DNA of 64,000 bases, taken from assembly GCF_000304475.1 (NCBI RefSeq), contig NC_018951.1, forward strand, positions 186,001-250,000, read 5' to 3'. Under the pieces are notes generated by a model. That model had not been told where the DNA came from. It saw only the letters and a program-made list of their open reading frames with translations, and did not search any database. Origin of the DNA: Kazachstania africana CBS 2517. Lineage: Eukaryota; Ascomycota; Saccharomycetes; Saccharomycetales; Saccharomycetaceae. Positions 1 through 64,000 of the stretch are shown here, piece after piece (position 1 is the stretch's first letter; the number at the start of each line of letters is the position of its first letter). The position numbers and the translations under genes are program-made.

Positions 1-948
1 AACCGTATAAGAATATACTTATATATACATGTAATTTGAAAAGAGCAAATCGCCACAACATCGTAGCCTTAATCAGTTAGCCCTGGATTGTTTTGAACAG
101 AAAATTGTTTCTACTTGATTAAATGCTGTGCTGTCCCTATTGCCCCAGCAACAAGCCTCTTGTGGCAACAAGGAAATGGTTGTATAGTTACCATACAAAA
201 CAACTGTTACAAATTTGTACATTTCATTAATGTATTGCGTTAATACCATATGTAGTCCTAAAACAGACATGCAACACAACGTTGCCGTTTCTACGAGATA
301 CCAAACCCATGTAACCACAGTAACCAGGTCCTAAACAGGAAAAAATCCCATGTTCTCTAGGAGTAGAAAGTCATGGAACGCGTAAACAGCACCTCACTCT
401 TTTCATTTCACGTGTCCTCATTCGTCTCAGACCACCTCGAATGGAATAATTATTTCTCACAAATTTTATGATCGATTTATTCTTTTACTAGTTTTGCATC
501 AACGGTTTCCATAGAAATCATAGTAGTAACCATGACGCGTGAAAGAATTTTAAAGGAGAAAAGAAGAAAAAAACTGACGCGTTTTTCTTCCCGCAACGGA
601 AGAAGAAATTTTGATTTGTAATGAGAGGAAGGCACTTTTGATGGGTGAGAAATTCGAAAGAGAATAAACTACTGTTTTGTTTACGCGTTTCGCGTCTGTT
701 TCTATGAAGTACTTCTACTGCATTTCTTAGTGATATTTACATTTACTAGGTGAAATTTTTTACTTTCTCTTTAGATACAAACTGGGAAACCAAAGAAAAA
801 AAAGATATATAAAGTATCAGGTTTATTTTATTAGTTTCGTTCTATTTTCCTTCTTTTCTTTATTTCAATATTCTTCTCCAATAGTTCTGCAAGTTCTTTA
901 AACGACAAGAGAACATTATCCATATATATTCCGTGTCACTTTTTTGCC
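1..948. other. Intergenic region upstream of the RNR-like gene
   Basis: No convincing gene is seen. The only long frame, on the minus strand at 73-318, has no recognisable domain. The proximal 600 bases hold four ACGCGT elements, listed separately. An 11/11 match to the S. cerevisiae origin consensus lies at 735-745, but in DNA this AT-rich that match alone is weak evidence for an origin. Confidence 0.6.
378..688. promoter_or_regulatory. Cluster of four MCB elements (ACGCGT)
   Basis: Perfect ACGCGT palindromes lie at 378-383, 535-540, 577-582 and 683-688, and a TTCGCG half-site follows the last. MCBs bind MBF (Mbp1/Swi6) and drive G1/S transcription of DNA synthesis genes; S. cerevisiae RNR1 is a classic target. 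Four copies within 310 bases of AT-rich DNA are very unlikely by chance, so S-phase expression of the downstream gene is inferred. Confidence 0.85.
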
Positions 949-3606
949 ATGTACGTTATAAAAAGAGACGGTCGTAAAGAACCAGTCAGATTCGATAAAA
1001 TCACCGCAAGAATTTCCCGTTTATGTTACGGTTTAGATCCTACTCATGTTGATGCTGTCAAAGTCACTCAACGTATCATCACAGGTGTCTACGAGGGTGT
1101 AACCACCAGTGAATTAGACAACTTAGCTGCTGAAACCTGTGCCTTCATGACTACTCTCCATCCAGATTATGGCCAGTTAGCTGCAAGATTAGCAATCTCG
1201 AACTTGCACAAACAAACTACGAAACAATTTTCTAAAGTTGTTGAAGATTTACACGCTTACGTAAACCCAAGGAATGGTAGACATGCTCCTTTGGTTTCTG
1301 AAGAACTTTTACAAATCGTCAAGGACCATAAAGATGAGATTAACTCTGCCATCGTTTACGACAGAGATTATCAATTCACATATTTCGGTTTTAAGGCTTT
1401 GGAACGTTCTTACCTTTTAAGACTAAACGGTGAAGTCGTCGAACGTCCACAACACTTGATCATGAGAGTTGCTTTAGGTATTCACGGTGATAACATTGAA
1501 GCCGCTATTGAAACTTATAACTTGATGTCTCTAAAATACTTTATTCACGGTTCTTCCACTTTATTCAACGCTGGTACTGTAAATTCTCAAATGTCCTCAA
1601 GTTATACAGTCGCTATGAAAGATGATTCTATCGAAGGTATTTATGACACATTAAAAGAATGTGCTTTAGTCTCAAAGAGCGCAGGTGGTATGGGTCTACA
1701 TGTTACTAATATTCGTAGTACAGGCTCTTATATCGCTGGTACTAACGGTACATCCAACGGTATTATTCCTATGGTTCGTGTCTACAACAACACTGCTCGT
1801 TTCGTTGACCAAGGTGGTAACAAGAGACCAGGTGCCGTCGCTATGTACATTGAACCATGGCACGCAGATATCTTTGATTTCATCGATGTCAAAAAGACAA
1901 GTGGTAAAGATGAAATTCGTGCTAGAGATTTACTACCAGCTTTATGGGTTCCTGATTTATTCATGCAACGTGTTCACGAAGATGGTGACTGGACTCTTTT
2001 CTCTCCAAGTGCTGCTCCAGGTTTAGTTGATGTCTATGGTGACGAATTCGATGCTTTATATACTCGTTACGAAAGAGAAGGTCGTGGTAAGACTATCAAG
2101 GCTCAAAAATTATGGTACTGTATATTAGAAGCTCAAAATGATTGTAGTGCTCCAATCATGGTCTACAAAGATCCTTGTAACAAGAAATCTAACCAAAAGA
2201 ACCTGGGTACTATCAAATCTTCTAATTTAAGTGGTGATGTTGTCGTTTACTCAGATGCTAAGGAAACTCCTGCCTCTAATATGGCTTCCCTTGCCTTACC
2301 TGCATTTATTGAAATCTCAGAAGATGGTAAGACTTCCACATATAACTTCAAGAAATTGCACGACATTACTAAGATTGTGACTCGTAACTTAAATGTAATC
2401 ATTGACCGTAACACGTACCCAGTTCCAGAAGCTAGAAGAGCCACTCTAAAACATAGACCAATTGCCATTGGTGTACAAGGTTTAGCTGATACTTTTATGA
2501 CTTTACGTTTGGCATTTGACTCCGCAGAAGCTCAATTATTAAATCAACAAATTTTCGAAACAATCTATCACGCTTCTCTAGAAGCTTCCGTAGAACTTGC
2601 CAAGAAGGATGGTCCATACCAGTCATTCAATGGTTCTCCAAGTTCAAGAGGTATCTTACAAATGGATCTTTGGGATGCTAAGCCGTCCGGTGTCTGGGAC
2701 TGGGATGCTTTAAGAAAGGATATTATGGAATACGGTTTAAGAAACTCTTTAACCACTGCTGCTATGCCAACTTCATCCACATCTCAAATCTTAGGTTACA
2801 CTGAATGCTTTGAACCTATTTCCTCCAACATGTACCAACATCGTGTCCTATCTGGTGAGTTCCAAGTCGTTAATCCATACTTGTTACGTGATTTAGTCGA
2901 TTTAGGTATCTGGGATGAAACTATGAAACAGCATATCGTCTCTCAAAATGGTTCTATTCAAGCCTTACCAAATGTTCCACAAGAATTAAAGGCTATATAT
3001 AAGACTGCTTGGGAAATCTCTCAGAAAAAGATTATTGACATGGCTACTGACCGTGCTATCTATATTGACCAATCTCAATCATTATCTTTATTCTTACGTG
3101 CTACTACTATGGGTAAGATTACTTCCATGCACTTTTACGGCTGGAATAAAGGTTTGAAAACTGGTATGTATAAACTAAACAGTCAACCTGTTGCTGCTGC
3201 TCCATTCTCTTCGGCTGCACAAGCAGCTAACAGTGTTGCTGATATAACCAAGCTAGAACGTCCAAGCTATGTTCCAACTACTGCTGAATTCACTGTGGCC
3301 GATTTTGTTCCACCAGCACAACCATTAAAAGAAATTCCAGTGACTCCAATTCCAGAAGAAGAAGAAATCGATGCTTTTGAAAATACCGGCCTAGACTCTT
3401 CCAGAAGTGTCTCTCCAGCACCTTCTGATGAATCTACCAAAATAGAAAGCCGTCCACTTGAACCAGTGGCTCTTCCATTACCAATTAAGAAGGATGTTAC
3501 TGAAATCGATGAGATCGAGGAAGAGAATGAATACGATATCTTTAATTCTAAAGCTATTGCATGTGCTATCGACAATCCAGAAGCTTGTGAAATGTGTTCT
3601 GGTTGA
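949..3606 (+). CDS. RNR1: Ribonucleotide reductase large-subunit paralog, predicted catalytically dead
   Basis: This is an 885-residue class Ia RNR alpha-subunit homolog; S. cerevisiae Rnr1 has 888. An ATP cone is at residues 1-90 with D57 kept. Specificity-site residues D226 and R256, loop 2 (Q288, R293) and the phosphate-binding MPTSSTSQ at 606-613 are kept, and the protein ends in a CxxC tail (C880, C883). The chemistry residues are not kept: 218, 428 and 443, cysteines in all active class I enzymes, are serine (codons AGT, AGT, TCT), E430 is aspartate, and the radical-transfer Tyr-Tyr pair is Y741-K742. N426 remains. Numbering is collinear with yeast Rnr1, so misalignment is unlikely. By neighbourhood (TDA2, VTC1, ALD5) it is the RNR1/YER070W position. 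The symbol is positional; nucleotide reduction is not expected from this protein alone. Four MCB sites precede it. Confidence 0.93.
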
Positions 3607-4102
3607 TCCATTTCTTTGTCATATTTTTTTATCTTGGGTATTTTTTAACGGTATATTGTTATTTATCGTTCACGATGAATATATTTTATATAATTTCTAC
3701 TAAAACATGAAGTAATTTGATCATATTTATTTTAAACGGTCGATATTGGTTTGTAATATCGAGGGCTGTCACCAATCACCTCGGAGGAAGACATGCAAGA
3801 AGCTATACAAAAAGAATAAATCGCGCTTGTTTTAGTAAGTTACACCCACGAATTGAACTGTTTAATATCAGTTTGGTATCGAATTAATTGCTTCTCACAT
3901 CTTATTAGCATAATGTCTCATTTATTGCGATATAGCCAATTCATCGTACCCTACGAAGATGAGATCGAATTCCAAAGTTGAAAAAACTTTATAAAGGGGA
4001 ATTATATATGAGATTTATAGATTAAGCTCAGGGTTGATACCCCACCACGTATCTGTCTAGAGGCCATATATCGGGACGTACGTGTATTTAAAGACCAAAA
4101 TT
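3607..4102. other. Intergenic region between RNR-like gene and SEC6
   Basis: This stretch carries the 3' end of the RNR-like gene and the SEC6 promoter. It is AT-rich, with a TATATATGAG run near 4003. No RNA gene or conserved protein frame is seen. Confidence 0.5.
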
Positions 4103-6523
4103 ATGTCTGGAACAGTTCAGAAGATATCTGAATTGATAAAAGATGACTTGTCATTAGAAAGGATACGCGAAATTAAAGAACAGTTGTTAAATCAAAAATC
4201 TACAATTGAATATCAATTGAACAAGGAATCTGAAAAGTACTATGGATACATACAAGACAGCTTAAACTTGCTGAACACTTCGCAGAAAGTTCTCGGATCC
4301 ATGAGAGATAGAATGCAAGATGTCAATAAATTAAGTGACGAAAATAAGACATCAATTGAAAGGTACGAAGTCATCTCTGATGCCACCAAACTTTATGAAA
4401 TGATTTCAAATACCTCCACGATATATGACAAAATAGTCAAGTTTGGATCAATCGTTGATCAATTGAATAATGCTCTGGACGAAGAACTCTCACAGGAAGT
4501 TATTGACTCTGGTTGCCCTTACTTACTACAAATTCACTATTTACTCACTTTAGCTCGTGATTTCCAAGATCAAATGACTGTGATGGCCCGTGTTTCTACG
4601 GACGACGTTCAAAGAACGGTAGCTAAACTTTTCGGTGGACTCACAGAAGTGATCAATAAATTTGACCAATTATTAGAAAATATAATCTACGATATAGTAG
4701 AGATTGCAAGATCAGATCAAACATCATTGGCTGTTCGTTTTTTCAAAGTTATCAATATTGAAGAAAAGGAAGATCTAAAGATCATCGCAATTAGAAATAT
4801 TATTAAGAAGAAAGAAATGGAAGCTGAAAAATCATCAATGAAGAAACTTCCCAACAGCACAAATACAGCTAGGTTAATGGGAAACAAAAATTTGACCGAG
4901 GCTGATTATCCAACCTACTACGGTCTCTATCAAGAAATACTGAATGGCACCATTTCCACTAGAACCCTACCCAGAGGTTATAAGAACTTTTTTTTCAACA
5001 AAATGAAACAATCAATCCAAGATATGTTTGTAGAAGTTAGAGAAACTTATCAGGGGGATAAAAAATTCGATATTTTGAATGAATCTGATTGGATCTTTAG
5101 AGAGTTATTGGTTGTTAAAGAAAAACTGGCGTTATGTGGACCAGAACCTTGGAATTTGGTCAGTAAAGTCTTTGAGTTTTTCTATGAAGAATTGCATATT
5201 CTAATTACAGAACTCGTTGAATCTGAACCAGAAACAATTGTTATCTTGGATATTCTTCACTTTGACAAGACATTCAAAAAGACTTTAATAGATGTTTTGG
5301 GGTTCAAGAAATCAGAGGCTAAAAGCATCATAGGTGATGAACAGAAAGAAGCGCTTTTCAAGGACTACTCGAACTTATTAGTTGTTAAAATGACTGAATG
5401 GTTCAAAAATCTGGAAAAAGCAGAATTTGAAGCGTTCCTTGAGAGGACTATACCGCCACATACTGATCCAGATGGATTATTATTTTTAGATGGTACCAAG
5501 ACATGCTTTCAAATGTTTACACAACAAGTTGAAGTTGCGGCAGGTTCACAACAGGCGAAAATCCTAACTGGTGTCATTGAGAAGTTTGTAGATCTACTAA
5601 TTAATCGTCAACAGCATTGGTCCTCCATTATTGACAAAGAAGTCGACAAAATACTTAAGTACAACGAATTATATGACATAGATCCTGCTAATATCCCCCC
5701 TGAGGCAGATGTACCAGGTGGGCTAGTGGAATATTTGATTGCCACAGCAAATGATCAAATGAGAGCTGCTGATTATTCCGTTGCAATTTCTCATAAATAC
5801 GGAGAAATGGTAAGCAAAATGTATTCAAAGGAGATTTCGAACAATATAGAACGTGCATTAGACGGTTTTGCTGATGTTGTCAGATCCTGTACCAGTGGAT
5901 TGCTTTCGATTATATTTGATGACCTAAAGACACCATATTCCGAAATATTTAGCAAAGCTTGGTACAATGGAAGTCAAGTCCAACAAATTACAGATACATT
6001 GTATGAATACCTGGTTGATATAAAGGGACAAATGAGTCCCGTGGTTTTCATACTGTTTATTGGTAGTGTCATTGACGAGACCTTTTTCAACTTCGTACAG
6101 GCATTGAATTTTGAACACTCTTTCAAGAGCAAAAATAACAAGTTTTTGGAGGCAATGAAGAGAGACTTTGAATTATTCTTCAGTTTATTCACAAAGTTCA
6201 TAACAGAGGATCAAAAAGTGGAAGTCATTGATAGGAGGTTCAGAGTTATGGAATATTTCATGGATTTAACATGTGAACCAGTAGATGAAATAGTAGCCAC
6301 ATGGAGGGACTTGATACTTGATTACCCAGAGACGCCAATTGATTTCCTAGACGCAGTTTTAACCTGCAGAAAGGATGTTGACAGTTCTCAAAGAAAGCAT
6401 ATGATACAAATGGGCATGAAATATATCAATTCCCCCGAACGAAGGGCACACCTTCAACAGCTAACGATGGATCCATCCTTCATTTCACGGTTTAGATTGT
6501 CGAAAAAATCTCGAAAGATATAG
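4103..6523 (+). CDS. SEC6: Exocyst complex subunit Sec6
   Basis: This is a subunit of the octameric exocyst, which tethers Golgi-derived secretory vesicles to the plasma membrane at sites of growth. The protein is helical throughout, with an N-terminal coiled-coil region at about residues 20-60 (KEQLLNQKSTIEYQLNKES) and the conserved core block DGLLFLDGTKTCFQMFTQQV. The frame opens at 4082, but the Met at 4103 (MSGTVQKISELIKDDL) matches where the S. cerevisiae protein begins. It gives 806 residues against 805, so I use it. In S. cerevisiae SEC6 lies on chromosome IX near RNR3, not near RNR1. Its position here, between an RNR1-type gene and TDA2, is informative about duplicate sorting. Confidence 0.96.
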   Translation: MSGTVQKISELIKDDLSLERIREIKEQLLNQKSTIEYQLNKESEKYYGYIQDSLNLLNTSQKVLGSMRDRMQDVNKLSDENKTSIERYEVISDATKLYEMISNTSTIYDKIVKFGSIVDQLNNALDEELSQEVIDSGCPYLLQIHYLLTLARDFQDQMTVMARVSTDDVQRTVAKLFGGLTEVINKFDQLLENIIYDIVEIARSDQTSLAVRFFKVINIEEKEDLKIIAIRNIIKKKEMEAEKSSMKKLPNSTNTARLMGNKNLTEADYPTYYGLYQEILNGTISTRTLPRGYKNFFFNKMKQSIQDMFVEVRETYQGDKKFDILNESDWIFRELLVVKEKLALCGPEPWNLVSKVFEFFYEELHILITELVESEPETIVILDILHFDKTFKKTLIDVLGFKKSEAKSIIGDEQKEALFKDYSNLLVVKMTEWFKNLEKAEFEAFLERTIPPHTDPDGLLFLDGTKTCFQMFTQQVEVAAGSQQAKILTGVIEKFVDLLINRQQHWSSIIDKEVDKILKYNELYDIDPANIPPEADVPGGLVEYLIATANDQMRAADYSVAISHKYGEMVSKMYSKEISNNIERALDGFADVVRSCTSGLLSIIFDDLKTPYSEIFSKAWYNGSQVQQITDTLYEYLVDIKGQMSPVVFILFIGSVIDETFFNFVQALNFEHSFKSKNNKFLEAMKRDFELFFSLFTKFITEDQKVEVIDRRFRVMEYFMDLTCEPVDEIVATWRDLILDYPETPIDFLDAVLTCRKDVDSSQRKHMIQMGMKYINSPERRAHLQQLTMDPSFISRFRLSKKSRKI

Positions 6524-6597
6524 ACGAAGTACAAGTAAAATTTAGAGAATGATAAGACCAAATTTATAATAAACCGTCAAATTCGTAATTATATAGA

Positions 6598-6957
6598 CTA
6601 TTTAGATATCCATATCACTGTAATCAAATATTTTATACCCGTGGAATCATTTTCGAAGATATGATTAAAAAGGCCATCTTTCTTCGTATTCCATGAAGAT
6701 CCAATCGCACTAGATAATTGGAAATTTGAATCCGTGATAGATTCATCAGTTTCTATGGATGTAATTGAAATGACATATTTATATAAAGAGGAATGAGCAT
6801 TTAACTTCTCTAAAATACCGTGAACAATCGAATTATTGGATACTTTTCCATTATTTTCAGCAGTAACTTCCTTAAAAGTCAAATCTATAAGTGCAATCAA
6901 TCTTTCTTGAGTCACCGGCGAGTTTGAAGCTTTACTTTCCCTTATCTGAACTTCCAT
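6598..6957 (-). CDS. TDA2: Tda2-like Tctex-type dynein light chain fold protein
   Basis: A 119-residue protein; S. cerevisiae Tda2 (YER071C) has 126. Family knowledge: Tda2 is a Tctex1-fold dimer that binds Aim21 at cortical actin patches and restrains actin assembly during endocytosis. The C-terminal half (SSLYKYVISITSIETDES, then GSSWNTKKDGLFNHIFEND) resembles the beta-strand segment of Tctex light chains. It is convergent with SEC6 and divergent from VTC1, the same arrangement relative to VTC1 as in S. cerevisiae. The call rests on both sequence type and synteny. Confidence 0.85.
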   Translation of the reverse strand: MEVQIRESKASNSPVTQERLIALIDLTFKEVTAENNGKVSNNSIVHGILEKLNAHSSLYKYVISITSIETDESITDSNFQLSSAIGSSWNTKKDGLFNHIFENDSTGIKYLITVIWISK

Positions 6958-7158
6958 TGTAAAGGCTATGCTAGGATGTGAAATGTGATGCTTAAAAGTT
7001 CGGTATATATTCCAATTGTGCTCCTTATGAGGGTTCGGAGCCTAATAAGTCCACTATATCTTCTTGATCTCTGAAGCTCAATCCTTTTTATTTTTGATAT
7101 CGAAGTCAGCGCAGTTGTAAATTTGAAAAAAGAACGAAGATATAAGGGCAGGTTTTAA

Positions 7159-7578
<420 letters not shown>

Positions 7579-8278
7579 AGTTGAATTCGACAAAATCGGT
7601 TTACACAGATAGATCAAATAAAAACCTACGCATCAATAAAACATAAGAATCATACTGCGATCAAAAAACTACAAGACCACTAGCAGTGTATATATTACCA
7701 CCTCCTTTCTACTGTCATTTAACGTATCACGAGTCAATCCTTCTATTTCAAGTCATACTTTTTGATTTGCAATGTTAGCCACCTATATATAAGAATTAAT
7801 ATGTATAAATGCGTTATCAACTATTTACAATGTATCCATGGTACCAAGCATAAAATTTAATTAAACAAACCAATCCTGAAAACTGAATCGTATAATCTAG
7901 TCAAATATGACACATTTTCTGTACTCACATAGCGGTTTCCAACCACGTTGTTCTAGGATAGCTAAAATACTTAATTATACCAATACTCATGTGAGAATAA
8001 TAACTATTTGTCATAAAGATCTATGACGAATACGTTACAACATTCCTTATGGAACAGTACATGCAGTCGTGTTTTGGACACACGATACAGACCAGGCGCC
8101 GGTAACGGTACATAGCACATACGTTCACGGTCATAACCGGGTCTGCAATGCAAGTCACTTCGGTTTACCGTCATTTCAAATACTCCCCAGACAGTGCCAG
8201 TATTTCGTTGCCAACCGCAGAATCGATACGTCGTTTTCCACAGTCCGTTGTTGGTGAAGTTCTACACACCGGTTTTAT

Positions 8279-8285
8279 TGACTCA
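8279..8285 (+). promoter_or_regulatory. Gcn4-type site TGACTCA upstream of ALD5
   Basis: A perfect 7-mer core, 191 bases before the ALD5 start. Gcn4 binds this sequence under amino-acid starvation. The position is typical for a functional site, but a single 7-mer can occur by chance. Confidence 0.45.
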
Positions 8286-8393
8286 TCGCTTTGAGCACTA
8301 CTAAGAACGTTCGGGTAGTTTTGCATTTGGCAGGGCTCTGCATTATTAAGCAAAGAAACTTTCAGGTTAGAAAAGAATCCGAAACTAAAAACA

Positions 8394-8401
8394 TATAAAA
8401 G
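8394..8401 (+). promoter_or_regulatory. TATA box of ALD5 (TATAAAAG)
   Basis: A consensus TATAAAAG, 75 bases upstream of the ALD5 ATG, within the usual yeast window for a TATA element. Confidence 0.6.
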
Positions 8402-8475
8402 ACACCCAAGAGAGTCTGTTTGTGGCGGTTATATCCTAGTTGGCATCACATCAACGAAATTGAAAAGTCAATCCA

Positions 8476-10038
8476 ATGCTATCTCGAACATGCTCGAAAG
8501 TATCGGGCTCATCTTCTGTATTAAGAAGATTTACCCGTTTATATTCTCAAAATAGTTTATCTGTGCCTATTACTTTACCAAATGGTATCAAATATGAACA
8601 ACCTACTGGTTTGTTTATAAATGGTGAATTCGTACCTTCTCATTCTGGAGAGACATTCAAAGTGTTAAATCCATCTACTGAAGAAAAAATTACCGATATA
8701 TACAGAGCTGATGTTGCTGATGTTAATACAGCCGTGAAAGCTGCTAAAAACGCTTTCGATAACCACTGGTCTCAAGTGGATCCCGAAGTACGTGCTCGTG
8801 GCTTATTCAATTTGGCTGATCTGATTGAAGAACATGCTGACACCTTGGCAAGTATCGAGTCGATGGATAACGGTAAATCAATGATCTGTGCACGTGGTGA
8901 TGTAGATCTGGTGTCAAAATACTTGCGTTCATGTGGTGGTTGGGCAGATAAGATTTATGGGAAGGTTATGGACACAGGCAAGGACCATTTTGCATATAGT
9001 ATAAGAGAACCAATAGGTGTCTGTGGTCAGATTATTCCATGGAATTTCCCATTACTAATGTGGTCGTGGAAAATTGGTCCAGCTTTAGCAACAGGTAATA
9101 CTGTCGTCTTGAAGCCTGCTGAATTGACCCCACTTTCTGCACTATATGCAGCCAACTTGGTAAAAGAAGCAGGTATCCCAGCAGGTGTTGTCAACATCAT
9201 TCCAGGTTCAGGAAGAGTCGTTGGTGAGAAATTATGTACCCATCCGGACGTTAAGAAAATAGCATTCACGGGCTCAACTGTTGTTGGCCGTAATATCATG
9301 AAGACAGCCTCCGACACTGTAAAGAAAGTTACTTTAGAATTAGGTGGTAAATCACCAAATATTGTCTTTGCTGATGCTGATATTGATAAAGCCGTGGAAA
9401 ACATTGGTCATGGTATTTTCTTCAACTCTGGTGAAGTCTGCTGTGCTGGTTCAAGAATTTACGTCCAAGATACTGTCTACGAAAAAGTCTTGCAAAAATT
9501 CAAGGATTACGCTGAATCGTTAAAGGTTGGAAACCCATTCAATTCAGGTGTTTTCCAAGGTGCTCAAACATCTGCTAAACAAGTAGAAAAGATTTTGGCT
9601 GCCATTGACAGTGGTGTTAAAGATGGGGCACGTATTGTGACCGGTGGTAAGAGACATGGTAACAAGGGTTATTTCATTCAACCAACCATCTTTGCAGATG
9701 TTAGAGAAGATATGGATATCGTGAAAGAAGAAATCTTTGGCCCTGTCGTTACTGTTTCTAAATTCTCTACTGTGGATGAGGTCGTTTCTATGGCTAATGA
9801 TTCTCAGTACGGATTAGCCGCAGGTATCCACACCAGGGATATCAACAAAGCTATCAATGTATCGAATAGAGTCAAAGCAGGCACCGTTTGGATTAACACA
9901 TACAATGCGTTCCATCAAAATGTACCATTCGGTGGATTTGGACAATCAGGTATCGGTCGTGAAATGGGTGAATCAGCTTTGGACAACTACACCCAAATTA
10001 AATCGATCAGAATGGCCTTAGAAAATAATCAAGTTTAG
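8476..10038 (+). CDS. ALD5: Mitochondrial aldehyde dehydrogenase (Ald5 type)
   Basis: A 520-residue NAD(P)+-dependent aldehyde dehydrogenase, oxidising acetaldehyde and similar aldehydes to acids. The N-terminus is basic, hydroxylated and free of acidic residues for about 35 positions (LSRTCSKV, then [13 protein letters not shown]), a mitochondrial presequence. Hallmarks are intact: the PWNFPLLMW block with the active-site Asn, the general base E288 in LELGGK, and the nucleophile C322 in [10 protein letters not shown]. The position between VTC1 and RPS24 is that of S. cerevisiae ALD5 (YER073W). The close paralog ALD4 cannot be excluded on sequence alone, so the symbol leans on synteny. Confidence 0.93.
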
Positions 10039-10802
10039 AAAAACTGCAATAACAGAACACAATTGTAAATAAAATTATTGGAATACAATAGAATGTATCA
10101 ATAATCATGAAAATCCTGGAAATTTACGAAGTAAACCAGGTGGGATTTTCCACACGGCGTAATAATCATTATAGAAAAATGTACTTACATTCATAAACAT
10201 ATATAGTCATCTCCGAGCTGAGGGCAATCGTAAGCCTTAAGTACATGGGGATAATTTGACTTTAATAAACAAAAGATACACCTTTGCATCTCTTCCTTCG
10301 AATTTGACATACACATACAAATAATCTCTGTCATCATTATTTTTCGGAACGTTTGACTGTGGCACCCATACCTCTGAACATCTGGACATTTCAGATTTTT
10401 TTTTTGTCAAAAAAGTAACAACTTTTTCTTTGCTTTTTAGTTGGTTCCGCAGCGAGAAGAGGCCTCGTCCCGTAATACCTAGCTGGGGAGCATTCTCCTT
10501 CTAACACTGCGAGGCTCTGCCCAAAGCTCATACTGACTTCTAGCGGAAGGGGCTGCCGGCAGGTCTGCCCGGCTGGGAGACGTTCTGTCTGCCTGCCCGG
10601 ATTACACACAGTTCCAAACTCGGCCAATGTATTGGGAAGTACGGACTCAGTCGATAATTCAGTGAGATGCTCTCTGTGCAGGAGTCCCGTGGCGTAGTGT
10701 GAAATATTATTGAATAATCAAGATATCAACATATTATAGTTATTAATAGAGGGCTTCCGTGCTAGAATAGATTTGCAATTATTAGTTAACCAAAGAGTTG
10801 AA
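10039..10802. promoter_or_regulatory. RPS24 promoter with Rap1-type sites, T-tract and GC-rich island
   Basis: Beyond the 3' end of ALD5, this holds a Rap1 RPG-type core (CACCCATACC, 10363-10372) and a HOMOL1-like word one base off consensus (AACATCTGGACA, 10377-10388), immediately followed by a T-tract at 10392-10404. This order is typical of yeast ribosomal protein promoters. From about 10440 to 10620 the sequence switches to roughly 59% G+C by hand count, far above the surroundings, with nested palindromes. The minus-strand frame at 10391-10627 overlaps these elements and is not supported as a gene. Confidence 0.7.
10553..10569. repeat. Overlapping GC palindromes upstream of RPS24
   Basis: CTGCCGGCAG (10553-10562) is a perfect palindrome. 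It overlaps GGCAG-GT-CTGCC (10558-10569), a perfect inverted repeat with a 2-base spacer. More CTGCC and GCCCGG words follow up to about 10600. No known regulator consensus is recognised. Confidence 0.7.
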
Positions 10803-11595
10803 ATGGTATGTACACGACATAGAGGTGTGGAATTATGAGGAATGTGTATTTGCTGGCCCTGTGTGTTCCCGAGCGAGTCAAGTGTATACGTTGAATACTG
10901 TTGTTGTAAGAAGATGATTAATGATAAACTAAACACAGACCAGAGTGAAATTCTGCAGAAATGGCTATAACGAACGTTTCCATTGGGAGACATAGAGGTT
11001 CGTACGAGTATGCAAAAATATATATGCCAAGAATAGACAAATGCAAACTAGTGGAACATTATTTGGGATGACCAAGGAAAGAGATCACATATTACCGTTT
11101 CTTACGCTTGATAAGGGGATTGCTCTCAGCACTTACCTCCATTTCATAATACTGAATACGATTATACTAACAGTTATAATATTTTCATAGTCTGACGCTG
11201 TCACTATCCGCACAAGAAAGGTTATCACTAACCCATTATTAGCTAGAAAACAATTCGTTGTTGACGTCTTACACCCAAACAAGGCTAATGTCTCCAAGGA
11301 TGAATTACGTGAAAAATTAGCTGAAGTCTACAAGGCTGAAAAGGATGCTGTCTCTGTTTTCGGTTTCAGAACCCAATTCGGTGGTTCCAAGTCCACTGGT
11401 TTCGGCTTAGTCTACAACTCTGTTGCTGACGCCAAGAAATTCGAACCAACTTACAGATTAGTTAGATACGGTTTAGCTGAAAAGGTCGAAAAGGCTTCCA
11501 GACAACAAAGAAAGCAAAAGAAGAACAGAGACAAGAAGGTCTTCGGTACCGGTAAGAGAAGAGCTAAGAAGATGGCTCGTCGTAACGCCGATTAG
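10803..11595 (+). CDS. RPS24: 40S ribosomal protein eS24, one intron (exons 10803-10805 and 11191-11595)
   Basis: Exon 1 is only the ATG, followed at once by GTATGT (10806). The branch site TACTAAC is at 11165-11171 and the intron ends CATAG at 11190, giving a 385-base intron. Exon 2 starts TCT GAC GCT and runs to TAG at 11593-11595; the spliced product is 135 residues, the usual length. It matches eS24 from its start ([20 protein letters not shown]) to its lysine/arginine-rich tail. S. cerevisiae RPS24A and RPS24B share this ATG-intron layout. RPS24A (YER074W) is the syntenic copy, between ALD5 and YOS1. Codon use is that of a highly expressed gene. Confidence 0.97.
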
Positions 11596-12019
11596 AAGAA
11601 TTGATTTCATTAATCATCATAGATTGACATTAATTTATTTTTTATCATTCAAATATATCTCTTCACCATCAAATTTTATATATTAATAATAAAAAGAAAG
11701 TCACATTACCATGTATCTGTGTTTTTTTTTGTTTTTTTTAATAATGTAATTTCAGATCGATGCACTTTACAACTTACTAAGCTGCCACTTCACAGACTCT
11801 TCATCTGCATCTCTTAATATTTATATACCTGGGATACCTCATAACTTGCCAAACTTAACTACTTGGACTAGTATACAAAGTTGATCACGAGTCACGAAGG
11901 AGGCCTTCCGGAATTATAATCAAAGCTTCCTAAAGATTGAAAAAGCGTAAGAAACCAATAGACTAAGATTACAATCAGAAAGCTTCTATCGTCTACACTG
12001 TATCTCAATCAACTGTGCG
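11596..12019. other. Intergenic region between RPS24 and YOS1
   Basis: The RPS24 3' UTR includes a long T-run near 11725-11740, and the rest is the YOS1 promoter. No additional gene is seen. Confidence 0.5.
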
Positions 12020-12428
12020 ATGATGCTTTTTGGATTAGGAAGACTGTTTTATGTCATTCTTTTGTTGATCAATGCCGTAGCAGTACTAAGTGAAGAGAGA
12101 TTTTTGAGTAGGAGTATGTGATGTACTTATTAGTGACCAAGTACTGTCAAATTTATTACTAACTGCCATTGTCCCCAGTCGGTTTTGGTAAAAACGCAAA
12201 TGAGGCCCCTGCTTTTGGGCAGCAAGAAAATACAACAAAGTCTAAAGTTGTCCAATTGATTGGGGCTATTCAAACTTTATTGAGAAGTATGTCTAAATTG
12301 TATTTTTGAGGAAAAAGAGCATCAAGAACAAGAATTATTACTAACATGTGGTGAAATCACCATTCCAAATAGTTCCACTTATTGGTATAAACATTTTGAT
12401 CATTATTTATGAATTAGTATTGGGTTAA
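12020..12428 (+). CDS. YOS1: Yos1 ER-Golgi transport protein, two introns (exons 12020-12113, 12179-12286, 12373-12428)
   Basis: An 85-residue membrane protein of the Yip1-Yif1-Yos1 complex, needed for ER-to-Golgi vesicle traffic. Intron 1 (12114-12178, 65 bases) starts GTATGT, has TACTAAC at 12157 and ends CAG. Intron 2 (12287-12372, 86 bases) starts GTATGT, has TACTAAC at 12339 and ends TAG. Splicing restores one frame: an N-terminal membrane segment (LGRLFYVILLLINAVAVLSE), a polar linker (IGFGKNANEAPAFGQ) and a C-terminal segment (PLIGINILIIIYELVLG). Length and the two-intron structure equal S. cerevisiae YOS1 (YER074W-A). Two Mets open the frame; the first aligns with the known start. Confidence 0.96.
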
Positions 12429-12693
12429 TCGATAGAGTCTTTATGATTCATGCGTGGCGTACGCGCATCTAAATTTAGATACATTTTTTGTATATTATTA
12501 AGGAGAAAAATATATGCTGTAAAAGAATAAAGAATTATATATTAACCAAGACAGTCTGACAATTCAGCAGACTAATGTGGGGTATCACCAGTGACTCCAA
12601 ATAATTTTTTTTATAGCAATTTATTTAGAATATCTTCGTAATCAATTGGATCAATGGTATGAAAATGCGTCAGTTAGTATGTCCACTCGCACA

Positions 12694-15402
12694 CTATACA
12701 AAAATTGGTAATGGTTCAGTTATTTTGCTTTCAACAAATCTTTCAATTATATTAAGATCTTTGAATTTTTCTAATAAAAGCATCATTGAGTTTTCAGCAT
12801 CTTGCTTATCTTGCGTCTTTTGATATACATCATCATTTATCTTTAAGGTAAAAAAATGCAATAAAGAATCATAAATAAACAAAAATTGATTGATATTCTG
12901 AACCATTGATATTCTCTGCTTTCTAAAAACATTAATTGTCCAAGCCACCGGATCATATAACTTGTTTTCCGATGATCCTTTCCTAAATTCGTTTCTTAAA
13001 ATGTCAAAATTATCTAGATTGGACAGAATCGAATCAATTGTACACCAAGTCCCAGTCCTCCCACATCCAGCAGAACAATGTACTAAGACTGTGGGTAGGA
13101 AATCTTTTTGGAACACATTTTTATCAAAGAGCGTTTTAATTAGAATATTTTTGAATACTACCGCTTGAATAATTTCCAATGGATCATTCAAAGTTCCTAA
13201 ATCTGGCCAATTTTTAATTTGTAATTGTAGTAATTCATAAGTCTTCGTATTATTATCATACAATAACTTAATCTTTCTCAAAATGACGTTATCATTAGAT
13301 TCAATCAACTGTAATTCTTCAGATAGTTCAATCTTAATACCATTATAATCTCTTTCTTCCCAATACTTGAAACATTTTTCAAGTCCATTTTCTACTTCAT
13401 TAGTAAGAGCAATAACCAAAGGAACTCTATCATTGAGAATACATGTATAAAAATCATGTACAGTACTCAACAAAGGCGCCTGAGTTGCAATATAACGAAC
13501 TTTTTCTGACACAGGAGGTAGTGGACTGAATTCCAAGTTTTCTCTTAATTCGTTTTCCAATGTAAGTTCAGGCAATTTTAGGTAGTTAGCATTGATATAA
13601 TTATCCCAAATGTCAAGATTATCTCTTACTTCATCTAACTCTTCATTTTCTTCAATATTCTCTTTTAATTCATTTGATAGGATAGAAGATATAGATGAAA
13701 ATTCGTTTCTGCTTCTTTTCCTCAATTTAACCCTTGTATGCTCGTAAGGAAATATATCTTTATATCTGTTTTTGGAACCTAATTCGACTCCCGATGAGAT
13801 GACGATATTGTCCTCTTCATCATCCTCGTCAGAATTATTAATATCGTGTAACCATTTTTTTTTCATAGAAGATAGAAGGAATGGTTGAGAATGGGATCTC
13901 TTTTGATGACCATACTTGTTATTGGACAATGATGGATTTGGTGTAGGCGATATTGACTGTATACTAATTGAATTATTCGACGACATCGTGACGTCAGAAC
14001 TTGTTTGTAAATGGCCTGGATATTTAAAATCCATGGCGAATATAGAACCTTTACTGTCACGACTACTTCGTGTACTGCTTTTCATAGACAATGAACTGTT
14101 TAAACGTTTCTTTTCCAAGATGTCTAATTTTTGGAATTGTGATGCAAATTGAACTTTTGTCCTACTCATTAATTCTTGGAACCATTTGGGTATATTGGAG
14201 TCGATTTCTTCTTGTGAATATTTAGATACTAAATTTGAATATTTTATTTGAACGCTTAATTTATCTTTGAACTCATCGATTTTGTTGTTACTACCGGTTT
14301 GATCTGTTTCAGTTCTCTTTGGGAACTGGAAAGTGTGTAAACTGTTACCACCTTGATTTTCCTTCCGGTGTTGCCACCTGGAGTATTCCTCTTTGATATT
14401 TACAGCATTTAAGTATGATTCTAGATTCATTGACTCTTCATTTTGAGGAATTTTGAATGGTGAGGCATTGGTTTTCGTGAAAGGTAATTGGAACTTGAAT
14501 AATGCAGATATTGGTGAGGAGGCCGATATGGGTGAATCATTAGCGAAATTCTTCTGTGGAGTAGCCAGACTTGATGGTGATGTGGAGATATTCATGCTTG
14601 ATAATCTGATCGAGAGATTAGTTTCCGACATGCTTATATCTTCAATAGAATTTGCAGTATCGATTGATGAGTCCGGTAAAATAATATCACTTACTAATTC
14701 TGGGAATAATATTTCGAATTGAAAGAAACCTGAAGATAAGACAGAAACGCTATTTTTATCTTTTTTATAAAGTGGGTAATTTAAGATTTTCGAAGTGATA
14801 CCGAAACATGCCAGTGATATTGAATTATCATCTTGAATGGTACTATTATCGTAGACAATAATTTTCAGACCATTTAAATGATCGAACTTAGTATTGAGCA
14901 ACTGCTGTTCACTGGGAGTTAAATTCTGTAATAATTTTTCAAAAGTGAAGTTCTTTCTCTTCAGTAATGTAGACGGTAGAGAAATATGCAAAGAGTGTTT
15001 AATAAACGATTTGGAGTAATCTGTAAACGATCGTAAATCCAGTATGAGTAATGAACTTTGTTCTTGAGTAGTGATGAGTTTGCCCAACTCTAAAGGCGAT
15101 ATTATATGTACACCATCAGGCTTAAGGAACCTCTGCTCGTATGTCTTAGCGCTTGAGAGTACTGGTGCTGTAATAGATTTCATAAGCGATGGATGACCTG
15201 GACTTAAAGGACTTCTTGATAGGAAGTTCTTGTTATTGGCAGGAGAAAGAGGAGGCATTTTCAGCTGGGACTCAGAGACGTCATTCATGTTAAACAAAGT
15301 GTCCCCGTTACGATGATGAGGACCATCTAAGTATGTCATTATTGGGAAATATATATCGGACGAACGATGAGAAAAGGTATATTGTAATTCTTGGAAGGAC
15401 AC
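12694..15402 (-). CDS. PTP3: Protein tyrosine phosphatase Ptp3 with rhodanese-like domain
   Basis: A 902-residue phosphotyrosine phosphatase; S. cerevisiae Ptp3 has 928. Ptp3 is the cytoplasmic phosphatase that inactivates the MAP kinases Fus3 and Hog1. A rhodanese/Cdc25-homology (CH2) domain lies at about residues 97-230 (LLILDLRSFTDYSKSFI), which in Ptp3 holds the docking site for Fus3. A long Ser/Asn-rich disordered region follows. The PTP domain occupies about residues 560-880, with WPD loop NWPDLG and signature HCSAGCGRTG; the nucleophile is C776. Acidic DEDDEED at about 520 precedes the catalytic domain. It lies between YOS1 and MRX1/ICP55, as in S. cerevisiae. Confidence 0.94.
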   Translation of the reverse strand: MSFQELQYTFSHRSSDIYFPIMTYLDGPHHRNGDTLFNMNDVSESQLKMPPLSPANNKNFLSRSPLSPGHPSLMKSITAPVLSSAKTYEQRFLKPDGVHIISPLELGKLITTQEQSSLLILDLRSFTDYSKSFIKHSLHISLPSTLLKRKNFTFEKLLQNLTPSEQQLLNTKFDHLNGLKIIVYDNSTIQDDNSISLACFGITSKILNYPLYKKDKNSVSVLSSGFFQFEILFPELVSDIILPDSSIDTANSIEDISMSETNLSIRLSSMNISTSPSSLATPQKNFANDSPISASSPISALFKFQLPFTKTNASPFKIPQNEESMNLESYLNAVNIKEEYSRWQHRKENQGGNSLHTFQFPKRTETDQTGSNNKIDEFKDKLSVQIKYSNLVSKYSQEEIDSNIPKWFQELMSRTKVQFASQFQKLDILEKKRLNSSLSMKSSTRSSRDSKGSIFAMDFKYPGHLQTSSDVTMSSNNSISIQSISPTPNPSLSNNKYGHQKRSHSQPFLLSSMKKKWLHDINNSDEDDEEDNIVISSGVELGSKNRYKDIFPYEHTRVKLRKRSRNEFSSISSILSNELKENIEENEELDEVRDNLDIWDNYINANYLKLPELTLENELRENLEFSPLPPVSEKVRYIATQAPLLSTVHDFYTCILNDRVPLVIALTNEVENGLEKCFKYWEERDYNGIKIELSEELQLIESNDNVILRKIKLLYDNNTKTYELLQLQIKNWPDLGTLNDPLEIIQAVVFKNILIKTLFDKNVFQKDFLPTVLVHCSAGCGRTGTWCTIDSILSNLDNFDILRNEFRKGSSENKLYDPVAWTINVFRKQRISMVQNINQFLFIYDSLLHFFTLKINDDVYQKTQDKQDAENSMMLLLEKFKDLNIIERFVESKITEPLPIFV

Positions 15403-16337
15403 GCTAGAAGGAGGCTTTCTATTTCCTTTGAAGGTATTAGTGTTTGATATTATGTGGTTAATTTGCTATGTCAACGAATGTGTGTCTTTAGAGTCCTTTG
15501 GAATGTCGATGTCTTTTGAAACAATCGTCGAGATGAGAAAGAAGTGTACGCTAATTTTGGAAGATCTTAAAAAAGTAACGACGGGCCGTAGCGAAAAATG
15601 TCCAGAAAAAGTCGATTTCTGAAAAATAGGTGGAAACAGGAAATAGTGGATGAGCCGGTCGAATTCAGCAGTGTTTGGGCAGCGAAGTAACGATTCCAAC
15701 CGCGTGCGATGCTTGCAGGTGAGAGTGTGCTGCGTTGGTGAGATGTTATTTGATTATATATACAGTTGAATAGGCGGGAAAGGGAAGATCTTGAGTGTAG
15801 ATAATTGCTGTTGCAGAGTATTATTGTATGCATTCTATGCAAGATAAGATTCTGGACAAGAAAGAAATTGACGCATGCTGCTCAGTCAAAGGTCTGGTTT
15901 ATTGAGGATGACTTGCAGGGTCCGGGATCCGGTAGAAATGGCTTCTTTTTTCTGTTTTTTTTTTTCGAGTTTCCACCGTTTGTCGTGGTTGCAAGAGCTG
16001 CATGATAGATAGTACGGTACCATCCGATTAAATTGAACGTCTATGGGCACGTGCTATGCTGGAAGTTCGACTCGACACAGTGAATGGAGCATCTTTCTGG
16101 TGCCACTGTTGGAAACAATACTTGCTAAGGTGCATCCAGAATGGTAGCAGTGCCAGTACCAATGCTTGCATATCACACAGTTTGCCATCTTTCATTCTTG
16201 CTCAGAGGAGATATTTGATTGGGCAAAGCTGCTGTCGAAAAAACGAAAAACCACACGTCATTCATTTTATTTTTGGCAACTTGCAACGAAGATGCGGCTG
16301 TACCTCACTGGTAAGGTAAAGTGTTTAAAAAGTAAAT
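15403..16337. other. Intergenic region between PTP3 and tRNA-Ala
   Basis: About 935 bases with several short overlapping frames (for example 15567-15842 and 16056-16319), none resembling a known protein. A palindromic GCACGTGC is at 16047-16054, a bHLH-type (Cbf1/Tye7) word. S. cerevisiae carries YER076C around this position; I see no recognisable remnant. Confidence 0.45.
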
Positions 16338-16410
16338 TGGACGCAACCGGAATCGAACCGATGACCTCTTCCTTGCAAGGGAAGCGCGCTACCAACTGCG
16401 CCATGTGCCC
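16338..16410 (-). tRNA. tRNA-Ala (UGC)
   Basis: The 73-base gene is read on the minus strand from GGGCACATGG (16410) to the discriminator A at 16338. The anticodon TGC is at 16375-16377, the B box GGTTCGATTCC is perfect, and there is no intron. The alanine identity pair G3-U70 is present. The complementary T5 run just downstream (forward A5 at 16327-16331) is a Pol III terminator. It appears identical to the S. cerevisiae tA(UGC) family. Confidence 0.97.
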
Positions 16411-16560
16411 ATGTAGATTTTGTAGCGTAAAATTCATGTTTTTTTATAAGCACGATATCAAATTGTCCACCCCACTTCAGCATGCCACTGTAGAAATATA
16501 TCCAGAATGAATGCATGTAGTTGAGTATCTCTGTATTTACAAGGTTTATATTAGGTTTAT

Positions 16561-18534
16561 TTATTTTTCTATCAACAATTTCAATGTTTTAGATGCAAGT
16601 TGGCCTATAGACCATTCCAGGTTTTTGACTTCTGTTTCGTTATAATTCTGGGTTTCAAGGTAACCAATATGTCGTAATAATCTATCCTTCAATCGAAGTA
16701 ATAATCTTCTCTGCAGAAATTGTTTCCCTTCTAAATTTTCTCGGCATTGCACAACTTCTTTATTCCAAGACACTAATTTTAATTCCTCTGCAAAATTGTT
16801 TATCAATCGTACTGCCTCAAGTTCTACGAATCTCTGAGTATCAGTATTTCTATCTGTTGATAATGAGCCTTCATGCAAACATTTCACAAATTCAATTAGA
16901 ATATATTTTTTTCTTTCCTTAGGAACATTATTATCAACATCCAAATTCTTTAAGATACGGAAGACGTATTTCCAAGATTTCATAGGATATATCTTAAAAT
17001 CAAATTGAGTAGACTGTTGACCTTCCGTTCTGATAATAAAATTGTGAAGTTCGATTAATAATTTTTCGGTTTCAATGGTACTACTGTTGATTCTACTCTT
17101 TAAAGATTGCTTTTTAAAGGCTTCATAACACAGTACTAAGGTGTGCGCCGATTTTAGAAATTCTTCCTTTGATTCAAGTGCACGGATACATTCATATGAA
17201 CAACTAGTGGGATGCTCCTTAATTAAAGCTTCTAGGTATTGATGGAAGATTCCAATATCTACAAGGTCAACACTCCCACCCAATGTTTCATAGAGATCAA
17301 TCATCAATTTGTATTTCTTCAATTTTTGGCACACATCGAAGAACAATCCAATGATATGCGAATTCAATGGCAACTGCTCCATCCCCCATTTAGACAACGC
17401 CGGAAGAAGTAAGTGCCCATCTTTTATACGGTGAACTTTTACTTTTTCCGAGATTTGGAAATACTGCTTTAAAGCATTTAAAACTATCATCTGTGAGCGG
17501 TAATCTTCCTTTCTTAAATGAATGGTTCTGCAGATCTCAAATAATAACTGTGAATCTATGCACCACTTCGGAATCACGCTTGTTACGTCATTGAACAATT
17601 CATCAAATAATGCATCTGTCTTAACGTTGATGCATGATCTTAACATCCATATAAATGTGATGGAATCTGCTTTAATACCTTCCATCTTGCTGATATCGTT
17701 AAACAATTTGAATGCAAAACTTATGTCTGTACAATTAGACAAGGCACTTAATGCAGAATTGAACTCAATTTGAGATAATTTATTACTTTCTTTCATACGC
17801 ATGGTAGTATTATAGACAAAATTACCAATCTTTGCAGAGACTAGATGTTCTTGTTTTGAAATCCCGTTAAATAAAATGGAATTAGTATATTCATTTACAG
17901 AGACACCAATCTTTTTACTCCAATTGTACAAACTAACTGCAGATTGTGGGGACTTTAAGTGATACAAGTAATACTCTAAAATACGATTTAATCCTGCAGT
18001 TCCGTTGGTTTTAGCAAGCCTTATCATATATAGCGCTTTTTCAACTTGGCCCCTTTTTAGAAGCTTTGCCACATCATCTGAGACCAATCGAGAATCTCTC
18101 AACTGATTTTGTGTGATTCCCAGGGTTGAATATATCAATCTCTTATCTTTCGTGTGCTTCAGATACTTGAGATCTGCATTTGTAGTCGGTCCAATCTCAA
18201 TTTTCTCCCCATCTTCTTTGTACCGCCTCTTTATAACATCCAGAGCTCTAGATCGACTATAAGGATGTCTATTCAATTCTTGGAGCTTTGTTTTCCTCTT
18301 TTCCTTTAATCTATTCAAGGCCTTGGGTGATTTGCGCATAATGGTATTGTACTTCTCAAAATTGTACAATTTTTCTTTCAACTGAGATGCCTGGTTTCTA
18401 CCAATTGTTGAGAAGTAACGCCATAGCGTCAGTCGAAGCATACTAATATGTTTGCCGTTGTTACTTTCTAGATAGTTTCGAGCTGAGCAATGATCTATTC
18501 CACCTAATTTTTTGGCATTCGAGAAAACTGTCAA
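16561..18534 (-). CDS. MRX1: Mitochondrial PPR-like MIOREX protein Mrx1
   Basis: A 657-residue helical-repeat protein; S. cerevisiae Mrx1 (YER077C) has 688. Mrx1 is associated with mitochondrial ribosome/expression assemblies; its molecular role is poorly known. Degenerate pentatricopeptide-type helix pairs run through the middle (for example VEKALYMIRLAKTNG near 175). The frame opens at 18534, but the Met at 18441 starts a typical presequence (MLRLTLWRYFSTIGRN) and may be the true start, giving 626 residues. It ends just after tRNA-Ala and sits head-to-tail behind ICP55 with a 97-base gap, as in S. cerevisiae. Confidence 0.82.
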   Translation of the reverse strand: MTVFSNAKKLGGIDHCSARNYLESNNGKHISMLRLTLWRYFSTIGRNQASQLKEKLYNFEKYNTIMRKSPKALNRLKEKRKTKLQELNRHPYSRSRALDVIKRRYKEDGEKIEIGPTTNADLKYLKHTKDKRLIYSTLGITQNQLRDSRLVSDDVAKLLKRGQVEKALYMIRLAKTNGTAGLNRILEYYLYHLKSPQSAVSLYNWSKKIGVSVNEYTNSILFNGISKQEHLVSAKIGNFVYNTTMRMKESNKLSQIEFNSALSALSNCTDISFAFKLFNDISKMEGIKADSITFIWMLRSCINVKTDALFDELFNDVTSVIPKWCIDSQLLFEICRTIHLRKEDYRSQMIVLNALKQYFQISEKVKVHRIKDGHLLLPALSKWGMEQLPLNSHIIGLFFDVCQKLKKYKLMIDLYETLGGSVDLVDIGIFHQYLEALIKEHPTSCSYECIRALESKEEFLKSAHTLVLCYEAFKKQSLKSRINSSTIETEKLLIELHNFIIRTEGQQSTQFDFKIYPMKSWKYVFRILKNLDVDNNVPKERKKYILIEFVKCLHEGSLSTDRNTDTQRFVELEAVRLINNFAEELKLVSWNKEVVQCRENLEGKQFLQRRLLLRLKDRLLRHIGYLETQNYNETEVKNLEWSIGQLASKTLKLLIEK

Positions 18535-18631
18535 ATATGGAACGCCCGAAATATATACAATTTAAGAAGATCGTTCAATTAATATTTACAGAGTTACTAG
18601 TTTTAAATATTTTATTTACTCTAAAATTGAT

Positions 18632-20140
18632 CTATTCAATAGATAGTGGGTCTATAACATCATCATCAAACTTGGATAAAGTTGCTCCATTGGACATGAT
18701 AGTTTCTAAATCAATAATCTCTTTCACAGCTTCTACAGTTAAGTTTCTATAAGTATCTTGCCCAATTGCAATGTCATCTTCGATCCTGATCCCAATGTTT
18801 CTGAAATATGCTGGTACACTATCATCATCTGGGATATAAAGTCCTGGCTCGATAGTGATTACTTGCCCAACTTGTAATTTATCAAATCTTGATGCTTCGG
18901 GAACATCATGTACGTCCAGACCTAAATTATGACCAATATAGTGCGGATATAGTGACTCTACATCCCAGTTTTTTAAATTTGCAATACCTAAATTTTTTAA
19001 TTCTTGGCCCATTAAGGAAACGCTCCTTTGATGAATGTCATCAAGAGAGTAATTGTTTGACGCCTTGCAGAGCTCTATGCATTGCTTCTGAACATTTAAT
19101 ACCGCCTGATATAAATCCTTCTGGGGTTGTGTAAAGTTACCATTAACAGGCCAAGTACGAGAAATATCCGAACAATATCCACCGATAGCACCTGACGCAT
19201 CAACAAGAACCATTTCATCATCAAACATGACATCATCGTTTCTGGTATAATGAATGCAGAGAGAATTGGACCCAGATGCAACAACAGGAATATATGCTGA
19301 TTTGGTACAGCCTCCAGATAAGAATTTATTTTCTAGAAAAGCAGCTAGGGTTCTTTCATTACGAAATTTTCTGGCAAAAGCTTGGTTATAGGCTTTCCCA
19401 GATATTTTACCTGCTGCCCTCATTATCTTTAATTCAGCGGGCGATTTTATCTTTCTTAGTTCACCAAGAATTTTTTTATAATTCTTGAGGTTTTTGTTTT
19501 GACCAAAAGAGCTTTCATTAAGAATCTTTGCAATTGCCTGAGAGTTCCCAGAATTGTTTCCTTTATCGTTGAAATAAATTGTCTTATTCCTTGCAAAGAC
19601 ATCAGACAGCACAGAATTCAAGGAATGTTTAATATCAAATGCTTCGTCTGCATTAAATATTTCCATAGCCCCCTCTTCTCCTGTCCTATTTCCTTCCCAT
19701 TGTTCGATAAATTTATCCTTTCCTGGCACTAGCATGGTGAAATTAAAATCTAGATTGTCAGATAGTCGTTCGATAATTAGAACTGAATTGGGCTCATTCC
19801 AGCCACTTAAGTAATAAAAATCATTATCTTGTTGAAAGGGATAGAACACAGCGCCAGATGCAAATTGCAATTCGTTGCTTTGAATTACTATACATGAATT
19901 ATTATCCATCTTTGAAACCAATTTTCTCCTTCGATCATTATACTCAATCGATTGAATTCCTATAGTTAACTCTCCAGGTCGTAGAAGGAACGGTCTAGTT
20001 TCATGTATTGACTGGCCAGCAGTTATTGGTGACCTTTTTCTTTGTACAAATGGCTGTGTAGCATATGTACTCAGGTACCTCCTCCTAATTAATGGAGAGA
20101 GTTTTAAAAAAGGATATGTGAATTTATAAGTAGCCTGCAT
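18632..20140 (-). CDS. ICP55: Mitochondrial intermediate-cleaving aminopeptidase Icp55
   Basis: A 502-residue M24 aminopeptidase P-type enzyme; S. cerevisiae Icp55 has 511. It trims one residue from the new N-terminus left by the matrix processing peptidase, stabilising imported proteins. The presequence covers about residues 1-30 (YKFTYPFLKLSPLIRRRYLS). The metal-binding pita-bread domain is intact: D314 and D325 (DASG...CSDISRTWP), the histidine of YIGHNLGLDVHD, the glutamate of TIEPGLYIP and that of IRIEDD. Order with MRX1 and AIM9 matches S. cerevisiae YER077C-YER080W. Confidence 0.95.
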   Translation of the reverse strand: MQATYKFTYPFLKLSPLIRRRYLSTYATQPFVQRKRSPITAGQSIHETRPFLLRPGELTIGIQSIEYNDRRRKLVSKMDNNSCIVIQSNELQFASGAVFYPFQQDNDFYYLSGWNEPNSVLIIERLSDNLDFNFTMLVPGKDKFIEQWEGNRTGEEGAMEIFNADEAFDIKHSLNSVLSDVFARNKTIYFNDKGNNSGNSQAIAKILNESSFGQNKNLKNYKKILGELRKIKSPAELKIMRAAGKISGKAYNQAFARKFRNERTLAAFLENKFLSGGCTKSAYIPVVASGSNSLCIHYTRNDDVMFDDEMVLVDASGAIGGYCSDISRTWPVNGNFTQPQKDLYQAVLNVQKQCIELCKASNNYSLDDIHQRSVSLMGQELKNLGIANLKNWDVESLYPHYIGHNLGLDVHDVPEASRFDKLQVGQVITIEPGLYIPDDDSVPAYFRNIGIRIEDDIAIGQDTYRNLTVEAVKEIIDLETIMSNGATLSKFDDDVIDPLSIE

Positions 20141-20878
20141 CGGATATAGGAACTAAATGGACTCAGTTCAATAATGTGCAATGGTTTTTTAACAGCAGTT
20201 CTTTATTTCTACTCTCTGTCCTTCTTTAAAGTACAGTAGAAGTTTTCACTGATTAGTGATGTTGAAATACGTTTTAGGCGAAAGAGACTGGCTAATTCAG
20301 CGGCGAGTCTGCCATTCACAGATTGAACTGAGCATTTCCTACTGTTGTATATTTTGCAAGATTTCAATCAATCACCTCGGATATGACTAAAAACTAGAAA
20401 GTCTTTCACCATGATCGATATTGCTCACACGATTAAGTACACGATTCTGCCAAGAGTTTTGATATTGATCAATGGCAAATCAGATAGGCCAACGTTGTAG
20501 TACCGTGAAGTAAAACTATTAACCTACGAGACACGATTAGCAATATAGCAGAACTCCTTGGAAATTGATGCACCAATGGCATGGAAAGCCTGGCTCTAGC
20601 TGAGTAAAAAAATTTAGTGTCCCTTCAAAACGGTAGGTAAGAAGCAATAATTGTTGTTGGCAAGAGTGTCTTTCCACTGTTATATGGACAAACTCGTAAG
20701 AAGACAATTCAGCGAAAACCATGAGGAACCACCCTTAATATTATGTAACTAACGACACTTATATACAATTACATTGAGCCTTCACTTGGAACGAAGTTCC
20801 TCAGATAATTTAGTCATTTCTCTGTGCATGTTGTATGGTTGAAATATTCGATTTCTGAATGCGATCTGTCCAGACAAC
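20141..20878. other. Divergent intergenic region between ICP55 and AIM9
   Basis: About 740 bases with no supportable gene. S. cerevisiae has YER079W here; the 61-codon minus-strand frame at 20537-20722 does not resemble a known protein, so that gene is probably absent. Confidence 0.5.
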
Positions 20879-22762
20879 GTGAACTTCACCAACAGCAGAG
20901 AAACAATGTTCAAGCGTAGTTCGTCTAGACTAGGTTACTCATTGTTGCGCAGTCGTGCACAAGTGTGCGTAAAAGCTTCCTTAGGTAATAGTGGAGTGTT
21001 ACTGAAGAGGTTTGTATCAACTGAACCAGAGAAGGTCTTCTCTAAAATCACAGATGAAAATGATAGTCAAAGAGAGGGTATATTCAAGTACTCGTGGGGG
21101 TCATGGTTAGTGAATAACGAATTTGAGAGAGAAAAGAGGACAACAAGATTTTCCATCGAAGGCCTGTCTAGTGTAGTAAATGATCTTTATAAAGATGTCA
21201 TGAATTTTAAGACAGACGCATCTAAGAAGTTGATTTTTAAGCCCAATTCCACAGTGACTCTGGCTGATAATGCTAGTGCTGCTCTTCTAGATAGACTGAA
21301 TGCCAAAGAAGGGTTAGTACAAATTAAGACAATTGCAAGTATCCATGAGGGCAAACACCATAGAATTTATAAGATATCGACAAGTGTACCATCAGAAAGT
21401 TTTATCTTACGTATACCATACACAAAAATTGATCAAACTGCGACTGATTACATTCCAAATAGAATCAAATCAGAGGTAGCTACTATGGATTTTATAGCAA
21501 ATAAGGCCAAAAATTTGACTATTCCAAAAGTCTATAGTTATTCCACTACACCTGAAAATCCTCTAAAGTGGCCTTACATTTTGGAAGAATACATTGAAGG
21601 TGATTTACTCATGAAAAAATGGGATCCTTTAGTAGATGATGATCCAAATGGGAAGCCGCCATCTGATAAACTCAAAAATATTATTGACATTGTTGCTGAT
21701 TTGCATAAGGAGATCAATTCAATAAAGTTTGAAACCAAAGATATTTTGGGAGGTGGATCAATTTATTTTAAAGATGATATTGATCCGAAGTTGACGACAG
21801 GCTCAATTATTGATGACAAATGGGTCATCGGCCCCGTCATGGAGAGAGCCTTTTGGAGAAAGAAGGAGTCAATGAAAGGTATTAAAAGTGAATTCTTGGG
21901 CCCCTGGAATAAAATAGGTTCTGAAATGGATTTGGTTAAAAATTTGGGTGCCATTGAACTTGAAAATGCAAAGATTAGACTATTAGAAACAGCAGATTCT
22001 GAATTAAAGGAAATGATTAATGGTCAAGTGCAAAGTTTTGAAAATTTGATTAAGTTGGCACCAAAGCTCTTTTCTTCTTCCAACTCGAAGATTCCTAACA
22101 TTAAGGATTTATTAAGACCCACATTATTCCATCCTGATCTTGATCCAATGAACATTATCGTAAATAAGACCACGGGGAAGCGAGTTCTGTTAGATTTTGA
22201 AGGTTCGGTTATTAAACCGTTTATATTACAGAGTTCACCAAGGTTTGTGGAATACAACGGTCCCAAAATTTATAATATTAAGAATGATGTACCTGATTTT
22301 GAAAAAATGAATGAAAATGAAAAGGCACAGTACTTATTTATTTATAAACGTACACGTAATGAATATCTCTGGGAAAACGCTTTAAATGAAAGGTTACCAA
22401 CTTTAATCACTTCAATGGCACCGCCTATTAAATTACTGAGAAGCCCTTACATATTTGCTGCTGAAAGAAAGACAGAAGATGGATATTTACTTATTGATGA
22501 AAGTCTTATCCAATTGAAACAAGTGTGGTCTGAACTTTTCAAACATAGGTTGGTCCAAAGCAAGGATATTCCTATAACAATGACGGATGAACAGATTAAA
22601 AAGCATGTTCAAGATATGAATAAATTGAATGATAAGTTGATGAAGAATCCATTTGCTGCTACTCAAGGATGGATTCCACAGGATATGTTTGATAATCTCT
22701 TGAAAGCTGGCATGCTCGTCAAGGACAAAGATGGTAACTACACCACCAAATTGGTGAAGTAA
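20879..22762 (+). CDS. AIM9: Mitochondrial kinase-like protein Aim9
   Basis: A 627-residue protein of the aminoglycoside-phosphotransferase-like kinase fold family (Aim9, YER080W, also 627 residues). Its substrate is unknown; loss in S. cerevisiae affects mitochondrial inheritance. The nucleotide-binding lobe spans about residues 130-290 (IHEGKHHRIYKIST, YILEEYIEGDLL). The catalytic loop HPDLDPMNIIVN and the DFE-type metal motif (VLLDFEGS) are both present, so kinase chemistry looks possible. The N-terminus is basic and mitochondrial in character. The second Met at 20906 (MFKRSSSRLGYSLLRSR) would give a cleaner presequence and may be the true start. It lies between ICP55 and SER3, as in S. 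cerevisiae. Confidence 0.93.
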   Translation: MNFTNSRETMFKRSSSRLGYSLLRSRAQVCVKASLGNSGVLLKRFVSTEPEKVFSKITDENDSQREGIFKYSWGSWLVNNEFEREKRTTRFSIEGLSSVVNDLYKDVMNFKTDASKKLIFKPNSTVTLADNASAALLDRLNAKEGLVQIKTIASIHEGKHHRIYKISTSVPSESFILRIPYTKIDQTATDYIPNRIKSEVATMDFIANKAKNLTIPKVYSYSTTPENPLKWPYILEEYIEGDLLMKKWDPLVDDDPNGKPPSDKLKNIIDIVADLHKEINSIKFETKDILGGGSIYFKDDIDPKLTTGSIIDDKWVIGPVMERAFWRKKESMKGIKSEFLGPWNKIGSEMDLVKNLGAIELENAKIRLLETADSELKEMINGQVQSFENLIKLAPKLFSSSNSKIPNIKDLLRPTLFHPDLDPMNIIVNKTTGKRVLLDFEGSVIKPFILQSSPRFVEYNGPKIYNIKNDVPDFEKMNENEKAQYLFIYKRTRNEYLWENALNERLPTLITSMAPPIKLLRSPYIFAAERKTEDGYLLIDESLIQLKQVWSELFKHRLVQSKDIPITMTDEQIKKHVQDMNKLNDKLMKNPFAATQGWIPQDMFDNLLKAGMLVKDKDGNYTTKLVK

Positions 22763-23504
22763 TGTTGTTAGTGGCAACTTAATATAATAGGATCGTCGCT
22801 ATTGTCCAAGCTATGTAAATAATATCGAAAATCAGTGCCTATGTAGATTTACCTGCAATGTATGGGTTTTCAGATAATTGTGTATCATTTTCCGCTTGAA
22901 TTTTATAGAGGGAAAAGAATTAGCGAATAACTACCGCAAAGTAGTGGAAGGAGAATTCGGTGGAGATGAATTTCCACTTTGTATAAGAATGAAATTTAAA
23001 TTTGGCAAGATTATATCTTCCCCGTTCTGTGTATGATATCTATGCTATCAACAGATTTTTAAAGGACCCTAAAAGTTGAGGACCTTTTCAACTAGTTTAG
23101 TTTACTGGCAAATTGAGTTGATAGTTCTTATGTTGCTATCAATCGATTTTACTATGGACTCTCTATAACTGTCTTGATAAATAATTGCACGTGCTTCTTG
23201 TCGTCCACCACTGAAAATTTTTTCACTTTTTTGTATGACCACTTCTCAAGTTTCTGACTCGTTTTTTCCCAGGCTCAATTGTCTCCTTCTCTCATATGAA
23301 TGATGACACATAGCACAGTGAAAATTTCTCGCCAACAAATATCTTAAGGCAATTCTCTTTCTAGTCTTGTTGCTGTTTTTTTTCAACTATATAAGAAGCT
23401 GTCTTTTTCTTGATAATACAAAGATAAACAACTTCATATAAGTAAATCATTTTCACTTAGTTTCAAGTAAAAGCATTTACTTTTATACACACTGCTTCAT
23501 AGAT
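22763..23504. promoter_or_regulatory. SER3/33 upstream region
   Basis: About 740 bases, gene-free. It contains a palindromic GCACGTGC (23187-23194), a run of T/C tracts and a strong TATA box, TATATAAG, at 23388-23395, 110 bases before the start. In S. cerevisiae the SER3 promoter is covered by the noncoding transcript SRG1; whether one exists here cannot be read from sequence. Confidence 0.55.
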
Positions 23505-24914
23505 ATGGCTGCTTACGAAATAAACAACCTACAAAATGACTTCCAACAAAGCTTGGCTTTGTCAGGCTCACCTGGTGTAGTTTCCACTTCACCAACTCAA
23601 TCCTTCATGAACACTTTGCCACGTCGTTTAAGTGTCTCAAAGCAACAAAAAGTTTTGAAACCATTCTCTACTGGTGATATGAAAATATTACTATTGGAAA
23701 ACGTAAATCAAACTGCCATTGAGATCTTCAAGGGACAAGGTTACCAAGTGGAATTTCATAAGGGGTCTTTACCAGAGACAGAATTAATTGAAAAGATAAA
23801 AGACGTCCACGCAATTGGTATCAGATCAAAAACTAAATTAACTGCTAATGTTCTACAACATGCTAAGAACCTAGTTGTTATCGGTTGTTTCTGTATCGGT
23901 ACAAATCAAGTCGATTTAGATTTTGCCGCAAAGAAAGGTATTGCAGTCTTCAATTCACCTTTCTCAAATTCTAGATCAGTTGCAGAATTAGTCATTGCTG
24001 AAATCATCAGTTTAGCAAGACAGCTTGGTGATAGATCAATCGAATTACATACAGGTACTTGGAATAAAGTTTCTGCTAGATGCTGGGAAGTAAGGGGTAA
24101 AACTCTAGGTATCATTGGTTATGGTCATATCGGCTCACAATTATCCGTCCTCGCTGAAGCTATGGGTATGCACGTTATCTACTATGATATCGTCACTATC
24201 ATGCCGTTAGGTACTGCCAAGCAAGTTCCAACTTTAGATGAATTATTGAGAAAAGCTGATTTCGTCTCTTTACACGTTCCTGAAAGTCCAGAAACGAAAG
24301 ATATGATCTCTGCTCCACAATTAGCTGCTATGAAAGACGGTGCTTATTTGATCAATGCCTCAAGAGGTACTGTCGTTGACATTCCTTCTTTGGTTGCAGC
24401 CATGAAAGTGGGTAAGATCGCGGGTACAGCTTTAGATGTCTTTCCAAACGAACCACGTAAAAATGGTGCTGGCACTTATAACGATGAATTAAACGGTTGG
24501 ACATCTGAATTAATCTCATTACCAAACGTTATCTTAACCCCACATATTGGTGGTTCCACCGAAGAGGCGCAAACTGCAATTGGTATGGAAGTAGCCACTT
24601 CTTTGACCAAATATATCAACGAAGGTAACTCCGTTGGTTCAGTTAACTTCCCAGAAGTCAGCTTAAAGGCTTTAGATTACGATCAAGAAAATACTGTCAG
24701 AGCTCTATACATTCACCAAAACGTTCCTGGTGTCTTGAAAATTGTTAACAACATTTTATCAGACCATAACATTGACAAGCAATTTTCCGATTCATGTGGG
24801 GAAATTGCTTATTTGATAGCAGATATTTCTTCAGTTAATCAAAGTGACATCAAGGAAATTTACGAGCAACTTAACCAAACTTCTGCCAAAATTTCTATCA
24901 GATTACTTTACTAA
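23505..24914 (+). CDS. SER3: D-3-phosphoglycerate dehydrogenase (Ser3/Ser33)
   Basis: A 469-residue enzyme of the D-isomer 2-hydroxyacid dehydrogenase family. It oxidises 3-phosphoglycerate with NAD+, the first step of serine synthesis, and also reduces 2-oxoglutarate. The Rossmann motif GYGHIG lies at about residue 205. The catalytic Arg of NASRG, the Glu of DVFPNEP and the His of TPHIGGS are all present, and an ACT domain fills the last 75 residues. Length equals S. cerevisiae Ser3/Ser33. Neighbours AIM9 and UTP7 match the SER3 locus (YER081W). SER3 and SER33 are WGD duplicates, so the symbol is positional. Confidence 0.94.
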   Translation: MAAYEINNLQNDFQQSLALSGSPGVVSTSPTQSFMNTLPRRLSVSKQQKVLKPFSTGDMKILLLENVNQTAIEIFKGQGYQVEFHKGSLPETELIEKIKDVHAIGIRSKTKLTANVLQHAKNLVVIGCFCIGTNQVDLDFAAKKGIAVFNSPFSNSRSVAELVIAEIISLARQLGDRSIELHTGTWNKVSARCWEVRGKTLGIIGYGHIGSQLSVLAEAMGMHVIYYDIVTIMPLGTAKQVPTLDELLRKADFVSLHVPESPETKDMISAPQLAAMKDGAYLINASRGTVVDIPSLVAAMKVGKIAGTALDVFPNEPRKNGAGTYNDELNGWTSELISLPNVILTPHIGGSTEEAQTAIGMEVATSLTKYINEGNSVGSVNFPEVSLKALDYDQENTVRALYIHQNVPGVLKIVNNILSDHNIDKQFSDSCGEIAYLIADISSVNQSDIKEIYEQLNQTSAKISIRLLY

Positions 24915-25026
24915 ATATATCATGAGACTATATATCTATGTACACTAAACCAATAGGGCAATTAATTTACTCGATTGTTAATATATTGATTTGATAAAGT
25001 ATGTATGTACAATTATAAGACAGTAC

Positions 25027-26679
25027 CTATTTAGAAAATCTTCCCAATGCTTCTTCGATAAGATCTTTATGATCTTCGTCAATCTCACCTCTTTCTACCA
25101 TTTGTTTTCTCAAACGAGCCTTCTTTTCTTTCTCTAATTGTTTTTGAACCCTCAACTTTCTTTCATCTATAACATTTGCAGTTTTCTTACGTAGGAAAGA
25201 ACGTAGGCCTGAATTTTTACCTTTCACATCAGGTTTAACATCAGGGATATCTTTATTTTCCTTACTTTGGTCCCGTTTTTCAACGGTAAGTTCTGCAAGA
25301 TCCTTTGCTGTCAATCTAGTATTGGAAGCGCTCTTGTCGATACTACCAAGGACATTTGGATCTAACGTGATTGTATCAGCTGGCAATTTGTTCAATAGAG
25401 ATCTAACTTCTTGTTCTTGTCTCTGTTTTGCTGTCTCATATGGATTTATTTCTAGAGCATCGTAGTTGGCTTCACCAGCACCTGGAACAATTAGATTTGT
25501 GACACCAGTTTCATGACCGACACCTAACAGATCTTCAAATGGCACAAATTTAATGTTATTTATCTTATTTCCAGCAAAGAGATGCGACATGTATGGAGTG
25601 TTCCTATTTGGATCACCGCCCATAGAACCAAAGCATGGTCTGGCAGATCTACTACTTTTCAAAGCATCCTTCCATAATGTGACATGAGGACCTCTTGTTA
25701 AGGCAACTAGTCCAGTGTCCGAAATTGATACGTTGGTACCTGGAGTTGGAAGATTTTCTATAGTATGAAGTTCTCTAAAGTTCCTAATATCCCATATTTT
25801 CATTGATTTATCTTTGCCTGTTGTGACCATGTAGTAACCGCTTCTATCTACCGCTATACTATTTATTGGTCCTCTTGCTGATAATAATTGTACTAGAGGT
25901 TGAGGCATTGAAGGTGACCAAAGTGTCACCGTACCATTACTGTGACCTAGATGCATTACTGCATTCCATGGATTTTGTGTCATCGCCGTCGTTGGGCCTA
26001 GTTTTGTGCGTAATTCTGATACCATTTGACCTGTGGAAACATCGTGGTACTTCAACCAACCTGTTTCACCAGCTGTGGCAAGTAAATAATGGTATGGTAA
26101 AAATTCCAAATGTCTTGCTTCAACATGCTGTTTAAGACGATGTAGTTCTACACCTTCGTGATCATAAATAAATGTGTACTTCTTTTGTGCTACGGCAAAG
26201 AACTGCTCAGTTTGTAAATATGTTGCAGCATGGCATGTTTCATTCAAATTCAATTCTGCTCGTAGTTCACCCTTTCTCCAATCCATTGATGCGACATGAC
26301 CTCTGCGACCGGAGATTAATAAATGGGTACCATTTCTGGAGTAATTTATATGGTATGGGCCAAATTCTTTCAATGATAAATCTAATGCTTTATTTGCCGT
26401 GCTGACGTCGACACTACTTTTAATTTCTCTTTGGCTAACTTTAAATGTCTTTTCCATTTCATCTTCGGCTTCCAAGAACCCAGCACTTTCTGGAAGTAGG
26501 TATTCAGTGGCTGCAGCTGAAGAAACGGCTCTCGTGTATTGATCATCGATTCTCTTTAAACCCGCTTTCAACTTCTTATCTCTTGTTTTATTTTTGAATT
26601 TTCCTCCAGGTCTTTCGAACCTTTTCTGATTATCTCTGGGCTTGACAGCCTTCTTGACATTCGAATTTGATTTAGCCAT
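25027..26679 (-). CDS. UTP7: U3 snoRNP/SSU processome WD protein Utp7
   Basis: A nucleolar WD-repeat protein required for 18S rRNA processing. The beta-propeller covers about residues 110-400 (SIAVDRSGYYMVTTGKDKSM, KIWDIRNF) and is followed by a conserved C-terminal segment (ADVP-type IPDVKPDVKGKNSGLRSF) and basic helices. The frame opens at 26718, but the Met at 26679 (MAKSNSNVKKAVKPR) is the more likely start: the longer version would begin 15 bases from the PAC promoter element. From 26679 the protein has 550 residues against 554 in S. cerevisiae. It is convergent with SER3. Confidence 0.95.
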   Translation of the reverse strand: MAKSNSNVKKAVKPRDNQKRFERPGGKFKNKTRDKKLKAGLKRIDDQYTRAVSSAAATEYLLPESAGFLEAEDEMEKTFKVSQREIKSSVDVSTANKALDLSLKEFGPYHINYSRNGTHLLISGRRGHVASMDWRKGELRAELNLNETCHAATYLQTEQFFAVAQKKYTFIYDHEGVELHRLKQHVEARHLEFLPYHYLLATAGETGWLKYHDVSTGQMVSELRTKLGPTTAMTQNPWNAVMHLGHSNGTVTLWSPSMPQPLVQLLSARGPINSIAVDRSGYYMVTTGKDKSMKIWDIRNFRELHTIENLPTPGTNVSISDTGLVALTRGPHVTLWKDALKSSRSARPCFGSMGGDPNRNTPYMSHLFAGNKINNIKFVPFEDLLGVGHETGVTNLIVPGAGEANYDALEINPYETAKQRQEQEVRSLLNKLPADTITLDPNVLGSIDKSASNTRLTAKDLAELTVEKRDQSKENKDIPDVKPDVKGKNSGLRSFLRKKTANVIDERKLRVQKQLEKEKKARLRKQMVERGEIDEDHKDLIEEALGRFSK

Positions 26680-26718
26680 GTTTAAAGTCCCCTCTATCGT
26701 CAATGGCTTTGTCCTCAT

Positions 26719-27042
26719 CTATAGTAAAGAAAGCGATGAGCTTAAAATTTCAAGATATTTCGGAAAATTTTTTTACTGTCCAAACATCGAGAGGAAAAGA
26801 AAGATCACGTGAGCAAGAGACACCATTATTATTACTATGCTAAATGATGTTAAAATATCCTGCTGAGTGGCAGCTTGATGGTTGGGCTACTCCTGAGGGA
26901 ATGGTGAAGCGTTTGCTTTGCCTCTATATGAAGCTTCAGTTTTTCAAAATGCTGTCGCTGATTTCTAAGTAGGTGCAGGTGCACATGCCAGATTTAGAGT
27001 GGTTTGTAAGTATGATACTGTGCACTTTCTTTTATATATCTA
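26719..27042. other. Intergenic region between GET2 and UTP7
   Basis: Both flanking genes are on the minus strand. Besides PAC/RRPE there is a TCACGTGA palindrome at 26805-26812. No gene is seen. Confidence 0.5.
26733..26773 (-). promoter_or_regulatory. PAC and RRPE-like elements of UTP7
   Basis: GCGATGAG (26733-26740) is the PAC core bound by Tod6/Dot6, and GAAAATTTTTT (26763-26773) fits the RRPE word bound by Stb3. Both lie within 95 bases of the chosen start. The pair is the hallmark of yeast ribosome-biogenesis genes, consistent with UTP7. Confidence 0.75.
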
Positions 27043-27882
27043 TTATATATACATCAGTAATCCCAACACTACAAGTACGAAGCAGATATCGGCAACAAAT
27101 GTCGATAGCACATCAACATATTGCAATGCTGTGACGACTTTACCCTTTAAATTTGGAATTGGTATAATTCCCTCCGGAACCATAGAGACCATTTGAACTA
27201 TCTTACTGGTACTATGTAGCGTGTTAATTTTATTTTCAGCTTCGATAGATTGAAGTCTTTGGTAGTATACTGAGATAGCAACGATCTCGAATGAGGTGAA
27301 TACCATGAAAAAATTTGATGGCATTGTTAAGAAGGATAATGACTCAGGTAAACAACTTACGTTGAACTTTGCATTTCTGGTAACTAAGTATGTGTAAGGG
27401 AACAAAAAGCAAACCCACTTGAAAAGCATTGTCATATATTTCAACCTATTGACACGATAGTCGTGGTAAGCTAACATGGCTTGATCGGCTGGAGCCATGG
27501 ATTCTGTAGATTTATCAGCGTCACCCTCCCCAGATTTCATTGAGCGCAGTAATGAGAACAAGTCTGGTGTAGATTCGTTACTCTCATCTGCATTTGCCAA
27601 TTTCTTTAAAATTTCCAGTTGAGGATCATTACTAGTGCTGTCACTGGAAGCGGTTTTCATCTGCGAGGAAGCATCACTGCTGGAAGGAATCGATGGAGTA
27701 GTGTCTTTGCTATTTGGTCTTGATCTAGCAGTCTTCATTTCAATAGGAGAATCGGTACTTAAATGGCTATCGGCCTGACCGGTAATTTTATTCAATCTAC
27801 TTGAAGCACCACCATTACTGAACTTCTGTTGTCTTCTTTCTCTTAAAATACGACGTTTCTCCGCCTCACTCAATTCGCTCAT
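27043..27882 (-). CDS. GET2: GET complex subunit Get2, tail-anchored protein receptor
   Basis: A 279-residue ER membrane protein; with Get1 it forms the receptor and insertase that takes tail-anchored proteins from Get3. The N-terminus (SELSEAEKRRILRERR) carries the RERR motif that binds Get3, followed by FSNGGASSRLNKITGQ, almost unchanged from S. cerevisiae. A Ser/Thr-rich linker leads to three transmembrane helices at about residues 150-170, 195-215 and 255-275. Length is close to the 285-residue S. cerevisiae protein, and the position next to UTP7 is the same. Confidence 0.96.
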   Translation of the reverse strand: MSELSEAEKRRILRERRQQKFSNGGASSRLNKITGQADSHLSTDSPIEMKTARSRPNSKDTTPSIPSSSDASSQMKTASSDSTSNDPQLEILKKLANADESNESTPDLFSLLRSMKSGEGDADKSTESMAPADQAMLAYHDYRVNRLKYMTMLFKWVCFLFPYTYLVTRNAKFNVSCLPESLSFLTMPSNFFMVFTSFEIVAISVYYQRLQSIEAENKINTLHSTSKIVQMVSMVPEGIIPIPNLKGKVVTALQYVDVLSTFVADICFVLVVLGLLMYI

Positions 27883-28152
27883 TGATATATACTTGATAGT
27901 AGTGATGTCTTTCAGTTAACTACGTTCTATGTCAAGTTAAAACTTGGTCTTATTCTATTAGGTGTTACTTTCAAATTTTGAAAATTTTGTCGCGCCTTGA
28001 ATAAGTAATTGATACTTTAGCAATGAGATGAGATATGCGCAATAGCTAGTGGTACATTGTGAGAGTTCTGAAGACCACTCGATGTACTAGATATTCCTAT
28101 AGGCTGATATTTAGAAGTAATTATTCCACTTAGTGCGGTTATACGTGTTACT

Positions 28153-28860
28153 ATGCGAGTGGCTGACAAGAGAGAGGCGAAAAGAAGACATATAAGAAGT
28201 AAGAAACATGGGAAGAGGTCCAAAAATTCGATTAAGTCTGAGCGTCACATAGATAATGAAGAGAAGAAACACAAAGCAAAATGCAAAATATGTCTTAGTG
28301 ACACACATCGGACTAAAACCTGTCCTCGATCGCTATGTAAAGATTGTGGCATGATGAGAGGCCGTCATGTGGACTTTGGCAAAAGTAAAATATGCAACAA
28401 TGTCTCAGTGAGGCATTATAGCTCCAGTATAGAGGATGAAATGGAAAGTGTTCAATGTGAAAATTGTGGGCAAAACGGACACAAAAAGAATCGGTGTGAT
28501 AAAATTTGGAGGAAATATTTGATGAAGAGAAAGACGGAAATGTCAAATGAAAAGATGATCCCATTGCATACCATTTTTTGTTATCGTTGTGGCAGTAAAG
28601 GACACTATGGGGATGATTGTACAAAAAGACAGAACAATTCACCCAGAGTTGTAAGTGCATTCTCAGGAAAAAATCTGACACGCAACTTAAGTGAAATTTA
28701 CTACAGTTTTATAGAGGAAATAAAATCGTCGGACCTTTGGAATAAAGATATCGACGACATAAATCATTTAGTGAAGAATGAATACACACGATCACTGCGG
28801 CCCTCCAAAGTATCGTTTTATCCTCCACCATATAAAAATATGAGAAGGCCGAGTTTATAG
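28153..28860 (+). CDS. AIR1/2: Diverged, N-truncated AIR1/AIR2 zinc-knuckle paralog
   Basis: A 235-residue homolog of Air1/Air2 (about 340-360 residues), the zinc-knuckle RNA-binding subunits of the nuclear TRAMP complex. Knuckle 1 is CX2CX4HX4C at 44-57. Knuckle 2 is distorted (C62, C65, H72, C81). Knuckle 3 is lost: the second Cys is V84 and no closing Cys follows. Knuckle 4 (102-115), the IWRKY linker (118-122) and knuckle 5 (143-156) are intact, as is the later PPPY word. The N-terminal region before the knuckles is missing; an in-frame stop at 28105 with no intervening ATG shows it is not simply a missed start. It is divergent from GET2 and faces GID12, matching the AIR2-YDL176W order. 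An intact paralog probably exists elsewhere. Confidence 0.85.
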   Translation: MRVADKREAKRRHIRSKKHGKRSKNSIKSERHIDNEEKKHKAKCKICLSDTHRTKTCPRSLCKDCGMMRGRHVDFGKSKICNNVSVRHYSSSIEDEMESVQCENCGQNGHKKNRCDKIWRKYLMKRKTEMSNEKMIPLHTIFCYRCGSKGHYGDDCTKRQNNSPRVVSAFSGKNLTRNLSEIYYSFIEEIKSSDLWNKDIDDINHLVKNEYTRSLRPSKVSFYPPPYKNMRRPSL

Positions 28861-29286
28861 ATATACCTCAGTCAGCCATTTATAGTATGCCAGGCAATAA
28901 AAATAATGAATAATGAAATTGAAAACGCTGTGAATGATTGTAGAGGTGTAACAGAACGCCCTAGGAGCGTCATGCTTAACTCTTTTGTACCAAGGAATCC
29001 GTCGTAATAGGCTCAACGAGCCATCTGCATTGTTCGTCTGAAGCAAGCCCTCACTAAAGTGACTCGAGAATGTCACTCATTACCCGTGTTGTGTCCCCAG
29101 CAATTATTGTTATGCAGGAGATAGTATCTCTGTAAGTAATATATAAAATAGTCGAAAAAAAGAATAGCAAGTACTATTGGTACGTGATTATATTAACTAA
29201 AAATAATGCCTGTTTTCATACTTGTAGACATTTGGGACTCAATGTCCACGAACAAATCCTTCGAATTACAGAGATTATGCAAAAAA
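28861..29286. other. Intergenic region between AIR-like gene and tRNA-Ile
   Basis: AT-rich, with one 73-codon minus-strand frame (28855-29076) that resembles nothing and overlaps the end of the AIR-like gene. No other feature is supported. Confidence 0.45.
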
Positions 29287-29360
29287 TGGTCTCTAGCGGG
29301 ATCGAACCGCTGATCCCCGCGTTATTAGCACGGTGCCTTAACCAACTGGGCCAAGAGACC
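29287..29360 (-). tRNA. tRNA-Ile (AAU)
   Basis: A 74-base gene on the minus strand, from GGTCTCTTGGCCC at 29360 to the discriminator A at 29287. The anticodon AAT is at 29324-29326. Both A box (TGGCCCAGTTGG) and B box (GGTTCGATCCC) are intact, and the gene has no intron. A T6 terminator follows directly (forward A6 at 29281-29286). It matches the S. cerevisiae tI(AAU) family. Confidence 0.97.
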
Positions 29361-30140
29361 TTATTTGTTGAATATTGATGACATAACTCTGGACCAACGG
29401 GCCTTAACACTCTTCCATTATAAAGAACTCGTGCTTCCTTTTTTCTTATTGGCTATCCAAGATTACTTTACGCATAGTATACAACTTATTGTTAGATTCG
29501 GACAACTTTGCGATCTATATGACCCCTGTCTCTGGAGACGAGCTGTCTAGTCTGGCAATGGTATTCCGCAGCAGGATTATATCTCTATCTGGCACCTTCT
29601 TCCTACTAAAACGTAATGGTCCCAATGTTCTCGTAAATCGGGTTGTATGTGGTTGTCAAACAGTCATCCGATATCCTTGGCGTCAATTGCAATTCACGTT
29701 GCAACAAAAGTTTTTATTTTAGCTGTCCCGTACACTATATAATTAATAGAACAGCCACTCCACGATTCTCACGAGCATTTCCCGCTCATCTCCCTGAGAA
29801 ACATAGTATCCTAGGTTTAAGTCACAACCGATACTAGGATATATAATCGGCGAGGTTTTGTAGAGTGAAGCCGGGGATCAATATTGTGATAGGGATGTAT
29901 TAAAAAAGTCATAGATCTTGTAGATAAAAGGAAAAGTGGTTATTAATAAGGTAATGAGAAAAAAGTCGCCAATTATCAATTTTGGTGCCGAGGGGCCTCC
30001 TGATTGTAAAGGTGGCACTTCCAGTGTTAGTCTACCATCCTACCCTTTTAAAAACTACAATTTTAATGAAATGATTGATAAAGTTGCATATAGATATCAC
30101 TTAAGCAGTTTATATATTATATATAGGAGTGAGAGCGTCT
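29361..30140. other. Intergenic region between tRNA-Ile and GID12
   Basis: Nearly 800 bases with short frames only (for example 29489-29722 and 29643-29837), none recognised. Nested inverted repeats lie at 29805-29848: TATCCTAG/CTAGGATA (29805-29812 and 29832-29839) overlapping CCGAT/ATCGG (29826-29830 and 29844-29848). The start TGTTG at 29366 and CAACA at 29702 have the spacing of a Ty-type LTR, but a target duplication is lacking; see rejected items. Confidence 0.45.
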
Positions 30141-32483
30141 TTAATCTTCATTTGGAGCCTTAGTTTTGACAGACTTCCAGAACTTATCTAACTTTTCTAC
30201 TGATTCTGACCGTGATCTTTTCCTGTCATGCACAACATCGCTTCGACTCTTGGAAACTCCGTCACCAATTAGAGCTAGTTTATCAACAAATTTATTTTGC
30301 TTATTGAGTTTTACTCTATCGGTTAACGAGATACTTCCTATCTTTGTGTGAGCTTGAAAAGAGCCAGTAAATGCCTTAATTTCATTCGGAAGACAAGTGA
30401 TTATTAATCTGAATGTAATATCAAACCCTTTATAAATTTTGCTGCTTTCAAAAGCCTCTATCGATAGGAGAGAGTCGGTGATTAATCCAATGTTAAACGG
30501 AATCATTTTTAGTGCAGAGATTTCATTATTAAGTAAGTTCTTACAATCTTGTACTTTCCTTAAATCAATTAACAATAACCCATGAATGTCCAAAATTAGG
30601 CATAGTGAGTCTGTAAGCATATACAATTTTTTAAAGGAAGATAACATCTCAAGTCCTCTGGCTAAAATCATGTCATCCCTTGACATTGTTTGATCCACTA
30701 CCAAATTCTCTAGTGGCTCGATTTTCAGAAATGCGTCATCTTGGAATTTGGGCTTAAAGACATTTATCGTTAGGAAGCGATCAATGGCAATAATGTTCAT
30801 TTTTTTGTAACGGTTTGTTAAAAATGAGGTAATTGTTCTTTCCCCTTCTTCCCATGGATATGATGGCCTCATTAGATCATCGTCCTCATCTTCGCTATTA
30901 TAAGGCTCTACATCTGATTCACTAATTGATGAAGACGAATGGTCGGCTGTGTCACTATCAGTAGGCGAGCTGAGTTCATCAATTTCCATGTCATTCTCAT
31001 CATCATGGTTTGTAAGAATAGTAGGCTGTCTTTCTCTCGGAACCCCAATGTTTTCTCCCATATCAGAATTATTCAACTCCACTATTCTAAAGTCAGTAAT
31101 AAATGTATTCTTTTTAACATTCTTTACGAAGACGTCCAGCGCGGATTTATGCAAGTTTGGTATGTCTATATTGTTATTGCGTCTCCGAAACATTTCTCTT
31201 CTCATGTCATTACTTCTAGAATATAAGTGGTCCCGTATACGATTTATAGAACTACTAGCGTACCTAAAATCATCTCTCTCTCCAGAACTAAAATCGAAAT
31301 AGTCTAGTTCTTTGTCTTTCATGATCTTGTAAATAATGTCATCACTTGGATCCTTAACTTCAGCTTGGTTTTCTCTCCAAACGATTGTAGCATTCAAATT
31401 TCCAGTCCCATTATTTTCTACAATATCATTCCAAGAGGAGGAGCTGACACCTTCATAGCCGTAAACTGATTCGCAGACCATCCAGTATGCAAAAGATTCG
31501 AATCCGTTATCGAATGCTAATTTTTCCCATGGTATGAGTTCCTGCTGATATTTTTGCTGAGCTTTTTGTTTCAATTGTAAAAAAGTCTCAAAATAATTCA
31601 GATATGTTAGTGATATTATCACTCGCCTAATCATTATGGGATTCCTTGGAGAGACAGTTAAAAAACTGAATTTGTCGAATGGATTAATATGGAATGCAGA
31701 AATATTTTGCTCTAAACAGATATAAATGGATGGTCTATAAATATGCTGTTTTTTGTACAAGCTAGTATAATACAATATGGTCCTCGGTACTGATGATTTT
31801 GGTGGATCGATTGGTGTCAGGTAATAGCAAATATGTTGCAATGATGATTGAGACCTTCCAGTAAATTGTGTCTGTTCAATGAATTCGCTATTTTCTCTTG
31901 TATTATACCGTTCATCGTCAAAATGTGCTCCAGTTCTTGAGTGCTTGAAAATGTTACTATACTTCCGTACAGTTTGGAAATTTTCTATTTGAATATAGTC
32001 TGATGGTACATTTAAAACGAAAATGTACACTTTACCACTACTCATACAACAGTATAATAGCCCATCTTTATATTCTAAACTAACTATAACAAAGTCAGGA
32101 AAGATTCCTGAACTATAATCTTCTGGCGTACAACGAAGAACGTAGTCTGCTTCCAGAGTTTCATGCTTAGAAATTTTGTATTTATAGTCTTGAATGATCT
32201 CAATCAGCCCATTTGATTTAGCCACAAAAAAGTAGTCTGAATAATCCATGATGCCATCATTTGAAGTTGGTGGCGTGATTTCTCTTTCCCTTGGTTTTAT
32301 ATAACAAAAGGCTTGAACTGTGACATCAGTATCAGAATCGATAAAAATGTCCTTATTTCTGAGCTGGGAGGTTCGAATCACAGATAGCTTGTTATCTTCG
32401 GTATATGTGAGAAGTTTATAACCAGACCTTTGATTTTTGGTATTACAGGGAGTAGAAACCGCAAATTGTATGGAACCTGCCAT
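30141..32483 (-). CDS. GID12: Gid12-like protein (YDL176W counterpart), predicted beta-propeller
   Basis: A 780-residue soluble protein with many short beta-rich segments (YYCMSS-type strands such as DGLLYCCMSSGKVYIF) and an acidic Ser-rich loop at about residues 490-540. I do not recognise a catalytic motif. The call rests mainly on order: it lies between an AIR gene and the YDL177C-DLD2 pair with the same relative orientations as S. cerevisiae AIR2-YDL176W-YDL177C-DLD2. S. cerevisiae Gid12 (708 residues) is a modulator of the GID E3 ligase that degrades gluconeogenic enzymes. The C-terminus carries a basic RKRSRSESVEKL stretch. Confidence 0.65.
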   Translation of the reverse strand: MAGSIQFAVSTPCNTKNQRSGYKLLTYTEDNKLSVIRTSQLRNKDIFIDSDTDVTVQAFCYIKPREREITPPTSNDGIMDYSDYFFVAKSNGLIEIIQDYKYKISKHETLEADYVLRCTPEDYSSGIFPDFVIVSLEYKDGLLYCCMSSGKVYIFVLNVPSDYIQIENFQTVRKYSNIFKHSRTGAHFDDERYNTRENSEFIEQTQFTGRSQSSLQHICYYLTPIDPPKSSVPRTILYYTSLYKKQHIYRPSIYICLEQNISAFHINPFDKFSFLTVSPRNPIMIRRVIISLTYLNYFETFLQLKQKAQQKYQQELIPWEKLAFDNGFESFAYWMVCESVYGYEGVSSSSWNDIVENNGTGNLNATIVWRENQAEVKDPSDDIIYKIMKDKELDYFDFSSGERDDFRYASSSINRIRDHLYSRSNDMRREMFRRRNNNIDIPNLHKSALDVFVKNVKKNTFITDFRIVELNNSDMGENIGVPRERQPTILTNHDDENDMEIDELSSPTDSDTADHSSSSISESDVEPYNSEDEDDDLMRPSYPWEEGERTITSFLTNRYKKMNIIAIDRFLTINVFKPKFQDDAFLKIEPLENLVVDQTMSRDDMILARGLEMLSSFKKLYMLTDSLCLILDIHGLLLIDLRKVQDCKNLLNNEISALKMIPFNIGLITDSLLSIEAFESSKIYKGFDITFRLIITCLPNEIKAFTGSFQAHTKIGSISLTDRVKLNKQNKFVDKLALIGDGVSKSRSDVVHDRKRSRSESVEKLDKFWKSVKTKAPNED

Positions 32484-32776
32484 AGTTAATGAAATTTCAA
32501 TGAATATATTAGCTTTGTCTTCTCCCCAGGATAATAAATGTGAATATATAAGAAATTGCAGGTAATAAATATTTGTAAAAGCCGATCGATAGAGTCTATT
32601 TCATCTGTTGTAGTTCTCTTTCATTGCATAAATGAGAGAGTTCCACTTTTTTTTTTCCAGAGTCTGATATTTGATGTCGGAATGCAACAAAGTTGACCTC
32701 ACATAGTTAAGTTAAGCAGTGGTTATTCAGGATATATATGGAATCTAGTAGTGTGTGGTTCAATTTGTTAGAGTAG

Positions 32777-33250
32777 ATGAGCAGTTGGAATGAGTCTGAA
32801 ATATTAGTTGATAGGAAGTCGAAATTTCAAGGGCGATGTTGCAAGATATCAAGCCAAGAAGATATTCCGAAAATGCTGCAGAAGCTGGTCAGTGAAAATA
32901 AAAGTGTGGCCAAGGCATCGCACATGCATATGTATGCTTGGAGAGTTGGACAATTGGCTGAATCTATGGAGAAATCCGGCTCAAAGGGTAAAAAGAAGAA
33001 CGCTAAGTCAAGAGAAGGGAAAGAAGAGTCATCGACAGTTGTGGTAAAAAATCTACAGCAGGGTTGTATGGATGGTGGTGAAGCAGGTGCCGGTAGCCGT
33101 CTGTTAAATCTTCTTGAACGTGCAAATATAGTGAATGTATTAGTTATAGTGACGAGATGGTATGGCGGAACACCATTGGGATCAGCACGATTTAGACATA
33201 TCTCTACCGTTGCAGTTCAAAGTCTGAAAAAGGCTAAAATTCTAGCATAA
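32777..33250 (+). CDS. IMPACT/UPF0029-domain protein (YDL177C counterpart)
   Basis: A 157-residue protein with the IMPACT-family alpha/beta fold; S. cerevisiae YDL177C has 170 residues and no established function. The signature runs from KSKFQGRCCKI through SHMHMYAWRV to the glycine-rich core DGGEAGAGSRLL and RWYGGTPLGSARFRHI at about residues 98-145. A lysine-rich insertion (GSKGKKKNAKSREGKEESS) occupies about residues 69-87. It is divergent from the GID12-like gene and convergent with DLD2, as in S. cerevisiae. Confidence 0.88.
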   Translation: MSSWNESEILVDRKSKFQGRCCKISSQEDIPKMLQKLVSENKSVAKASHMHMYAWRVGQLAESMEKSGSKGKKKNAKSREGKEESSTVVVKNLQQGCMDGGEAGAGSRLLNLLERANIVNVLVIVTRWYGGTPLGSARFRHISTVAVQSLKKAKILA

Positions 33251-33294
33251 TTAAGTACTTACAGGAATAAATAAACGAACAATTGCATAAAAAA

Positions 33295-34881
33295 TTAGAT
33301 GTATTTGTAAGGGTTCATAATACCATTTGGATCGTAATGATGTTTCAAATCCTTCATCATCTGAATTTCGATTGGACTTCTAGAGTATTTGACGTAATTT
33401 TTCTTCTGGAGCCCTAATCCATGTTCTGCACTTATTGAACCCTTTTTAGACTGGACGAATTCATAAACAAATGGTTCCAAAGCCTCTTCAATTTCCTTTG
33501 TATATTCGTTGACGGCAATATTTAAATGTAAATTACCGTCGCCGATGTGGCCATAACCCGTGGCACCGATTGCAGGTTTATTAGGGTCCTTGTCATTGGG
33601 GTTCTCACTCATTAGGCCTTTAGAAATGAGTCTTGCATTTGTAGCATCTACAAGTGAGTAAAGATCCTTTAATGGCAGCGATACATCATATTTGTAGACG
33701 CCACCTTGCGACAAGCAAGATTCTGGGACAGTTTCTCTCCACTTCCATAAGTTTTGTAATTCTGTTTCATCTTGAGCTATTGTACCATCAATAATTAAAT
33801 CTTCTTCCATGGCACCCTCCAAGAACGACTCCAATTTTGCGTCATTATGAGATTTATTGGAACCTGAAACCTCGATTAGGATATAAAATGGATGCTCATT
33901 TTCACCCAGGGGAAATGCTAATTCACCTTTTAAGTGTATATCAGTCAGTGTCATTGATTCCTTGTCCATGAATTCAAATGCAGATAAATTTTCACATAAT
34001 TCACTCTTTGCCTTTCCATATAGTTTTAGAATCTTGTCAAAATCTTCTAAAGCCAGGAATGAGACATTTACTGCCTTAGGATTAGGTGCTGTCAGGATTG
34101 ACGCTCCAGTTACGACACCTATGGTGCCTTCTGCACCGATAAATAATTGTTTCAAATCATACCCTGTATTATCTTTTCTCAAAGAGTGCATGCTACTTAC
34201 AATTTCACCATTTGGTAAGACGACTTCTAAACCTAAAACTGAACCATGCAATGAACCATAACGTAATAATCTTAGTCCCCCGGCGTTAGTAGAGACACAA
34301 CCACCAATCTGACAAGAACCTTTTGCACCCAGGTCCAGTGGGAACATGTAGTCATGTTTATTAAGGAAAGTGTTAGCATTCTCGAGGATGACACCAGCGT
34401 CACATTTGAAAATTCCTGTCAATGGATCAAATTCTCTGATTTTATTGAGATTATTCAAAGATAAAATAATTTCGTCAAAAACTGGGACAGAACCACCGAC
34501 AAGATCAGTATTGCCCCCCTGAGGCACAACTGCTAATTTTTCTTGATTGCAATATTTTAAAATTAACGATATCTTTTCAACACTTTTAGGCTTTAGAACC
34601 AATTTTGATTGACCTTTATATTTTCTCATCCAGTCTTCATTATAAAGAGATAAATTTTCAGAGTCAGAAGGTCTTAAAATTTCTGCCTTTGTCAATATGG
34701 ATTCGAAGTATCTGAGATCATCTGAATTCAATTGTTTGAAAACCTCGCTTCTCTTAAGAGCAGGATATTTGGAACTGGTCAATTTGACTGAATAGAACCT
34801 TGTAGCATGTGTTCTCGCTACGATTCCTTTCGAAGAGAAGGATATGCCAGTACGAATTGATTGATTAATAGTTTTCAGCAT
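33295..34881 (-). CDS. DLD2: Mitochondrial D-2-hydroxyglutarate/D-lactate dehydrogenase Dld2
   Basis: A 528-residue FAD-linked oxidoreductase of the VAO/FAD-binding-4 family. S. cerevisiae Dld2 (530 residues, mitochondrial matrix) oxidises D-2-hydroxyglutarate coupled to D-lactate formation. A presequence covers about residues 1-32. The FAD domain follows ([55 protein letters not shown]), and the C-terminal FAD-oxidase domain includes [13 protein letters not shown] and SAEHGLG with metal-binding histidines. The end, [13 protein letters not shown], is characteristic of Dld2/Dld3. The presequence and gene order (YDL178W) favour Dld2 over cytosolic Dld3. Confidence 0.93.
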
Positions 34882-35640
34882 CCCAGGTAGAAGGTGAACT
34901 AAGTGAATTCGGGTTTAAAAGGGCCAATATGCGGTAGATTCACACAATACGGACGATAGAGTAGAGTAGACTAGAACGAGTAATACTCACAGACTGTTGT
35001 TTTACTGATTGTGGAGCTTGAAATTAGTATAAAGTCTGTCAGGGGAATTTGAAATCTCATAGTGCAACTGGCGCTGGCGGACAAATAGAAACTCCGAATG
35101 CAAGAATCTCATCAGTTGGAATAAGAAAGCAGTTGCTGAATTTGTAAGACCAGCTTCCACAATGAAATGGAGATTATATGAAGAGTGGTCTTGTAGAAAT
35201 GCAGTCGATGTTATTGGAATTGTATAGACTTTGTGTTAAACACAGAGCGTCTTGTGCCGTGGGATTGGCAAGCGTAGCGTGGGGTATAAACCATCTATAA
35301 AATATTAGTCTAGGTTGATAGATAATTCTTGCATCTTGAATTGTTTGCCGGATTCTCTGAGGCTGTTGCAGTGGTCTATGGCTGTTGCAACGCAAGAATG
35401 TCCTATAAAGGATACGTAAGGGAGTCAGCACGGTCATTTGGAAAGCTGAAGTGTGTTTGAGTTTCAGCCAGTGCTTTTTCCACGACTCTTGGAGCTAGTA
35501 AGACCCTTCAGCAACATCCAGACAACTAACGATCTGCTATGTGTTCGCTTCATATTGAAGGTGATTAGCATCTTATATAACACGGAGCAATGAGAATCAT
35601 TGGGAAAGCTTCAAAAATTTGAATAATCGTTACACGTAAG
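34882..35640. other. Divergent intergenic region between DLD2 and HNT1
   Basis: About 760 bases. The 87-codon minus-strand frame at 35174-35437 has no recognisable content. I see no RNA gene. In S. cerevisiae these two genes are not neighbours. Confidence 0.5.
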
Positions 35641-36093
35641 ATGTCCCCAAACACTGAAATTAAACATTATAACTCTGACTGTCTGTTTTGTAAAATTATC
35701 AGTGGTGAAATCCCATCGTACAGACTAATCGAAACACAATATTCTTTTTCATTCCTAGATACGCAACCCACCAGTCATGGTCACATTTTAATAGTGCCCA
35801 AATATCACTCTCCAAGATTACATAATGTACCAGATCAATATCTGACAGATTTGCTTCCTGTCGCCAAGAGATTTGCTAAAGCTCTCAAATTGGACGAAAA
35901 AGATACAGGTTACAACATCCTTCAAAACAACACACAGATTGCATCACAATCTGTAGACCACGTCCACGTGCACTTCATTCCAAAGCATGATGTCAAGACA
36001 GGTCTCATCATCACTTGGCCCTCTAAGGATGCTGAGCGCAACGACTTGATGGAGTTAAGGGACCAAATCATGCATAACTTGCAGAGTCCATAG
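35641..36093 (+). CDS. HNT1: HIT-family adenosine 5'-monophosphoramidase Hnt1, intronless
   Basis: A 150-residue histidine-triad hydrolase that cleaves AMP-lysine and AMP-NH2 type phosphoramidates; the yeast enzyme supports Kin28/TFIIK function. It has the N-terminal zinc-type C-X2-C (CLFCKIISGEIPS), the central TSHGHILIVPKYH, and the histidine triad HVHVHFIP at about residues 107-114, whose middle histidine is the nucleophile. S. cerevisiae HNT1 (158 residues) is interrupted by an intron near its 5' end; here the frame is continuous. It is co-oriented with CDC48, as in YDL125C-YDL126C. Confidence 0.94.
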   Translation: MSPNTEIKHYNSDCLFCKIISGEIPSYRLIETQYSFSFLDTQPTSHGHILIVPKYHSPRLHNVPDQYLTDLLPVAKRFAKALKLDEKDTGYNILQNNTQIASQSVDHVHVHFIPKHDVKTGLIITWPSKDAERNDLMELRDQIMHNLQSP

Positions 36094-38901
<2,808 letters not shown>

Positions 38902-39098
38902 TTGAGTTGGTCTATTTAAAAGAAGTATATATATATTGTTCATAAATAGTATTCTAAAAAAATTTCTTATATATAAAGAACGTTTCTGTTAATTTGGAAT
39001 ATTTTCCTCTTGAATATTTGCTAGTTGTCATGAGTAGTTAATGATATGCATATGAAATTGTATGTTTTGCGGTACTGGCTAAAGAACGTTTAATTGCC

Positions 39099-39935
39099 CT
39101 ATAATTTGAATATAGAATGCCACCCCATACGTTTAATCTTTTTAATGAGGTTTTTTTCATTGCCATATTCTAGCTTTAGGTCTTTCATCGGGTGATCCGT
39201 TCTGCTTCTTATCATTTGTTTCACTTCAACTGATCCTATTAAGCTGTTTCTTCTTTTTGCGAAAACCTCAGTATAGATTGGAACAAATTCATTTGGAATT
39301 CCTTTTTTAGCAGGTGAAGATTCCAATGATGAGGAGCATAAAGTCTCCTCACTTGAGCTTGGTGACAATGCTAGCGAATTGGCTTGCCTTACAAAGTTAT
39401 CATACCTTTGTTCTTTGTTGAGGCACAACATATTCTGAGGAATACATTTCACACTGTTTCTTGCAAGGAATCGTTGGAGGCTCTTAGTTAGCTCCTCGAC
39501 TTTTATCGTGACATCCCAATTAAAATATTTCAATAACTCCCTTTCAATTTTGTTTATTTCTCTGACACTAATCAAACCGTCACAATGCTGCGACCAGTAT
39601 TTATTTGTTGGAGAGCAATCGTTTAAAGTCTTTGCAGAGAGTATCAAACAGCCCAAGAATATTCGATGTCTTGTTGTTTCCATACCACTTACATTGCGGG
39701 GCAGGATTTCTTTTAGTTTATTCAAAAATACAGTAGTTGACATTAAAGTTGAGGTATTGACACGAGATCTGATAACCAAATTGCATATAAAATCATTTAG
39801 AGTAGGCAGTTGGGAACTGGACCCATTAGTATTTTTGACTGTAACAAGTGCTTTTGTCCTGTCTTCCAAATACTTAATCATATCTTGAGATATAGGATAC
39901 TGACTAAATCTTAACAGAGCCTCGTAATCTGACAT
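39099..39935 (-). CDS. PCL2: Pho85 cyclin, Pcl2/Pcl9 type
   Basis: A cyclin of the Pcl1,2 subfamily, which directs Pho85 kinase to morphogenesis and cell-cycle targets. The cyclin box covers about residues 35-155, including ETTRHRIFLGCLILSAKTLNDCSP and the IERELLKYFNWDVTI segment. The frame opens at 39959; the Met at 39935 (MSDYEALLRFSQYP) matches the S. cerevisiae Pcl2 start and gives 278 residues against 308. The C-terminal third is shorter and poorly conserved. Position next to CDC48 and VCX1 fits PCL2 (YDL127W), but PCL2 and PCL9 are WGD duplicates and cannot be separated here. Confidence 0.87.
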   Translation of the reverse strand: MSDYEALLRFSQYPISQDMIKYLEDRTKALVTVKNTNGSSSQLPTLNDFICNLVIRSRVNTSTLMSTTVFLNKLKEILPRNVSGMETTRHRIFLGCLILSAKTLNDCSPTNKYWSQHCDGLISVREINKIERELLKYFNWDVTIKVEELTKSLQRFLARNSVKCIPQNMLCLNKEQRYDNFVRQANSLALSPSSSEETLCSSSLESSPAKKGIPNEFVPIYTEVFAKRRNSLIGSVEVKQMIRSRTDHPMKDLKLEYGNEKNLIKKIKRMGWHSIFKL

Positions 39936-40478
39936 CATGACCTGATTACGCTTTTCCACACGGCTTTTGAACTCTGATTATTCGTATTATGAAGAAACAA
40001 GAGTCTACTGAATTTAGCTTTATATAGTTCAGATATTTGAATATAGTCGATCTGTAGTACTGAGATGACGCTATATAACAATAAGCTTGCTCGGGGGGAA
40101 CTTGCCATCTTTATTTTAACGAGAGTGATCTCGTGCAAGTCCAATGCACAAGCACATTAAGATTTAAGATCATTGAAGCAATACTACAGGATCGATGCTT
40201 TGAGCTGGCACCATCGGATTAACTTTCTTTGTTTTACTTGCTTTGAAGTGCTGACATCATTCAATTTTCTATTTTGCTTAGCCAGCATTTCCGCGAAGAG
40301 TAGTAGTGTCAGCCATCCGAAATTTAAAAAACATTTAACTAAACTAAATGTAAAATTACATTGCAACGATCTAGAAAATGACTCTGACAGCAGAAGGAAT
40401 CTTTCAAGGTGCCTGAATTAGAGATTACTCTTATATTAAGCTAAGAGTATAATAAATATATAATAGTGAGAAAATATT
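39936..40478. promoter_or_regulatory. PCL2/9 upstream region with two GCCAGC words
   Basis: No gene is supported. Two opposed GCCAGC words, at 40204-40209 (complement) and 40281-40286, match the Swi5/Ace2 core (RCCAGC). S. cerevisiae PCL2 and PCL9 are Swi5-dependent. Six-base matches are weak evidence. Confidence 0.4.
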
Positions 40479-41708
40479 TCATAACTTGTTTAAAACGTCA
40501 ATATCTGGGTAGTAATAGAATGCCATAGCAATCAATAAATACATGGATAGAGACATAACACCTTCTAACCAGTTAGACTCCCCATCTAAAACCAGATAGT
40601 TTGATAAAAAGACAGAAATAAATAGTGTGGCTGTCTCGAACGTTGAAAAGTTTAATGTCATTGGAACATCAATGAGCCAACCAACAAGTACCATAAACGG
40701 CGTCACAAATAATGCTATTTGCAAAGAGGACCCAATGGCAACACCTATAGCCAGATCCATCTTATTTTTCATAGCAACCATGACAGAAGTGACATGTTCT
40801 GCCGCATTACCAACAATTGGGATGACAATTAAACCGATAAATGTCTTGGACAAACCACTCGATGCAACTACAGAGTCAATAGCACCAACTAAATAATCTG
40901 CACAAATAGATACTAAAATAGTGGCTGCAAGTAAAAATGAAATAGAGGAATTTCTACTCAGGCTATGTTCCGGTTTAGTAGAATATTGACCAACAATTTC
41001 TTCTGTCTCTTCATTCTGCTGTTCAAACATAACATGGTGTGTACGTAATTGGAAAAACAAAAATAAGACGTATACAATCAATAAAATTATGGACGTTCCT
41101 CTGCTTAAGGACAAGATTTTCTCGTCAATCAACTTATCGAAATGACCTTCTGGCAAAGTAGCCTTAAACGCAGCAGGAATCAATAAGGAAGCACATGATA
41201 TAGCTAAAAGCGAGGACATAGTTTGTGCGGCAGTTTGATTGAAAGTCTGTTGCACTCTGTTGTAACCACCACAGACGAAACAGAAACCTAGTACTAGTAA
41301 CAAATTTGACAACAAACTACCTAACATTGAAGCTTGAACAATTCTTACTTGACCTCCTTTCAAAGCGATTACCGATACAATCAACTCAACAGCGTTACCA
41401 AAAGTTGCATTTAATAGTCCACCGACAGTACTACCTGCCTTCTCAGCGAGTTCCTCAGTAGCATAGGCCAATATAGCAGCAAGTGGAACAATAGCTAAGA
41501 AATTGAAGATAAAGACCCATGTATGAGAAAATTCCATAACCCCCCAGAATATCCCCAGTGGCACAAAAATCAGCAAAATATTTAATGGTGAAGAATAAAT
41601 AACATACTGTAAATCTACTTTGGCTGCTTCATATTTGGATGGATTTTCATTATTTGAATCTATAGAATAACGTGCATCTGCCGTTAATAATGGTGTTCTA
41701 GCATCCAT
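40479..41708 (-). CDS. VCX1: Vacuolar Ca2+/H+ exchanger Vcx1
   Basis: A CaCA-superfamily antiporter that drives cytosolic calcium into the vacuole using the proton gradient. Eleven or so hydrophobic helices form two homologous halves, each with its ion-binding motif: [10 protein letters not shown] in the first and [10 protein letters not shown] in the second, both with the essential Glu. The frame opens at 41738, but the Met at 41708 ([15 protein letters not shown]) aligns with the S. cerevisiae start and gives 409 residues against 411. An acidic segment ([10 protein letters not shown]) lies in the central cytosolic loop. It is next to PCL2/9, as in YDL127W-YDL128W. Confidence 0.96.
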
Positions 41709-42031
41709 CATTAGGAATATACCTTGAACAATGAGCAATTACAGATGAATTAGAAATGGTTGCCTATCTTGAAGACGACCTTGAATATTGAAATAATCCG
41801 TGAAGTTCAACCTTATTTATTATTGAACACGGATATTTCAACTTGCGGCATCGCCTAATTCAATTTTTTTCATCTCACAGTTCTCATGGCCAAATCCGTA
41901 AATATAGACATATAAATATGAAGAAAGAATGTAGTTGAATATATCATGATTTATGTATGGTATTTAGAATTTTAGATGCAGATTAATACAGAATGGAATG
42001 ACCTCTTGCTATTTATTTGTTTTTTTTTGTT

Positions 42032-43702
42032 TTACACGATAATGCTACAGAGTATGCCCGTAATAAGGACGAGCAAACTCCAAAAGAACGTCGAAAGTAT
42101 GATAAATGCATCATTCCCTGATAGATCCTTCCAAAGATCAGTAATATATCTTAGGAATGCTTTAAGGGTCCATTTGGTCGGTGTTACAATTGATGTAGTG
42201 TTCACCCTATCGTAGTAGATAAGAGAATCATTAAGAAAGATAGGTGAATCAGGAATTGTATAAGGAAATGGAGGTTGTGTAGGGCCTGTTACTTCATTAG
42301 GCTTTCTAAACTGTTGGAGTTTGTTGATATCTGTATAGCAACTGAAATATTTTTGTAAAAAATTATTTTGATAGAGACTTGTCGTAGTTAGATGTCCATT
42401 GTACCATTCATCAATGTCATTCCAGAATAAGGCAATTATATTTACCAGACAATTTATTGTCGTGAAAGGTACTACAACACACAGTAAGTAATAAGTAATT
42501 GTTCTTGTGCCAAAATAGTTGACAGGTTTAGTGAATAACACGTCATGTTTTGGAACATAGATGAAATACATTGAAAGTATTAAAGATTCTCCTACCAGCA
42601 GCATTATGTTACTCACTAGAATGAAAAGTACAAAGAGATAATGTACTAAAAGATCTCTTGCTGATGTAGCTTCATAAAATCTTCTCAATGAAGTATTATT
42701 CTCATCATATTGGATCCAAACAAAACCCTTATCCTTGTACAGAATAGGATCCCTTTGGGGCTGTTTGATGTTATTAGCCTCGAGGATAGATGATGTCAAC
42801 CTTAAGGAATTATCTGACGGATCCACTATCAATATTTTACCCTCTTCATTTGTCTTGGTTGTTGTCGTTTCATTTCTTAAATCATCAATACTGCCATATT
42901 TAGAATGATATTTTGTTAAATCTGATGAGTAAACATTTGATGAAATTGAAGATGAGACTCTTCGTACCCCTACACATTTCGACAGTGTAATATTTTGTCT
43001 ATTGATGGAATTTGGGCTATGATTTGTATTATTATGATCAGTGACTGAAATACGAGAGGAATTTGATGGGATCTCTAGGAAAGTTGAAAGATTAGACATT
43101 ATTGAGATGGAAAATTCCCCTAATGACCATGCAATACCAAATAAGAATGATTGTCTCGGTATAATTTGCCAAACGGAGGAATTGTGATCGAGGTGATGAT
43201 TAAAAGAAGGGTCAATTGTATTTTGGACCTGAGGGTATGCTAAACCAATCAATATGCAGAATAGAAACCAATCATTTATGAAGAAATCGAGAAAGAGATT
43301 ACTCAAAATGTAACTGCCTTTGATATTTATTATGAATCTTTTAAAGAATATGAAAACGTAAGGCGAAAAGACTCCCAATAGTATGGTTCTAAAATAGTCC
43401 TGAGCATCTGGTTTGAACATCTGTGGCTCATCTCTGTATTCTGAGGCAAGCAATTTTGAAAACAAATAGAAAATTACATAGATCAGGAAACAGAGGGTTA
43501 CTGTGGATATACGAACGTAGGGTTTATTGGAACATAGTAAAGGCATGTAATACGTAGCAGCATGGTTTATTCGAGTCATTGATTGGACGATTCCTAATGA
43601 CAGAGTGTGTTTTAAGAGGTGTAATTTTTCTTCTACTTCTAAAATTAGGCCCTTGAAAATGTTTTCATTATATATCCGGAGGTTAGAAAGAGATATATTC
43701 AT
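42032..43702 (-). CDS. Multi-pass membrane protein, YDL180W counterpart
   Basis: A 556-residue polytopic membrane protein; S. cerevisiae YDL180W, a vacuolar membrane protein of unknown function, has 547. Hydrophobic helices group in two halves (residues about 65-200 and 350-440, with a last one at 530-555), separated by a hydrophilic, Ser/Asn-rich loop at about residues 210-320 (SISIMSNLS...SSRISVTDHN). No transporter signature is recognised. The identity is inferred from size, topology and order: it lies between a PCL gene and an INH1/STF1 gene on the same strand, as YDL180W does between PCL9 and INH1. Confidence 0.65.
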   Translation of the reverse strand: MNISLSNLRIYNENIFKGLILEVEEKLHLLKHTLSLGIVQSMTRINHAATYYMPLLCSNKPYVRISTVTLCFLIYVIFYLFSKLLASEYRDEPQMFKPDAQDYFRTILLGVFSPYVFIFFKRFIINIKGSYILSNLFLDFFINDWFLFCILIGLAYPQVQNTIDPSFNHHLDHNSSVWQIIPRQSFLFGIAWSLGEFSISIMSNLSTFLEIPSNSSRISVTDHNNTNHSPNSINRQNITLSKCVGVRRVSSSISSNVYSSDLTKYHSKYGSIDDLRNETTTTKTNEEGKILIVDPSDNSLRLTSSILEANNIKQPQRDPILYKDKGFVWIQYDENNTSLRRFYEATSARDLLVHYLFVLFILVSNIMLLVGESLILSMYFIYVPKHDVLFTKPVNYFGTRTITYYLLCVVVPFTTINCLVNIIALFWNDIDEWYNGHLTTTSLYQNNFLQKYFSCYTDINKLQQFRKPNEVTGPTQPPFPYTIPDSPIFLNDSLIYYDRVNTTSIVTPTKWTLKAFLRYITDLWKDLSGNDAFIILSTFFWSLLVLITGILCSIIV

Positions 43703-43890
43703 TACGCCATTTTTTCAAGCTCATCTGATTTTCGAAATATTGTGGATGTTACAAGATATGCAAATATATATACTGAAAATATTCTTGAAACGTTTAATGA
43801 TTATTAAATGATGTGTGGAAAAAGTATATAATAAAAAGAAGGCTTAAAATTTGACAAAAAGTTGATAATAATTACAAAATTTTGAACTCC

Positions 43891-44413
43891 TTAATCGAAT
43901 AAACCGAAACCCATGTCAGCGTCGGATTCTTCTTCTTCTTCTTCAGCAGCTTCTTCAGCAGCTTCACCGGCAGCAGCACCGGAGGCAGCGGCACCAGCGG
44001 CACCAGCAGAGGCGACTGGACCAGCGTTGTGGAAACCAGATAAGATTTCCTTTAAGTCCTTACCTTCTAAAGCCTTAGCGTAAACATCAGCCCAGACCTA
44101 TACAAAATAATGATGATAACATCATAAATGTTAGTAAAACGATTGCTTGTTCGGAATTTGTGAAAACACCTTAATAACCTTTAAATTTCATATATTTTCG
44201 ATTTCTAAGTTTATTGCATTTAATTCAATTGATTATTGCACTCTTTGAAAGGTGGAAAGGAATCTTCAAATGATAAATTGTTCATCAAATTATACATACG
44301 TTGTCAACGGAGGCACCAGCAGCCTTGGTGACAGCTAATAAGTTGTCAGCGGTGACTTCTAAACCGGCATCAGCTAAGATAAAAGCAGCGTAAGAGATGA
44401 TAGCGTCAGACAT
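43891..44413 (-). CDS. RPP1B: 60S acidic ribosomal stalk protein P1-beta, one intron (exons 44300-44413 and 43891-44097)
   Basis: Exon 1 encodes 38 residues ([19 protein letters not shown] to ASVDN). The intron (44098-44299, 202 bases) starts GTATGT, has TACTAAC (complement of 44130-44136) and ends TATAG. Exon 2 begins [20 protein letters not shown] and ends with the acidic tail [16 protein letters not shown], which recruits elongation factors and is phosphorylated at its serine. The product has 106 residues, the standard size. S. cerevisiae RPP1B (YDL130W) has its intron at the same kind of position; RPP1A lacks one, supporting the P1-beta call. Confidence 0.96.
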
Positions 44414-45174
44414 CTTTGTTATTGTAGTATTATTTGATCTAACTCTTCTTCTACCATGTAAATGACGATCTCCTTATATTTTGATATATACTAATATAAC
44501 CCGTATCTTACCACAGTAAGCTTCGCTGGGCTAAGCTAAGCCTGAGCTAACGCATGGCGAACTCACTCTGGCCGATATGCCATCGAGATTGTGAGTGAGA
44601 CTGGATTCCACACCGCGCGTCTGCCTACCACCGAGCAGCTAGACAGACTCAGGTCCGCTTAGCGAATTGGCTCCCGCTCCATCTCAAACCCGAGGCGGGA
44701 GCCTGAGGGCATTAGCTACCCCAACATGAACTTCTCTGCCAAAACTATTATTCGTAGCCCGCAGATTTTCACGGCAGAGAAGAGGAAGTTCCCAAAATGA
44801 AAAATAAAATAAAATTTTAAACAAAAACTGGTGACATGTGTGGGTTAAAGACGGGGTGAATGGGCGTATTAAATAAAAAACAGTCAATCCGACTAGGAAA
44901 ACAAAGAGACGGGCGGATCAATGCCAGTCGCCTTTATTAACGGTAACAATTGTACATTAATCGATATAAATAATTGGTATATACAATCCTATACATATAT
45001 GGCGGGGCCGAGAGCTATGATGAATGTTTATTTTGTGATGGCAGCTACAAGAATATATATATCTTTGTCTTTTTCTCTTTAAGTTCTATGAAATAAAATA
45101 TGCATGGAAAAGGAAGAGACGGACTTTTTTCTCTTTACCTGGGGAATATTATTATCATTTTCTTTGTTCTAATT
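44414..45174. promoter_or_regulatory. RPP1B promoter with Rap1-type sites and GC-rich island
   Basis: On the complement, a Rap1 core ACCCACACAT within AACCCACACATG (44835-44846) and a weaker CGCCCATTCA (44857-44866) lie about 430 bases before the start. An A/T tract (44795-44827) follows, and then a GC-rich island from about 44515 to 44715. No gene is supported; the small frame at 44684-44887 overlaps these elements. Confidence 0.65.
44669..44703. repeat. GC-rich 9-bp inverted repeat upstream of RPP1B
   Basis: GGCTCCCGC (44669-44677) and GCGGGAGCC (44695-44703) are perfect complements with a 17-base loop. They could form a stable hairpin in DNA or in an RNA reading through. The island also holds repeated TAAGC/GCTTA words at 44515-44550. 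Confidence 0.75.
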
Positions 45175-45435
45175 CTATTTTTGCATGTCATTGATCTTAG
45201 ATTCTAAATTATCCAATTTCTTTTTATGCTCTTTAAGCTGCTGCCTCAAATTACGTAGCTGCTCTCTTTCATGTTGTTTGATGAAATAATCTTCGTTCAT
45301 CTTTTCCCTCTTTGTAAATGAATCCTCTTGATTCACGCCCCTTGGCGCCCCAGTGGAGCCCTCAGTATAGAACCTAGCAGACATTATTCCACGATTAAGC
45401 CTGATAGAACGCGTTATAGTAGACCTTGTCAACAT
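45175..45435 (-). CDS. INH1: Mitochondrial F1F0-ATPase inhibitor (Inh1/Stf1)
   Basis: An 86-residue IF1-type inhibitor that blocks ATP hydrolysis by F1 when the membrane potential collapses. A presequence runs to the processing site near RFYTEG. The inhibitory helix follows ([18 protein letters not shown]), then a C-terminal coiled coil ([26 protein letters not shown] in heptads). The N-terminal half ([13 protein letters not shown]) looks more like Inh1 and the C-terminal half more like Stf1. The two are WGD duplicates, so this may simply approach their ancestor. Confidence 0.93.
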
Positions 45436-46020
45436 CTGGAAATATTTATCTTTCAGAAATTATTTTATACTAGCTTCTCTGATGAGTTTCCCCAGTCTTA
45501 TTCCTGTTTTCCCTTGACTTTTTATATATGTTGTTTGTCGCTATATATATTCGCGGACGAATAATTAGTCCGCACGTGTAATATTTCGGTCAATTTGGAA
45601 AACAAGCTTGGAAATTAGAATCATACTGATTGGCGGTCAACACCCACCTCGTGAAAGGCGTTACGATTCTTCATAGCATGATTATGGTATGAAGAATGAC
45701 GTTATTGGAACTTCCGATGTTTGATCATTAATTGGAAGCTTTTGTTTATGTCAGATGTATCTGGGGTAACCACTTAGATGGTATCGGACTTGCTCTTATA
45801 TGTACGTGTGATAAGATAAAATCTTGTAGTATTGTGTTATTGTTACGCAAGGTTATTGGACACTCTGATAGCCTGGTTATGGGGTTACTATAGCAGCTGG
45901 GCTCGCAATTCCACATTTTATCCATATATACAATTTTTATAATAAGGCAAAAGGCAGAAAAAAAAAGAGGCATACAAGAGATCAACACATGCTCCACTGT
46001 ATAGTAAGAGTCATATTATC
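45436..46020. other. Divergent intergenic region between INH1/STF1 and YDL183C
   Basis: In S. cerevisiae LYS20 (or LYS21 on the sister region) neighbours these genes. No homocitrate synthase fragment is visible here. The minus-strand frame at 45746-45997 is not recognised. Confidence 0.5.
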
Positions 46021-46830
46021 ATGTTGAGAAGTGTAAGATATCTCAATACTGCAGTCAAGGATTCAACTATCAATGATTATTTGAAAGATACCTTAAAATT
46101 TATAGTGATACCACTTCACCATAATATGAATTTTATCTATTTTAAACATACTAATGACTTGCTTAATAAGAAATCCAAGCTGATAGCGACGGAAAACTGG
46201 CTAATTCAAAAGACAATCAAAATGTGGAACAAATTAGAAAAATCAGATAATAAGGTTAGTCAGAAATTCGTTAAATTAATGCAAAGTTTAATTGACAAGG
46301 TTTCAATAGATGAAAAGACATTGATGTCTATACCGGGTGAAAGTTATCTCCTGAAGAGAACAAAGGAATTGGGACCGCTGACAAGTAAACAGTACAAAAA
46401 TTCGAACTCTCCTTTGAAAATAAAGCTAATCAAAGTATACTATCCATCTAATAGAATATCAAAGGTTGATCTAACGAACAAACTGACCGCATTGCACCAA
46501 AATGGGCTGAAGTTGCATCGAAGAAGATTGTGGCAATGTCTTATAGGTATACCGTTGACCTTTCCCATTATACTAATACCGATAATACCCAATCTACCAG
46601 GTTTTTACCTAACTTATAGGGCATACTGTAATTTTAAAGCGTATCTGGGCGCTAAACATTTGAAATCTATCATGGAAGACGAGCTACTTGAATATTCCAA
46701 TTTGAAGGAGTATTCAAGACTACTTGCTCAAGACGCCAATGTCAATATAGATACCATCACAAGACTATTAGAAATCGATGAGCTGCAAAAATTTCTAACG
46801 ACACACGTGACGAAAAATGAAAAGTCTTAA
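46021..46830 (+). CDS. MRX19: Mitochondrial KHE-type membrane protein (YDL183C counterpart)
   Basis: A 269-residue protein of the mitochondrial K+/H+ exchange-related family (Mit_KHE1); S. cerevisiae YDL183C has 320. Its biochemical role is unproven. The N-terminus is mitochondrial in style (LRSVRYLNTAVK). A basic central segment (HRRRLWQCLIG) precedes one or two hydrophobic helices at about residues 177-205 (PLTFPIILIPIIPNLPGFYL), which is the most conserved block, ending in YRAYCNFKAYLGAKHL. Orientation relative to INH1 and RPL41 matches S. cerevisiae YDL181W-YDL183C-YDL184C. Confidence 0.85.
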   Translation: MLRSVRYLNTAVKDSTINDYLKDTLKFIVIPLHHNMNFIYFKHTNDLLNKKSKLIATENWLIQKTIKMWNKLEKSDNKVSQKFVKLMQSLIDKVSIDEKTLMSIPGESYLLKRTKELGPLTSKQYKNSNSPLKIKLIKVYYPSNRISKVDLTNKLTALHQNGLKLHRRRLWQCLIGIPLTFPIILIPIIPNLPGFYLTYRAYCNFKAYLGAKHLKSIMEDELLEYSNLKEYSRLLAQDANVNIDTITRLLEIDELQKFLTTHVTKNEKS

Positions 46831-47217
46831 TAACTGCTCCAGAAAAATATTTTTCGTTGGACTGTTTTCGCTCGTGCCAAACATCTGTGCATTCTCCAAC
46901 ATCTGTACATTTTTGCGCCGTTCTGTAACTCTTTTTTTAAAATGGGATATTTCCGAGATAGAAAATGGAAATATCACCACCACAGATTGGATCTCGTACG
47001 TGTGTGATTTTTTTTTCACGGACGCAACAAGGGGATGCCATGTTACCCGAAGTTTGTATCAAGCTCTGTGGAGGGACTCGGGATAATCGATCCAATCGAT
47101 CCAACTCCCATGAATATTTAAACACTTAGTGTAAGGCATTCTTTTCAATTGATATTTCCATCCACTAATTTATTATAATTTTAACTTATTCTCATTTAAG
47201 ATCTTTAGAAATCCATA
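46831..47217. promoter_or_regulatory. RPL41 promoter
   Basis: It carries a tandem pair of HOMOL1 sites (listed separately), a T-rich stretch at 46932-46940 and a tandem direct repeat of the 9-mer AATCGATCC at 47085-47093 and 47094-47102. The frame at 46817-47086 crosses these elements and is not a gene. Confidence 0.6.
46880..46909 (+). promoter_or_regulatory. Tandem HOMOL1/Rap1 sites of RPL41
   Basis: AACATCTGTGCA (46880-46891) and AACATCTGTACA (46898-46909) both fit the classical HOMOL1 consensus AACATCYRTRCA exactly. They are 18 bases apart and about 310 bases before the ATG, the typical distance and orientation for paired Rap1 sites in yeast ribosomal protein genes. Confidence 0.85.
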
Positions 47218-47295
47218 ATGAGAGCTAAGTGGAGAAAGAAGAGAGTTAGAAGACTTAAGAGAAAGAGACGGAAGGTGAGAGCTAGATCCAAATAA
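47218..47295 (+). CDS. RPL41: 60S ribosomal protein eL41 (25 residues)
   Basis: The shortest yeast ribosomal protein: a 25-codon frame from ATG (47218) to TAA (47293-47295), too short for routine gene finders. The peptide begins MRAKWRKKRVRRLKRK and ends ARSK. It is almost all Arg/Lys, forming a single helix at the subunit interface bridge. It differs from S. cerevisiae Rpl41 at one visible position (V9 for T9). Placement next to YDL183C matches RPL41A (YDL184C). Confidence 0.98.
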   Translation: MRAKWRKKRVRRLKRKRRKVRARSK

Positions 47296-47487
47296 GCGAA
47301 CTGAGAAATTAATTTAAATTCAATTTCTTTTAACTATTTGGTCTATCATGCTTAAATGCAAAACCTCATGTCATCAATCTTTTGAAATGTTATATATTTT
47401 ATAATGAATTGTATAACTTTTAATAAATGACAATTTTATGTTCGCAAATATGATTTAACCTTTTGAATGAGAATTGACGTTGGTGGC

Positions 47488-48186
47488 TCAATCAAAATTA
47501 CAAAAGGCAAAACAATTTTGAAACCACTCAACCGCGGTAGTCTCTTCACGGTCGTTATTGTCTATTTCATTTGTTTGCTGTTGATACCTTCTTATAGTTT
47601 CAACATATTTTGGTGGTATGGGAACATTGTAGTATGATTTGTACACATCTTCAATATTATTGATACATAAATTGTCAATGTTTTCCTGTTCAGTTACGGT
47701 CACCGGTTCTGCAATTGGTGTCAAAGAATTGTTCTCTAATCTTGCTGATAACTTGAAGGACTCATTGTCATTACCATACAGTATGACTATATTATCGTTA
47801 CTAGAGTTTTTTGTTTTAAACCATGTCTTGAAATGCGTGGGAGTCTTCAATTGATATGGATGTGTATTATTTATTGCCATTATGGTACCATTATGAGAAG
47901 ATATAGATGGATACCATTTAATCAAATTATTTTCCATTTTTGTAGTAAATCTATCGTCATCTTCAAAAAATTTCTTGCTTTGAACTTCTTTCAATAACTC
48001 TTTGATAGTCGGGATGGACGTTCCTGGGATATTCGACATCCTTTCCATATTATTCTCATTTCTTTCCATTACTACCTTTATTAGTGGAATATTTTCGCTA
48101 AATAACTTGTGTGACACACACAATACTGTATTACTAGTCACAAACTTTTTATTGAAAGGAAGACTTAAAACATACTGGCAGCACAT
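47488..48186 (-). CDS. Unrecognised protein, possible YDL186W counterpart
   Basis: A frame of up to 232 residues. The first 39 residues look non-conserved; the Met at 48069 (MERNENNMERMSNIPG) would give 193. The protein is hydrophilic and Asn-rich, without membrane segments. It has a Pro/Tyr-containing block (YYNVPIPPKYVETIRRYQQQ) near the C-terminus and ends in FAFCNFD. I do not recognise the family. It lies on the minus strand between RPL41 and UFD2, where S. cerevisiae has the uncharacterised YDL186W in the same relative orientation. That positional match is the only support, and size differs (277 in S. cerevisiae). Confidence 0.55.
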   Translation of the reverse strand: MCCQYVLSLPFNKKFVTSNTVLCVSHKLFSENIPLIKVVMERNENNMERMSNIPGTSIPTIKELLKEVQSKKFFEDDDRFTTKMENNLIKWYPSISSHNGTIMAINNTHPYQLKTPTHFKTWFKTKNSSNDNIVILYGNDNESFKLSARLENNSLTPIAEPVTVTEQENIDNLCINNIEDVYKSYYNVPIPPKYVETIRRYQQQTNEIDNNDREETTAVEWFQNCFAFCNFD

Positions 48187-48975
48187 GCTTCATTCTATGA
48201 TCACATAAGGCAGGCTATATACCACCATGGCGCTTAGTAGCCTATAATATTGATCTTCCGATAGCAACTCCTTACATAAATCGTTGTAAGCTTAGTGCAG
48301 TGTGATTACCTGCAAACTCGAAGTCAGAATGATTGAATCACAACAGCATACCAATATTTCAAGTTATATTTCTTCTATACGGTGATAATTTAGGACCGCA
48401 AGTGAATTTGATATCCCTCCATTCTCGTGGCCCATTGCCAAGTACGTAAGTTTGTACCATAGAACAGGGTAGAAGCAATTACAGAAACACTGTTTGGAGG
48501 CTACATATATGCTGTTCACTATATGGCACTCCTCTTCCAGTACATCTGACATAGGCAAAGTAATTTGCTGGGCCTGCAGTTGCTCTCAAGAGGGATTATT
48601 ATAATATTACATCAAGAGGCCTCCACAAAGGCACACATCGCAAGCTCGCCGGGGTAGAGCCCTCTCGTGTAACCAGCTATCATATTCTTGGAGGCCATTA
48701 GAAAGCTAGCACTGTTTATATAAGTTCTAAACTGACAAAGAGCTCGGCGGCTAAAAATATGCATGAAAACTTTGTTCATCACGTGATGTAAGACCATTTG
48801 TTACCCAGCATCAGGTAGTTGATAATCACGTGATATTTTCCCGATTTTCAATGTATAGTAGGAAAACTATTTAGGAATTATGTAAGATAATAAACAGAAT
48901 TCACTCTTGCGAACCCTATAAGCTTGTCACTTTTGAGCGGTATCTTCTCAATATTTAAGCATTGGAAGTAGAAGC
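48187..48975. other. Divergent intergenic region upstream of UFD2
   Basis: About 790 bases without a supportable gene (short minus-strand frames at 48364 and 48612 are not recognised). It holds two CACGTG palindromes listed separately. No trace of PPH21/22 or VMA1, which lie in the corresponding S. cerevisiae regions. Confidence 0.5.
48777..48834. promoter_or_regulatory. Paired ATCACGTGAT palindromes upstream of UFD2
   Basis: Two identical 10-base palindromes, ATCACGTGAT, at 48778-48787 and 48825-48834, 47 bases apart and about 145-195 bases before the UFD2 start. The first extends to a 12-base palindrome. CACGTG with flanking T/A is the preferred site of Cbf1 and related bHLH factors. Which factor acts is not decidable from sequence. 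Confidence 0.65.
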
Positions 48976-51849
48976 ATGGCATCTTCAGTTATTAAAGAGG
49001 TTTTCAAAGTCACATCTGATGCAGCCAATGTCCCATTTAACTATACATTAATCGAATTAGGTGTCACCGATTTCTCAAAAGATGACGTTGACTCAATTCT
49101 TTTGTATCAATTGACAGAAAATAGTCAGCTTCTACAGCCTTTTGACTATCTTAATGCCTCTTATGAGCGCTATGAAAAGCAGAGAAGGTTAAATAAGAAC
49201 CTGATCGCATCAGACAAAGCGATAAGTGGATTGTTTGAAAATATTGACAAATTGATAGTGGGTTACGGGCTAGTTACTTTCCAAGTGGAGGATTTTGCAA
49301 TCAATGGAAACTTCACCAACTACATCAAAAATATTGTAACAAGATCTAATGACTACACAAATTTTCTATCACATATTATTCGAAGAGCGATTGTAGAAGA
49401 TTCTCTATTGGAGTTTTTGAATAATTTCTTCCCTGTGCTTTTGAATTATTTAACCGGTCAATTGGAGTCCTTTGACTTAAATGATTCTAATATCTACAAT
49501 AATGTAATCGAAATTTTCGAACTCTTCGTTAATTACAAACCAGTTGCCTCTATATTCACCCAAATTAACACATTTTATCCTCATTACAGCTGTCAGGCTA
49601 ATGAGTTTGAAAAGAAGACATTGTTGGGTCCACTTTTAGCCCTTTCACCCTTGGCCAGCAACGTTGCCCTGCGTAACTATGGTGATAACTTGGAGAGATC
49701 TAAGCAGCAAACTAAAATAATTCATGAATCTCTCCAAACCGAACATAAAGTAGTGGTGGACAGGTTATTTTTCATCATGGATAAGATTATAAGAGGTTCT
49801 CTAGAGTCACGTACTGGGGTAATCAGTTATTGGTCTCAAATTGTTAATAAAAATCATTTAAGAAGGGGCGAGCATGCCTCACAAGCTAAATTAGCTTCAA
49901 ATGCCTTTATGACAAATATTGCATTAATCTTAATTAAATTCTCACAGCCTTTCCTAGACGTTTCGTACAAGAAAATTGACAAAATCGATGTCAATTATTT
50001 CAACAATCTGAATTTATATATTGATCTTTCCAATGAAACTCGTCTCAATTCTGATTTCAAAGAAGCTGATGAATTTTATGATAAAAACAAGAAGGATGAT
50101 GAAAATTGTAAACCAAATTTTATCTCTGACTGTTTCTTTTTAACTTTAACTTACCTACATTATGGTATTGGTGGTACAATCTTATTTGACGAAAAGATAA
50201 CAACTCAAATCAAGAGAATAAAAGAGGAAGTTGAAAGGGTGAAGAAAGTTAGTAACCTTAACCCATTGTTAAATAATTTCATTAATCTTCAAGTTAAAAA
50301 TTTGGAAAAGTCGTTAAGCTTGACTTCAAGCCTGAAATCTTCATTACAAGGGTTTTTTTCTCATAGATACATTCAATTAGAGATTTTCGATTTTGTTTGT
50401 GGTGCTTCAACATTCTTAATGAGAGTTATTGATCCAAGTCACCAATTCCCATCCAAAGCATTCGATTTGCCCCTGATCCCGGACCAGATAGGCTTCGAAA
50501 ATGTCGATAATGCAGAATATTTGCGCTCAAAAGCACCTATCCCATTTAAATACTATCCAGAATTTGTCGTCGAAGGCTTAATTAACTATACACAGTCTAT
50601 CACCAAATTTGCAAATTCTCCTCTTTTCCAAAATCCAAGATTAAGTTCATTTGTGGAACTGGGGACTACCATTTTGCGCTGTCCTGAATTGGTCTCTAAT
50701 CCTCACTTGAAAGGTAAATTAGTCCAAGTGTTGAGTATTGGTGCTTTACCTTTGATGGATAATTCACCTGGTTTTATGATTCCAATATTCGAAAATAATG
50801 ATTTGGTACGTAAAAACCTATTATATGCATTGTTAGATTTTTATGTCATAGTGGAGAAAACAGGTTCATCATCTCAATTTTACGACAAATTCAATGCCAG
50901 ATACAGTATATCGATAATATTGGAAGAATTATACTACAAAATTCCAATGTATAAGAAACAATTAATATGGCAATCCAAAAATAATCCAGATTTCTTTATT
51001 AGGTTTATAGCTAGAATGTTGAATGACTTAACGTTTTTATTGGATGAAGGTTTAACCAATCTATCAGAGGTGCATAATGTCAGCAATCAGTTAAATAATA
51101 GTACAGCGACAGATACAAATGATTCGAATATTCAGGATTTACAAGGTAGGTTGGCCGCTGCACAAAGGCAGGCTAAATCATCATGTGGTCTTGCTGCTAA
51201 ATCGATGACGTTGTTTCAAATATACACTAAGGACATTCCAGCTGCTTTTGCAAGTGCCGAGTTGGTGGATAGATTGGCCAGCATGCTAAATTACAACTTA
51301 GAATCACTCGTTGGTCCTAAATGTGGTGGACTAAAAGTGAAGGATCCTGAACAGTACTCATTCAATCCAAAGGAATTATTAGAAGCACTTTGTACAGTTT
51401 ATATCAATTTATCAGATGAGAGCGAGTTTATTAGCGCAGTAGCCAGAGATACTAGATCTTTTAACAAAGATCTATTTATTAGGGCTATTAATATTCTTGG
51501 CAAGAAGACGGGCTTGGTATCAGATGATTTTTGTAATGCATTATTTGATTTTGCAAGGAAGGCACAAGAGAGGAAGGACAGTGAAGAAGAGGAAGATTTA
51601 GAATATGGAGATGTACCTGATGAATTCTTAGATCCGTTGATGTACACTATAATGAAAGATCCTGTAACATTACCTGCATCTAGGGTGAATATCGATAGAA
51701 GTACGATTAAAGCACATCTTTTAAGTGATTCTACGGATCCTTTCAATAGAATGCCATTGAAATTGGAGGATGTGATTCCTAATGATGAATTAAAGCAAAG
51801 AATCCTTGAATTTAAGAATGGGAAGAAAAAAGAGAAGGCCAACGCCTGA
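48976..51849 (+). CDS. UFD2: Ubiquitin chain elongation factor Ufd2 (E4)
   Basis: A 957-residue E4 enzyme (961 in S. cerevisiae) that binds Cdc48 and extends ubiquitin chains on its substrates. The long helical core has armadillo-like repeats over about residues 150-850. The C-terminal U-box is at about 875-950 (DEFLDPLMYTIMKDPVTLPASR region, then DPFNRMPL), which recruits the E2. The N-terminal start MASSVIKEVFKVTSD is preceded by a clean leader. Its partner CDC48 lies 12 kb to the left in this window. Confidence 0.97.
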   Translation: MASSVIKEVFKVTSDAANVPFNYTLIELGVTDFSKDDVDSILLYQLTENSQLLQPFDYLNASYERYEKQRRLNKNLIASDKAISGLFENIDKLIVGYGLVTFQVEDFAINGNFTNYIKNIVTRSNDYTNFLSHIIRRAIVEDSLLEFLNNFFPVLLNYLTGQLESFDLNDSNIYNNVIEIFELFVNYKPVASIFTQINTFYPHYSCQANEFEKKTLLGPLLALSPLASNVALRNYGDNLERSKQQTKIIHESLQTEHKVVVDRLFFIMDKIIRGSLESRTGVISYWSQIVNKNHLRRGEHASQAKLASNAFMTNIALILIKFSQPFLDVSYKKIDKIDVNYFNNLNLYIDLSNETRLNSDFKEADEFYDKNKKDDENCKPNFISDCFFLTLTYLHYGIGGTILFDEKITTQIKRIKEEVERVKKVSNLNPLLNNFINLQVKNLEKSLSLTSSLKSSLQGFFSHRYIQLEIFDFVCGASTFLMRVIDPSHQFPSKAFDLPLIPDQIGFENVDNAEYLRSKAPIPFKYYPEFVVEGLINYTQSITKFANSPLFQNPRLSSFVELGTTILRCPELVSNPHLKGKLVQVLSIGALPLMDNSPGFMIPIFENNDLVRKNLLYALLDFYVIVEKTGSSSQFYDKFNARYSISIILEELYYKIPMYKKQLIWQSKNNPDFFIRFIARMLNDLTFLLDEGLTNLSEVHNVSNQLNNSTATDTNDSNIQDLQGRLAAAQRQAKSSCGLAAKSMTLFQIYTKDIPAAFASAELVDRLASMLNYNLESLVGPKCGGLKVKDPEQYSFNPKELLEALCTVYINLSDESEFISAVARDTRSFNKDLFIRAINILGKKTGLVSDDFCNALFDFARKAQERKDSEEEEDLEYGDVPDEFLDPLMYTIMKDPVTLPASRVNIDRSTIKAHLLSDSTDPFNRMPLKLEDVIPNDELKQRILEFKNGKKKEKANA

Positions 51850-51993
51850 TATAAAATATGATTATATACAGTTTTTAAGATTCATTTAAATTTTCAACTC
51901 TTTTAGTGATATTGTAAATGTTATTAGATTATTCTTTCATGCTAGTATGAACTATATATAAAAAGATCTAAAATGTGAAATATAACATTAAAC

Positions 51994-52356
51994 TTAAGCC
52001 TTGATGGCGTACTTTCTTTGTGGGAAAGCGATTTGCTTCTTTCTTTGCTTTTCAGTGATTCTGGAGGCTTCGAACTTAGTTAACTTTCTTCTTAAAGCTC
52101 TGGTCTTCTTGGCTCTTAAGTCCTTTGGTTGGTACTTCTTACCCTTGTATAATTCTCTAACAGCATTTCTTTGTTGTTCGTTGATGATAGTTAAGACACG
52201 GGCGATGTTCTTTCTGACAGTCTTAATCTTTGGTAAAGATGGTCTGGATAATTTTTGAACCTTTAATTCGGCTAATTCCTTCTTTAAGTCAATTAATTGG
52301 GATTCTAATTCATCCTTAGACTTAGTTCTTAGTTCGTAACCCTTTAAACCGGCCAT
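51994..52356 (-). CDS. RPL35: 60S ribosomal protein uL29, intronless
   Basis: A 120-residue protein, the standard length, lying at the polypeptide exit tunnel. It has the N-terminal block AGLKGYELRTKSKDELESQL, the central KLSRPSLPKIKTVRKNIARV and a basic tail. In S. cerevisiae both RPL35 genes are split directly after the ATG. Here ATG (52354-52356) runs straight into GCC GGT with no splice acceptor before GCC, so this coding intron is absent. It lies between UFD2 and ARF1, the order of RPL35A (YDL191W). Confidence 0.97.
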   Translation of the reverse strand: MAGLKGYELRTKSKDELESQLIDLKKELAELKVQKLSRPSLPKIKTVRKNIARVLTIINEQQRNAVRELYKGKKYQPKDLRAKKTRALRRKLTKFEASRITEKQRKKQIAFPQRKYAIKA

Positions 52357-53085
52357 TTTGTCAATAGATCTACTGTAACTGTATTGGATTTTGAACTTTC
52401 ATTATAGCTTGCACTATTGAAATTTCACCAGTATTTCAACTAGCTCAATCTCTCGATGCGACGCATCCGACAAATGCATGCCCACTTTCCCAAGTTTGAA
52501 AAGTCGGCTTGTCCACCAAAATTTTTTCGCCCTCTTTAAAAATTTAGGAAAATAAGAAATTTTTCTCAAAAATAAACAACCTACCCGGTGTCTGGGGGTT
52601 ATATGCTGATACACTGTCAGTTATGGGTGCACCAGCAAAATTAGCAGTCAAAGGAAAGTTTGTTTTTTTTCTCTTCAGTGGCTCAGAATAATAATGTATG
52701 GTGGGATCAAGAGAGTGTAGTTGTTTATCAAATTGAAGTTGATATGGTCAATTGGTTTGACATTGTAACATATGTAGTATATAATCACTGTTGTAGACAG
52801 CTTATTTTTTAGATTTTAAAAAAAAGAAGTTAATATTATTCTTGAAGTGCAATATTTATTAACAAAAAGGAGGCTTTATACTATTATGTTCAAAGAATAA
52901 CATTTTTAATAGCACATCGTAACGCATAAAGATATATGAGAGATACTCAAGGAATTTGACATAGAAAGGGGGGATTGAAAAGATAAAAGAAAGTAATAAG
53001 AAGATAACAAAACAAAATTAGAAAGAAAAGATCACAGATCCATTTTTCATTACATTATTCTCTATTTTTTTTAATTTCCTGCTTC
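52357..53085. promoter_or_regulatory. RPL35 promoter and ARF1 3' region
   Basis: Rap1-like words on the complement of 52589-52598 (CCCCCAGACA) and 52622-52631 (GCACCCATAA), each one or two bases off CACCCATACA, lie about 235-275 bases before the RPL35 ATG. A/T tracts lie between them and the gene (52520-52575). A perfect odd palindrome GATGCGACGCATC is at 52455-52467. The ARF1-proximal half is AT-rich 3' UTR. No gene. Confidence 0.55.
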
Positions 53086-53631
53086 CTATGATTGGTTCTT
53101 TAAGTTGTTACTTAACCATTCTAAACCTTCATATAAACCTTCACCAGAGGTAGCACATGTAGATTGAATGAACCATGGTCTGTTCTTGATAGAATGTAAA
53201 CCTAATTTTTCAGTGATTTCAGCAGCGGACATAGCTTCTGGTAAATCTTGCTTGTTAGCAAAGACTAACCAGACTGCGTTTCTTAATTCATCTTCGTTCA
53301 ACATTCTTTGCATGACCTCTCTGGCTTCACCAATACGAGATCTATCGTTGGAATCAACAACGAAAATAACACCTTCAGTGTTTCTGTAATAGTGTCTCCA
53401 TAATGATCTGATTCTGTCTTGTCCACCAACATCCCAGACGGTGAATGAAATGTTCTTGTATTGAACAGTTTCAACATTGAAACCAATGGTAGGAATAGTA
53501 GTAATAACTTCACCTAATTTCAATTTGTATAAAACGGTGGTCTTACCAGCACCGTCAAGACCGACCATAAGAATACGCATTTCCTTGTTACCAAAAAGGT
53601 TGCTAAATAACTTAGACGCAAATAAACCCAT
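53086..53631 (-). CDS. ARF1: ADP-ribosylation factor GTPase Arf1
   Basis: A 181-residue small GTPase controlling COPI and clathrin coat assembly at the Golgi. It has N-terminal myristoylation glycine G2 and an amphipathic helix ([13 protein letters not shown]), P-loop GLDGAGKT at 24-31, switch 2 DVGGQD with the catalytic Gln 71, NKQD at 126-129 and CATSG at 159-163. All nucleotide-binding elements are canonical. ARF1 and ARF2 are WGD duplicates. The neighbours RPL35 and NUS1 match ARF1 (YDL192W). Confidence 0.97.
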
Positions 53632-54025
53632 TTTCCTCTACCTGATTGATTGATTACTTAGCACTGAGTTTTCCCAATTAACCTTTTCCAAAATTATATG
53701 GCTTATTTATTGAGGTGTCAATTGCAGCTTTCTCAGATCGAAAGCGATTCAAATTTTTTCTTTTGCCTCCTAATTTTTTTTCTTTCTCAGCCAAAAACAA
53801 AAGCCCTCGTTATGAGTGATAGCATCAGCCCATCACGTGCTTTTTAGGCCTGAATTCATAGCTGGAAGACTAACAGTCATTCATGGCCATGTTGGAATCA
53901 GTCACTATCTGTGTGTTGTTAGGTAGCTAATGTATACATTTTATATGCTAGTATGTGGTATATGCAAAGGGGAACTTTTTTGTAGCCAAGAAAAAGAAGT
54001 ATGTGTTGGACACGCCAGGCTGGTT
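53632..54025. other. Intergenic region between NUS1 and ARF1
   Basis: The ARF1 promoter and the NUS1 3' end. One TCACGTGC word is at 53833-53840. No gene is supported. Confidence 0.5.
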
Positions 54026-55063
54026 TTACTTCCCTACGTTCATCTTGCAACTGGAAAATTTCTTCAATGCTCTGATGAACACGGAGTATGTGACTTCAGT
54101 GTTGTCAGGTTCCCAGTAGAATTCTGTGAGACGGATATGCCATGGTGGGAAGCCTTGTAGATCTAAAGATGGGCCGAAATACACCAGTAGGTCTGGTTCC
54201 GGACCTACTAATTGTGTCAATTCGGAGTCTACAAGGTCCATGGTGACGTCAGATAAGTCCAACGATCCTTGTGTACAAAGATCAGCCATAGTTTTTGTTA
54301 AATCAACAATAGTTTCTCTACCATCTCTGTTTGATAGTAACGATATCTCAATGGCGACTTTCTTATTTTCTTCACTTTCAGAGTCGTCTCTATTAAAATA
54401 CATGCTGTTGGAGTGTGGTATCCTAACAACAAATTTAGGTACATTGGAAGGACCGTAGTATTTTGATAACTTGTTATGAATTTCTTCCCTGAAACTGGTG
54501 ACGTTTTTCTGTAAGACACCGTCAAAATCATACAGGGTAAGATGTTTAATGCCTGCAGAGACAGTCCAGCAAATTAGCTCACTACTATCATTTAAGAGTC
54601 CCGTAAGCCCCCCGCCAACATCACCTATAGGTTTCATATCCAGGATGGCAGCTACTCTCTTGGGAATCTTGTCCAATTTTAAAACATCCTGTCTAATCAA
54701 CTGTGGGGTGTTTGATGGATTATAGACAAGGTCATAAATTCTCAACTTAACCCTATTGTATTGATACTGTGCATATCTGAATGCACCGTAGACAATGAAC
54801 AGCCCAACTAATAAGATTTTATAAAACAGATACGCAAAATAGTTCTGCTGCTGCTTCCTACCAATTATCTCATTCTTTTCAGTCTTATTATATTCGTTAT
54901 TGATATAAATTGACTCCGTGATGGCCTTCAACGTTCTGAGCTTCGTGTTGGCATTACCTTTTTCAAATGACGCATTTAGAGGTGGCTTTGTATGTGTGGA
55001 TGAAATCGCCTCATCATCAGGATTGTGAACACGAGCACGCACTCCTTCTTGGATCTGAGACAT
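54026..55063 (-). CDS. NUS1: cis-prenyltransferase subunit Nus1
   Basis: A 345-residue non-catalytic partner (NgBR-like; 375 in S. cerevisiae) of Rer2/Srt1 in dehydrodolichyl diphosphate synthesis at the ER and lipid droplets. The N-terminal region is hydrophilic and followed by a membrane helix at about residues 80-103 (YKILLVGLFIVYGAFRYAQY). The C-terminal half is a degenerate undecaprenyl synthase fold (ICWTVSAGIKHLTLYDFDGV). It ends with PPWHIRLTEFYWEP and a further 27 residues. The active-site aspartate motif of catalytic cis-prenyltransferases is absent, as normal for Nus1. Confidence 0.94.
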   Translation of the reverse strand: MSQIQEGVRARVHNPDDEAISSTHTKPPLNASFEKGNANTKLRTLKAITESIYINNEYNKTEKNEIIGRKQQQNYFAYLFYKILLVGLFIVYGAFRYAQYQYNRVKLRIYDLVYNPSNTPQLIRQDVLKLDKIPKRVAAILDMKPIGDVGGGLTGLLNDSSELICWTVSAGIKHLTLYDFDGVLQKNVTSFREEIHNKLSKYYGPSNVPKFVVRIPHSNSMYFNRDDSESEENKKVAIEISLLSNRDGRETIVDLTKTMADLCTQGSLDLSDVTMDLVDSELTQLVGPEPDLLVYFGPSLDLQGFPPWHIRLTEFYWEPDNTEVTYSVFIRALKKFSSCKMNVGK

Positions 55064-55336
55064 TTTGCAAAGGAAGAAGGCTATTTAGACTCTCTTTTGC
55101 TTATCACACTGCTCAATGGCAACGTATTCTGTTAGTTTGCTTCACCAAATTTTATAACTTTTTTTTTTTGACGTGATACCCGAGATGCTAAGGGACCTGC
55201 TGACAATTAGATTTGATCTGAGCAGATTCGTTAAGTACGATTGTGTAAGTATTATTTATTAAGGAAAGATATGTGTAGTTCATATTTAGGAATATATAAA
55301 ATGAGTATGCATATGTATTTAACATCTGTTTTGATT

Positions 55337-57691
55337 CTATCTGTGCATAAAACGTGAAATGAAAAGTGTGCTTTTATTTTGTAGATTTGGTCCTCGTAAA
55401 TCGTCGTCATCTTCATCGTCTTCATCACTCGAATCAGCCAGTACGGGGGGTATCTCCCTGTGTATCGTGGTGATTCCCAATCCATTGCCTAACTCAACAT
55501 AATTGTGAGCTAATTCTTCATTGTCATCATCTTCAAAAAAATTGAGTGCGTTCTCTTCACCGTAAGTCCGGGGGCCATTCATCGGAGGAGAACTTCCATT
55601 CACAATTTGTGAAATGTACTCATTCAGATGGTCAGTATTCATTGTAGAGTTGCGTTGTTCGTTATGGCTGCCCCCATTGGTTTCGCTATGAATTCCTTCC
55701 GAATCGACATTATAACTTGAATCTGTAGAAATGGAAGGTGGGCCGTGCATTGCTGTCGCTAGACCCAGTCCATTTCCTAGTTCAATATAATTGCTATTAT
55801 TTGGCACATCGAATACTCCGAATGCATGGTTGTTCAACGAAGAATCTTGTGTTGACACATTTTTCAAAGTAGTATTATTCATGGTGTCAGGCTCAGTTGA
55901 AATGGTTGTTCTATTATTTTTAAATGGGCGTGGGAACTTAGGGAACCAATTGATGTTATTTGGATTGTTGGTTTTTTCTCTTATCATCTGGTTCCATTTT
56001 GCTGAGGATACACTGGTGGATGATTTTGTGTATAATTCATCGATTTCTTCTAACGTTAATCCTTTCGTTTCATAAACTGTCAAATAAACTATCATTACGC
56101 CAATGGCATTTAGACCTCCCCAGATAAAAAAAATTCTTGAACCAATTTTTGAAGTATGATCAACAGTATCGACGATATATGGAGTAATAAAGGCACAGAT
56201 AAAATTCACTAACCAATTTGTAGCAGCACAAATAGCGGTACATTTGGCTCTAACACCCAATGGGTAAAGTTCTGCTGAGACAACCCATACAACACCACCC
56301 CATGTTGCTGAGAAAGTTGCAATGAAGACACAAATAAACGCAATCATGACTTTATTAGCAATTACAGAATTGGTGGCAATACCAACAATCGCAATAATGA
56401 AATTTGAAATTGTCATCAAGATACCACCGACAATTAAAACCTTCCTTCTGCCAAAATATTCAACAAGGTACATACCTGGAACATTGAACAGTACATTTAC
56501 GGCATAGGTTATTAACGAAATAATGTAACTATTATTGACACCAGTATTATTGAAAAAGTATACACCATAGTAGAAAATGAAATTGATACCAGTAAATTGT
56601 TGAAATGCTTGTAATGCCATACCCGTAAACATTCGTAAGGATTGTTTTGGTCTCTTTTCGCTGGAAACGAAACAATCCATAAAAGTTGACGTTCCTACGG
56701 AAGCCTCGTAATCATATGTAGCTTTTATTTCTACAAGTTCCTCTAAAAGTCCCGAATCATGAAGGGGGACACTTCTCAAAAAGGATAGTGATCGAGCAGC
56801 CTTGTCTAAGTTGTCTTTTAAGACGTGATAACGGGGACTTTCGGGTAAGAAGATCATACCCAATGCCAAAGTGGATGACCATATGTATTGTAGTCCTATA
56901 GGAATTCTATAAGATGATGCATTATCCATGTGATGGGTCCCTTGAGCGACGGCGCTAGAAACCAATAGGCCCCACGTAATAGCCCATTGATACGTCGAGA
57001 TAATGGCGCCTCTTAAATTCTTCTTCACAGTTTCAGCTTGATATAATGGTACTACAGCGGATATAAATCCAATACCAATTCCAGAAATAACTCTACCGAT
57101 AACTAATAGTTGCATGCTTGTTGCACCGACCTGTAAAGAGTTTCCCAGTGAGAAAACAAAGGCGGTACTTATAATAATAGTCAATTTTCTGCCTAATGAA
57201 TCAGAAATAATTGGGGCACTTAAAGCACCAACAAAGGTACCTAATGAAAGAAATGATACCAATATTGACATCTGTACGTTCGTGAAGAAAGTATGGTTTG
57301 GAGCCAAATGCTCTCGTACGTATTGCATATCAATCAAGCTGTTTATAAGTCCTGTATCATAGCCAAAAAGAAATCCACCAACAGCAACAAACACACCTAC
57401 AACGATAGACATTGTATTTGATTGCGGTAATGGTGGCTCACTGAAAAGGTATGATACAGAGTCGTTAAATGTGGAGACATCATCATTTATCTGGGAGTAC
57501 TCATCAGAATGATAATTATTTCGTACTGTTTTATCGGATGAATGTAGTATATCTTCTTCATTCGCTGGAAACTTTCCTGTTTGTTTTCGTTTTCTCGTTA
57601 TGCTCATATTGTTGACTGTATTTATTGCTCTCTTAAAATAACCCCTCTTTTCGGAAGAAGGCTCACTTATAGAAGAGTTTTCAGCATCCAT
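55337..57691 (-). CDS. SNF3: Low-glucose sensor Snf3, transporter-like receptor
   Basis: A 784-residue member of the sugar transporter family acting as a glucose receptor that signals through Mth1/Std1 and Rgt1 to hexose transporter genes. Twelve transmembrane helices span about residues 95-540 with family motifs ([46 protein letters not shown]). The cytoplasmic tail, about 230 residues, holds two copies of the sensor repeat: [18 protein letters not shown] near 635 and [19 protein letters not shown] near 735. Two copies are typical of Snf3; Rgt2 has one. S. cerevisiae Snf3 is longer (884). The position between NUS1 and SEC31 fits YDL194W. Confidence 0.95.
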
Positions 57692-58227
57692 AGTAAAGTA
57701 AAATGTCTATGATTCAGTAAATATTTGAATATTTCAACTGGTATGAGTCTATAAAGAACAATTTAAAATGTATATATGTTACTATTTGCAATGTCTTCAA
57801 CTTCCCCAGATTTCATTAATTCGAACTCTTGATTGATGTCTCTTTCCGCTCGCGCAGTGACCGAGTCAATCATACGATATTTTTCTCGAGATGCTCAGAG
57901 ACATCGAAGAGTGAGAAATCAACATAGCTAATGAGAGCCTGATCATATGGCCAAGTGGTTTATTACAGACGTTTGGCAGTGTGGATAATGGTGCGTGACA
58001 CCTTCTGAAAAGCCCAGGTGAATGCGTCCCGAGAGAGTATTTGCGAGGGCCTCGGTGTCAGATGCAGGGACACATGTGCCTTTATGTGGAGACATTTGTA
58101 TATGTTACTTCAACGATAATGAATAGTCATTAATAAAAATGAGTTTATTTGTAGTTTATATAAATACCTGAAAAGAGAGATTATGTGCATTTACTATACA
58201 TATATATCAAAATCACGTAGATCATTT
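57692..58227. other. Intergenic region between SEC31 and SNF3
   Basis: A 536-base stretch with the SNF3-side being SEC31 3' and... both genes are on the minus strand, so it serves as SEC31 terminator-proximal DNA for 58140-58227 on one side and the SNF3 5' region at 57692-57900 on the other. A lone tRNA A-box-like word at 57948-57962 has no matching B box. No gene. Confidence 0.4.
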
Positions 58228-61200
58228 TTAATTCAAGGTGGCTTCTGCGATACCGATCAATCTCTTAACCCCGGTTAACCAATTTCCACCTTCATTTGCA
58301 TGGTGTGTAGCGATTTCAACATGAACGCTCATAGCCTCTGAATACTTCTTGGATCTCATTAATTCCACTATCTGCTTCAACTTGGCAATTGTTGGTTCGG
58401 TCAACAAATCTTGTTTCTCTAAGTGTTGATATAATATTTTTAATCTCTTGTCACAGTCCTTCAATTGCTTTGTATATTCCTTTGGAATCAATGGAGTTAC
58501 GCGTTCTAACTCCTCCTTGAAAAAATCAACTATAGGTTGCTGATCTTCTGGAATACCTTGCGCATTTTGATCGATGCCGTTGCCAACTATTTCTTGTTGC
58601 ACTTGCGCAGGTGGGGCTTGAGATGTTGGTGGAGCAGTGGTGGTTGGTGCTGAATATGGAGAGGTCGTAGAAGATTTTTGAATTGATTGTAATACATTAT
58701 TAGCTGACTCGACGTTAGCAGTATTGTGACTCTTCTTCTTCAAATTAGTTGGTGGTGGACCAACAGGTGGTTGTATAGGAGGGGCTACATTTCCAGCGAC
58801 GCCTGTAGACATAGGACCGAGTGTCTGAGGTGGTGGAGCATATGGGTTTGAAAATTGTGAATGCACTGAAGTGGCAGGGGTTGCAGTAGCATATGGGTTA
58901 GTGACAGGAGGTAGTGGTTGTTGTGCAATTGGATTGTAAGCACTTGCTGGAGATGCAACCGATTGGGGTGCCGCATTGCTTGCCTGTGGTGCATATGGAT
59001 TAGAAATCTTTTTTGGAGCCTCATTGGAAGCATCAGGAATTGGTGCCATTGAAGAATGTCTTGATTTGGTAGGTGGGTGAGGTACAGAAACTATGGAGGG
59101 AGTTCTTGATACAGGTGGTGGTGGCATGTTTGGCATTGCAACATTTGAAGTGGCATTAGACATGGCGGGTTGTGGCACACCCACGGCTACTGGTGCGACT
59201 GACACAGCCTTGGCACGAGATGTTTTTTCCTTGACTTTTAGTGGTAAATCATTCCAACCGTCATTTGCCTTTTTGTTTAAATGTGGCTTTTGGCCAGATT
59301 GCATACCTCTGTTCATCGGTGGTGCAGATGGAGATAGTGGTTCATTCATTCCAAAAGGTGCCGGTTGTGCTGGTGCAAAGTTAGCTGCTGGAGGGATGTA
59401 TGAACTTTGAAGATTTGGTGATACAGAACGCGCAGCAGCAACATATGGGTTTTTGGATCCATAAGATGGTGCGGTTGGAGTGACGGTGTTGTTCAACATA
59501 GGTTGGGGAAGAGATGATGGAATTTCTGAAGGTGGTGGTGCGTATGGGTTAGCAACTGCACTTGCTACTGAAGATTGACGCTGATCACTCATGTATGGTG
59601 CTTGAGCTGCAGCCATAGAACTGGCTGCAGTCGGGATTGAAGGAGTATATTGTGGAACTTGTGGTTGAGGCATAGAGGGAACGGATCTGATCTTTTGTTG
59701 TTGTCTAGCCAAGGTAGAAGATACAGTTGACCTGGCAGATTTGCCAGAAGCTATTAGAACACGCTCTTTCTCAGAAATGACATCCTTATTATCATTAGGT
59801 AATGTGTCTAAGAAAGTGGAAGCTAGGTCAAAATTACCACTCGAAGATATGATATTGACAAATTCCAAGAATTTTGAGATCAATTCTTCACTCTCTATTA
59901 TTGGAGTACCATTAATGAAGCTATTAAAAACAGTGAATCTTTCAACAAATTCATTCAAAACTTCTGAATGAGCTTCATAGACAGTTTTGTTTTCTTTTTT
60001 CAAGTTATCTTCCAAAGTACTGAATTCTCTTAACCAAATGGCAGCAACTTTATCGATAGAATTGGCTGCTAGGTATAACACTAAAGCATCTTGCCTATTA
60101 CCCTTTTCTAATACTTTATTACCTAATTCTACTAGTAAAGTATTCTTTTTCGTTTCATCATTTGAATAGTAAGTGTGGATTGCTTTTGCGGTGTATTTCC
60201 ATTTACTGACGTCAAGATTTTCTACCATATCAGTTATATCTCTTCTGGAAATGCAGTAAAGAACTCTTGATAAGGATGATTTGTTGGCATAGTTTGCGAA
60301 ATAAGCATTTTTGACCTTGTCCTTCAAATCTTGATCATTTGAATCTAGAGCTATAATTAATGCCTCCATTAATAGATCATCTTCTAGAGATTTAGAAACG
60401 GCATTCTTAAAATTACCGGTAACTAGTTTTCTCGAGATAGCTTCCTCGGTAGAACTGTCAATGGAGAAGTTTCCGCTTGGTTCAAATTTTGTTTCAATTT
60501 TATTAAAAAATTCCTCACCTTCATCAGCATTTTCTTGATTTTCTTCTTCATCTGTATCAAAGGAAAAGGCATCTTTTAAAAATTCTGATTTTCCATCCAT
60601 GGATAATTTATCTAATAAATTCCAGTCATCTTCGTTTGTTGAATTGATAGATTTAGCCAATCTGACATTAATTAATGGTTTAAAGTCCTTAGTTTTCAAA
60701 GCATCTCCTAGTAATTCATTTTTTTCAAATCCCGGGATGGTTGGTTTTATAATAGAAACTGATTTACCGTCTGCGTTGATCTTAACCAGTTTACCACCGA
60801 AAGCCCATTGAACAGTAGGAGGTTTAGTACCGTACCAGGTTGGGGCTTGAAGTTTCATAACAGTTGGTTTTTCATTTGATTCTTCTTGTGAAACGTGATT
60901 CCAGAAATCTGTTTCACTTTCATGTTGTTTTGTTTCAGTTTTCTTTTGATCTAATGTATTAACTAAGTTTTGTAAAGTTTGAACCTCAATTTTATTATCG
61001 AAAGAAGCCGATGCAAAGATATCTGGCATTGCAGGAGCGAATTTTGTCTTAAAACACCAATTGCTACGAGTTGGGAATTGAGATAATTTTTCGCCAGATT
61101 CAGGGTTCCATAAGAGGACGGTATTGTCACGACCACTTGATAACATTAAACTTTCATCTTCGTGGCACCAATCCAAGGAGATAATACCCTTTGAATGTCC

Positions 61201-61950
61201 TTGATCTAATACTTGTAATGGAGTATTGGCATTTCTTAAATCCCAGACCAGGATGGATGGATCGTTATCATTACCGGTGGCGGTGGCCACTCTTGTGGAA
61301 TTATTTGGATGCCATTCAACAACAGACAATTGTGATTTCAATCCAGTGGCTGGAGAAGTGTAACTTAGATGGATAACTTCCTTCTTAGCCTTCAAATCCC
61401 AGATTGAAGCGTATACAGTAGCACCTGCAGATGCGAAGACATGAGCTAAAGATTGATTCCATGACAGAGAAGTAATTTCTTCTAATGGGGTCATTGCAGT
61501 CCCTGGGGTCATTGGAACATAATCTGTTTGTTTAGCCTTATTTGTATCCCAAACGAAGATTTCACCTTTATTTGAACCTGAAACAAGGACATTTTCCTGT
61601 TTACTATTGAATTTTAAAGTCTTTACAGAAGAAGTATGTGTTGTTAATTTAGCCACCGAAGTCAACTGATCGTTCGATAAATAGAATAATTCGATAATTC
61701 CATTATCTAATGCACCAGCAATCGTTTTATTATCGTAAGACCAATCTAAATCATTGAATTTTGTATCAGTACTGATGGAAGCAACGGGTTTAACTGTGTC
61801 TGTAGATAAAAGAGACCATAATTCCAAAACAGAATCGCTTGAAAAATTGGCATCTATTGTTCCAGAGGCAGTACCTGTGATTAGTCTTGGTATTTTATCA
61901 TGCGACCACGCAAAAGTAGCGGTACGTGAGTGTTCAGCAAGTTTAACCAT
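58228..61950 (-). CDS. SEC31: COPII outer-coat protein Sec31
   Basis: A 1240-residue scaffold (1273 in S. cerevisiae) that, with Sec13, forms the outer cage of COPII vesicles at ER exit sites. A seven-bladed WD40 propeller covers residues 1-330 (VLVSGSNKGEIFVWD, LMLSSGRDNTVLLWNPESG). The Sec13-binding insertion and alpha-solenoid follow at 370-730. A long Pro/Ala/Gln-rich linker runs from 760 to 1110, and a C-terminal helical domain from 1130 to 1240. The linker repeats an NPYAPPP-type word at least five times and includes PPP runs that contact Sec23 and stimulate GTP hydrolysis on Sar1. It is followed on the other side by SNF3, as in YDL194W-YDL195W. Confidence 0.97.
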   Translation of the reverse strand: MVKLAEHSRTATFAWSHDKIPRLITGTASGTIDANFSSDSVLELWSLLSTDTVKPVASISTDTKFNDLDWSYDNKTIAGALDNGIIELFYLSNDQLTSVAKLTTHTSSVKTLKFNSKQENVLVSGSNKGEIFVWDTNKAKQTDYVPMTPGTAMTPLEEITSLSWNQSLAHVFASAGATVYASIWDLKAKKEVIHLSYTSPATGLKSQLSVVEWHPNNSTRVATATGNDNDPSILVWDLRNANTPLQVLDQGHSKGIISLDWCHEDESLMLSSGRDNTVLLWNPESGEKLSQFPTRSNWCFKTKFAPAMPDIFASASFDNKIEVQTLQNLVNTLDQKKTETKQHESETDFWNHVSQEESNEKPTVMKLQAPTWYGTKPPTVQWAFGGKLVKINADGKSVSIIKPTIPGFEKNELLGDALKTKDFKPLINVRLAKSINSTNEDDWNLLDKLSMDGKSEFLKDAFSFDTDEEENQENADEGEEFFNKIETKFEPSGNFSIDSSTEEAISRKLVTGNFKNAVSKSLEDDLLMEALIIALDSNDQDLKDKVKNAYFANYANKSSLSRVLYCISRRDITDMVENLDVSKWKYTAKAIHTYYSNDETKKNTLLVELGNKVLEKGNRQDALVLYLAANSIDKVAAIWLREFSTLEDNLKKENKTVYEAHSEVLNEFVERFTVFNSFINGTPIIESEELISKFLEFVNIISSSGNFDLASTFLDTLPNDNKDVISEKERVLIASGKSARSTVSSTLARQQQKIRSVPSMPQPQVPQYTPSIPTAASSMAAAQAPYMSDQRQSSVASAVANPYAPPPSEIPSSLPQPMLNNTVTPTAPSYGSKNPYVAAARSVSPNLQSSYIPPAANFAPAQPAPFGMNEPLSPSAPPMNRGMQSGQKPHLNKKANDGWNDLPLKVKEKTSRAKAVSVAPVAVGVPQPAMSNATSNVAMPNMPPPPVSRTPSIVSVPHPPTKSRHSSMAPIPDASNEAPKKISNPYAPQASNAAPQSVASPASAYNPIAQQPLPPVTNPYATATPATSVHSQFSNPYAPPPQTLGPMSTGVAGNVAPPIQPPVGPPPTNLKKKSHNTANVESANNVLQSIQKSSTTSPYSAPTTTAPPTSQAPPAQVQQEIVGNGIDQNAQGIPEDQQPIVDFFKEELERVTPLIPKEYTKQLKDCDKRLKILYQHLEKQDLLTEPTIAKLKQIVELMRSKKYSEAMSVHVEIATHHANEGGNWLTGVKRLIGIAEATLN

Positions 61951-62692
61951 GGTCTATTCCCACTCAGGTTCTTATAATTAAAAAAGGGCTTTTTTAAAAT
62001 GGGGCTAGAGTCTCGATATAAACTCAGGAAAAAAGCAAATGTATCTAATGTAGCTGCTATAAGTCTCGCTTTACTAACGTAATTGGGCTAGATGAAGAGA
62101 AAACTTGTAATGAGAAGTCGCTTCCAATCAATCAATTTATTTACTGATCTCTTGTTTGGAAAATATCAAAATTGTTCGCTGTTCAATTTCGTTGTCTGCC
62201 AAAGACAGCCAAAAGCAAAAAAAAAAAATTCCTCAGCCAAAAATCGATAAAAAGATCACTGTAAACGAGGGCGTAACCGTGGCGTCACAAATGGTGGATT
62301 CCAAGCGGGAGTATTTGAGGTGTTCAGTTGATCTGGATGTCGGTGGTGTTTATAATTGCGCTGGTTTGGAGATGTGCAATTTTTGTGTGTTTATCCGTTT
62401 GTTATTTTTGGTGCAACATGTTTACGTTTAGTTTCTGACCGATGGGTTTTGGAAAGCTAGATGCAATATAATGCGACAAGAATAAATGTCAATCTTGCCA
62501 TGAAAGCGTAGATGGTTCATTATATGAATGGCGGAATGTATCTTGCATAGCATATCTCAGCATTATTTTACAAGGTCTGTGGTTCTCTTGAAGAGGTGTA
62601 GGAATGGTGCGACTTGATGGGTCATATATACAAGACAGATTCTTGATTGCTCCTTACGAAAAAGTTGATGCAAATAGCTCAGGAAGAGATAA
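61951..62692. other. Divergent intergenic region between SEC31 and COA4
   Basis: About 740 bases. The 91-codon frame at 62156-62431 contains a lysine run from an A-tract and resembles no protein. The gene order changes here relative to S. cerevisiae, from chromosome IV genes to chromosome XII genes. Confidence 0.5.
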
Positions 62693-62989
62693 ATGGCAGA
62701 TAAGCAATCCACGGGGGATGTTGGGCAGTCAAAGTACTACCAGGAAGCATTGCAAGAATACAAGGATCTCATGCAAGATGACGAGGAACCGGACACCTGG
62801 GATGTAAGAATTAATAAGACAGGTTGTTACATCGAGAATATGGCACTGCAACTCTGCCGTGCTGAAACTGGTGATTGGAGACAATGTATGCTCGAAATGA
62901 ATGCCTTTAGAAAGTGCTGGGAACTTCATGGTAATAGAGAACGTGTACATACAGTAGATAAAGAAGAGTTTTCAAAACAAAGTAAATAG
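62693..62989 (+). CDS. COA4: Twin CX9C cytochrome oxidase assembly protein Coa4
   Basis: A 98-residue protein of the mitochondrial intermembrane space, imported and oxidised by the Mia40 relay and needed for cytochrome c oxidase biogenesis. The helix-turn-helix carries the twin CX9C motif: Cys-YIENMALQL-Cys and Cys-MLEMNAFRK-Cys at about residues 44-77. There is no presequence, as expected for this class. S. cerevisiae Coa4 (YLR218C) is longer through an N-terminal extension. The following gene is CPR6, the same neighbour and orientation as in S. cerevisiae. Confidence 0.87.
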   Translation: MADKQSTGDVGQSKYYQEALQEYKDLMQDDEEPDTWDVRINKTGCYIENMALQLCRAETGDWRQCMLEMNAFRKCWELHGNRERVHTVDKEEFSKQSK

Positions 62990-63239
62990 CGTCTCCATCA
63001 AACATGTATATATCATGTAAATAGAAAGTTCGACACAATAAAAATAACAACTAATGTTGCTGATTCTCACCTATGTAATCTATATCACAATCATGTAATG
63101 CTTTCTGTCGCAATTTCTAGAACTTTCTATCAGATTCGGATCAGCTTGCCATTGAAAAATTATTTAAACTTGTTAAAAGTTTGTCCAATAAAATTGCAAA
63201 ATCTACCATCACCCTCAGCTGACACGCATAAATATAACT

Positions 63240-64000
63240 ATGGCAAGACCAAAGACCTTTATCGACATCTCCATCGGTGATTCCAGCAAGGGACGTATCG
63301 TTTTCGAATTGTACAATGACATCGTTCCAAAGACCGTCGAGAACTTCTATCAATTATGTAAAGGTGACTACGCAATGTGCAAATCCAATCCAGAAATCCC
63401 ATTATCTTACAAAGGCTCTCTTTTCCACAGAGTGATAAAAGATTTCATGCTACAATTTGGTGACTTCACTGCTGGTAATGGTACAGGTGGTGAAAGTATT
63501 TATGGTGAAAAATTCGAAGATGAGAATTTTGACGTTAAACATGAGAGACCTTACCTCTTATCCATGGCCAATGCGGGTCCAAACACTAATGGCTCTCAAG
63601 TGTTTATCACTTGTGTTCCAACTCCTCATTTGGATGGCAAGCATGTCGTTTTCGGTGAAGTTATTCAAGGTAAGAGACTTGTCAGATTGATTGAGAAACA
63701 GCAAACCGATGAAGGCGATAAACCAATGAGAGACGTCAAGATTGAAGATTGTGGGATCTTACCTGAAGATTACGTTGTCCCAGAGGACGCTGAATCAACT
63801 CCAACAGACGAATTCGGTGACAATTATGAAGAATTCTTAAAGGATGATTCCAAAGTTGACGTGAAAGACGTTAATAGTGTCCTAAAGGCCATTGAAACTG
63901 TTAAGGCAATTGGTAGCGAGCAATTTAAAAAACAAAACTTCGAAGTTGCATTGGCCAAATATCAAAAATGTGACAAATTCCTAAAAGAATATTTCCCTGA
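63240..64000 (+). CDS. CPR6: Cyclophilin-40 Cpr6, 3'-truncated by the window
   Basis: The frame is open from ATG 63240 to the last base, 253 codons of an expected 371, so the C-terminal TPR repeats are mostly outside the window. The PPIase domain spans about residues 1-175: [15 protein letters not shown] with the active-site Arg and Phe, [26 protein letters not shown] and [13 protein letters not shown]. The linker [13 protein letters not shown] and the first TPR helix ([20 protein letters not shown]) follow. Cpr6 is an Hsp90 co-chaperone and prolyl isomerase; the linker and first helix distinguish it from simple cyclophilins. CPR7 is less likely from sequence. Confidence 0.95.

What the first reader, a model, noticed from the sequence alone, without database searches (positions are those of the whole stretch)
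949..3606. Ribonucleotide reductase large subunit with every catalytic cysteine replaced: a probable RNR pseudoenzyme
Seen directly: codons for residues 218 (AGT, 1600-1602), 428 (AGT, 2230-2232) and 443 (TCT at 2275-2277) encode serine in an otherwise highly conserved, uninterrupted 885-residue frame, and E430 is aspartate (GAT). Established: in class I RNR alpha subunits these cysteines are invariant. C428 forms the thiyl radical and C218/C443 are the redox pair, and serine cannot replace them. A random pseudogene would show scattered damage, frameshifts and stops. Here damage is concentrated on chemistry, while D57 (ATP cone), D226, R256, Q288, R293 and the phosphate-binding loop persist. 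This suggests selection for a non-catalytic role such as allosteric partner, assembly decoy or regulator of the active enzyme. Loss of catalysis with retention of fold is known for some herpesvirus R1 homologs, but I know of no description in yeast.
Basis: partly seen in the sequence, partly recalled or inferred. Interest (0 to 1): 0.95.

Follow-up and report, generated by a model that had tools for sequence, protein, structure and literature searches.

The report
Reductase split between two paralogs
In the yeast Kazachstania africana one copy of the enzyme that makes DNA building blocks has lost its reaction centre but kept its recharging arm, while the two other copies have kept the reaction centre and lost the arm, so the working enzyme is most likely an obligatory partnership of the two kinds.

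Summary
The window gene (949-3606, +, 885 aa) is an RNR1-type large subunit of Kazachstania africana CBS 2517. C218, C428 and C443 are serine and E430 is aspartate. Of 138 aligned alphas only this one lacks the catalytic set.

The genome searches find two other alphas, a tandem RNR3 pair. Both keep the catalytic set and lack the CxxC arm, with no cysteine after residue 745. So none of the three is complete, and the missing parts are complementary. In class I RNR the arm of one monomer is reported to re-reduce its neighbour's active site.

A second reciprocity fits: effector-binding loop 1 is intact in the window protein and eroded in both RNR3 copies (RNR3 cluster at 246-290: 0 of 5000 shuffles; weaker with literature-defined residues). 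Omega about 0.13, high codon bias and shared MCB-type promoter sites argue against decay.

Best reading: an obligate alpha/alpha-prime RNR in which RNR3 does the chemistry and the window protein supplies arm and effector site in trans. The mechanism is inferred; no bench data.

The parts
949..3606 (+). RNR1-type large subunit without catalytic residues (Rnr1*, 885 aa)
   Evidence: Open frame; Pfam ATP-cone, lgN, lgC; end-to-end match to S. cerevisiae Rnr1
949..1215 (+). ATP cone (activity site), residues 1-89
   Evidence: Pfam match 1-89; 2 of 62 conserved positions in residues 1-91 changed
1600..1602 (+). C218S (redox pair lost), AGT
1711..1761 (+). Loop 1 of the specificity site (residues 255-271), intact here, eroded in RNR3a/b
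   Evidence: loop limits from PMC5819950 section 10
1804..1833 (+). Loop 2 (residues 286-295), intact
2230..2232 (+). C428S (thiyl-radical cysteine lost), AGT
2236..2238 (+). E430D, GAT
2275..2277 (+). C443S (redox pair lost), TCT
3172..3174 (+). Y742K (second tyrosine of the radical-transfer pair lost), AAA
3586..3597 (+). C-terminal CxxC arm (C880, C883), intact
378..688 (.). Promoter stretch with four ACGCGT (MCB-type) sites at 378, 535, 577, 683
   Evidence: meaning of the site recalled

Best explanation
K. africana makes deoxyribonucleotides with an obligate alpha/alpha-prime ribonucleotide reductase. RNR3a/b is the catalytic alpha: it takes the radical through Y742-Y741 to C428, reduces the substrate and ends with a C218-C443 disulfide, but has no arm to reopen that disulfide. 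The window protein Rnr1* is the dead alpha-prime. In the heterodimer its C-terminal CxxC arm swings into the neighbouring RNR3 active site, reduces the disulfide and is recharged by thioredoxin or glutaredoxin; its intact loop 1 holds the specificity effector that sets loop 2 of the RNR3 site. Rnr1* homodimers cannot do the chemistry; RNR3 homodimers should stall after about one turnover. Shown here: the reciprocal presence and absence of these parts, purifying selection, shared promoter sites. From published work on other species: arm action on the adjacent subunit, effector contact with the neighbour's loop 1, Rnr1-Rnr3 heterodimers, Rnr1 stimulating Rnr3. Inferred: that this heterodimer forms and is obligatory in K. 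africana. Inferred order: RNR3 lost its arm once, in an ancestor shared with Naumovozyma dairenensis, and came to depend on Rnr1; in the K. africana line Rnr1 then lost its dispensable chemistry, RNR3 loop 1 was freed to drift, and RNR3 duplicated.
For: (1) Three alphas found in the genome, with the protein and with PF02867 at E up to 1. (2) Both RNR3 copies read C/C/E/C/Y/Y, with no terminal CxxC and no Cys after residue 745; the window protein reads S/S/D/S/Y/K and keeps CxxC. (3) Arm loss in RNR3 is one clade, support 99/98, holding 15 of 15 arm-less rows of a 48-row tree; in 4 of 4 named other species of that clade for which both genes were listed, RNR1 has the arm and RNR3 does not. (4) Reciprocal erosion: conserved positions changed in S-site 242-284 / active-site strands are 1/29 in Rnr1*, 11/3 in RNR3a, 8/3 in RNR3b; a scan free of chosen regions puts the RNR3 excess at 246-290, 0 of 5000 label shuffles. 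(5) Omega 0.126 on the Rnr1* branch; neutrality costs 97 log units. (6) Codon bias 0.656, above the 22 other window ORFs scored. (7) 4, 3 and 4 ACGCGT sites in the three alpha promoters. (8) Papers, by passages or one section: arm of the adjacent R1 enters the site (PMC3618301); effector touches loop 1 of the neighbouring subunit (PMC5819950 section 10); [quoted passage not shown] Rnr1-Rnr3 heterodimers (PMC4245953).
Against: Loop 2 of Rnr1* should be free to drift and is intact (0 of 10), while each RNR3 has one loop 2 change, D287T or K292R. With residue sets taken from the structure paper the reciprocity is weaker, Fisher p 0.015 for RNR3a and 0.083 for RNR3b. The clustering of Rnr1* changes is not significant in the free scan (p 0.22). 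In S. cerevisiae, expressing catalytically dead Rnr1-C428A in an rnr1 crt1 double deletion, where Rnr3 is made, did not restore telomere length (PMC5673236 passages), so a dead Rnr1 does not there replace all of Rnr1's work. Arm-less RNR3s may be reduced in another way. The omega of the Rnr1* branch does not differ notably from that of RNR3 (lnL gain 1.3). One assembly; no expression, interaction or activity data for K. africana.
Confidence: 0.74

Rival explanations
1. Allosteric partner only: Rnr1* forms heterodimers with RNR3 and activates it through its ATP cone and effector site, but its arm is not needed; RNR3 is reduced directly by thioredoxin, glutaredoxin or small thiols.
For: Rnr1 is reported to stimulate Rnr3 by cross-talk from the activity site of Rnr1 to the Rnr3 catalytic site (PMC5673236 passages); the ATP cone is well kept (2 of 62 conserved positions changed) and loop 1 is intact; other species also have arm-less RNR3 with an intact catalytic set.
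Against: Does not explain why the arm is kept, last 16 residues identical to S. cerevisiae Rnr1, on a long end branch, nor why it is the very part that RNR3a/b lack.
Confidence: 0.15
2. A role unrelated to nucleotide reduction (moonlighting protein), as for inactive betaherpesvirus R1 proteins.
For: Betaherpesvirus RNR has lost activity and serves other ends (PMC11772975, start of abstract in the listing); a dead rnr3-C428A allele rescued an S. cerevisiae rnr3 growth defect, which its authors read as a dNTP-independent function (PMC6545439 passages).
Against: The arm, loop 1, loop 2 and ATP cone are all kept, the promoter keeps ACGCGT sites like those of RNR3a/b, and the defects of the three paralogs match each other.
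Confidence: 0.06
3. Ordinary decay of a redundant copy (pseudogene or near-pseudogene).
For: Long end branch 0.72; 50 of 448 conserved positions changed.
Against: Omega 0.126 with neutrality rejected by 97 log units; open frame of 885 codons; highest codon bias of the 23 window ORFs scored; arm and loop 1 intact; the other two alphas cannot replace its arm.
Confidence: 0.03
4. Sequencing or assembly artefact.
For: One assembly only; no reads or second strain were available.
Against: The changes are many and spread over the frame (50 of 448 conserved positions), with an open frame throughout and the expected upstream neighbours.
Confidence: 0.02

Closest known systems
S. cerevisiae Rnr1/Rnr3 class Ia RNR
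   Same: Homologous genes; Rnr1-Rnr3 heterodimers and stimulation of Rnr3 by Rnr1 are reported (passages)
   Different: In S. cerevisiae both paralogs have the full catalytic set and a CxxC arm (P0011, P0031); here each lacks what the other has
Rnr4, the small subunit without its own radical (beta-prime) of yeast RNR
   Same: A duplicated RNR subunit that lost chemistry and stays as partner of the active paralog (recalled); K. africana has Rnr2- and Rnr4-type genes
   Different: Small subunit; here the large subunit would have done the same, giving an enzyme with one live and one dead partner in each half
Laboratory complementation in trans between arm-less and active-site-dead R1 (Zhang et al. 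2007 PNAS) and Rnr1/Rnr3 cross-talk (Domkin et al. 2002 JBC)
   Same: The same division of labour studied with made mutants in S. cerevisiae (content recalled; only titles and citing passages seen; the papers are not held)
   Different: Here it is the natural state of a genome and, as far as the searches show, the only one it has
Inactive betaherpesvirus R1 homologs
   Same: RNR large-subunit homologs that lost activity (listing)
   Different: Viral proteins with other roles; not a model for this case

Membership tests
Class Ia RNR alpha (catalytic) subunit | Thiyl cysteine, redox cysteine pair, catalytic Glu, radical-transfer Tyr pair | tested here: not met
   S/S/D/S and Y-K instead of C/C/E/C and Y-Y; 137 of 137 others aligned keep them
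Class Ia RNR alpha (catalytic) subunit | ATP cone, lgN and lgC domains, full-length homology | tested here: met
Class Ia RNR alpha (catalytic) subunit | C-terminal CxxC | tested here: met
RNR1 ortholog group | Tree position | tested here: inconclusive
   Outside the RNR3 clade (support 91/96), but in an unresolved fork (88/98) that holds both RNR1 rows of Naumovozyma/Kazachstania and that RNR3 clade; long branch
RNR1 ortholog group | Gene neighbourhood | tested here: met
   ARG5,6-type gene directly upstream, then U1-70K-type, RING/RRM and RGI1 genes; that ARG5,6 adjoins RNR1 in S. cerevisiae is recalled
Pseudoenzyme | Catalytic residues lost in a gene under purifying selection | tested here: met
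Pseudoenzyme | No catalytic activity | not testable with these tools
   Needs an assay
Obligate heteromeric (split) RNR | Complementary loss of parts among the only paralogs found in the genome | tested here: met
Obligate heteromeric (split) RNR | Physical heterodimer, turnover dependent on the partner | not testable with these tools
   Needs bench work

The most novel reading that the evidence does not exclude
A natural, obligate split ribonucleotide reductase: the catalytic cycle is divided between two paralogous alpha polypeptides, neither complete, with chemistry in one and the regeneration arm plus effector pocket in the other. With Rnr2/Rnr4 this would be a doubly heterodimeric enzyme, half dead on each side, reached through successive complementary losses.
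Probability: 0.7. Interest if true: 0.92.

Novelty: new variant of a known kind. Interest (0 to 1): 0.88.

Why it matters
RNR is essential and its large subunit is highly conserved. A species in which no alpha polypeptide is complete would be natural evidence that the arm works in trans and that an effector held by one subunit governs the site of the other. It would be a clear case of complementary degeneration after gene duplication locking two paralogs into one enzyme, and it offers a ready half-site system for measuring trans-reduction, half-site reactivity and allosteric communication without engineered mutants.

Tried and rejected
Pseudogene decay: rejected on omega, open frame and codon bias. 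Decoy or unrelated role: kept as a minor rival, since it leaves the matched defects unexplained. A fourth alpha: none found with the protein or with PF02867 at E up to 1; the tool warns that only the best candidates are scored. A hidden arm of the RNR3 genes in another frame: three frames of 600 bases downstream of each gene held one CxxC-type match each, without the flanking arm motif.

Structure prediction: the window protein with 40 aligned sequences gave mean pLDDT 57.3. The control, S. cerevisiae Rnr1 with the same 40 sequences, gave 55.9 although its structure is solved, so the alignment was too shallow; neither model was used and no fold search was made.

Limits of the tests. The regions were chosen after seeing the changes. 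One search repeats the comparison with residue sets taken from PMC5819950, mapped to yeast numbering by me (p 0.015 and 0.083). One search scans without chosen regions (RNR3 cluster 0 of 5000, Rnr1* cluster p 0.22). The other rows belong to the background, so their low counts are partly built in. Omega rests on three genes, and the Rnr1* branch includes the path to the RNR3a/b ancestor. Codon bias used a recalled S. cerevisiae list of preferred codons and 22 of the 36 other ORFs; short or overlapping ones were left out.

A separate search for sister species with the same dead site was not run; one protein search was left unused. Among the 119 other proteins listed none lacks the three cysteines. 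The paper search on paralog heteromers found 0 papers.

Full report
What is there. The frame 949-3606 (+) encodes 885 residues with ATP-cone, lgN and lgC domains and aligns end to end with S. cerevisiae Rnr1. The window lies on contig C12 of an 11.13 Mb, 12-contig genome. Contig C2 is 1485491 bases long, the contig length listed for KAFR_0B01360 and KAFR_0B01350 of Kazachstania africana CBS 2517, and the protein read from C2 equals P0120 letter for letter. So the organism is K. africana.

The observation. C218S, C428S, C443S and E430D are at the stated codons. Y742K is a further loss. Among 138 aligned alphas (all hits listed, both capped lists), 137 keep C218/C428/E430/C443/Y741/Y742 and the window protein is the single exception. 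The human structure paper states that both tyrosines of the pair are essential for radical transfer (PMC5819950 section 10; the mapping from human 737/738 to yeast 741/742 is mine). The protein keeps the C-terminal CxxC, and its last 16 residues equal those of S. cerevisiae Rnr1. So the chemistry is lost and the reducing arm is kept.

The rest of the genome. Searches with the protein and with PF02867 find three alphas. The other two are tandem on C2, at 254784-257321 (RNR3a, 845 aa) and 251149-253692 (RNR3b, 847 aa). Both keep the catalytic set, both lack the terminal CxxC, and neither has a cysteine after residue 745. None of the three alphas is complete. Rnr2- and Rnr4-type small subunits are present, one each.

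History. In a 48-row tree the 15 arm-less rows form one clade (99/98): Naumovozyma dairenensis and Kazachstania in the wide sense. The window protein lies outside the RNR3 clade (91/96), in an unresolved fork (88/98) together with RNR1 rows of Naumovozyma and Kazachstania and that RNR3 clade, with an end branch of 0.72, the longest of the tree. Its place as RNR1 therefore rests also on its neighbours: an ARG5,6-type protein directly upstream, then U1-70K-type, RING/RRM and RGI1 genes, whereas FIS1, a methyltransferase, an LCCL-domain protein and MAM33 surround RNR3a/b (S. cerevisiae gene order recalled). S. cerevisiae Rnr3 keeps the arm (P0031). In 4 of 4 named other species of the arm-less clade for which both genes were listed (Arxiozyma heterogenica, Monosporozyma unispora, M. 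servazzii, Huiozyma naganishii) RNR1 has the arm and RNR3 does not, and both are catalytically intact. Of the 138 proteins 18 lack a terminal CxxC: 17 of this RNR3 group, and P0124 of Spathaspora, whose odd end looks to me like a frame error.

A second reciprocity. Human alpha binds the specificity effector between loop 2 and loop 1 of the neighbouring subunit (PMC5819950 section 10). If the active site is always RNR3's, the loop 1 that matters is that of Rnr1*. Rnr1* loop 1 is unchanged from the consensus. At conserved loop 1 positions RNR3a has T258S, G259D, S269A and N270K, and RNR3b has A263Q and N270K; at less conserved ones both have S257G and RNR3a has T268K. Over residues 242-284 against active-site strands, changes at conserved positions are 1/29 in Rnr1*, 11/3 in RNR3a and 8/3 in RNR3b (Fisher 5e-7 and 1.4e-5, regions chosen after the fact). 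With literature sets p is 0.015 and 0.083. In a scan free of chosen regions the RNR3 excess at 246-290 is reached in 0 of 5000 shuffles, while the Rnr1* excess at 396-440 is not significant by itself (0.22). Of the 15 other arm-less RNR3s, 10 were listed: 8 have no change in 242-284 and 2 have one (they are part of the background). N270K, I273M, M275V and N281T are shared by RNR3a and RNR3b, so this drift probably began before the duplication. Against the model, loop 2 of Rnr1* is intact although it should be free, and each RNR3 has one loop 2 change.

Selection and expression. A three-gene codon model gives omega 0.126 for the Rnr1* branch and 0.091 for RNR3, which is not a notable difference (lnL gain 1.3); fixing Rnr1* at 1 costs 97 log units. 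Codon bias of the window gene is 0.656, above the 22 other window ORFs scored (highest 0.645) and close to RNR3a and RNR3b (0.624, 0.642). The three alpha promoters hold 4, 3 and 4 ACGCGT sites within 700 bp; window positions 3607-64000 hold 2, and the upstream stretches of RNR2 (829 bp) and RNR4 (636 bp) hold none. RNR3a and RNR3b carry sites close to the recalled X-box consensus (GTTGCCATGGCAAG, GTTGCCATGCTAAC); looser matches also occur before RNR1* and RNR4. What MCB and X-box sites do is recalled. This fits co-expression of the three genes.

Mechanism. [quoted passage not shown] its reference list holds Zhang et al. 2007, itself not held. PMC3483043 (section 7) describes regeneration of the site through the C-terminal CXXC and thioredoxin or glutaredoxin. 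PMC5673236 (passages), citing Domkin et al. [quoted passage not shown] PMC4245953 (passages) states that Rnr1-Rnr3 heterodimers form under DNA-damaging conditions. Put together, a K. africana heterodimer has all the parts of one working site and neither homodimer does. That it forms and is required is inference. One published result points the other way: dead Rnr1-C428A did not restore telomere length in S. cerevisiae cells that live on Rnr3 (PMC5673236).

Known or new. Judged by titles and abstract starts, no paper listed in searches describes this (search 59 listed none). The one paper found that holds both 'Kazachstania africana' and 'ribonucleotide reductase' concerns Hug1 (PMC4245953). 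Papers outside the held library were not searched. The enzyme class is known; the natural division of its cycle between incomplete alpha paralogs is, as far as seen here, new.

Noticed in passing
L011 (C2:251001-259000): RNR3 is a tandem pair (KAFR_0B01350/01360) whose promoters carry clustered ACGCGT sites and X-box-like sites, which suggests that RNR3 took on S-phase regulation.
   Followed up: partly
P0084 (Huiozyma naganishii RNR3), last 9 residues: Ends EEGCEVTSQ, which looks like an eroded PEACEMCSG with one cysteine left; the arm may have decayed by substitutions in some species.
   Followed up: no
P0068, P0069, P0072, P0073, P0081 C-termini: These arm-less RNR3s share a conserved new ending GISC[AT]ERDN, possibly a new signal.
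   Followed up: no
L014 (C4:351000-353200): K. africana Rnr4 scores much lower against its S. cerevisiae counterpart (408 bits) than Rnr2 does (684 bits).
   Followed up: no
window 4103-6523: A Sec6 gene lies directly downstream of RNR1* while an ARG5,6-type gene lies upstream; in S. cerevisiae (recalled) these belong to the RNR3 and the RNR1 side of the duplicated tracks.
   Followed up: partly
P0124 (Spathaspora passalidarum): Predicted protein without CxxC whose odd ending looks like a frame error rather than a true loss.
   Followed up: no
window 16337-16411 and 29287-29360 (-): Two tRNA genes, Ala (TGC) and Ile (AAT).
   Followed up: no
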